DNA of 28,033 bases. It comes from a virus. The position numbers were made by a program, and so were the translations under genes. Positions 1 to 28,033 of this stretch are shown here, in pieces. The stretch spans positions 1 to 28,033 of the IMG/VR virus record IMGVR_UViG_3300023174_000531; one strand, written 5' to 3'. Under the pieces are notes generated by a model. It saw nothing but the letters and a program-made list of their open reading frames with translations, did no database searches and was not told the DNA's origin. Positions within the stretch are counted from its first letter, which is position 1. Each line of letters starts with the position of its first letter.

Positions 1-1233
1 AGAAGATTCAAAGAAATATCTGAAATTGTTATGCCTCAAGTTAAAGACGATTTAAGTGGATTAGATAAAAATTCATTTGTTAAGAAACATGGACTTTCAA
101 AATCTGCTGCTAAACAAAAATTGACCTCAGAAGCAAAAGAAAAGACAGAGTATGATTACGAAGGTGATATGGCTCGTGGCCAATTACAAAGCGTAATTAA
201 CAATGCTCAAAGAGTTCATGATATGTTGGAAGATAATGATAATCTTCCTGAGTGGGTTCAATCTAAAATTACACTAGCTGAAGATTATATTTCAACAGTT
301 GCCAATTATATGATGAGTGAAATAGATGAAGAAGTCATGCAAGAAGAAGATGCATATGATAAAGATGTTAAACCTTCTAACAAACCGCACAATAAAGAAG
401 CAGCTGCAAAACGTGCTAGAGATGCAGCCTTAGCAGCAAGAAAGAAAATGACTCAAGAAGAAGTTGAATCTATTGATGAGTTGTCTAATAACTTATTGGG
501 TCGTTACAAGACTGCCGCTGGTGCCGATGCAAGTAAGGCTGATAAAGCTGGTGACTATGACAAAGGCAACAAGCGTTTTAGTGGTATTATGAGAGCAACT
601 AAGAAACAATTTTCTAATGATATGAAAAAAGAAGAAGTGATGCAAGAAGGTCGCCCATCACAACGACATCCTTTAGAAGGTCATGAGTATCACAAAAAGT
701 CTAATGATGCATTGATTCATATTGCTAAAGATGCACATGCTGCCGCTGAAGCAATGAAGTCACACAATACTACTGCTGAAAACAAATATCGTGACCAAGC
801 AAATGATTCTGCAACAGTAAGACACTTCCGCAAAACAAGTGGAATGCCTGACTGGTACAAAAAGAAGTATGGTCATGTCAAAGAAGGAGTTGTAAACGAA
901 GTTATGGATGAACCAAACTACAAAAACTCTATTCAAGCTCGTCAAAAGAAAGCTGATGATGCTAACAAACCACCATTTGATGGTCCTTACAAGAAGGCTA
1001 AAGGTGATGTAAAAGATAAATCTGGTGCTGTACACACAGCACAATCAATGGCAAAAGATGCAGCTCATAGAGGTATGCAAATGGCCGTGAAGAAAAAAGG
1101 TATCAAAGAATCGAAACAAGCTTCTATTGTTCGTGATGCAGTTAAATCTGCCAAAGACAAGAAAAAAGCTGCATCAGAAGACAAATTTCAGGCAGATCCT
1201 GAGTTGTCGAATTCGATAACAAGAAATGTATGA
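1..1233 (+). CDS. Modular virion or head-associated protein, 5' end outside window
   Basis: The frame is open from base 1 with no good ribosome site before the first ATG (31), so the gene most likely starts upstream of the window. Counting from that ATG, the 400 residues are hydrophilic and rich in Lys, Ala, Asp and Glu, with no membrane segment. It looks modular: a helical block near residues 72-97 (LPEWVQSKITLAEDYIS), a second at 149-194 (ELSNNLLGRYK, then an Ala/Lys/Asp-rich stretch), a third at 213-265 (HPLEGHEYHKKS, ENKYRDQ). Similar blocks occur in structural or internal head proteins of marine and freshwater T4-like phages. Short EVMQE or NEVMDE linkers at 101, 202 and 289 separate the blocks and resemble prohead-protease sites. 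Its place before other virion genes supports a structural role. The exact function is not recognised. Confidence 0.6.
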   Translation, partial: RRFKEISEIVMPQVKDDLSGLDKNSFVKKHGLSKSAAKQKLTSEAKEKTEYDYEGDMARGQLQSVINNAQRVHDMLEDNDNLPEWVQSKITLAEDYISTVANYMMSEIDEEVMQEEDAYDKDVKPSNKPHNKEAAAKRARDAALAARKKMTQEEVESIDELSNNLLGRYKTAAGADASKADKAGDYDKGNKRFSGIMRATKKQFSNDMKKEEVMQEGRPSQRHPLEGHEYHKKSNDALIHIAKDAHAAAEAMKSHNTTAENKYRDQANDSATVRHFRKTSGMPDWYKKKYGHVKEGVVNEVMDEPNYKNSIQARQKKADDANKPPFDGPYKKAKGDVKDKSGAVHTAQSMAKDAAHRGMQMAVKKKGIKESKQASIVRDAVKSAKDKKKAASEDKFQADPELSNSITRNV

Positions 1234-1245
1234 TAGTGATTGAAG

Positions 1246-1253
1246 CATAAATA
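1246..1253 (+). promoter_or_regulatory. Possible late promoter, CATAAATA
   Basis: The octamer CATAAATA sits in the 55-base gap before the structural gene at 1289. T4-like late promoters consist of a single -10 box (TATAAATA, with NATAAATA variants in relatives). The position about 43 bases before the ATG fits, but the AT-rich context makes chance likely too. Confidence 0.3.
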
Positions 1254-1288
1254 TAATATCAAACCGGATATAAAACAAGGAGAAAAAT

Positions 1289-1891
1289 ATGTCTTTATGG
1301 ACAAATACTGATGCATCGAATGGTGCACCAAAGTTTGCGGGAACTGGAGGTTTAGGCCTTTCTGCAAACACACAAGGAACGCTTTATGCTAACACAAAAG
1401 CGAGTTTTCATGTACCAGGCGCAGCCGTAGGTATTTTTGGAGTTGACCCAACAGAAGATGGTATTCTTGGTTCTGAGGGTAGATTCACAACTCACGCAGG
1501 TTGGGTACTGAGAAAAGCAGGCATGGGTCCAATCGTATCCATTACTGCAAATACTGGCGCTGTTGGTGCTAACGGCACAATCATCTTCACAGGTGGTAAC
1601 AAAGGCCTTAGCAATATTGCTGCTCGTCAAACTGGTGGTGTTACAAATCCATTAGTAGAAGCAAGAGCAAACGTAGCTGTTAATTCAGCTGGATACATTA
1701 CTTCAATTGTAATTGATAATCCTGGATTCTATGCGAATACTCCAGCTATTGCGTATAATGCTTCTGTAGGTAACGGATCGTTCACTATTGTTATGGGTGG
1801 TCGTGCAAATCGTGTTCAAACAGAAACATTGGTTGCTATGGGCTCTATGGTTGGTGATGGATCTGACGATATCATCTATGCAGATAGTTGA
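1289..1891 (+). CDS. Putative virion structural protein, 200 aa
   Basis: The gene starts at an ATG preceded by a strong Shine-Dalgarno site (AAGGAG, 1277-1282). The 200-residue product is rich in Gly, Ala, Asn and Thr and low in charged residues, with many short beta-prone stretches (e.g. GYITSIVIDNPGFYANTPAI near residues 132-151). There are no cysteines, signal peptide or membrane segments. The GYITSIVIDNPGFYA pattern resembles repeats in phage structural and tail-associated beta-sandwich proteins. It lies between a modular virion-type gene and a small gene that overlaps its stop by one base, so it is probably expressed with the late genes. Head decoration, neck or tail component are all possible, and the sequence does not decide between them. 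Confidence 0.55.
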   Translation: MSLWTNTDASNGAPKFAGTGGLGLSANTQGTLYANTKASFHVPGAAVGIFGVDPTEDGILGSEGRFTTHAGWVLRKAGMGPIVSITANTGAVGANGTIIFTGGNKGLSNIAARQTGGVTNPLVEARANVAVNSAGYITSIVIDNPGFYANTPAIAYNASVGNGSFTIVMGGRANRVQTETLVAMGSMVGDGSDDIIYADS

Positions 1892-2292
1892 TGCGATTCA
1901 GTCAATATTTAAATGAGTTGGCCAATGCAGAAATGCATTACAGTCAACCTATTGTTACTAAAGAGATACCATTCGATGAGATTGGTACTAATCAGTCACA
2001 AACTGAAATTAACAATCGTTTAGATAGAGACTTAAATGATGTTCTTTTATCTCCAGAATCCGGTTTACAACGTATTCGTAAAGTGTTGAGTGCATATGGT
2101 TATGATATGCCAGCACTTTACGATGCTGATCCTGAGGGGGATGAAGTTATATTAGATTTAGAAGACGATTTGGGTGTTTACATAATTTACTATCTAACCG
2201 ATGACGATAACTATGAGTTTTATGCTGAAGTAGGCAAAGAAAGCCGTATGGAAGAACTTTTATCGGACGGAGAAGACAAAGAAGAAGAATAA
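1891..2292 (+). CDS. Acidic hypothetical phage protein, 133 aa
   Basis: I start this gene at the ATG of TGATG, which shares one base with the previous stop. A TTG one codon upstream is also in frame but less likely. The product begins MRFSQYLNEL, is strongly acidic, and ends in a run of Asp and Glu (SDGEDKEEE). No catalytic motif, signal peptide or membrane segment is visible. The N-terminal FxxYLNE pattern is common at the start of small T4-like phage virion proteins. Tight coupling to the structural genes on both sides suggests late expression. Function unknown. Confidence 0.6.
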   Translation: MRFSQYLNELANAEMHYSQPIVTKEIPFDEIGTNQSQTEINNRLDRDLNDVLLSPESGLQRIRKVLSAYGYDMPALYDADPEGDEVILDLEDDLGVYIIYYLTDDDNYEFYAEVGKESRMEELLSDGEDKEEE

Positions 2293-2295
2293 TAA

Positions 2296-2685
2296 ATGTC
2301 CTTTGATGATTTGACAAATGATAATATTATGATGTATGCAATTAAGGCTTATGATAGACCTGATTGTATTATGAGTGAATTTAAAGACGATATGAAACGA
2401 TTTAATTATCTGAAAAGACTATTTCGTAGATATCGCAAACTGAATGAACTTAGAGAACAATTGGTGTTAAATCATCTGGTTGTTCTCTATAATGTTTTTG
2501 GACCAGAGGTAACTTCAAGAATGTTATTCTTTAAAGTGTCTAAAGATGATTTTCCAGCATTAAAGACATATTTGTTGTTTTTGAGTTGTATGCCTGATGT
2601 AGTTAAAGGAATTAAAGGCCATGACATATTATCTTCAGAGATACCAATCGACACTAAAATTGCAGAAGTACTAAGACAAAAATGA
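2296..2685 (+). CDS. Conserved T4-like phage hypothetical protein (DUF7207-like), 129 aa
   Basis: The gene starts three bases after the previous stop (TAAATG), so it is translationally coupled. The 129-residue product has the pattern I know from a small protein found in many marine T4-like phages: an N-terminal MMYAIKAYDRP, a basic FNYLKRLFRRYRK segment near residues 36-48, and a hydrophobic centre (LNHLVVLYNVFG) followed by RMLFFKV and LLFLSCMPD. That family has no assigned biochemical role and normally sits among structural genes, as here. It is probably all-helical and cytosolic or virion-associated. The family name is recalled, not searched. Confidence 0.6.
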   Translation: MSFDDLTNDNIMMYAIKAYDRPDCIMSEFKDDMKRFNYLKRLFRRYRKLNELREQLVLNHLVVLYNVFGPEVTSRMLFFKVSKDDFPALKTYLLFLSCMPDVVKGIKGHDILSSEIPIDTKIAEVLRQK

Positions 2686-3380
2686 TTACAATTAGTGGTT
2701 CTCCCTCTATTAGCAGTGGCGGCTCAATATCATTTAATGGTAGTAGTCAATATCTAGCACTTGCATCAAATGCGGCCTTTGCATTTGGCACTGGTGATTT
2801 TACGATAGAAACTTGGATATATCCAAATAATCTTTCTGGTCGTTTGTGGTTTTTTGATTCTAATACTGATAATGTAGACCTTAATGGTAATGGTGGCATT
2901 TTTTATTTTGGTTCAGGTGGTATATACAGTAGTGCAACCAATACAGTAATAACGGTGGGTGCTTGGCATCACATAGCATTAGTAAGAGCAAGTGGAACTG
3001 TAACGCTTTATGTGAATGGTTCTTCTGTAATGTCTCAAAATGGCATTGGATATAATAGTGTATCAAATAGAGCAATGGAAATTGCATATAGTTCTTCTCA
3101 AGGCAATGGTTATTTTAATGGCCTAATGACTAATTTTAGAGTTGTTAAAGGCACGGCAGTATATACATCTGCGTTTACTGCGCCAACAAATCCATTAACT
3201 GCTATTACAAATACACAGCTACTATTGAGTGTAACAAGTAGTGGAACTCTTGTTACAGATAGTAGCACAAACAATTTAACAGTAACAAACGCCGGTTTAG
3301 CAACATATAGTAGCACAACGCCAATTGTTTCTTCTGCTGGTGGTGGAATAAAAATCACTGGTGGTATGATTATAGTTTAA
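2682..3380 (+). CDS. LamG / concanavalin A-like domain protein, 232 aa
   Basis: The ATG overlaps the preceding stop (ATGA). Residues about 15-175 show the LamG/ConA-like jelly-roll pattern: SISFNGSSQYLAL, then DFTIETWIYP (39-48), WHHIALVR (about 97-104), TLYVNG, and NGYFNGLMTNFRVVKGTAVY. Such domains in phages sit on tail fibres, baseplates or capsid decorations and bind surface glycans. A Ser/Thr-rich tail follows and the protein ends in a Gly/Ile-rich strand. It has no signal peptide. Position among virion genes supports a surface-exposed adhesin or decoration role. Binding specificity cannot be read from sequence. Confidence 0.75.
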   Translation: MITISGSPSISSGGSISFNGSSQYLALASNAAFAFGTGDFTIETWIYPNNLSGRLWFFDSNTDNVDLNGNGGIFYFGSGGIYSSATNTVITVGAWHHIALVRASGTVTLYVNGSSVMSQNGIGYNSVSNRAMEIAYSSSQGNGYFNGLMTNFRVVKGTAVYTSAFTAPTNPLTAITNTQLLLSVTSSGTLVTDSSTNNLTVTNAGLATYSSTTPIVSSAGGGIKITGGMIIV

Positions 3381-3393
3381 TTAAAAGGTCTAT

Positions 3394-3615
3394 ATGACAA
3401 ACGAATTTAAAAAAGAATGTGGTGTAGGTCAGTATTGGTGTACAACCGATAAGGTCTGCAAACCTATACAAGAAGATGCACCAGTTAACGCAGTTGGTGG
3501 TGGTCAAATCGCAGGTATTGGTGTTGGACCTAAGGGTGAACCTGGTGTCAACAGAAAGAAGAAAACAGCTTCTTTCATCTCTTTTATAAAGAGAAAAGCT
3601 AATGTGGCTTCTTAA
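3394..3615 (+). CDS. Small Cys-containing virion-region protein, 73 aa
   Basis: It starts at an ATG with an AAAGG ribosome site about six bases upstream. The product has three cysteines in an N-terminal knot-like stretch (ECGVGQYWCTTDKVCKP, residues 8-24), then a Gly-rich segment (GGGQIAGIGVGPKGEPGV, about 36-53) and a basic C-terminus (KRKANVAS). The Gly-rich segment is one I associate with short proteins in T4-like phage structural regions. No enzyme motif is present. It overlaps the spanin gene by 14 bases and so bridges the structural and lysis blocks. Function unknown; a virion or scaffold component is likely. Confidence 0.5.
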   Translation: MTNEFKKECGVGQYWCTTDKVCKPIQEDAPVNAVGGGQIAGIGVGPKGEPGVNRKKKTASFISFIKRKANVAS

Positions 3616-4036
3616 TTGGTTACCTAACTGGATATTCTATGCTATAGGATTAGTAGGTTTGATTGGTCTATTTTCGACCTATCTACTGAGATTCATACCA
3701 ATCCCAGCAATCTATATGTACAAGACACCAATTCAACTGGTGTCTGTTCTTTTAATTGCGTTCGCCACATACATGTCAGGTGGTATTGCAAACGAAGAAA
3801 AGTGGAATGCAAGAGTAAAAGAAGTTGAGGCTAAAGTTGCTGCGGCTGAAGTCGAATCAGCTAAGCAGAATGTAAAAATTGTAGAAAAAGTTGTTAAGAA
3901 AACTGAATATATAACTAGGAAAGGTAACGATGTAATTCAGTATGTTGATCGTGAAATCGTTAAGTATGATAGTTCATGTGTAATACCAAAAGAGTTTGTT
4001 AAGGCGCACAATGATGCCACGGAGTTGAACAAATGA
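3602..4036 (+). CDS. Inner-membrane spanin (Rz-like), 144 aa
   Basis: Residues about 11-32 (FYAIGLVGLIGLFSTYLL) and 42-60 (PIQLVSVLLIAFATYMSG) are hydrophobic and would anchor the protein in the inner membrane. Residues about 65-115 form a charged alpha-helix rich in Ala, Glu, Lys and Val that should project into the periplasm as a coiled coil. The next gene is a lipoprotein overlapping by four bases (ATGA), the usual layout of an Rz/Rz1 spanin pair, and the endolysin follows. Together they would fuse inner and outer membranes at the last step of lysis. Two predicted membrane segments rather than one are slightly unusual for Rz. Confidence 0.7.
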   Translation: MWLLNWLPNWIFYAIGLVGLIGLFSTYLLRFIPIPAIYMYKTPIQLVSVLLIAFATYMSGGIANEEKWNARVKEVEAKVAAAEVESAKQNVKIVEKVVKKTEYITRKGNDVIQYVDREIVKYDSSCVIPKEFVKAHNDATELNK

Positions 4037-4296
4037 AATATCTTACATGCGTTTTGCTTATTCTGATATCAGGATGTTCAACTGTTGTTCCTGTAACAGC
4101 TAAGTTCCCTGAAGTGCCAACAAAGTTGCAGGCTAAATGCCCACAACTAGAAAAACTGAAAGATGAAGTAAAGTTAAGTGAAGTATCTAAAACAATCACA
4201 ATGAACTATTCAACGTACTATGAATGTGCTGTAAAAGTAGATTCTTGGAATGAATGGTATCAAGTTAACAAATTAATATTTGAAGGAATAAAGTAA
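4033..4296 (+). CDS. Outer-membrane lipoprotein spanin (Rz1-like), 87 aa
   Basis: The product begins MKYLTCVLLILISGC: a short positively charged start, a hydrophobic core and a lipobox (L-I-S-G-C) with the lipidated Cys at residue 15. The mature part is about 72 residues, with two further cysteines (35 and 65) and a Pro/Val-rich start (STVVPVTAKFPEVP) as in o-spanins. It overlaps the i-spanin gene by four bases and the endolysin ATG shares one base with its stop. Family knowledge: the o-spanin sits in the outer membrane and contacts the i-spanin through its C-terminus after the peptidoglycan is cut. Confidence 0.75.
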   Translation: MKYLTCVLLILISGCSTVVPVTAKFPEVPTKLQAKCPQLEKLKDEVKLSEVSKTITMNYSTYYECAVKVDSWNEWYQVNKLIFEGIK

Positions 4297-4919
4297 TGGA
4301 ACTAACAATAGAACAACTAAAACAATTACTGCCAAAGAATCCATATGTAGGCCATTGGCATGATGCATTGTCTAAACTGTTGCCAGACTATGAAATCAAT
4401 ACACCAAAACGTATTGCAGCCTTCATTGCACAATGTTCACATGAGTCTGGTGGATTCACCGCACTCAAAGAGAATCTAAATTACAAACCCGCAACTCTGC
4501 GTAAGTTGTTCTCTAAGTATTTTCCAACTGATGCACTTGCAGAAGAATACTGTGCGAAACCAAACAAACAAGAAGCGATTGCAAACAGAGTCTATGCATC
4601 ACGCATGGGTAATGGCGATGAGGCCTCTGGTGATGGTTATAAATATTGCGGTCGTGGTTTAATTCAATTGACTGGCAAATCAAACTATATTGCATTTGCT
4701 GATTCTTTAGAAATATCACCAGAAGAAGCATCTGAGTATCTCGCAACTTTTGAAGGTGCGGCACAATCTGCATGTTGGTTTTGGGAATCAAACAATCTAA
4801 ACCAGTGGGCAGATAAGGGTGACATTCTCACACTTACAAAACGAATCAATGGCGGTACCATCGGACTTGAGGACCGCATCAAACATTATGAACACGCTTT
4901 ACATGTTTTAGGAGCATAA
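4296..4919 (+). CDS. GH19 (chitinase class I-like) endolysin, 207 aa
   Basis: The 207-residue protein carries the glycoside hydrolase family 19 core used by phage endolysins. Residues 47-62 contain CSHESGGFTALKENLNY, with E50 as the likely catalytic acid and E59 as the second acidic residue. Further on are YKYCGRGLIQLTGKSNY (about 108-124) and INGGTIGLEDR near the end, all typical of this fold. It should cleave the glycan backbone of peptidoglycan. No signal peptide is present, so release probably needs a holin, for which small membrane-protein candidates lie just downstream. The ATG shares a base with the spanin stop. Confidence 0.88.
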   Translation: MELTIEQLKQLLPKNPYVGHWHDALSKLLPDYEINTPKRIAAFIAQCSHESGGFTALKENLNYKPATLRKLFSKYFPTDALAEEYCAKPNKQEAIANRVYASRMGNGDEASGDGYKYCGRGLIQLTGKSNYIAFADSLEISPEEASEYLATFEGAAQSACWFWESNNLNQWADKGDILTLTKRINGGTIGLEDRIKHYEHALHVLGA

Positions 4920-4920
4920 T

Positions 4921-5214
4921 GTGAATGATAAACACCTTTTCTACGCAGCTATTTGTTTGATTGTTTTACCACTCACACTAGGCTTTTTTGGTGGCGATAA
5001 GTTTCGTTACCCATGTCAAGACTCAGCAAACTGGGAAAAAGATTTTTGTAAGTTTCCGATCTGTGATGTAACAAGAACTTGTCCAGAACATATCTTTAAA
5101 GGTCAAAGAGACCCAAGACTTGGACCACCAAAGCCTGAAACACAACAATCATCAGTTTTACCTGCACCAACACAATGTATCACACCAACACAAGGAGTTA
5201 ACTGTGCAAAATAA
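4921..5214 (+). CDS. Small membrane-anchored or secreted Cys-rich protein, 97 aa
   Basis: The only reasonable start is a GTG preceded by AGGAG at about 4910-4914. Residues 5-22 form one hydrophobic segment (LFYAAICLIVLPLTLGFF), a signal anchor or uncleaved signal. The rest contains six cysteines (e.g. CQDSANWEKDFC, FPICDVTRTC) suggesting disulfides in the periplasm, then a Pro/Gln-rich tail. It lies between the endolysin and a second membrane protein whose ribosome site is inside its last codons. A lysis-related role is possible from position only. Confidence 0.55.
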   Translation: MNDKHLFYAAICLIVLPLTLGFFGGDKFRYPCQDSANWEKDFCKFPICDVTRTCPEHIFKGQRDPRLGPPKPETQQSSVLPAPTQCITPTQGVNCAK

Positions 5215-5677
5215 TAACATAATGTACACAGAAGAGCAATTAATGGCTCGTCTGAAATTCTTCATCGGTATTTGTTTGGCATTAACATTGACAGGTATTG
5301 TCTTTGTTGTGTTGTATTCAATTATCTTTGTTACTCAACCATTAAATGCAATCTCTCCAATCGATCAGAAATTCTTTGAGTTGATTATTCCTATTGCAAC
5401 ATTCTTGACTGGTACATTATCAGGCATTATGTTAGCAGGCAACGATAAAAATTTAAGAGAAAAAGCACTAGATGCAGCCAACAAACCAACACCAGTGTCG
5501 CCTGCACCAACAACTCCTTCATCAGGTTCAAACTTTTCATCAGGTTTTCCCTCAACACCTAACTTTTCTGCATCAACAACAGGTGGATTCGGTGCGAGTT
5601 TTGATTCAGCACAAACACCGTTTGCAGGTTTTGGTGGCAAGTTAGCACCACCACCTGCATCACAACCATTACTCTAA
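5204..5677 (+). CDS. Two-pass membrane protein with Pro/Ser/Gly-rich tail, holin candidate
   Basis: I start at GTG 5204 because AAGGAG (5192-5197) lies six bases upstream; the ATG at 5222 would be 24 bases away. Two hydrophobic helices are clear (FFIGICLALTLTGIVFVVLYSIIF and LIIPIATFLTGTLSGIML), followed by a charged KNLREKALDAANK segment. A low-complexity Pro/Thr/Ser/Gly/Phe tail of about 75 residues (FSSGFPSTPNFSAS) ends the protein. The topology and the position just after the endolysin suit a holin or holin regulator, but no family is recognised. The gene overlaps the previous one by 11 bases. Confidence 0.6.
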   Translation: MQNNNIMYTEEQLMARLKFFIGICLALTLTGIVFVVLYSIIFVTQPLNAISPIDQKFFELIIPIATFLTGTLSGIMLAGNDKNLREKALDAANKPTPVSPAPTTPSSGSNFSSGFPSTPNFSASTTGGFGASFDSAQTPFAGFGGKLAPPPASQPLL

Positions 5678-5685
5678 GAAAAACT

Positions 5686-5916
5686 ATGTCATCTAATCAA
5701 AAACTCACAGAAGCTGTAGCAGAAGTCATTGAAAGTGAAATGACTGGTAAGAAGTGGTACTACAGTAAAACCTTTTGGGTTAATATCATTGCAGCTGTAT
5801 CTATTATTGTTCAGTCTAGTTATGGATTGATATTACCTGTAGAGTATCAAATGATCGCCCTTAGTTTAGTTAACATGGGTCTTCGTAAAATATCTTCTAG
5901 CGCAGTAACTTGGTAA
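5686..5916 (+). CDS. Small holin-like membrane protein, 76 aa
   Basis: The product has a charged amphipathic N-terminus (residues 1-24), the motif KKWYYSKTFWVNIIAAVSII, and two hydrophobic helices (about 30-46 and 50-65) separated by a short turn (SYGLILPVEY). Short phage proteins with WYxSKTxWxN followed by two membrane helices are commonly found beside endolysins and annotated as putative holins, on size and topology rather than experiment. The ribosome site is weak (AAGAAA). I regard this as the best holin candidate in the cassette. Confidence 0.55.
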   Translation: MSSNQKLTEAVAEVIESEMTGKKWYYSKTFWVNIIAAVSIIVQSSYGLILPVEYQMIALSLVNMGLRKISSSAVTW

Positions 5917-5930
5917 AAAAAGGAACAAAT

Positions 5931-6152
5931 ATGAAAAACCTTGCATGGAAATTGCTCTTACCCTTAGTTGTTTGTTTTACTGTCGGTTCATCGACAGCTT
6001 ATGCAGAGGCACAAACGAAAGAAGTGTGCCATGATAAAGCAGGTAAAGACGGCAAACCAATAACTGGTAAAGACGGCAAAGTTGTACAAGAATGTAAAAA
6101 AATCAAAGTACACAAAAAACTAGAAGGCACAGAAGTTCCTGTGAAGAAATAA
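5931..6152 (+). CDS. Secreted small basic protein with GKDGK repeat, 73 aa
   Basis: I start at ATG 5931, which has an AGGA site upstream; a longer in-frame version would begin inside the previous gene. Residues 1-25 form a signal peptide (Lys at 2 and 7, hydrophobic core LLLPLVVCFTVG, AYA cleavage). The mature part is about 48 residues, very rich in Lys and Gly, with an imperfect repeat GKDGKPITGKDGKVV and two cysteines. It should be exported to the periplasm. No family is recognised. The next gene begins directly at its stop. Confidence 0.55.
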   Translation: MKNLAWKLLLPLVVCFTVGSSTAYAEAQTKEVCHDKAGKDGKPITGKDGKVVQECKKIKVHKKLEGTEVPVKK

Positions 6153-6458
6153 ATGGCGACTACGACAGAACGACTTGGTATTGTTGAAACTAAGGTACAA
6201 AACTTAGATGAGAAAATTGATGATCTTAAAATAGATGTTAAAGATATGCATGATTGCCTTGATAAAACGAGGGAAAGCTTGACAGATAAGTTGAATACGA
6301 TGTATGATGCTTCTTGTAACCAACATAAATCTTTAGCTGAAGAAATTAATGCATTGAAATCTCAAAGAGACAAATGGTTGTGGACTGCCGCCGGTGCAAT
6401 TGCCGTCATGGGTTGGGTATCTGGCCATGCGGAAACATTGATAAAATTCATTAGTTAG
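6153..6458 (+). CDS. Coiled-coil protein with C-terminal membrane anchor (XhlA-like), 101 aa
   Basis: Residues 1-72 are predicted to form long helices with heptad-like hydrophobic spacing (LGIVETKVQNLDEKIDDLK and further). Residues about 75-92 are hydrophobic (LWTAAGAIAVMGWVSG), giving a tail-anchored topology. This resembles XhlA/hemolysin-type small phage lysis accessory proteins, which pair with holins at the inner membrane; the match is to architecture only. It starts on the base after the previous stop and is the last gene before a strong promoter, so it closes the lysis block. Confidence 0.55.
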   Translation: MATTTERLGIVETKVQNLDEKIDDLKIDVKDMHDCLDKTRESLTDKLNTMYDASCNQHKSLAEEINALKSQRDKWLWTAAGAIAVMGWVSGHAETLIKFIS

Positions 6459-6460
6459 CC

Positions 6461-6489
6461 TTGACAATGACTGAGAGGTGTGTTACAAT
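6461..6489 (+). promoter_or_regulatory. Sigma-70 promoter with extended -10 before the primase
   Basis: TTGACA (6461-6466), a 17-base spacer and TACAAT (6484-6489), with TG one base before the -10 (extended -10). Transcription should begin near 6495-6498, at or just before the primase ATG at 6498. The mRNA would then be leaderless or nearly so. Confidence 0.75.
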
Positions 6490-6497
6490 ATGAGACT

Positions 6498-7526
6498 ATG
6501 TTACACACCGACTCAAAATACATCAAACTGGTTTCTTCTCGCTTGCGTAACTTCAAGCAGAAGGATGCCTATCTTTGGAACTTTTCCTGTCCCATCTGTG
6601 GCGACAGTCAAAAGAATAAATTAAAAGCCCGTGGTTATGTCTTCAAAAAAGGCAATGATCTATTCTATCGTTGCCATAACTGTGGCATAGGAACTAGTCT
6701 TGCCAATCTCCTTAAAAACCTCGATACCGCATTACACAGCGAGTATGTTCTTGAACGATACAAAACGGGTGAATCCGGTGTTAAGAACTATTCCAACGAG
6801 GCGATTTCCGTACCATCCCCCAAGTTTGGAAGATTACAGAAGTCTAAAGTCTTCGAACACGCTGAATGGATCAATAAATTACCATCTGAGCATTTCTGCT
6901 TAATATATGCGTCAAAAAGACTGATTCCGACTCAGTTTTACGATAAATTACTGTTTACCAGTCATTATAAACAGTTTATTACGACACTAGTTCCAGATCA
7001 CGGAAAACAGCTGCTGGATGACGCTAGGCTTGTAATACCGTTCTATAACGTGTATAATGAACTTATCGCTGTATCTGGCAGAGCTTTAGAGACTAGTGAT
7101 AAAACTCTACGATATGTAACAATCCGTGTCAAAGAAAGTGATGACAAACTTATCTATGGGTTAGATAGAGTTGATTTGAATAAACCCGTAAAGATTGTAG
7201 AAGGTCCAATCGATTCTATGTTCTTGAGCAATTGTGTCGCCTCTGGTGATGCTAACTTGACTATAGTGGCAAAAGATATAGATTGTGCTAAAAAAATATT
7301 GATATTTGACAATGAACCACGAAATAAAGAAATCGTGAAGATGATGCAAGATGCAATCAAATCAGGGCATAATATTGTTATTTGGCCTGATACGATTAAA
7401 TCTAAAGATATTAATGAGATGGTAATGAGTGGCATTTCTGTGGATGAAATTGAAAGTATTATAAGTAGGAACACCTTTACAGGTCTTGAGGCGCAAGCCA
7501 AATTTGTTTTTTGGAAGAAAATATAA
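6498..7526 (+). CDS. DNA primase, T4 gp61-like, 342 aa
   Basis: The protein makes RNA primers for lagging-strand synthesis with the replicative helicase. An N-terminal zinc ribbon is clear: CPIC at 31-34 and CHNC at 59-62. The Toprim part contains KIVEGPIDSMFLSN (about 228-241) and ILIFDNEPRN (about 266-275), giving the Glu and Asp metal-binding residues. From ATG 6498 the length is 342 residues, the length I recall for T4 gp61. A GTG six codons upstream (6480) lies inside the promoter and is unlikely to be in the transcript. It is the first gene of the replication and nucleotide block. Confidence 0.88.
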   Translation: MLHTDSKYIKLVSSRLRNFKQKDAYLWNFSCPICGDSQKNKLKARGYVFKKGNDLFYRCHNCGIGTSLANLLKNLDTALHSEYVLERYKTGESGVKNYSNEAISVPSPKFGRLQKSKVFEHAEWINKLPSEHFCLIYASKRLIPTQFYDKLLFTSHYKQFITTLVPDHGKQLLDDARLVIPFYNVYNELIAVSGRALETSDKTLRYVTIRVKESDDKLIYGLDRVDLNKPVKIVEGPIDSMFLSNCVASGDANLTIVAKDIDCAKKILIFDNEPRNKEIVKMMQDAIKSGHNIVIWPDTIKSKDINEMVMSGISVDEIESIISRNTFTGLEAQAKFVFWKKI

Positions 7527-7527
7527 C

Positions 7528-8205
7528 ATGAAAATTGAGTTGATTAGTTATTCACAGCCTGAGAGTTATTTTGCTGAGAATATGACAGAGTTAGTTGCTT
7601 TCTGTGCAAGGGTATCAAACCCAAGCAATCAAACTAACAAAGATACAAGTGAGAAGTTGATTCGTTATTTGGTTAAAAACCAACACTGGTCACCACTAGA
7701 AATGGTGAGTATGTGTTTAGAAATTGAAACTACAAGAGATATTGCGAGACAAATATTGAGACACAGGTCGTTTTCATTTCAAGAATTTAGTCAAAGATAT
7801 GCTGATCCCACAGCCGAACTTGATGAAGCCTTTGTACTAAGAGAAGCTAGATTTCAAGATACAAAGAATAGACAAAACTCTGTAGAATTGGATATGTCTG
7901 ATGAAAAGCAACGTCTACTTGCTTTTGATTGGGAACGTGCTCAAAAACGTGTACTATTCTCTGTCAAACAAGAATATAAATGGGCTATTGCTAATGGTAT
8001 TGCGAAAGAACAGGCAAGGGCTGTATTACCAGAAGGTCTTACAGTCTCACGTTTGTACATGAATGGAACTCTCCGTTCATGGATACATTATATCTCCCTT
8101 CGCTCAGCGAACGGCACACAAAAAGAACACAGAGACATAGCACTTAAATGTGCAGAAGTTATTGCCAAAGTATTTCCTATGGCAAAAGAATTCACAGAAC
8201 AATAA
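7528..8205 (+). CDS. thyX: Flavin-dependent thymidylate synthase ThyX, 225 aa
   Basis: ThyX methylates dUMP to dTMP using methylene-tetrahydrofolate, FAD and NADPH. The signature RHRX7S is present: RHR at 78-80 and Ser at 88 within RHRSFSFQEFSQRY. The C-terminal RSWIHYISLR segment contributes folate and flavin contacts in this family. Length (225) is normal. I start at ATG 7528, one base after the primase stop; the in-frame upstream extension lies within the primase gene. Together with NrdA and NrdB downstream it would supply DNA precursors independently of host ThyA. Confidence 0.93.
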   Translation: MKIELISYSQPESYFAENMTELVAFCARVSNPSNQTNKDTSEKLIRYLVKNQHWSPLEMVSMCLEIETTRDIARQILRHRSFSFQEFSQRYADPTAELDEAFVLREARFQDTKNRQNSVELDMSDEKQRLLAFDWERAQKRVLFSVKQEYKWAIANGIAKEQARAVLPEGLTVSRLYMNGTLRSWIHYISLRSANGTQKEHRDIALKCAEVIAKVFPMAKEFTEQ

Positions 8206-8219
8206 TAATTGGAGTAAAG

Positions 8220-10016
8220 ATGGACGATATCGTTAACGGTATAAGGGTAGACTATTCTCGGGATAATCTCTTTGATGAATTAGGATTAAAAAGACTTAAA
8301 GAAAGTTACATGAAAGAAGATGAAGAATCACCACAACAAAGATTTGCACATGTTTCAAGCTCGTTTGGTTCCAATTCGGAACATGCACAGCGATTATATG
8401 AATACAGCAGTAAACATTGGTTGTCTTATTCTACTCCCATTCTTTCTTTTGGTCGCAGTAAACGTGGTTTGCCTATATCATGCTTCTTACCTTATCTCCA
8501 CGATAGCGCAGAAGGTCTTGTCGATTGTCTTGCAGAAGTAAATTGGTTGTCCATGTTGGGCGGAGGAGTAGGAATTGGAATCGGAATACGTTCATCAGAT
8601 GATAAGAGCGTTGGGGTTATGCCTCATCTTCGCACTTATGACGCTAGTAGTTTGGCATACAGACAGGGGCGGACAAGGAGGGGGTCTTATGCTGCTTATC
8701 TTGATATCTCTCATCCCGATATTCTTATCTTTTTAGAGATGAGAAAACCAACAGGCGACCCTAACATGCGTTGCCTGAATCTACATCACGGTATCAATAT
8801 CACAGATGATTTCATGCGTTTGATTGAAAAGGCCATGATTGATCCAACATCTAATGATGATTGGGAGTTAAAAGACCCACACAATGGTGAGGTGCGTGAA
8901 GTTGTATCTGCAAGAGACTTGTGGCAACGTGTGCTTGAAATGCGTATGCAAACAGGTGAACCATATATACATTTTATTGATGCGAGTAATCGTGCATTGC
9001 CTGAGTTTCAAAAGAAATTAGGTCTGAGTATTAAACAAAGTAATCTGTGTAGTGAAATTATTTTACCAACAGATAAAGATAGAACAGCGGTGTGCTGTTT
9101 GTCTTCTGTTAATTTGGAGTACTATGATGACTGGAAATCAGATCCTTTATTTCTTTCTGATATCGCTGAAATGCTTGACAATGTTCTTCAGTATTTTATT
9201 GATAATGCGCCTGCCGCCGTTAAACGTGCAAGGTATAGTGCCAGTCGTGAGCGCTCTATTGGTATCGGCGCTTTGGGTTGGCATGCTTATCTACAACGAA
9301 ATAACATCCCGTGGGAATCAGCATTAGCCACTGGTGCTAATCTAAAGATATTCAAACACATTAGGAGTAAACTAGATGAAGCGAATATTCAGCTTGGCTC
9401 GCAAAGAGGTGAATGTCCTGATGCTACTGGCACTGGCCTGCGTTTCAGTCATCTTATGGCTATTGCTCCAAATGCTTCTAGCTCTATCATTATGGGAAAT
9501 ACTTCTCCTAGTATTGAGCCTTATCGGGCTAATGCGTATAGGCAAGACACTCTTTCGGGGTCATCTTTAAATAAGAATAAGTTTTTAGATAAATTTATTA
9601 AAGAGGCGTGTGATGCAAACAAAAAACTCGACTATCAAGAAATCTGGTCAAGTATTATTGCAAATGACGGATCCGTACAACACTTGGAATTTCTTGACGA
9701 GTGGACCAAAGACGTATTCAAAACGAGTATGGAGATTGACCAACGATGGATTGTGGATCACGCAGCTCACAGACAGAATTACATTGACCAAGCACAATCC
9801 CTTAACCTGTTCTTTAGACCAGACGTTAATGTGAAATACCTACATGCCGTGCATTTTCAGGCATGGAAACAAGGCCTAAAAACCCTGTACTACTGCCGTT
9901 CTGAGAAGATTGGTAAGGCAGATAAAGTATCTAAAAAGATTCAACGTGAAATCATTGAAGAAATTGATTTAAAAGCGTTGGCAACAGAGGAAGTTTGTTT
10001 AGCCTGCGAGGGATAA
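8220..10016 (+). CDS. nrdA: Ribonucleotide reductase class I large subunit, 598 aa
   Basis: The alpha subunit reduces ribonucleotides using a radical passed from NrdB. I start at ATG 8220, eight bases after GGAG. The protein is shorter than E. coli NrdA (about 760) and lacks the N-terminal ATP-cone, so dATP overall-activity feedback is probably absent, as in several phage enzymes. Key residues are visible: C88 (PISC) and C292 (AVCCLSSVNL) as the redox pair, the N-L-C-S-E loop at 275-279 with thiyl C277, Tyr-Tyr 557-558 (TLYYCRS) for radical transfer, and a C-terminal CLAC at 593-596 for re-reduction. nrdB is separated from it by five genes. Confidence 0.93.
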   Translation: MDDIVNGIRVDYSRDNLFDELGLKRLKESYMKEDEESPQQRFAHVSSSFGSNSEHAQRLYEYSSKHWLSYSTPILSFGRSKRGLPISCFLPYLHDSAEGLVDCLAEVNWLSMLGGGVGIGIGIRSSDDKSVGVMPHLRTYDASSLAYRQGRTRRGSYAAYLDISHPDILIFLEMRKPTGDPNMRCLNLHHGINITDDFMRLIEKAMIDPTSNDDWELKDPHNGEVREVVSARDLWQRVLEMRMQTGEPYIHFIDASNRALPEFQKKLGLSIKQSNLCSEIILPTDKDRTAVCCLSSVNLEYYDDWKSDPLFLSDIAEMLDNVLQYFIDNAPAAVKRARYSASRERSIGIGALGWHAYLQRNNIPWESALATGANLKIFKHIRSKLDEANIQLGSQRGECPDATGTGLRFSHLMAIAPNASSSIIMGNTSPSIEPYRANAYRQDTLSGSSLNKNKFLDKFIKEACDANKKLDYQEIWSSIIANDGSVQHLEFLDEWTKDVFKTSMEIDQRWIVDHAAHRQNYIDQAQSLNLFFRPDVNVKYLHAVHFQAWKQGLKTLYYCRSEKIGKADKVSKKIQREIIEEIDLKALATEEVCLACEG

Positions 10017-10019
10017 AAG

Positions 10020-10400
10020 ATGGCATATTCACAACAAGTAATCGATCACTATGAAAACCCACGAAATGTGGGCAGTTTTAGTAAAGATGAAAAAGATATT
10101 GGCACAGGCATGGTGGGTGCACCAGCTTGTGGTGATGTGATGAAATTACAAATTAAAGTCAAAGATGGAATCATTATAGATGCTAAATTCAAAACATATG
10201 GATGTGGTTCTGCAATTGCTTCTAGTTCATTAGTTACAGAATGGGTCAAGGGTAAAACCCTTAATGAGGCCTCAACAATTAATAACTCAGAAATTGCTTC
10301 TGAGTTAGCATTACCACCAGTTAAGATACATTGTAGTATTCTAGCAGAAGATGCTATCAAAGCAGCCGTAAATGATTACCGTAACCGACATAGCCAATAA
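10020..10400 (+). CDS. iscU: Iron-sulfur cluster scaffold IscU, 126 aa
   Basis: The protein assembles Fe-S clusters before handing them to carriers. It matches bacterial IscU along its full length: MAYSQQVIDHYENPRNVGSF at the start, C37 and D39 (PACGDV), C62 (YGCGSAIASSS) and H104-C105 (KIHCSILAED). The HscA-binding motif LPPVK is intact at 98-102, so it could use the host HscA/HscB chaperones and IscS. No frame damage is seen. It follows nrdA by three bases and overlaps iscA by 29. The similarity to host-type IscU is much closer than is usual for phage genes, suggesting acquisition from a proteobacterium. Confidence 0.94.
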   Translation: MAYSQQVIDHYENPRNVGSFSKDEKDIGTGMVGAPACGDVMKLQIKVKDGIIIDAKFKTYGCGSAIASSSLVTEWVKGKTLNEASTINNSEIASELALPPVKIHCSILAEDAIKAAVNDYRNRHSQ

Positions 10401-10698
10401 TAAAATTAAACAACTTCTAACTAAACGTGGCCAGGGTGTTGGCATACGATTAGGTGTGAGAACTACTGGTTGTAGTGGTTTAGCCTATACGATAGAATAT
10501 GTCGATAAGTATGATGTTGAGGAAGGTGTGATTAACTATGCACAAAAAGATTTTGTGATATTAGTAGATTTAAAAAGTGATGTGTATCTTAGAGGTCTCA
10601 CAATGGATTGGGTTCGTAATGGGCTCAATGAAGGATTTGATTTTAAAAACCCAAATGAACGTGACCGTTGCGGTTGCGGAGAAAGTTTCAGAATATGA
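10372..10698 (+). CDS. iscA: A-type Fe-S carrier IscA, 108 aa
   Basis: A-type carriers accept clusters from IscU and deliver them to target proteins. The three ligand cysteines are present: C34 ([10 protein letters not shown]) and C100/C102 in the C-terminal CGCGESF. The [13 protein letters not shown] and [13 protein letters not shown] stretches are typical of IscA rather than ErpA. The start at 10372 lies within iscU (29-base overlap), and the reading frame gives a normal-length family member. The next carrier gene overlaps its stop by four bases (ATGA), so iscU, iscA and erpA are tightly coupled. Confidence 0.92.
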
Positions 10699-11018
10699 TA
10701 ACAATAACAGAATCAGCAAAAACAAAAATATTGGATCTTTTTGCAGAAGAAGGCAACCCCGATTTAAAATTAAGAACCTTTGTACAGGGTGGAGGTTGTA
10801 GTGGAATGACTTATGGATTTACTTTTGATGAAATAAAGAATGAAGATGATTTTGAAATGGAATTGGGAAATACTGGAATATTGATTGATGCAATGAGTAT
10901 GCAGTATCTACAAGGCGCAAGCGTAGATTATAAAGATGATCTACAAGGTTCACAGTTTGTTATTAGCAATCCAAATGCTCAATCAACTTGTGGTTGTGGT
11001 AGTAGTTTTTCTGTCTAA
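10695..11018 (+). CDS. erpA: A-type Fe-S carrier ErpA, 107 aa
   Basis: This is a second, different A-type carrier. [15 protein letters not shown] (about 32-46, C35) and [10 protein letters not shown] near the end (C99, C101) are the ErpA version of the fold, as are NPDLKLR and [12 protein letters not shown]. In bacteria ErpA delivers clusters to proteins such as IspG and dehydrogenases. I start at ATG 10695 (ATGA overlap with iscA); a start nine codons upstream would lie inside iscA. The set has U, A and Erp functions but no IscS, IscR, HscA, HscB or ferredoxin here, so it would depend on the host for sulfur. Confidence 0.91.
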
Positions 11019-11657
11019 ATGAAAACTATTGCTCTGTTTGTAAACGATCCGAAGTGTTCGGTACAATCTAGTAATGGGATCATCAAAGCACTTGATGGTC
11101 ATTATCATTTCAAATTATTTTCAAAGAATGAGATAGAAGATGGCTTTTTTAACAATGTTGATGCTGTGGTTGTGCCTGGCGGTTTTGGTGATGCGGACTC
11201 TTACGATAGTCTTTTCAAGTACAATGGAAGAGCGGTCAAGAAATATATCAAATCTGGCGGTCGCTATCTTGGCATTTGTATGGGCGCTTATTGGGCTTCA
11301 TCATTATATCTCAACATCTTAGATAATGTAGAAGCTGTTCAGTATCTAAAAAGACCTGATACTGATACAAGACGGCCGCATGCTAAGAATATAAACATAA
11401 CATGGCGTGGTGAACCCATGAATATGTTTTGGTATGATGGGTGCGCTTTGATTGGTGATGGTAAAAAAGAGGTCGTTGCAACATACAGTAATGGTGATGC
11501 GATGGCTATCATACAAAATAGAATAGGTCTAATAGGCTGTCATCCAGAGAGTGAACAATTCTGGTATGATAGTTATAGTTGGATGAAAGGCAAGTATCAT
11601 AACGGTACGCATCACAAACTATTATTAGATTTTGTAAATGAATTAATGGAAAAATAA
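11019..11657 (+). CDS. Class I glutamine amidotransferase-like protein (BPL_N type), 212 aa
   Basis: The protein has the class I amidotransferase / DJ-1-like fold. The nucleophile elbow is GICMGAYWAS (Cys about 86) after VVPGGFGDADSY (about 47-58), and the second site is GCHPESEQ (His-Pro-Glu about 174-176). This layout resembles the biotin protein ligase N-terminal domain family, known in phages and bacteria without a proven reaction. No synthetase partner domain is fused. It starts directly after erpA and ends directly before the next gene, inside the nrdA-nrdB interval. Hydrolysis of an amide is plausible, the substrate is unknown. Confidence 0.72.
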   Translation: MKTIALFVNDPKCSVQSSNGIIKALDGHYHFKLFSKNEIEDGFFNNVDAVVVPGGFGDADSYDSLFKYNGRAVKKYIKSGGRYLGICMGAYWASSLYLNILDNVEAVQYLKRPDTDTRRPHAKNINITWRGEPMNMFWYDGCALIGDGKKEVVATYSNGDAMAIIQNRIGLIGCHPESEQFWYDSYSWMKGKYHNGTHHKLLLDFVNELMEK

Positions 11658-12281
11658 ATGGCGCACATCGTAGCAAATCTACCACCAGTAAAGTGTTTCA
11701 TTCGTAAAGAATTTCTTTATGACTTTAAAAAGGGTTTCGGTGAACTTGAACCTTGTTGGTGGGTGAGTATTAAGTCTTTGCGAGGCCAAGCGTTTCGAAT
11801 TGAAGCATATCTAAACAACTATGGTGCATTGTATGATAAATTACCATTACATGCATTTTGTTGGAAACCTGTTGAGAATGAATTACCATTAGATTATCTA
11901 CAGTTGTGGGATTGCTTATCATATGACATAACAGTTATAAAGAAAGCACAGTTACAATCAATGAAGTGTAAGTTTAAATTAAAGAATGGAAATTGGCAAT
12001 ATGGTGTTTATATGTTTACAGTTGATTCTGCTCATCCTGATTTTAACGTACTTGATACAGGGTTTTCTGAAGATATCGAAGACCACAAGTCTTATAATTT
12101 CATTATGTGTGATAATGGGCAGTTTGCTGCTCAGCCAAATAATAGATTGATTGTGTTTGAACCAAGTAGTAATCCAAAAGAATTGAAGATGCCAGATTTT
12201 CAAGTCGCAACAAAGAAATGGTCCGTAGAAGCAGATTTAAAATGGGCATTGGGTGATACAAATACAGTTATGTACGAATAA
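11658..12281 (+). CDS. Conserved T4-like phage protein of unknown function, 207 aa
   Basis: I do not recognise a functional family. The 207-residue product begins MAHIVANLPPVKCFIRKEFL, is rich in aromatic residues (e.g. EPCWWVSIKSL, near residues 31-41), and contains a mostly beta pattern with VYMFTVDSAHPDF and FIMCDNGQFAAQPNNR in the second half. There is no signal peptide, membrane helix or obvious active site. The start directly abuts the amidotransferase-like gene. Similar-looking proteins occur beside nucleotide genes in T4-like phages of aquatic bacteria, from memory only. Confidence 0.6.
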   Translation: MAHIVANLPPVKCFIRKEFLYDFKKGFGELEPCWWVSIKSLRGQAFRIEAYLNNYGALYDKLPLHAFCWKPVENELPLDYLQLWDCLSYDITVIKKAQLQSMKCKFKLKNGNWQYGVYMFTVDSAHPDFNVLDTGFSEDIEDHKSYNFIMCDNGQFAAQPNNRLIVFEPSSNPKELKMPDFQVATKKWSVEADLKWALGDTNTVMYE

Positions 12282-12303
12282 CATAAACAAAAAAAGAGAG
12301 TAA

Positions 12304-13290
12304 ATGAAAACTAAATCAAAATTAACAGACAGCAGAGATGCATTTAAACCATTCAACTATCCATGGGCATATGATGCCTGGTTGAAGCATGAACAAAGTC
12401 ATTGGTTACACACAGAAGTACCGATGGCTGAAGATGTGAAAGACTGGAAGAATAAACTAACTAATGAAGAAAAACAATTTCTCACAAACATATTTCGATT
12501 CTTTACTCAAGGCGATATCGATGTTGCCGGTGGTTATGTTAACAATTATCTTCCTTATTTTCCTCAGCCTGAGATACGGATGATGTTAATGGGCTTTGCA
12601 GCTCGTGAAGCATTACACATTGCAGCCTATTCGCATTTGATTGAGACATTAGGTTTACCTGATACAACATACAATCAATTCATGGAATATCAGGCAATGA
12701 GAGATAAACATGATTATGTTATGGATTTGTCTGCACAGAATACAACCAAAGAGAATACTGCCACACACATTGCTGTGTTCTCGGCATTCACAGAAGGTAT
12801 GCAGTTGTTTAGTTCATTCATTATGTTGTTGAATTTCCCACGCACAGGTAAAATGAAGGGCATGGGTCAAATCGTTACATGGTCTATTGTTGATGAGACA
12901 ATGCACGCTGAGAACATGATTAAGTTATTCAGAACATACATAGAAGAAAACAAAGAGATTTGGAATGATGACTTAAAATCTCGCATATATACTATCGCAG
13001 AGAAAATGGTTGAGTTAGAAGATAAATTTATTGACTTGGCATTTGAAATGGGTCCGATGGAAGGCCTATCAAATGAAGATGTTAAGAAATATATCAGATA
13101 CATTGCTGATCGTAGATTGATTAGTCTTGGTCTAAAAGGTGTGTTTAAAGTTAAGAAAAATCCATTACCATGGGTTGAAGAAATGATTAACGCACCAACA
13201 CATACTAATTTCTTTGAGAACAGAGCAACAGACTATGCCAAAGGCGCCCTATCGGGAGACTGGCATGATGTATGGGGTAAAGCCGCATGA
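12304..13290 (+). CDS. nrdB: Ribonucleotide reductase class I small subunit, 328 aa
   Basis: NrdB houses the di-iron tyrosyl radical that drives NrdA. All metal ligands can be placed: D71 (TQGD), E102 and H105 (REALHIAAY), E164 (FTEGMQ), E198 and H201 (DETMH). Y109 sits at the radical position, four residues after the first His, so it is a normal tyrosyl enzyme rather than a radical-less variant. An AGAGAG-type ribosome site precedes the ATG in a short A-rich gap. The radical cofactor needs iron and electrons, which gives one possible link to the nearby Fe-S genes. Confidence 0.93.
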   Translation: MKTKSKLTDSRDAFKPFNYPWAYDAWLKHEQSHWLHTEVPMAEDVKDWKNKLTNEEKQFLTNIFRFFTQGDIDVAGGYVNNYLPYFPQPEIRMMLMGFAAREALHIAAYSHLIETLGLPDTTYNQFMEYQAMRDKHDYVMDLSAQNTTKENTATHIAVFSAFTEGMQLFSSFIMLLNFPRTGKMKGMGQIVTWSIVDETMHAENMIKLFRTYIEENKEIWNDDLKSRIYTIAEKMVELEDKFIDLAFEMGPMEGLSNEDVKKYIRYIADRRLISLGLKGVFKVKKNPLPWVEEMINAPTHTNFFENRATDYAKGALSGDWHDVWGKAA

Positions 13291-13613
13291 AGAAAATTCT
13301 AATTTTATCGCTGATGTTGATTTCAGTATCAGCGTCAGCACAGCATCATCATGGTTATTGGCGCCATGGCCATGGTGGTGGCAATCCATGGTTTTGGGTT
13401 GCACCAACTGTAATAGGTGGTGTAGTCGGCTATGAGATTGCAAGACAACAGCAACCTGTGGTAATACAACAAATACCAACATGTGCGTCACCTGGAATAC
13501 GTTGTAGTTATGAGATACAACAGCCAGTTCAGGTGCAACCAATTTGTTCAATATGGACTGAAGTGCAGAATCCTGATGGAACAATAACTAGAACAAGAAC
13601 CTGCACACAATAA
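13287..13613 (+). CDS. Secreted His/Gly-rich protein, 108 aa
   Basis: The ATG overlaps the nrdB stop (ATGA). Residues 1-18 are a signal peptide (MKKILILSLMLISVSASA). The mature part starts with a His/Gly-rich stretch (QHHHGYWRHGHGGG) that could bind metal ions, then a hydrophobic Gly-rich segment (WVAPTVIGGVVGYEIA), a Gln/Pro/Val-rich linker and four cysteines in the C-terminal half (e.g. CASPGIRC, ending RTCTQ). The arrangement recalls bacterial envelope proteins with a glycine zipper. It is followed by a secreted nuclease, so the two may act together in the periplasm. Confidence 0.6.
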   Translation: MKKILILSLMLISVSASAQHHHGYWRHGHGGGNPWFWVAPTVIGGVVGYEIARQQQPVVIQQIPTCASPGIRCSYEIQQPVQVQPICSIWTEVQNPDGTITRTRTCTQ

Positions 13614-13623
13614 GAAAGATAAT

Positions 13624-14442
13624 ATGAAGAAGTTTTTGATATTACTAGCACTATTCAGTAGTGCTGCTTTTGCTTGGGATCAACGGGCACCCAATCCAGT
13701 AGATGCATGTAAAGTGCATAGTCCATATGGTTTTGCAGCCGTAAAAAGACCAGTACAACCAATCTGCCGTGAGGCTTATTTGGTGGCCTATGATGCACCA
13801 GTTAAGATTCCAGCATACGTTGCATATACATTAGAACCCGCAAAAGCAATTGGTTGCTTTCCACGCACTAATGCATTTGTTGCGGATCAATCATTAGGTG
13901 GCACAGGTGCAAGACCAGATGATTATGCTGGTACAGGATACGATAAGGGTCATGCGGCACCAGATGGTGATTTATCATGGTCACAACAAGTGGAGTACGA
14001 ATCTTTTTTAATGACAAACATGTATCCCCAAGCCGGATCTTTAAATCGGGGAATATGGAAATTACTAGAAACATCAGTAAGGGGCTGGGTAGTGCAACTC
14101 AACCAACCTTTTACTATATACGTTGGCGCATTCTATGGCGCTGGTGATAAAACAATAGGTAACGGTGTTTTGGTGCCACATGGATATTATAAAATTGTAA
14201 TTAATAACACCACGCACGAAGTTGCTGGTTGGAAGTTTCCACACAACCCACCATATCCTAATTTAGGCAATAACCTTCAAACATACAGATTACCAATTTC
14301 TGCAATACAACAAGAAGCTAACATTAAGTTTGCTTTCCCTGTAAACGCAAAAGAGATTGATCCTGGAAAAGAATGGCCTGTGGATTATGGTAAATTAACT
14401 AACGCAAAACGTGCCAAGTGTGGCGCCAATGCATCCGAATAA
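13624..14442 (+). CDS. Secreted DNA/RNA non-specific endonuclease, 272 aa
   Basis: Residues 1-17 form a signal peptide (cleavage after AFA). The beta-beta-alpha-metal nuclease core is visible: YDKGHAAPDGD (106-116) corresponds to the DRGH motif with Arg replaced by Lys and catalytic H110, and TNMYPQAGSLNRGIW (131-145) supplies the Mg-binding Asn. Five cysteines (29, 48, 78 and the C-terminal end among them) fit a periplasmic or secreted enzyme. It would degrade DNA or RNA outside the cytoplasm. Possible roles are nutrient scavenging from host debris, attack on incoming competing DNA, or DNA clearance at lysis. Confidence 0.85.
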   Translation: MKKFLILLALFSSAAFAWDQRAPNPVDACKVHSPYGFAAVKRPVQPICREAYLVAYDAPVKIPAYVAYTLEPAKAIGCFPRTNAFVADQSLGGTGARPDDYAGTGYDKGHAAPDGDLSWSQQVEYESFLMTNMYPQAGSLNRGIWKLLETSVRGWVVQLNQPFTIYVGAFYGAGDKTIGNGVLVPHGYYKIVINNTTHEVAGWKFPHNPPYPNLGNNLQTYRLPISAIQQEANIKFAFPVNAKEIDPGKEWPVDYGKLTNAKRAKCGANASE

Positions 14443-14591
14443 TGGCCACAATACATCACATATGTGAAGACTGTAACTCAGAATTCACAATCAAATACGA
14501 TCCAGATATCTGCGATAGCGATCCATTACATTGCCCATTCTGCTCAGCATACATACTTGAATCAGAGGAGTATGATGATGAGGATGAATAG
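14442..14591 (+). CDS. Zinc-ribbon microprotein, 49 aa
   Basis: The ATG shares one base with the nuclease stop (TAATG). The product begins MATIHHICEDCNSEFTIKYD and carries two CxxC pairs (CEDC at 8-11 and CPFC about 32-35), then an acidic tail (ESEEYDDEDE). This is a minimal zinc ribbon. Short proteins with the same CEDCNSEF..KYD pattern are familiar from T4-like phages of aquatic bacteria, where the role is unknown. The next gene starts with a GTG sharing a base with its stop. Confidence 0.65.
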   Translation: MATIHHICEDCNSEFTIKYDPDICDSDPLHCPFCSAYILESEEYDDEDE

Positions 14592-14992
14592 TGTGGCATT
14601 ATAATGGTGTTGAATTCACAGAAGATTTAATAGATAAATCATTTGGGTTTGTATACTGTATCACAAACCTAACTAATGGCCGTAAGTATATTGGTAAGAA
14701 ACTATTTACCAAATCAGGCCGTAAGCAAACCAAAGGTAAGATTAAGAAAGTCCGTGTAACATCGGACTGGCTTGATTACTATGGGTCAAACAAAGAACTA
14801 CAGGAAGATGTAGTGAAGAACGGTGCAGATACATTTCACCGTGAGATACTTTACCTATGTGCCACTAGGTCTGAATGCTCGTATAGAGAAACACTAGAGA
14901 TATTCAACAGAGGTGCCTTGTTGACTGAGGATTATTACAATTCATGGGTCACCTGTAAGATACACAAGGCACATGTTTTAGGCAAGTTTTAA
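14591..14992 (+). CDS. GIY-YIG-type nuclease-like protein, 133 aa
   Basis: It starts at GTG in TAGTG, coupled to the zinc-ribbon gene. The GIY-YIG core is at residues 19-36: GFVYCITN followed by GRKYIGKK. A basic stretch (KSGRKQTKGKIKKVR), SDWLDYYGSN and a later YRETLEIFNRGAL segment with the candidate catalytic Glu complete a pattern common to stand-alone proteins in T4-like phages. It may nick DNA in recombination or repair, or be a relic of a homing enzyme; there is no intron around it. Activity cannot be judged from sequence. Confidence 0.7.
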   Translation: MWHYNGVEFTEDLIDKSFGFVYCITNLTNGRKYIGKKLFTKSGRKQTKGKIKKVRVTSDWLDYYGSNKELQEDVVKNGADTFHREILYLCATRSECSYRETLEIFNRGALLTEDYYNSWVTCKIHKAHVLGKF

Positions 14993-15031
14993 AGTGTACC
15001 CTCTAAATTGTTGCATTGCAGTATAAATGTG

Positions 15032-15039
15032 TATAAATA
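15032..15039 (+). promoter_or_regulatory. Late-type promoter TATAAATA
   Basis: The exact T4 late consensus TATAAATA lies in the 103-base gap after the GIY-YIG gene, 57 bases before the next ATG. A near copy, TATAAATG, sits ten bases upstream. A sigma-70 reading (TTGTTG or TTGCAT with TATAAA) is weaker. Confidence 0.5.
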
Positions 15040-15043
15040 CATT

Positions 15044-15070
15044 AGTAGAAACACTATTATCGTTTCTACT
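15044..15070 (+). repeat. Perfect 9-bp inverted repeat in a 5' leader
   Basis: AGTAGAAAC and GTTTCTACT are separated by nine bases, starting five bases after the TATAAATA box. The RNA would form a hairpin at the very 5' end of the transcript. No T-run follows, so it is not a terminator. It could protect the mRNA end or serve as an operator. Confidence 0.6.
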
Positions 15071-15095
15071 CATTCAAACACAATTTGGAGTCAAC

Positions 15096-15242
15096 ATGTT
15101 AAAGTTCTTACAAAGGATTTTCTATATTAAACAGCAATCACGGTTGGAACAATATCTTTCAACTAAGTCTATCACCGATACTGGTCAACTAGAACAGTAC
15201 ATGCGTGAATATGATAGACAAGCAGAAAGAGGATACATATGA
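15096..15242 (+). CDS. DUF3563-like small protein, 48 aa
   Basis: I start at ATG 15096 behind TTGGAG; a longer frame begins inside the leader hairpin region and lacks a ribosome site. The 48-residue product (MLKFLQRIF, then RLEQYLSTKSITDTGQLEQYMREYDRQ split over residues 19-45) follows the pattern of DUF3563, small proteins common in betaproteobacteria, where an N-terminal amphipathic helix is followed by an EAYLS-type motif and a LExxMRxLDR-type end. The role of that family is unknown. It overlaps the next microprotein by four bases. Confidence 0.5.
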   Translation: MLKFLQRIFYIKQQSRLEQYLSTKSITDTGQLEQYMREYDRQAERGYI

Positions 15243-15343
15243 AAATCGTTTTAATTAAAATTTATAAAGCATTTGAAGCTCTTGGTAGTTTTACTAAGGA
15301 ATACCGAGAGTTCAAGTACGGTGCATATCGCACCGGCAAATAA
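15239..15343 (+). CDS. Microprotein, 34 aa
   Basis: The ATG overlaps the previous stop (ATGA), which is the main support. The 34 residues are basic and aromatic (MKIVLIKIYKAFEALGSFTK, then EYREFKYGAYRTGK), possibly one amphipathic helix. No family is recognised. The next gene has its own strong ribosome site. Confidence 0.45.
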   Translation: MKIVLIKIYKAFEALGSFTKEYREFKYGAYRTGK

Positions 15344-15367
15344 CCTATCGTCTAAAGGAGATAAACC

Positions 15368-15619
15368 ATGGCCAATTCTATTTTCACACCATTATACTTT
15401 GCAAACTATTTTGTAGATCAAGTACAAGATGCAAAGAACAAAGTTGTTGATACATTTGTATTCGATGACAAAATCAAATCATCTATCAAAGATTTCGTTG
15501 AAGCACAACGCACTTTCACAAAACAAGTGAATCGTTCTACTAATGAAGTTGCTGAACTAACAGCAGTTGCATTTAAAGACACACTAGAGAAAACTGCTAA
15601 AACTGTCAAATCACTATAA
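15368..15619 (+). CDS. Phasin-like small helical protein, 83 aa
   Basis: The gene has a strong ribosome site (AAAGGAG) seven bases before the ATG. The product is all-helical: ANYFVDQVQDAKNKVVD, then DFVEAQRTFTKQVNRSTNE (about 42-60) and a Thr/Lys/Val-rich end (ETAKTVKSL style). The FVEAQRxFxxQV pattern followed by amphipathic helices resembles phasins, which coat polyhydroxyalkanoate granules in many betaproteobacteria. It is shorter than typical phasins (usually over 100 residues). Alternatively it is a generic amphipathic protein binding membrane or nucleoid. The match is by pattern only. Confidence 0.45.
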   Translation: MANSIFTPLYFANYFVDQVQDAKNKVVDTFVFDDKIKSSIKDFVEAQRTFTKQVNRSTNEVAELTAVAFKDTLEKTAKTVKSL

Positions 15620-15656
15620 CGGTGAACTTGCTTAGATAAAAGCATTCAAAGCATAC

Positions 15657-15683
15657 ATATCCTTAGAGTAGGTTTAAGGGTAT
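15657..15683 (+). promoter_or_regulatory. Hairpin covering the ribosome site of the next gene
   Basis: Bases 15657-15665 (ATATCCTTA) pair with 15675-15683 (TAAGGGTAT): nine pairs with one G-U, loop of nine. The 3' arm contains the AAGGG Shine-Dalgarno site and ends directly before the ATG at 15684, so folding would hide the start from ribosomes. Confidence 0.45.
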
Positions 15684-15932
15684 ATGCAAAAGAACAAAAT
15701 ACTTCCGTCGGCTAATTATATCAAACATGCAATAAAAACCATGTCGTGGCAACCAATTATAAGAAATGGTTGGATCATCAAATTCTCAGTATTTGAAGGT
15801 GGTTCAAGCATTTTACTATTGTTTGTTTCTAATCATACTGGTCACACCATAATTAGAAGCTTTACCGATGAGGACGATGCCGTTAATTTTATTAACTATG
15901 TCGTGCAATTAGACCCCGCTGAGTATATTTAA
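15684..15932 (+). CDS. Hypothetical protein, 82 aa
   Basis: The gene is preceded by AAGGG, which can be sequestered in a hairpin, and followed two bases later by a strong terminator, so it closes a transcription unit. The 82-residue product is basic at the N-terminus, with a central beta-like pattern (WIIKFSVFEGGSSILLLFVS) and an acidic FTDEDDAVNFINYVVQLD end. The fold looks small, globular and cytosolic. I recognise no family. Confidence 0.55.
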   Translation: MQKNKILPSANYIKHAIKTMSWQPIIRNGWIIKFSVFEGGSSILLLFVSNHTGHTIIRSFTDEDDAVNFINYVVQLDPAEYI

Positions 15933-15933
15933 G

Positions 15934-15957
15934 AATCCCGCTTCGGCGGGATTTTTT
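15934..15957 (+). terminator. Rho-independent terminator
   Basis: An 8-bp stem, AATCCCGC with GCGGGATT, closes a stable TTCG tetraloop and runs into TTTT (T-run 15952-15957 shared with the stem end). It lies directly after the stop at 15932. This is the clearest intrinsic terminator in the first 26 kb. Confidence 0.93.
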
Positions 15958-16006
15958 ATTGGTATAAGTACATTATTACCAGTATTATACTAAAAAGGGT
16001 GATATA

Positions 16007-16204
16007 ATGATTGATATCAAGACAGCGGTTCAATCTCTCTACAAGGCGGCCAATGCCAATGTAGCGTATAAGACTTCATCATGGACAAGTGAGAAACAAT
16101 TCAAACCAAACCCGATATATAAACAAAGAGAATTCAGGAAAGATCCTGAGTACCCTCAATATAAGTTTACACCATCTGAGTTGACGAAAGCGAATACAAA
16201 ATGA
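16007..16204 (+). CDS. Hypothetical protein, 65 aa
   Basis: First gene after the terminator, with an AAGGGTG ribosome site before the ATG and a four-base overlap with the next gene. The 65 residues are hydrophilic and rich in Lys, Pro and Tyr (e.g. KQREFRKDPEYPQYKF), probably extended or disordered with one N-terminal helix (AVQSLYKAANANVA). No family recognised. No clear sigma-70 promoter is seen in the 74-base gap before it. Confidence 0.5.
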   Translation: MIDIKTAVQSLYKAANANVAYKTSSWTSEKQFKPNPIYKQREFRKDPEYPQYKFTPSELTKANTK

Positions 16205-16605
16205 GAATCGGATTTACATGTTCTACCTTTGACCTATTTCATGCTGGGCACATTATGATGCTTAAAGAAGCAAGAACCCAATGTGATTATCTAATTGTCG
16301 GTATGCAAACTGACCCCACCATTGATAGAGATTGGAAGAATAAGCCAATTCAGTCTGTTTTTGAAAGGTTTACCCAATTACAGGCTTGCAAATATGTTGA
16401 TGAAGTGATACCATATGCTACTGAGAAAGAGTTAATCGATATACTATGTTCCTATCCAATAGATGTTCGCATCATTGGGGAAGAGTATAAAGATCAACAA
16501 TTCACAGGATATGAGTTGCCAATGGCAGTATATTTTAACACAAGACGGCACAGTTTTTCAACAACAGAATTAAGAAAACGGGTGGCGGAGGCGAAGACAA
16601 TATGA
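16201..16605 (+). CDS. Cytidylyltransferase-like nucleotidyltransferase (TagD type), 134 aa
   Basis: The HIGH-type motif FDLFHAGH (10-17, H14 and H17) follows a beta-strand start (MRIGFTCST). The second signature appears as RHSFSTTELR near residues 114-123, in place of the canonical RTEGISTT. Together these define the small glycerol-3-phosphate/ethanolamine-phosphate cytidylyltransferase family, which makes CDP-activated alcohols or sugars. Such genes recur in T4-like phages of aquatic bacteria. The actual substrate is not readable here; surface-polymer modification or nucleotide metabolism are options. Confidence 0.8.
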   Translation: MRIGFTCSTFDLFHAGHIMMLKEARTQCDYLIVGMQTDPTIDRDWKNKPIQSVFERFTQLQACKYVDEVIPYATEKELIDILCSYPIDVRIIGEEYKDQQFTGYELPMAVYFNTRRHSFSTTELRKRVAEAKTI

Positions 16606-16775
16606 CAAAAGAAGAATTGCAGACAGCAAAAGAGCTAGCGGATGATTTAGAGATCAATGGTCATCCAGAAACACTATGTGTGAAGGCCGCAAAGGTCATG
16701 CACAGATTGATTGAAGAAAATCAGAGAAAGTTTGCACCACCACATTGGGAGATGAAATTCAATGAGCAAGTCTGA
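16602..16775 (+). CDS. Hypothetical helical protein, 57 aa
   Basis: The ATG overlaps the previous stop (ATGA) and its own end overlaps the next gene by 14 bases. The 57 residues form a mostly helical, acidic protein (EELQTAKELADDLEI, VKAAKVMHRLIEENQRKF) with a Pro/aromatic end (APPHWEMKF). No family recognised. Coupling supports that it is real. Confidence 0.5.
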   Translation: MTKEELQTAKELADDLEINGHPETLCVKAAKVMHRLIEENQRKFAPPHWEMKFNEQV

Positions 16776-17010
16776 AGATAAAGAAAAACACAGTAAGCGT
16801 TTATACAATGACGCTGTTAAGATTGATAGACAGGTGAGTATTGCCAAGGCCAATGGTCTTGTTGCGAATGAACCTCATGCGTACGGCAAGATGCATGCCA
16901 TGAATTGTGGTAATCCCAATTGTGTCATGTGTGGCAACCCACGCAAGGTTTGGGGTGAGAAGACAATACAAGAGAAGAAATTTGATGAAACGATTGGGTG
17001 GACAGAATGA
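16762..17010 (+). CDS. Small zinc-binding conserved protein, 82 aa
   Basis: The centre of the protein holds CGNPNCVMCGNPRK (about 49-62), three cysteines spaced like a zinc knuckle and likely completed by His 47 region residues (HAMNC), followed by KTIQEKKFDETI. The CGNPxC..CGNPRK...TIQEKxFDE pattern is a widespread small hypothetical protein in phages and environmental bacteria, with no known role. The N-terminus is basic. It overlaps the upstream gene by 14 bases and the next by four. Confidence 0.6.
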   Translation: MSKSEDKEKHSKRLYNDAVKIDRQVSIAKANGLVANEPHAYGKMHAMNCGNPNCVMCGNPRKVWGEKTIQEKKFDETIGWTE

Positions 17011-17198
17011 GTATATTAGACCGAATAGAGCAATTGCGATATGAAGCAACGGACCGTCACATGGATGGGTTCTATTGCTGGGACAAGAAGAAGCAATTGT
17101 ATGAGGTATTATGGGCAGCCAAGAAAGGTTTAGCTGCCTGTAGTAATTTTGAGGGTGAGAGTGAGTGGTTATTATCTAGAGGAGAATCAAATGAGTAA
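17007..17198 (+). CDS. Hypothetical protein, 63 aa
   Basis: I start at ATG 17007, overlapping the previous stop (ATGA); a start three codons upstream is less likely. The product is a short, mixed-charge protein with Trp/Tyr-rich centre (DGFYCWDKKKQLYEVLWAAK) and no recognisable motif. It overlaps the next gene by eight bases. Confidence 0.5.
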   Translation: MSILDRIEQLRYEATDRHMDGFYCWDKKKQLYEVLWAAKKGLAACSNFEGESEWLLSRGESNE

Positions 17199-17373
17199 AC
17201 TTGCCGAACAACAAGAGATGAACAATCATTTGAATCATTTACAAAAAATGGTTGATAGTGCATTTATTAAGTTAGAAGCACTTGAATTGGAGAATATCAA
17301 ACTAAAGGCCGAGAATGCTCAGTTGGTTGAGATAATCAGAGACATGGCAATGAAAGAATTAGCAAATGCTTGA
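17191..17373 (+). CDS. Coiled-coil small protein, 60 aa
   Basis: ATG 17191 lies behind AGAGGAG (17179-17185), a good ribosome site. The 60 residues are almost one helix with leucine heptads (HLQKMVDSAFIKLEALELEN, then IKLKAENAQLVEIIRDM), so it should form a dimeric coiled coil. A longer frame upstream lacks support. Function unknown; similar short coiled coils in phages can bind host proteins. Confidence 0.55.
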   Translation: MSKLAEQQEMNNHLNHLQKMVDSAFIKLEALELENIKLKAENAQLVEIIRDMAMKELANA

Positions 17374-17530
17374 AGACGATGATAATCCATTGCCCGAATG
17401 GATGAGGGCAGAGACCTATTCTAATCCGCAGTACAAGCCAAGACCTGTCAAGAGTCTTACTGAATCTATAATGGAAGCGATGAAGAAACCTCCAGTACCA
17501 ATCATTATACAGGAACCAACAAATGAATGA
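17366..17530 (+). CDS. Hypothetical protein, 54 aa
   Basis: The gene overlaps both neighbours by eight bases. The 54 residues start acidic (MLEDDDNPLPEWM) and become Pro/Lys-rich (PQYKPRPVKSL, MKKPPVPIIIQEP). It looks largely unstructured. The support is coupling and an undisturbed frame; no family recognised. Confidence 0.45.
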   Translation: MLEDDDNPLPEWMRAETYSNPQYKPRPVKSLTESIMEAMKKPPVPIIIQEPTNE

Positions 17531-17744
17531 TGATAATATAACAAAATTAGTGTATGAAATAGATGATATGTTTGCCAAGTACATTGAGGCGCATCAAATT
17601 AGTCCGTTGGTGTTGAGCTCTATACTATTGGCGAGGATGATTAGAATGAATGATGCTTGCGAGAGTGGTAAAGAGTTTCGTCAGATATTATCAGAATCAT
17701 ACAAAAGAAAACCGCTAGAACAAGAGAGGCTGAGTTTACATTGA
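17523..17744 (+). CDS. Hypothetical helical phage protein, 73 aa
   Basis: The ATG lies eight bases before the previous stop. The product is helical, with LVYEIDDMFAKYIEAHQISP and LVLSSILLARMIRMNDA as the two main helices, then a basic end. Similar YEIDDMF..Y..EH.ISPL proteins are known to me from T4-like phages of aquatic bacteria, with no function. It is coupled to the next gene through a TTGA overlap. Confidence 0.5.
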   Translation: MNDDNITKLVYEIDDMFAKYIEAHQISPLVLSSILLARMIRMNDACESGKEFRQILSESYKRKPLEQERLSLH

Positions 17745-17881
17745 TAGAATTTAAAGACTTACAATCAGATGATTTGAACATCCAAAAAACACTTGAAATG
17801 TTACAGGAATTAAACCCTATATTTTTGCGTATAGAAGAACTGCCGAATGATTATGAAATGGATATTGACCATGACCATTGA
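17741..17881 (+). CDS. Acidic hypothetical protein with TTG start, 46 aa
   Basis: No ATG exists near the start of this frame; TTG 17741 overlaps the previous stop as TTGA, the TTG counterpart of the ATGA couplings around it. The 46 residues are acidic (LQSDDLNIQKTLEMLQEL, then EELPNDYEMDIDHDH), with a His/Asp-rich end. No family recognised. Confidence 0.45.
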   Translation: MIEFKDLQSDDLNIQKTLEMLQELNPIFLRIEELPNDYEMDIDHDH

Positions 17882-17954
17882 TATGATACTTTTCATAATA
17901 ATTGTGGTAAGTGTAGTAGGAATGGTGATATGGGATATGAATAAGGATGAATAA
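17871..17954 (+). CDS. Single-pass membrane microprotein, 27 aa
   Basis: The 27 residues are a single hydrophobic helix (MILFIIIVVSVVGMVIW) with a charged DMNKDE end. It overlaps the preceding gene by 11 bases, and the next ATG is three bases after its stop. The frame and the membrane character suggest a real transmembrane peptide, but such short frames can arise by chance. Confidence 0.4.
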   Translation: MTIDMILFIIIVVSVVGMVIWDMNKDE

Positions 17955-17956
17955 AA

Positions 17957-18112
17957 ATGAACTGGATATTGTATATAATCTTAGGCACCAATATGCCTAC
18001 ATTGCTTCAAGTAAACCGCTATGCAAATGAAATTGGTTGTCGCTCGGCTATTACAGAGCTAACAAACCAAGGCGTAAGAGCGGTGTGCCTATTTAAACAA
18101 GATTCAAAATAA
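17957..18112 (+). CDS. Hypothetical small protein, 51 aa
   Basis: The start lies two bases after the previous stop. The product has a hydrophobic N-terminus (MNWILYIILGTNMPT), then NRYANEIGCRSAITELTNQG and RAVCLFKQ with two cysteines. The pattern suggests a short membrane-tethered or secreted peptide. Compact placement before the cupin gene supports it. No family recognised. Confidence 0.5.
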   Translation: MNWILYIILGTNMPTLLQVNRYANEIGCRSAITELTNQGVRAVCLFKQDSK

Positions 18113-18114
18113 TA

Positions 18115-18441
18115 ATGAAATACACTATTCGTAATATACCAGGCGATTCAAGAACCAACGAGCGCTATACTGTTAATGACAATACAGAACTAGCCAATCT
18201 GATTATCTCTAATGTCCATCTGTACAGGAATCAAGAAACCATGGGTCATTCCCATGTAGACCAAGACGAAGTATATTTCTTTGTATTTGGCCAAGGATCT
18301 ATGCTGATTGATGATATCACGCACCAAGTGAGTGCTGGTGACGTTGTCCTAGTACCCCATTCAAAATTCCACAAGGTATTCAATACGGGTGATACCACGT
18401 TGATATTCAATACAGTATATAATAGAAAACATTATTCATGA
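18115..18441 (+). CDS. Cupin-domain protein, 108 aa
   Basis: A single cupin beta-barrel is clear: motif 1 GHSHVDQDEVYFFVFGQG (44-61) with metal ligands H45, H47 and E52, and motif 2 GDVVLVPHSKFH (75-86) with H86. It resembles the small sugar-isomerase/mannose-6-phosphate isomerase type cupins found in phages. A metal-dependent isomerase, dioxygenase or binding role is possible. The substrate is unknown. The cytidylyltransferase-like gene 1.5 kb upstream makes sugar or polyol metabolism one option. Confidence 0.78.
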   Translation: MKYTIRNIPGDSRTNERYTVNDNTELANLIISNVHLYRNQETMGHSHVDQDEVYFFVFGQGSMLIDDITHQVSAGDVVLVPHSKFHKVFNTGDTTLIFNTVYNRKHYS

Positions 18442-18668
18442 AACGCTGGCAAGAAAAAGAATTGTTCAAATGGGTCTATTATGACGATGAGAATGGTAAA
18501 ATCATAGGTGCTGTGTATAAGATAGGCAACTCAACCGGTATATGGGGTGGGCGAGTATATTCAGATAATAACATAGAGAAACAATTAGGCCAGTATATTG
18601 ATTCTGATTGGGCTCGTAGATCAGTAGAAACCTATTGGGAGATACAAGGAAGGACGCTATTAGAATGA
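18438..18668 (+). CDS. Hypothetical protein, 76 aa
   Basis: The ATG overlaps the cupin stop (ATGA). The product is rich in Trp, Tyr and Gly with a beta-like pattern (FKWVYYDDENGKIIGAVYKI, then STGIWGGRVYS) followed by a helix (SDWARRSVETYWEIQ). It looks like a small alpha/beta fold. No family recognised. It overlaps the next gene by four bases. Confidence 0.52.
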   Translation: MKRWQEKELFKWVYYDDENGKIIGAVYKIGNSTGIWGGRVYSDNNIEKQLGQYIDSDWARRSVETYWEIQGRTLLE

Positions 18669-18817
18669 CCTATAATGAATGGATGAATGAAATAGAGAAT
18701 TATTCCACAAGATATGATAGATTCCTAGAAGAATGGGATAATGGTATGTCCGTAGAGAGAATGCAAGAATGGTTAAAGGCTGCATATGATATGGGGTTGA
18801 AACATAATGTGCAATAA
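18665..18817 (+). CDS. Hypothetical helical protein, 50 aa
   Basis: I start at ATG 18665 (ATGA overlap). The 50 residues are acidic and Trp-containing (MTYNEWMNEIENYSTRYDRF, then LEEWDNG and MQEWLKAAYDMGLK), probably two helices. It is the last gene before a G-rich gap. No family recognised. Confidence 0.5.
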   Translation: MTYNEWMNEIENYSTRYDRFLEEWDNGMSVERMQEWLKAAYDMGLKHNVQ

Positions 18818-18820
18818 AGT

Positions 18821-18851
18821 GGGGTATTGTGGGGGCGTCCGAGTGGGTGGG
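18821..18851 (+). other. G-run cluster, possible G-quadruplex, in a 5' leader
   Basis: Four G-runs (4, 5, 3 and 3 bases) lie within 31 bases of an otherwise AT-rich genome, with loops of 6, 9 and 1 bases. They fall in the 55-base gap before the zinc-finger gene at 18873 and could fold into a G-quadruplex in DNA or mRNA. An AGGAG ribosome site follows at about 18859-18863. Confidence 0.4.
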
Positions 18852-18872
18852 AACCTATAGGAGCCATGCGGT

Positions 18873-19169
18873 ATGCCAGGTAAAATAATAGAAAAAAACT
18901 GTGGAAATTGCGGAAATATCTTTAAAACACGCCGTGGAGTTTATTGCTCTGTGGCTTGTTCTAATGCCGCTAGAGATATATCTACTGAGACCAAAGATAA
19001 ACTCCGAGTAAAATCGAGAGAATATCTGTTAACGCCCGAAGGTGTTGCTAATCGTAATCTCGCAGGACCGAATCAGATTACCATAGAAGATTTCGCAGTT
19101 GATATCCCTGAGATAAAGGACCTCAGGGATTATGATTTAGATGGTTATGCTCATGCAGAAGATTGGTGA
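18873..19169 (+). CDS. Zinc-finger protein, 98 aa
   Basis: The ribosome site AGGAG lies nine bases before the ATG. The N-terminal half has a treble-clef-like zinc finger: CGNCGNIF and YCSVACSN (Cys 10, 13, 25, 29), the kind found at the front of many phage HNH nucleases. A HNH catalytic part is missing: the rest is a basic KDKLRVKSREYLL helix and an acidic C-terminus (DIPEIKDLRDYDLDGYAHAE). It may be a truncated relative or an independent DNA-binding regulator. It is the last gene before the control region. Confidence 0.58.
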   Translation: MPGKIIEKNCGNCGNIFKTRRGVYCSVACSNAARDISTETKDKLRVKSREYLLTPEGVANRNLAGPNQITIEDFAVDIPEIKDLRDYDLDGYAHAEDW

Positions 19170-19249
19170 TTAGATTTGCATGGGGAAATCTTGAAGTGCC
19201 ATTTTTTACATATAACGCAGTACATAGTGCCCTCTCATTAAAGACCCCA

Positions 19250-19278
19250 ATTATAACATGTATTTGCCGTTTTGTCAA
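19250..19278 (-). promoter_or_regulatory. Consensus sigma-70 promoter facing left (downstream copy)
   Basis: On the minus strand: TTGACA (19273-19278), a 17-base spacer and TATAAT (19250-19255), all consensus. GC precedes the -35 as in other promoters here. Transcription would start near 19243 and run antisense to the zinc-finger gene. A 24-codon minus-strand ORF begins about 26 bases downstream. Confidence 0.75.
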
Positions 19279-19335
19279 GCCGCTGGTATTGTGAACGAAA
19301 GTATTACAATCCACCCCACCCCTGTTCCTCCCCTT

Positions 19336-19364
19336 ATTATACCACATTTTTTCTAGTTTGTCAA
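19336..19364 (-). promoter_or_regulatory. Consensus sigma-70 promoter facing left (upstream copy)
   Basis: On the minus strand: TTGACA (19359-19364), a 17-base spacer and TATAAT (19336-19341). The transcript would begin with a G-rich segment (GGGGAGGAACAGGGG) and pass through the second leftward promoter 86 bases on. No + strand gene can use it. Confidence 0.75.
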
Positions 19365-19400
19365 GCCCGTTGTTGCAGGAAAACAACAGCCAAATAGTGC

Positions 19401-19428
19401 TTGACTTCCCCTGTGGTTCTGTTATACT
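19401..19428 (+). promoter_or_regulatory. Sigma-70 promoter for the rightward early genes
   Basis: TTGACT (19401-19406), a 16-base spacer and TATACT (19423-19428). It is preceded by GC and by an A-rich AAACAACAG about 18 bases upstream. It should drive the gene at 19466, whose leader carries a TAGGAG ribosome site. Confidence 0.75.
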
Positions 19429-19465
19429 AGTGGTGTTCCAGTTAAAAAATGATATAGGAGCTGCT

Positions 19466-19699
19466 ATGTGGAATCTTGAAGGCCAGACTGTTAGGGGTGT
19501 TTACTTTGACCAGCCCGTTGAGGGTGTTGTTACTCTGAGCCGTGTAAAATACGGTGGTGCAGTACAGCACACCGTGGATCTATTCCACTCTATTACCATG
19601 TTTGGTGAAGAGCGTACTATAGTATTACTTGACGCTTCCGAAGTGGTTTCTGTAGAATCCAACGATTGTGATGGTTTGTTTTATTGGGATGTTGCCTAA
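19466..19699 (+). CDS. Hypothetical early protein, 77 aa
   Basis: I start at ATG 19466, five bases after TAGGAG (19455-19460); a longer frame would start upstream of the promoter. The product is a small beta-rich protein (MWNLEGQTVRGVYFDQPVEG, then LSRVKYGGAVQHTVDL and ERTIVLLDASEVV) with the look of an SH3-like or OB-type barrel. It recalls short proteins seen in phages, without known role. It is the first gene of the probable early block and has its own promoter. Confidence 0.6.
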   Translation: MWNLEGQTVRGVYFDQPVEGVVTLSRVKYGGAVQHTVDLFHSITMFGEERTIVLLDASEVVSVESNDCDGLFYWDVA

Positions 19700-19721
19700 A
19701 AACAACAAACTGGAATAATGC

Positions 19722-19749
19722 TTGACAATTCCCGCCATTGTGTTATACT
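19722..19749 (+). promoter_or_regulatory. Sigma-70 promoter with conserved initial transcribed sequence
   Basis: TTGACA (19722-19727), a 16-base spacer and TATACT (19744-19749). An AAACAACAAAC stretch lies upstream. The bases directly after the -10, CTATCCATAGATTGA, recur with one change after the tRNA promoter at 27174-27201. Confidence 0.8.
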
Positions 19750-19784
19750 CTATCCATAGATTGAAATTTTAAAGGAAATCAGAA

Positions 19785-20081
19785 ATGTCTAAAGGTCTCA
19801 CCTCTCTCGCCATCGAATCCAAACGTGAAGAAATCGCTGCTGCCAAGGCAGAACTTGCTGCTTTAGTCCGTGCTCGTAAAGATGCTCGAATTGCTCTCCG
19901 TGCTGAGAAAGCTGCTGCTAAAGAGTTAAAAGCAATTGAACGTGCTGAAAAGAAATCCGCCCGTATTGCAAAACTTGAAGCAAAATTGATTGCTTTGAAA
20001 GTCGGAAAAGTCGGTTCTATTGCCATCCGTGCCAATAAGAAACCTTCTGCTTGCACTACAGTATACCAGATGGCTGCCTAA
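19785..20081 (+). CDS. Lys/Ala/Glu-rich helical basic protein, 98 aa
   Basis: It has its own strong promoter and an AAAGGA ribosome site. Residues 10-75 form a nearly continuous charged helix rich in Ala, Lys, Arg and Glu (e.g. KREEIAAAKAELAALVRARK, and KELKAIERAEKKSARIAKLE). The C-terminal tail is not helical (SACTTVYQMAA). The composition resembles histone H1-like or other DNA- or RNA-binding coiled proteins; no family match is claimed. Strong early expression and high charge suggest an abundant protein acting on host nucleic acid or ribosomes. Confidence 0.6.
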   Translation: MSKGLTSLAIESKREEIAAAKAELAALVRARKDARIALRAEKAAAKELKAIERAEKKSARIAKLEAKLIALKVGKVGSIAIRANKKPSACTTVYQMAA

Positions 20082-20082
20082 T

Positions 20083-20298
20083 ATGACTACCTTTGCTATG
20101 TTTTCTCCAGAGGGTGATGAAGCTGTCGCCAAAATTGTTGAAGTTGCTAAAACGAATAATCTAGGGTGGCAAGAGGTCATGCCTCTGCTTCGAAACCTTG
20201 CCGATTCAGATTATGATCGATTTGGTGAGGCCATGGACACCGAAGTCCGTGAGGCCGTCTACACCGCACTTAATTTGACAGAAGATTTTTATGTTTAA
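20083..20298 (+). CDS. Hypothetical acidic protein, 71 aa
   Basis: I start at ATG 20083, one base after the previous stop. The 71 residues are acidic and helical (EGDEAVAKIVEVAKTNNLGW, then LADSDYDRFGEAMDTEVREA). No motif is recognised. It overlaps the next microprotein by eight bases and is probably translated from the upstream promoter. Confidence 0.55.
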   Translation: MTTFAMFSPEGDEAVAKIVEVAKTNNLGWQEVMPLLRNLADSDYDRFGEAMDTEVREAVYTALNLTEDFYV

Positions 20299-20383
20299 TC
20301 GTTTTGAAACCCTTATATTCACCATAGTATATACTATGGCTGCTATTGTTATTGCTCTTGATTTATTCTATTGGAGACCCTAA
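20291..20383 (+). CDS. Single-pass membrane microprotein, 30 aa
   Basis: It overlaps the upstream gene by eight bases and the next ATG shares one base with its stop. The 30 residues form a short charged start (MFNRFET) and one hydrophobic helix (LIFTIVYTMAAIVIALDLFY), ending WRP. An 18-base perfect palindrome lies within the coding sequence. Confidence 0.45.
   Translation: MFNRFETLIFTIVYTMAAIVIALDLFYWRP
20322..20339. promoter_or_regulatory. 18-bp perfect palindrome, possible operator
   Basis: CCATAGTATATACTATGG is its own reverse complement. It overlaps a possible weak promoter (TTGAAA 20304-20309, 18-base spacer, TATATA 20328-20333) before the gene at 20383. The CCATAG arm is shared with the initial transcribed sequence of two strong promoters. 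Confidence 0.5.
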
Positions 20384-20637
20384 TGTCTAGAATGTCTGAC
20401 CTGCACCTAACCCTCTCCTGCGCTATACAGGATGGTGAGTATACCTTCGCTGAGATAGCGGAGATGTATAACGTACCCTTTGAATGGGTGAATACATTGG
20501 CCATTGATCTGGCTGCTCAGGGTGATGATGATCGCCTGGATGACTATGACGATAGCATGGACGGAGACTTCGACAGCGCCATGGCCTCTGCTGGGTACGG
20601 CACGGATGAAGACTACGGCTATTATGGTGAGGACTGA
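20383..20637 (+). CDS. HTH-like protein with long acidic tail, 84 aa
   Basis: The ATG shares a base with the previous stop and follows TTGGAG. Residues about 20-45 read like a helix-turn-helix (EYTFAEIAEMYNVPFEWVNT), and residues 49-84 are extremely acidic and Gly/Tyr-rich (DDDRLDDYDDSMDGDFDS). Such a combination can be a DNA-binding regulator or a DNA mimic that blocks host DNA-binding proteins. No family is recognised. It sits in the early region, where such proteins are common. Confidence 0.58.
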   Translation: MSRMSDLHLTLSCAIQDGEYTFAEIAEMYNVPFEWVNTLAIDLAAQGDDDRLDDYDDSMDGDFDSAMASAGYGTDEDYGYYGED

Positions 20638-20841
20638 TTCTATGGGCTGTCAAAAAGCCGCCTAGGACAGTGCTGGGGAGTCCTCTACGGTAAGTCTACT
20701 ATTGCTTAAGGTTTCTTCGCATTCATGGACGAATTCGGATTCCCATACAAAAACTCTCACAAAAAAATTTTTGGATATTTTTATGACCTCTATACTCTCT
20801 ATGGCTATCATACTATTAATTGAATTCACAAGGAATATATA
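20638..20841 (+). other. 204-base gap with only doubtful short ORFs
   Basis: Two short frames are present: 20725-20823 (32 codons, starts MDEFGFPYKNSHKK) and 20783-20842 (19 codons, hydrophobic MTSILSMAIILLIEF, sharing its stop base with the next ATG). Neither has a good ribosome site. A GGCT/AGCC mini-stem is near 20646. I see no promoter or terminator I can support. Confidence 0.35.
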
Positions 20842-21018
20842 ATGAAAATCGGAACTGCTATTAAACAACTAAACAAAGAACAGGCCTTCTTGGGCATGGG
20901 TCTTTTAGAGTTACTAGAGGACATTGGTAAAGTAGGTGCTATGGTCTATTCAGAAAAGACTATGATTGCCTATCGTGTCTTTATGGATGAAGGCTCTAAA
21001 CTATTTGCAGAGGCATAA
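20842..21018 (+). CDS. Hypothetical protein, 58 aa
   Basis: The ribosome site AAGGAA lies about seven bases before the ATG. The 58 residues are helical, with a hydrophobic centre (FLGMGLLELLEDIGKVGAMV) and a basic N-terminus (MKIGTAIKQLNKEQ). It is soluble in appearance; no family recognised. The next ATG follows the stop by one base. Confidence 0.55.
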   Translation: MKIGTAIKQLNKEQAFLGMGLLELLEDIGKVGAMVYSEKTMIAYRVFMDEGSKLFAEA

Positions 21019-21019
21019 T

Positions 21020-21253
21020 ATGAATAAAAATGAAATATTTGAATATCTAGATAATCTGCGAGAGTGTGGTATTTGTAATATGTACGAGAGTGGAAAATTT
21101 GTGCGTGAAGAATTTGGTTTGAATCGTAATGAAGCTCGTGATATTGTCATTGAGTGGATGCAGACCTATGCCGAGCGTATGCATTCTGATAAGGGCTATG
21201 AAATTGGCACAAAAGAAGGACATGATGCCTTTGTGGAGAAGCGAAATGGATGA
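21020..21253 (+). CDS. Hypothetical protein, 77 aa
   Basis: I start at ATG 21020, one base after the previous stop. Residues 2-50 are helical (NEIFEYLDNLRECGICNMYE, then EEFGLNRNEARDIVIEWMQT), with a possible Cys pair at 16 and 19. The EFGLNRNEARDIVIEWM part resembles a small helical domain repeatedly seen in phage early proteins. No function assigned. It overlaps the next gene by eight bases. Confidence 0.55.
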   Translation: MNKNEIFEYLDNLRECGICNMYESGKFVREEFGLNRNEARDIVIEWMQTYAERMHSDKGYEIGTKEGHDAFVEKRNG

Positions 21254-21452
21254 CGAATTAAAAGAATGTGTCAAGGAGTTCTTTGAGAAATACTTACACA
21301 GACGGGAAGAATCTGATGGTGGTCGAATGTTCGCACCGATCTATGTCAGTTGCTGCCGATCTATGATGGTACAACCATTGGGTGAATTGTTGAATAAAAT
21401 GAGAGAGCTGAGTGGCGCAGAGCCTGAACCAAAGAACGAGGATTACCTATGA
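21246..21452 (+). CDS. Hypothetical acidic protein, 68 aa
   Basis: ATG 21246 overlaps the previous stop by eight bases. The 68 residues begin MDDELKECVKEFFEKYLHRR and include VSCCRSMMVQPLGELLNKMR. They are helical and charged, with two adjacent cysteines. No motif is recognised. The next gene overlaps by four bases. Confidence 0.55.
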   Translation: MDDELKECVKEFFEKYLHRREESDGGRMFAPIYVSCCRSMMVQPLGELLNKMRELSGAEPEPKNEDYL

Positions 21453-21619
21453 ACGTGTTTATTGTAAAATCATTCGGACCCGAGATGGGCTATCGAAATC
21501 TGAAAGTATTCGATAATCTAATCGAAGCTGAAAAATACCAAGCGTTCGTTCAAAAACAGATACCGGAGAATATCGAAAACGAATTTGTTGAAATTGAATC
21601 TATGACTATAGAGGGATAA
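21449..21619 (+). CDS. Hypothetical protein, 56 aa
   Basis: ATGA overlap with the previous gene. The product reads MNVFIVKSFGPEMGYRNLKV, then a helix (DNLIEAEKYQAFVQKQI) and an acidic beta end (NEFVEIESMTIEG). It looks like a compact alpha/beta protein; similar short proteins are frequent in phages and have no known role. Confidence 0.52.
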   Translation: MNVFIVKSFGPEMGYRNLKVFDNLIEAEKYQAFVQKQIPENIENEFVEIESMTIEG

Positions 21620-21623
21620 GACT

Positions 21624-21758
21624 ATGTGGCGTATTGTTTATTTGAACGATAGATATGGTATAATGAATCTGCTGACCGAAGAAAGCTGCGGTTGGTATGA
21701 ATTTAAATCTGATGCGGTTGAAGCATTTGACTACTTGAAAAGAACCGGACAACTATGA
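21624..21758 (+). CDS. Hypothetical protein, 44 aa
   Basis: An AGGGA site precedes the ATG. The 44 residues (MWRIVYLNDRYGIMNLLTEE, then SCGWYEFKSDAVEAFDYLKR) suggest two strands and a helix. It overlaps the next gene by four bases. No family recognised. Confidence 0.5.
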   Translation: MWRIVYLNDRYGIMNLLTEESCGWYEFKSDAVEAFDYLKRTGQL

Positions 21759-21949
21759 CTAATTTTGAATTGATAACTAAACTAGAGCAGGCACAATATT
21801 TGTTGTCTGAAATATACGCATGGGCGGGGCAACCAAGAGCGCTTGGTTCTTATCTGCCTAGGAACGAAACTTTGCGTAATTTGATGAGTGCCGCGGATAG
21901 TTGTATTTGTGAAGCTCTTGACGAATTGGATTTGAACAAAAATGAATGA
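21755..21949 (+). CDS. Hypothetical helical protein, 64 aa
   Basis: ATGA overlap with the previous gene. The 64 residues are helical (FELITKLEQAQYLLSEIYAW, then LRNLMSAADSCICEALDELD), with a short loop at GQPRALGSYLPRNE. No motif recognised. It overlaps the next gene by eight bases. Confidence 0.52.
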   Translation: MTNFELITKLEQAQYLLSEIYAWAGQPRALGSYLPRNETLRNLMSAADSCICEALDELDLNKNE

Positions 21950-22169
21950 TATTATACTGCCTGTGGAAGCTGCAGATTCCATAACTATTGCCAACTTGAG
22001 CAATATGAGAAATTACCTACAATCTGAATTAGATCAATGGAAAGCAAATCCAAAGAATGATAACAACCCTACAGGCTATTGGCTGCATCCAGAAGATGTA
22101 GGCAAAAATGCTAAAATGATTATGCATTTGGATGAAGTGATTAAATACTTTGGTGGAGATATAGAATGA
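21942..22169 (+). CDS. Hypothetical protein, 75 aa
   Basis: The gene overlaps both neighbours (eight and four bases). The 75 residues contain SNMRNYLQSELDQWKANPKN, then TGYWLHPEDVGKNAKMIMHL and a short acidic end. It is probably helical and cytosolic. No family recognised. Confidence 0.52.
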   Translation: MNDIILPVEAADSITIANLSNMRNYLQSELDQWKANPKNDNNPTGYWLHPEDVGKNAKMIMHLDEVIKYFGGDIE

Positions 22170-22588
22170 AACAAGAATACGATACTTACCTGTGTACAAC
22201 ATTTCCAAAGATGTTTGTAAACAGGTATAAACCCATGACCGAAACAACCATGTGCTGGGGGTTTGAATGTGGTGATGGTTGGTTTAATATCATCAACCAA
22301 TTGTGTGCAAACATTCAACATCACATTGATTGGAAGAATCGAAATGAAGAGGTTGTTCCGCAAGTGACAGTTGACCAAGTGAAAGAAAAGTTTGGTAGTT
22401 TGCGTTTCTATTTTACTGGCGGGGATGAGTACATTCGTGGTATGGCCACTATGGCAGAATCAATGAGTGGTGTAACCTGTGAAGAATGTGGTAATCCTGG
22501 ATCGACTGTGGGTCGTGGATGGCTAACTACATTGTGTGAGAAACATGCCGAAGAAAGAGGCATTTATAAGGATGATGAGAATGAATAA
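22166..22588 (+). CDS. Conserved phage protein with Cys/His zinc site, 140 aa
   Basis: ATGA overlap with the previous gene. The pattern is one I recognise from many phage and prophage hypotheticals: CWGFECGDGWFNIINQLC near residues 30-47, VKEKFGSLRFYFTGGD (about 72-87), and a C-terminal CEECGNPG ... GWLTTLCEKHAEERG. The four to five Cys plus His at the end should bind zinc. No biochemical role is known to me. It sits in the middle of the tiny-gene block and overlaps the next gene by eight bases. Confidence 0.62.
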   Translation: MKQEYDTYLCTTFPKMFVNRYKPMTETTMCWGFECGDGWFNIINQLCANIQHHIDWKNRNEEVVPQVTVDQVKEKFGSLRFYFTGGDEYIRGMATMAESMSGVTCEECGNPGSTVGRGWLTTLCEKHAEERGIYKDDENE

Positions 22589-22892
22589 AGTATATGAAGG
22601 TGAGTTTACAAAGGTGTTGATATCACCAGGCTTTGGTGCTGGGTGGTCTACATGGAACTATGGTATTCCAGAATTGTTATTCGACCCTGTGATTGTGAGC
22701 ATGGTTGAAGACGGAACAAGCTTTGAAACAATTGAGGCTTATTGCAACGCTAAATATCCAACTGGATATTTCGGTGGGTGTGCTGATTTAGAAGTGATGC
22801 TAGTAAAAACTGGTTCAGAATTTATTGTACATGAATATGATGGTTCTGAAACTTTACAATTAAAGGATGAAATGCAATGGGTACAGGCATGA
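22581..22892 (+). CDS. Conserved phage hypothetical protein, 103 aa
   Basis: I use ATG 22581; an in-frame ATG two codons upstream (22575) is equally possible. The protein has a Trp/Gly-rich start (FTKVLISPGFGAGWSTWN) and later YPTGYFGGCADLEVMLVKTG and EFIVHEYDGSETL. The YFGG.xDLEV..V..G.EF.I.EYDG pattern occurs in many phages as a stand-alone protein of unknown function. Overlaps the next gene by four bases. Confidence 0.6.
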   Translation: MNKVYEGEFTKVLISPGFGAGWSTWNYGIPELLFDPVIVSMVEDGTSFETIEAYCNAKYPTGYFGGCADLEVMLVKTGSEFIVHEYDGSETLQLKDEMQWVQA

Positions 22893-23209
22893 GAAAAAAA
22901 CAAATATCAGCTCTAGTAAGCGCTGATATTGCAGAGAGTGAAGAAATGGTCAAAAGAGAAAACTTTAAACCAATGAGTAAAGAGATGCGAGAGCTTGCTG
23001 AGAAAGCGGGCTTTATCTTTTGGGATGATGTATCATGGAAACCATATGATGCAGAAATTGATTGGTCTTGTGACTATTCAGAAGACCTCAAAAAATACAC
23101 GGAATTAGTAGTTCGTAAATGTATTGAAATTTGCGAAAAGGGTACAAATACGCAAACCACTAGTCTTGGTGCCTCTCAGGACATCAAGAACCACTTCGGT
23201 TTAAAATGA
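22889..23209 (+). CDS. Hypothetical phage protein, 106 aa
   Basis: I choose ATG 22889 (ATGA overlap) over an ATG four codons earlier. The first 50 residues are basic and helical; the last part (ELVVRKCIEICEKGT, then SQDIKNHFGLK) matches a short C-terminal module common in phage proteins, where it ends IKxHFG(V/L)K. The Asp/Trp-rich centre (WDDVSWKPYDAEIDWSCDY) is not recognised. It closes the tiny-gene operon before the next promoter. Confidence 0.55.
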   Translation: MRKKQISALVSADIAESEEMVKRENFKPMSKEMRELAEKAGFIFWDDVSWKPYDAEIDWSCDYSEDLKKYTELVVRKCIEICEKGTNTQTTSLGASQDIKNHFGLK

Positions 23210-23225
23210 ATACTTTAGTACTACT

Positions 23226-23241
23226 GTTGCTTTCACGCAAC
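23226..23241 (+). repeat. Short inverted repeat upstream of a promoter
   Basis: GTTGC and GCAAC flank six bases, ending nine bases before the -35 box of the next promoter. With no T-run it is not a terminator. It might bind a regulator. Confidence 0.3.
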
Positions 23242-23249
23242 ATAGGGGC

Positions 23250-23277
23250 TTGACATTTTCCGTGGGTTTGTTATAAT
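23250..23277 (+). promoter_or_regulatory. Consensus sigma-70 promoter with leaderless start
   Basis: TTGACA (23250-23255), a 16-base spacer and TATAAT (23272-23277). Only six bases separate the -10 from ATGATG at 23284, so the predicted transcript start coincides with the start codon. No ribosome site is possible upstream. Confidence 0.8.
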
Positions 23278-23283
23278 AGATCC

Positions 23284-23598
23284 ATGATGAGAAAAAAACG
23301 AAACGATAGAAATCACGTCCTGTATCGTGTTATTTGCATGGATACTGGCGATTCTTATATTGGTCTAACCGTTGCACAAGGTCAGGCTTTTCTCCGTTCT
23401 GTAAAAGTTCGGTGGCAAAAGCATGTATCACGGGCAATGCGTGAAGATAAATGTTGGACTATGTGTGAATTCCTTCGGTCAAATACCGATGCCGAATATC
23501 GCTATGAAGTTCTCGAAATCGTCCGTGGTCGTAAACCTGCTCACCAACGTGAACGGGAATTAATCTCGGAATTGTCGCCTACTCTTAATACATTTTAA
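23284..23598 (+). CDS. GIY-YIG-like nuclease, 104 aa
   Basis: The protein begins MMRKKRNDRN and carries the GIY-YIG core: VLYRVICMDTGDSYIGLTV (12-30). It continues with SVKVRWQKHVSRAMRED and a REREL stretch near residue 90 that supplies the candidate catalytic Glu, ending LSPTLNTF. This is the stand-alone phage type, present elsewhere in the window as a different member at 14591. It may be involved in host DNA attack or repair. It should be translated from a leaderless mRNA starting at ATGATG. Confidence 0.68.
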   Translation: MMRKKRNDRNHVLYRVICMDTGDSYIGLTVAQGQAFLRSVKVRWQKHVSRAMREDKCWTMCEFLRSNTDAEYRYEVLEIVRGRKPAHQRERELISELSPTLNTF

Positions 23599-23608
23599 AG
23601 GATAAAAA

Positions 23609-23959
23609 ATGGCTTATATGAATCAAGAAAAGAAAGCAAAAATTGCTTTCGCTATGAAACCTGTATTGAAAAAATACAAGTTGAAAGCTACCTTGAGTGT
23701 TCACAACCATTCAAGTATTGCTGTGAATATTAAATCTGGACCGATTGACTTCGGTGGTGATAATATTCAAGTGAATCCATATTGGTTGGAAGACCATTAT
23801 CAAGGCACTGCTCTGAAGGCATTAAAAGAAATCAAAGAAGCATTGCTTACTGCTGATTATTTTGATGAGTCGGATGCACAAACTGATTATTTTCATACCG
23901 CATATTATTATCATATTAATGTCGGCAAATGGAACAAACCTTATCAATTGGAAGCATAA
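23609..23959 (+). CDS. Conserved phage/bacterial hypothetical protein, 116 aa
   Basis: An AAAGGA ribosome site precedes the ATG. The N-terminus (MAYMNQEKKAKIAFAMKPVL) and the pattern LKATLSVHNHSSIAVNIKSG, NPYWLEDHYQG, and YYYHINVGKWNKPYQ mark a family I know from many phages and some mobile elements, of unknown function. The IxxxLKxYxLKxTLSVxNHSS start resembles an OB-like or ferredoxin-like fold. The next ATG shares a base with its stop. Confidence 0.62.
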   Translation: MAYMNQEKKAKIAFAMKPVLKKYKLKATLSVHNHSSIAVNIKSGPIDFGGDNIQVNPYWLEDHYQGTALKALKEIKEALLTADYFDESDAQTDYFHTAYYYHINVGKWNKPYQLEA

Positions 23960-24087
23960 TGAAAGCATTTGAAATGATGATCGACCTTTTAATCAAAGGT
24001 TCAGTACAATTAAGTCCTCGGAGAATAAATGGCCACGTTGGTCAAAATGTTTTCCCAAAAGGTCATGATTACTCTAAAAAAAGGTAA
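23959..24087 (+). CDS. Hypothetical basic microprotein, 42 aa
   Basis: The ATG shares a base with the previous stop (TAATG). The 42 residues start with a helix (MKAFEMMIDLLIKGSVQL) and end basic (NGHVGQNVFPKGHDYSKKR). No family recognised. The next gene follows its stop by three bases, which supports translation. Confidence 0.48.
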   Translation: MKAFEMMIDLLIKGSVQLSPRRINGHVGQNVFPKGHDYSKKR

Positions 24088-24090
24088 GTT

Positions 24091-24309
24091 ATGAACGAAT
24101 GGGATTATGATAATCTAATGTTTCTAATTAACACCAACGATTCGGTATTTCAAGATTGGATAGAACAAGCGGATAATGACGATGTTACCTATGCGCTTGA
24201 ATTATTTAAAAAACACCGTGATATGATAGCCATGAGAGAAATTTATCTCAGGGATGATATCACAGATTTTTCTGATGCTAAAGAGGCTTTAACTAAATTT
24301 AGGAAATAA
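24091..24309 (+). CDS. Acidic helical protein, 72 aa
   Basis: The ribosome site AAGG lies about five bases before the ATG. The product is acidic and helical (NEWDYDNLMFLINTNDSVFQ, then DNDDVTYALELFKKHRDMIA, and SDAKEALTKFRK). No motif recognised. It ends one base before the TTG-start metalloprotease gene. Confidence 0.55.
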   Translation: MNEWDYDNLMFLINTNDSVFQDWIEQADNDDVTYALELFKKHRDMIAMREIYLRDDITDFSDAKEALTKFRK

Positions 24310-24310
24310 A

Positions 24311-24796
24311 TTGGAACTAATACTAGATATGCGGAAGAGTGACCGCAAGCTATTAATTGATGCTTGTATTACTTTTTATGCTCAAGAGTTGAAAATTGAT
24401 AAAAGTAAATTTTGTTTAATCGTTAAATCTACAAAAGGTTTAGTGAAAGATATAAATGCTGCTGGCATGGCTTATCGTATTCCTGATTATCTCAGGATAG
24501 ATAGTCTAGCACCAAAATTGTACTTTATGCAGCTTGATTCTAGTATTGCAATGGAACAACTTATTCAAACAATTGCACATGAAATGGTGCATATAAAACA
24601 ATTTGTAAAAGGACAAATCTCTTATAAAGGGCGCAGTATGTATTGGCTTGGCAACAAAGTAGTTAAAAGTAAAATTAACTATTATGACCATCCGTGGGAA
24701 ATTGATGCGTGGTCTAAAGAGAAAGTATTATCTGCAAAGATATTTAAAATTCTAACGAAACTACAAGACAAACATTATGCAAAACTTAAACTATAA
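24311..24796 (+). CDS. SprT-like zinc metalloprotease, 161 aa
   Basis: I start at TTG 24311, which has an AGGA site (24301-24304) six bases upstream; the first ATG (24329) has none. The zinc site is HEMVH at 90-94 in TIAHEMVHIKQFVKGQ, and a third ligand could be in the WEIDAW region near residue 137-142, giving a short HExxH metallopeptidase of SprT/DUF45-like type. Residues 1-75 are an N-terminal alpha/beta part. Phage versions are widespread but untested; substrate unknown. It overlaps the next gene by 20 bases. Confidence 0.7.
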   Translation: MELILDMRKSDRKLLIDACITFYAQELKIDKSKFCLIVKSTKGLVKDINAAGMAYRIPDYLRIDSLAPKLYFMQLDSSIAMEQLIQTIAHEMVHIKQFVKGQISYKGRSMYWLGNKVVKSKINYYDHPWEIDAWSKEKVLSAKIFKILTKLQDKHYAKLKL

Positions 24797-24935
24797 AGCT
24801 AATCGAAATATTTTATTTAAAGACCTATTAAGTCCTAAATACCGTATGCGTAAGGTTGCTAAAAAAACATCTTATAATCGTAAGATAGAAAAACAAAAAG
24901 TAATAACGGAACTAAATGGATACAAAAAATTTTGA
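24777..24935 (+). CDS. Basic peptide resembling ribosome-rescue factor ArfA, 52 aa
   Basis: The frame starts 20 bases before the protease stop and ends 20 bases inside the next gene. The product has 52 residues, rich in Lys, Arg, Asn and Tyr. Residues about 14-38 (FKDLLSPKYRMRKVAK, then KTSYNRKIEKQK) line up with the ArfA core, in which LLxDPxFRxRVxxxKKGKGSYxRKxK binds stalled ribosomes and recruits a release factor. The similarity is in pattern only, and the C-terminus differs. The double overlap supports that it is translated, although no clear ribosome site is seen. Confidence 0.45.
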   Translation: MQNLNYKANRNILFKDLLSPKYRMRKVAKKTSYNRKIEKQKVITELNGYKKF

Positions 24936-25281
24936 TGGTTTCTTTTTTACACCAGGAATTGAAGATAATGAATTAAAATTATCTTTCTTTGAATTTAACG
25001 ATTCAGAATTTTCTGGTGGTATACCTGTAGATACTACAAGTATTGGTGACACCTATCATATTGCGTTTTTTAAACCTGATGATGAAGGTATACCAATTTT
25101 TGATGAATCATTTGAAGCTGTGTTTTCCGATCCTGAAACTTATGTAAGTGGATTGGTAGGTACAGATTTCTTTGGATGTATTCTCAGAAAAACAACAAAG
25201 TCTAGCGAATGGTTTAATAATTACCTTGCTAAGACTAAAGAAAGTGTTATAATGTTCAAACAGTCTCTAAAAATGACTTAA
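24916..25281 (+). CDS. Hypothetical acidic protein, 121 aa
   Basis: The ATG overlaps the ArfA-like gene by 20 bases. The product is acidic and Phe-rich (MDTKNFDGFFFTPGIEDNEL, then FFEFNDSEFSGGIPVD), with a C-terminal helix (SSEWFNNYLAKTKESVIMFK). It looks globular and cytosolic. I recognise no family. It ends 15 bases before the next gene. Confidence 0.55.
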   Translation: MDTKNFDGFFFTPGIEDNELKLSFFEFNDSEFSGGIPVDTTSIGDTYHIAFFKPDDEGIPIFDESFEAVFSDPETYVSGLVGTDFFGCILRKTTKSSEWFNNYLAKTKESVIMFKQSLKMT

Positions 25282-25296
25282 CTTAAAGGGTGTATT

Positions 25297-25503
25297 ATGT
25301 TTGATAGTGTTTTAAAGGTAGTTCTTGTTTTGCTTGTAGTGGGTATTTTGTTGTTTATTGTGCCATTTTTGTTTATATGGTCATTAAACACGTTATTTCC
25401 AATTTTAGCAATTCCATATACGTTGGAAACGTGGTCCGCAAGTGTGCTTATTAGTTCTTTTTTTGGAACTAGCCACCTTAGTATGAAAAAATCTTCGAAA
25501 TGA
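25297..25503 (+). CDS. Two-pass membrane protein, 68 aa
   Basis: An AAAGGG ribosome site precedes the ATG. Residues 5-30 are strongly hydrophobic (VLKVVLVLLVVGILLFIVPF), residues 31-60 are a second weaker hydrophobic segment, and the C-terminus is Ser/Lys-rich. It should be an inner-membrane peptide. No family recognised; T4-like phages have many such early membrane proteins. Confidence 0.55.
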   Translation: MFDSVLKVVLVLLVVGILLFIVPFLFIWSLNTLFPILAIPYTLETWSASVLISSFFGTSHLSMKKSSK

Positions 25504-25510
25504 GAAAAAA

Positions 25511-25795
25511 ATGAGTGAAAAATTTGAATTTAAAACGAAAAAAGAAAAAAATTGGCTTTTGGGTGTGCTTCGGAGTGAAGTTGTAGACATTACATTCACA
25601 AAAAAAGATGGATCCGAAAGAATTATGAAATGTACTTTGTTGGAATCAAAAATTCCAAGTGATAAAATGCCAAAAGGCACAGAAAAAGCAAAAAATGATG
25701 AAGTTTTGCCGGTTTTTGATATTGAAAATGATGGATGGCGTAGTTTCCGTTGGGATTCCATTCGTGCAATACAATTTTCTATAGGTGGTGAATAA
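25511..25795 (+). CDS. DUF2693-like small protein, 94 aa
   Basis: The gene begins seven bases after the previous stop, and the next ATG shares a base with its stop. The product matches the pattern of DUF2693, a T4-related small protein: WLLGVLRSEVVDITFTKKDG, then RIMKCTLLESKIP and the C-terminal DEVLPVFDIENDGWRSFRWD plus SIRAI. The fold should be a small beta barrel. The family function is unknown to me. Confidence 0.65.
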   Translation: MSEKFEFKTKKEKNWLLGVLRSEVVDITFTKKDGSERIMKCTLLESKIPSDKMPKGTEKAKNDEVLPVFDIENDGWRSFRWDSIRAIQFSIGGE

Positions 25796-26037
25796 TGGAT
25801 GTTGAATCAGCTGCAACTTTTCTAGTAGGATCGATTTTGATTTGTTCAGGATTGATAGTTTCTTGTTTAGCAATCATATTTCTCAATAATATCTTTGCAA
25901 AATTTTGGAAACCAGTTAAATTTACAATATTAGACCCTTTTAAGATACCTCAAAATGCAAGATTTATTGATGAGTCAGAATTGCAACCAAAAACAGATGT
26001 TAAAACGACAGCAAATAACAAAGGTGAATTAAAGTGA
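25795..26037 (+). CDS. Single-pass membrane protein, 80 aa
   Basis: The ATG shares a base with the previous stop. Residues about 8-34 (FLVGSILICSGLIVSCLAII) form one membrane helix, followed by a cytosolic Lys/Pro/Phe-rich tail (KFTILDPFKIPQNARFIDES) and a Lys/Thr end. Together with 25297-25503 it forms a pair of small membrane genes around the DUF2693-like gene. Function unknown. Confidence 0.55.
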   Translation: MDVESAATFLVGSILICSGLIVSCLAIIFLNNIFAKFWKPVKFTILDPFKIPQNARFIDESELQPKTDVKTTANNKGELK

Positions 26038-26038
26038 A

Positions 26039-26512
26039 ATGCTACATTTGATAAAAACATTAACTGATAAGTTTTTTGAACTTTTATCTGAAGATCCTGT
26101 TCGACCAAATATTCCACATGTGGATCGTGTTGGTGAAAACAAGGATATTTTTGTCTATCGGGATGAAACAGATTCCGTGAAGGCTATTACCTGCGTGAGT
26201 TATCAAAGTTCTATTCCAACAAAAGAGTCGGAACTATTTGAACAAACAAACGAAGCAGATACCGCAGTATTTTATACAATTTGGTCTTATGCACCTGGTG
26301 CTGGAAGAAAATTGATATTTGATGCTGTTTCACACATTAAAGAAAACAATGAACACATAAAAAGGTTCGTTACATTGAGTCCAAAAACAGAATTAGCAAA
26401 AAGGTTTCATTTGAAGAATGGTGCAATTGTTTACCGTGAAAACGATGAAACAGTTAACTATGAATACCAAAATGTTGCGGAAAAACAACAAAAACAGCTT
26501 GACTTTCCCTAA
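26039..26512 (+). CDS. GNAT-like acetyltransferase, 157 aa
   Basis: Residues about 95-112 (YTIWSYAPGAGRKLIFDA) contain the GNAT acetyl-CoA loop (xxGxGxxL-type, here PGAGRKLI), followed by a helix and FVTLSPKTELAKRFHLKNGA, a typical end of the fold. The N-terminal half is less clear (LSEDPVRPNIPHVDRVGENK). Similar proteins are common in T4-like phages. Substrates may be host proteins, tRNA or small molecules. The start follows the upstream stop by one base; the end overlaps the promoter at 26499. Confidence 0.62.
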   Translation: MLHLIKTLTDKFFELLSEDPVRPNIPHVDRVGENKDIFVYRDETDSVKAITCVSYQSSIPTKESELFEQTNEADTAVFYTIWSYAPGAGRKLIFDAVSHIKENNEHIKRFVTLSPKTELAKRFHLKNGAIVYRENDETVNYEYQNVAEKQQKQLDFP

Positions 26513-26527
26513 ATAAACCTGTATAAT
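26499..26527 (+). promoter_or_regulatory. Sigma-70 promoter with leaderless start before the tRNA leader
   Basis: TTGACT (26499-26504), a 17-base spacer and TATAAT (26522-26527), with AAAACAACAAAAACAGC upstream. ATGATG follows six bases after the -10 at 26534, the same spacing as at 23250-23284. It lies at the 3' end of the GNAT-like gene. Confidence 0.78.
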
Positions 26528-26533
26528 ACAAAC

Positions 26534-26662
26534 ATGATGAAAAATCTTAAACAACATTTATCGCCGATATCTTGCCCAATGTCCATTGAGACATGGCAGG
26601 ACGCTTATCGCACATCAAGTGATAATGCCGGCTTTATTGGATCCATAGGGGTTTTTGTTTAG
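26534..26662 (+). CDS. Short leader ORF of the tRNA array, 42 aa
   Basis: The frame begins ATGATG right at the predicted transcript start and ends at TAG inside the first arm of a long hairpin. The 42 residues (MMKNLKQHLSPISCPMSIET, then WQDAYRTSSDNAGFIGSIG, VFV) match no family. Codons 28-31 are TCA AGT GAT AAT, read by four tRNAs of the array downstream (Ser-TGA, Ser-GCT, Asp, Asn). It could be a leader peptide of an attenuator or a functional microprotein; no ribosome site is present, so leaderless initiation is required. Confidence 0.45.
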   Translation: MMKNLKQHLSPISCPMSIETWQDAYRTSSDNAGFIGSIGVFV

Positions 26663-26697
26663 AATTATTCTAACAAGTTTTTAAACACAAACCCCTA
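26646..26697 (+). promoter_or_regulatory. Antiterminator-like hairpin overlapping the terminator
   Basis: Bases 26646-26664 pair with 26679-26697: 18 of 19 positions match (one G-U, one mismatch), loop of 14. The 3' arm shares 26689-26697 with the terminator stem, so the two hairpins exclude each other. The leader ORF stop (26660-26662) lies in its 5' arm. Confidence 0.6.
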
Positions 26698-26726
26698 GAC
26701 CTAAAAAATCTAGGGGTTTTGTTTTT
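26689..26726 (+). terminator. Rho-independent terminator before the tRNA array
   Basis: AAACCCCTAGA (26689-26699) pairs perfectly with TCTAGGGGTTT (26709-26719), loop of nine, followed by T-G-TTTTT. The stem is 11 bp. It precedes the first tRNA by 45 bases, so full termination would silence the first tRNAs. Confidence 0.88.
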
Positions 26727-26742
26727 GGCCATCGTGCCTATT

Positions 26743-26766
26743 AGTTCTTTAAAAATTTAATGCGTT
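26743..26766 (+). promoter_or_regulatory. boxA-like antitermination element, copy 1
   Basis: AGTTCTTTAAAAATTTAATGCGTT, present identically at 27230-27253. Its core resembles bacterial rRNA boxA (TGCTCTTTAACAATTT in E. coli), which recruits NusB/S10 to stop premature termination on untranslated RNA. It sits four bases before tRNA-Gln. Confidence 0.6.
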
Positions 26767-26770
26767 TTGA

Positions 26771-26844
26771 TCCCGAATGGTGTAGTGGTAGCACAGCAGA
26801 CTTTGACTCTGTTAGTATAAGTTCGATTCTTATTTCGGGTGCCA
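26771..26844 (+). tRNA. tRNA-Gln (TTG)
   Basis: Complete cloverleaf with CCA encoded. The anticodon loop CTTTGAC is flanked by GCAGA and TCTGT; anticodon TTG at about 26804-26806. Positions 1 and 72 are T-T, a weak end pair as usual in tRNA-Gln. The T-loop TTCGATT is present. Confidence 0.93.
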
Positions 26845-26879
26845 TATAAAAACATATTGTGAAGTGTGTTTCTATATGG
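26842..26879 (+). repeat. Long hairpin joining tRNA-Gln and tRNA-Ser
   Basis: Bases 26842-26856 pair with 26865-26879: 14 of 15 match, loop of eight. The stem includes the CCA end of tRNA-Gln and the first GG of tRNA-Ser. It could be a processing signal (RNase III or RNase P/E) in the precursor. Confidence 0.5.
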
Positions 26880-26967
26880 AAGTGTGGTCGAGTCCGGTTT
26901 ATGGCACTAGTCTTGAAAACTAGCGAACAGAAATGTTCCGTGAGTTCGAATCTCACCGCTTCCGCCA
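26878..26967 (+). tRNA. tRNA-Ser (TGA)
   Basis: A 90-base class II tRNA with a long variable arm (GAACAGAAATGTTC) and encoded CCA. Acceptor GGAAGTG pairs with CGCTTCC. The anticodon loop CTTGAAA lies between CTAGT and ACTAG, giving TGA. Confidence 0.93.
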
Positions 26968-26972
26968 AACAA

Positions 26973-27062
26973 GGAGAGTGGGCAGGATGGTAATGCAGCG
27001 GATTGCTAATCCGTAGACTTATGAAAGTAGGTCACAGGGTTCGACTCCCTGACTCTCCACCA
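26973..27062 (+). tRNA. tRNA-Ser (GCT)
   Basis: A second 90-base class II tRNA with long variable arm and encoded CCA. Acceptor GGAGAGT pairs with ACTCTCC. The anticodon loop TTGCTAA between GCGGA and TCCGT gives GCT, reading AGC and AGT codons. Confidence 0.92.
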
Positions 27063-27064
27063 AT

Positions 27065-27141
27065 GTAGGTGTGTCGCCGAATGGTTAGGCTACGGATTGC
27101 AAATCCGTTTTATGCAGGTTCGAGTCCTGTCACCTACTCCA
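27065..27141 (+). tRNA. tRNA-Cys (GCA)
   Basis: Acceptor GTAGGTG pairs perfectly with CACCTAC; discriminator T before CCA is typical of tRNA-Cys. The anticodon loop TTGCAAA between ACGGA and TCCGT gives GCA. It starts two bases after the previous tRNA. Confidence 0.93.
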
Positions 27142-27157
27142 GTTGTAAAAATACAAC
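27142..27157 (+). repeat. Short inverted repeat after tRNA-Cys
   Basis: GTTGTA and TACAAC flank an AAAA loop. No T-run follows, so termination is unlikely. It lies just upstream of the next promoter and could be an operator or processing stem. Confidence 0.35.
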
Positions 27158-27173
27158 ACTATGAAAATAGTTG

Positions 27174-27201
27174 TTGACAAAAAATGTGGTTGTGATATAA
27201 T
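27174..27201 (+). promoter_or_regulatory. Consensus sigma-70 promoter inside the tRNA array
   Basis: TTGACA (27174-27179), a 16-base spacer and TATAAT (27196-27201), with TG one base before the -10. It should transcribe tRNA-Glu and what follows. CTACCCATAGATTGAG directly after the -10 matches the start region of the promoter at 19722. Confidence 0.88.
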
Positions 27202-27229
27202 CTACCCATAGATTGAGAAATCGATCAAA

Positions 27230-27253
27230 AGTTCTTTAAAAATTTAATGCGTT
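27230..27253 (+). promoter_or_regulatory. boxA-like antitermination element, copy 2
   Basis: Identical over 24 bases to 26743-26766. It lies 28 bases after the -10 box and six bases before tRNA-Glu, as boxA lies in rRNA leaders. Confidence 0.62.
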
Positions 27254-27258
27254 AATAT

Positions 27259-27334
27259 GCACCATTCGTCTAACGGTTAGGACGCTGCCCTTTCAAGGCG
27301 GAAACGAGGAGTTCGATTCTCCCATGGTGTACCA
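27259..27334 (+). tRNA. tRNA-Glu (TTC)
   Basis: Acceptor GCACCAT pairs with ATGGTGT (one G-T), CCA encoded. The anticodon loop CTTTCAA between CTGCC and GGCGG gives TTC. The 3' flank (CCATACTAAAACATATTG) resembles the flank of tRNA-Gln. Confidence 0.93.
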
Positions 27335-27353
27335 TACTAAAACATATTGGGTT

Positions 27354-27375
27354 AAAAACTCCAGTAGGTTTTTTA
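27354..27375 (+). terminator. Weak AU-rich terminator-like hairpin
   Basis: AAAAACT pairs with GGTTTTT across a six-base loop and runs into a short T-tract. Only two pairs are G-C or G-T, so it would be inefficient. It may end or attenuate the tRNA-Glu transcript. Confidence 0.3.
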
Positions 27376-27383
27376 TTTGGTCT

Positions 27384-27676
27384 AATGTACCTGCCGAGGT
27401 ACGCTGAATAAAAAACATGATGCCTTCCGATGGTGCTGGATAAAGTTTAATTGTAATGTGGAAGTTGTCTTATCGGTAGACGAAACCGTGAGAAGCCAGA
27501 TGAAGTTCTGGAACGACAATGACACCCCAATGTGTTTTAGTATGGTATCATTTGTTTTGCTGATTGTAAGCCATGGGGGAAACGTCAACCCTGAGTAACT
27601 GCGTACATAAACGGTAGTGTGGCCACCAATTCCGTTGAGCGTAGCAAATAGTGCAGTCAGCAAAACAAATAATATT
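27384..27676 (+). ncRNA. Candidate structured non-coding RNA within the tRNA array
   Basis: No convincing ORF occupies the 345 bases between tRNA-Glu and tRNA-Lys. The RNA can form a hairpin GTACCT/AGGTAC (27387-27402); a three-way-like unit with outer stem 27464-27469/27515-27520 enclosing CGGT/ACCG and CCAGA/TCTGG hairpins; and a long helix 27550-27568/27652-27670 (14 perfect Watson-Crick pairs plus five with wobble). Inside that helix are GCCAT/GTGGC and a bulged hairpin at 27597-27617. Phage tRNA arrays are known to carry unusual RNAs (GOLLD, ROOL, T4 RNAs C and D). I cannot match this to any of them, and it is shorter than GOLLD or ROOL. tmRNA and RNase P signatures are absent. Confidence 0.45.
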
Positions 27677-27679
27677 TTT

Positions 27680-27753
27680 GGGGGTATAACTTAGTGGTAA
27701 AGTAGTAGGCTTTTAACCTATTAACCGGAGTTCAATTCTCCGTGCCCCTACCA
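27680..27753 (+). tRNA. tRNA-Lys (TTT)
   Basis: Acceptor GGGGGTA pairs with TGCCCCT with G-T at both ends of the G-run; CCA encoded. The anticodon loop CTTTTAA between GTAGG and CCTAT gives TTT. Confidence 0.92.
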
Positions 27754-27761
27754 AAAAATTA

Positions 27762-27836
27762 GGCTCGTTAGTATAATGGTCATTACAGCGGATTGTCTAT
27801 CCGCTTATGGGAGTTCGATTCTCCCACGGGTCGCCA
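27762..27836 (+). tRNA. tRNA-Asp (GTC)
   Basis: Acceptor GGCTCGT pairs with ACGGGTC using two G-T pairs; CCA encoded. The anticodon loop TTGTCTA between GCGGA and TCCGC gives GTC. Confidence 0.92.
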
Positions 27837-27842
27837 AATTAT

Positions 27843-27919
27843 CGCAGAGTATGGAAGTGGTCTATCCGCTTGGTCTCATAAGCCAAGAATCGGGGGTTCG
27901 AATCCCTCCTCTGCAACCA
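27843..27919 (+). tRNA. Initiator-type tRNA-fMet (CAT)
   Basis: The 77-base tRNA begins CGCAGAG and ends CTCTGCA plus ACCA, so position 1-72 is a C-A mismatch, the mark of bacterial initiator tRNA. The anticodon loop CTCATAA gives CAT. The anticodon stem has G29-C41, G30-C40 and T31-G39, so only two of the usual three G-C pairs are present. CCA is encoded. Confidence 0.88.
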
Positions 27920-27925
27920 AATTAT

Positions 27926-28001
27926 TCCCCAATAGCTCAGTCGGTAGAGTAGCAGACTGTTAATCTGTTGGTCCGTGGTTCGAGCCCACGTTGGGGAGCC
28001 A
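27926..28001 (+). tRNA. tRNA-Asn (GTT)
   Basis: Acceptor TCCCCAA pairs perfectly with TTGGGGA; CCA encoded. The anticodon loop CTGTTAA between GCAGA and TCTGT gives GTT. The D-arm AGCTCAGTCGGTAGAG is standard. Confidence 0.94.
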
Positions 28002-28007
28002 AACAAC

Positions 28008-28033
28008 GGAGAATGAGAAGCATTGGCGACTTC
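28008..28033 (+). tRNA. Partial tRNA, 5' end only
   Basis: GGAGAAT followed by GAGAAGCATTGGCGACTTC looks like an acceptor arm and D-arm cut by the window end. The spacing from tRNA-Asn (six bases) fits the array. The identity cannot be read because the anticodon is outside. Confidence 0.45.

Follow-up and report, generated by a model that had tools for sequence, protein, structure and literature searches.

The locus

The window analysed here, a stretch of 28,033 nt of DNA taken as a whole, from an uncultured lake-type virus that infects bacteria, carries an array of tRNA genes in which 345 nt separate the end of tRNA-Glu (27334) from the start of tRNA-Lys (27680). The RNA of this gap has a predicted folding energy of −113.2 kcal/mol, compared with −81.4 ± 5.6 kcal/mol for 100 shuffled versions (z = −5.7). 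The original prediction had placed in it a single structured RNA of about 300 bases, inserted among the tRNAs and without a plausible plus-strand open reading frame. The location within the tRNA array was confirmed, and the list of reading frames contains none of 60 or more amino acids on the plus strand of the gap. A mechanical 93-amino-acid frame is present on the minus strand; the alignments described below contain frame-breaking indels and compensatory pairs there and have no codon structure.

Of the proposed helices, the one joining 27550–27568 to 27652–27670 was predicted by folding exactly as given, with 19 pairs and a perfect 14-bp core formed by ATTTGTTTTGCTGA and TCAGCAAAACAAAT. A second unit of several helices at 27464–27520 also exists, but it is merely one arm of a larger domain, which had been missed and is closed by a 21-bp stem: an inverted repeat of 27330–27351 with 27526–27547 encloses the first two thirds of the gap. 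The idea of one RNA of about 300 nt had to be given up, since the gap is made of two separable modules, here called D1 and D2, each of which is found elsewhere without the other (Table 1). The 12/12 consensus promoter lies upstream of tRNA-Glu, and the copies of AGTTCTTTAAAAATTTAATGCGTT precede two parts of the tRNA array (26743–26766 and 27230–27253); in other phages, a leader of the same type is found upstream of D1 as well.

Table 1. Features of the gap between tRNA-Glu and tRNA-Lys and of its surroundings (window positions)
Feature	Position	Strand	Evidence or remark
Promoter	27174..27201	+	TTGACA and TATAAT with a 16-nt spacer, the latter hexamer preceded by TG; 12/12 consensus
boxA-like leader AGTTCTTTAAAAATTTAATGCGTT	27230..27253	+	24 nt; exact second copy at 26743–26766 (0 expected)
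tRNA-Glu(TTC)	27259..27334	+	usually the gene next upstream of D1 or D2
D1 RNA, ~215 nt	27330..27547	+	closing inverted repeat, covariation, ~109 contigs
D1 closing stem, 5' arm	27331..27351	+	pairs with 27526–27546; inverted repeat, covariation
D1 apical hairpin, GCCG loop	27387..27402	+	loop is G[AC]CG across D1 members
D1 hairpin CGGUA-GACGA-AACCG	27474..27488	+	loop GACG invariant (40 sequences); 4/5 stem pairs covary
D1 closing stem, 3' arm	27526..27546	+	pairs with 27331–27351; inverted repeat, covariation
D2 RNA, ~121 nt	27550..27670	+	covariance model R1 match at 27548–27673 (135 bits), covariation, ~123 contigs
D2 closing stem, 5' arm	27550..27568	+	pairs with 27652–27670
D2 loop AAACGUCAA on GGG/CCC hairpin	27580..27588	+	invariant in the 49-sequence alignment A1; replaced in other subfamilies
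D2 hairpin AACGG...CCGUU, bearing the palindromic loop	27610..27636	+	alignment, covariation
D2 palindrome GUGGCCAC, proposed symmetric kissing loop	27619..27626	+	palindrome covariation
D2 closing stem, 3' arm	27652..27670	+	pairs with 27550–27568
tRNA-Lys(TTT)	27680..27753	+	downstream neighbour

Two covarying RNA families

Homologues were collected by exact-pattern scans of IMG/VR, with counts made by regular expression. D2 was found on ~123 distinct contigs and D1 on ~109, all of them uncultured metagenomic contigs, and the two occurred together in 41 of the fetched loci. In the D1 alignment of 40 sequences, 93.8% of the cells of its 52 pairs can pair, and in the D2 alignment of 49 sequences the same holds for 97.7% of the cells of its 34 pairs, figures that are favoured by the structures having been derived from the same alignments. 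Both sides had changed in 35 of the 52 pairs of D1 and in 21 of the 34 pairs of D2, counts that none of 500 shuffles reached for either RNA. The covariation score was 0.401 for D1, against 0.178 in shuffled data and at most 0.104 when the partners were slid, and 0.325 for D2, against 0.135 and at most 0.070. As the slid control retains the relatedness of the sequences, the excess is not explained by shared ancestry alone. Folded by itself, D2 has a z-score of −4.4. A pseudoknot suspected in D1 proved to be nested pairing, and the idea that loop GACG of D1 might contact loop ACGUC of D2 was rejected because two loci (L136 and L171) keep GACG while their D2 loop has changed.

A search of Rfam 15 with cmscan at gathering scores returned tRNAs alone; with the threshold relaxed to E ≤ 10 over 27100–27800, it added two chance matches to unrelated eukaryotic RNAs. 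Diverged members were likewise blank against Rfam, and D1 and D2 matched nothing among 4227 families beyond chance-level similarities to eukaryotic RNAs. The covariance models for tmRNA, RNase P RNA and group I introns found no match in the gap, nor did those for GOLLD and ROOL in D1 or D2. Comparison by blastn with 50,697 records of named phages and with 72,556 plasmids gave chance matches of ~19–30 nt and nothing else, while the pattern of the D2 core had a single match in 84,980 species genomes, a chance one in Paenibacillus (L105). Several pattern matches on viral contigs were also judged on inspection to be due to chance and were dropped (L003, L004, L006–L010, L012, L041, L060, L083 and L095). 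Within the collections searched, the distribution of D1 and D2 is phage-only. No description of either RNA was found in the open-access journal articles searched. The suggestion that the gap holds a new phage RNA has thus stood up, with no credible Rfam match, more than 100 contigs for each module and strong covariation of the helices: D1 and D2 each represent a new RNA family, though of a kind already known.

Hairpins resembling an empty D1 stem, with arms ATAAAAACATATTG...TGTGTTTCTATAT like those of the D1 closing stem and almost no content, lie between tRNAs at 26842–26877 of the window and upstream of D2 in locus L035.

Genomic settings

Both RNAs are commonly neighbours of tRNA-Glu. In a first set of 90 D2 loci, D2 directly follows tRNA-Glu in 30 and directly precedes it in 13, an insert of the size of D1 lies between tRNA-Glu and D2 in 26, and no tRNA is present in 8. 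Among 90 D1 loci, 51 have D1 directly after tRNA-Glu and 14 directly before it, and 10 are without a tRNA. D1 occurs without D2 in L011, L128 and L144, and D2 without D1 in L014, L018 and L040. The same slot holds D1 alone, D2 alone, D1 with D2 or D1 with a third element, D3, and the RNAs thus appear as exchangeable modules. D3 is ~150 nt long with closing arms AGTGTTATC...GATAACACT and takes the place of D2 downstream of D1 in tRNA arrays (at approximately 10040–10180 of L118, and in L110, L117, L122, L159, L166 and L169); the loci scanned gave it no Rfam match at gathering scores.

Where tRNAs are missing, D1 has its own promoter of the TTGACA...TACAAT type in front, and D2 lies between protein genes with the same core and an unrelated closing stem. 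In two such loci, a conserved reading frame lies upstream of D2, which takes up the space between it and the next gene, one for a DNA polymerase of polA type in L018 and a small HTH-like gene in L021, and L234 is a further D2 locus without tRNAs. Diverged copies of D2 follow tRNA-Ala or tRNA-Val (L106 to L109, L120 and L140); the phage of L107 looks T4-like from its reading frames, some of which we take to be of clamp-loader and RegA types.

These settings bear on what the RNAs do. D1 and D2 lie directly against the CCA end of tRNA-Glu and stop a few nucleotides before the next tRNA, and another part of the array (26842–26877) contains simple hairpins with similar stems; both modules could accordingly be long spacer hairpins that direct cleavage of the tRNA precursor by RNase III or RNase E and have no role once excised. 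We regard this as unlikely, because both RNAs stand alone in phages without any tRNA at the locus, and their invariant motifs outside the stems and the palindromic loop of D2 far exceed the needs of a cutting site. A cis-acting role for one or the other, as a riboswitch, translational regulator or self-cleaving ribozyme serving its own transcript, would agree with the highly conserved single-stranded core and with the position of D2 in L018 and L021, immediately before the start codon of a protein gene. It is nevertheless improbable because the genes downstream are unrelated, most of them being tRNAs; the models of known ribozymes and riboswitches gave no match, and a palindromic loop would be unexpected in such an element.

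Some carriers also encode other RNAs. Upstream of D1 in L138, positions 6082–6501 of the minus strand contain a permuted betaproteobacterial tmRNA (123 bits for RF04321 and 112 bits for RF01850), which suggests that at least some carriers infect Betaproteobacteria, and ARAGORN flags similar tmRNAs in L112, L146, L157 and L180.

A switching palindrome in the D2 loop

The apical loop of D2 was palindromic in all 28 distinct versions, over 6 to 10 nt, with 26 palindromes of at least 8 nt and two of 6 nt; palindromes of at least 8 nt occur in 3.1% of background 16-nt windows. The central tetranucleotide of these loops was GGCC, AGCU, UGCA or UCGA, always with self-complementarity kept, and a fifth centre, AAUU (in CAAUUG), was seen in the diverged T4-like group. 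We counted at least 17 switches of the centre on a poorly resolved tree of 114 columns built without the loop, and D2 RNAs differing at just one to four core positions carry different palindromes. Alignment columns 86–89 hold G–C in 26 sequences, A–U in 11 and U–A in 9, with none broken; this pair cannot form in cis, as the 2-nt loop left between its halves would be sterically impossible. A scan with a pattern free of the loop then recovered 14 new distinct loops, every one palindromic over at least 6 nt and 13 over at least 8 nt, as had been predicted beforehand.

A palindrome that switches while remaining self-complementary, and that cannot pair in cis, implies a symmetric kissing-loop homodimer, and judging from these sequence patterns D2 very probably works in this form. 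A cryo-EM study of OLE, ROOL and GOLLD takes the switching of palindromic tetranucleotides as evidence that molecules meet through symmetric kissing loops, with the same type of argument applied to OLE L9.3 and GOLLD L21a (PMC12286853); D2 has the pattern on which that argument turns there, a palindrome within one loop that covaries where pairing in cis is impossible. One contig of 524 kb, IMGVR_UViG_3300027749_002876, carries two D1–D2 cassettes whose RNAs are nearly identical and whose palindromes, GUGGCCAC (L046) and CCAGCUGG (L065), do not match. This fits homotypic pairing; the contig may represent a jumbo phage or be chimeric.

Selection on the palindrome could in principle act in DNA, on a protein-binding or restriction/modification site, and many D2 palindromes happen to be sequences that type II enzymes recognize. 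We give this explanation very little weight: the palindrome always forms part of the apical loop of one conserved hairpin in the RNA, its place and strand relative to the core are fixed, and its sequence, unlike that of a site bound by a protein, is free to change.

The other hairpin loop of D2 reads AAACGUCAA in most members and varies to UUGAUCAU, a GUAC or UGUACA loop, a UUGCAA loop, AAUCGUAAC and AUUGCUAA. In the window (27580–27588) and its homologues it tends to short palindromes (ACGU, UGAUCA, UGUACA and UUGCAA), the exceptions being AAUCGUAAC and AUUGCUAA. A palindrome of at least 4 nt is found in four of the six kinds of loop, a proportion not significant by itself. More speculatively, the switching palindrome might serve as a self-recognition code, by which each lineage pairs only with its own kind and two D2 RNAs sharing a cell or a genome make separate homodimers, and the second conserved loop, being ACGU, UGAUCA, UGUACA or UUGCAA depending on the subfamily, might provide a second symmetric contact that extends the dimer into a chain or ring of D2; we put this combined reading forward tentatively and rather doubt it.

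Relation to known RNAs

The pRNA of phage phi29 is, like D2, a small phage RNA (~120 nt) that oligomerizes through loop–loop pairing, but it does so with two different complementary loops and in DNA packaging, whereas D2, which is associated with tRNA genes, uses a single self-complementary loop. OLE forms an RNA dimer in which the kissing loop switches between palindromic tetranucleotides, from GGCC to GAUC or AGCU (PMC12286853); it differs in being ~600 nt long, in belonging to extremophilic Gram-positive bacteria, in binding OapA/OapC and in giving no covariance-model match. GOLLD is phage-encoded, often in tRNA islands, known from lake metagenomes and equipped with symmetric kissing loops with a switching palindrome, and ROOL is an RNA-only multimer of the phage tRNA-island niche (PMC12286853). 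GOLLD, however, often exceeds 800 nt and assembles into a 14-mer cage, and ROOL is a large RNA with an 8-mer cage and another secondary structure; the former has no sequence or covariance-model match to our RNAs and the latter no covariance-model match.

The resemblance to GOLLD and ROOL that had been pointed out at the start therefore extends to the genomic niche and, for D2, to probable homo-oligomerization, but not to kinship by covariance-model search, and the large, ornate architecture is not shared by RNAs of ~215 and ~121 nt. The idea that D1 and D2 are diverged forms of GOLLD, ROOL or some other Rfam family is scarcely credible at these lengths and with no match in 4227 families save the chance-level ones to eukaryotic RNAs, even though phage tRNA islands, lake-type metagenomes and probable homo-oligomers are common ground (PMC12286853). 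By analogy, D1 and D2 may work like the small end of the OLE/ROOL/GOLLD class, of which they are, by the tests run, members of none.

A model for D1 and D2

We consider it probable that D1 and D2 are independent structured noncoding RNAs, co-transcribed with the tRNAs, with D2 as a homodimer and both acting in trans as structural RNAs. The promoter at 27174 would drive them together with the phage tRNAs, and the tRNA maturation enzymes working on either side would probably excise them from the precursor. D2 is predicted to fold into a closed, multi-branched structure, and its palindromic apical loop would form a kissing contact with its counterpart in another D2 molecule, the homodimer being the working form strongly implied by the sequences; D1 would likewise be a folded RNA, with G[AC]CG as the invariant loops of its hairpins. 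During infection, both would most likely act as stand-alone structural RNAs. As has been proposed for OLE, ROOL and GOLLD, they might expose their invariant unpaired motifs for binding by a partner from the host or the phage, for instance a protein or the ribosome.

Natural RNA homo-oligomers are rare (PMC12286853, PMC7357161), and those known from phage tRNA islands are very large and obscure in function. D2 is small enough to be made in vitro, and its proposed contact exists in natural variants, which makes its dimerization, specificity and role in infection directly testable. The presence of two unlisted families on more than 100 phage contigs suggests that the neighbourhood of tRNA-Glu is a docking place for exchangeable noncoding RNAs.

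Elsewhere in the window, positions 13624–14439 encode a predicted DNA/RNA non-specific endonuclease (PF01223), adjoining nucleotide-metabolism genes (ribonucleotide reductase and ThyX).
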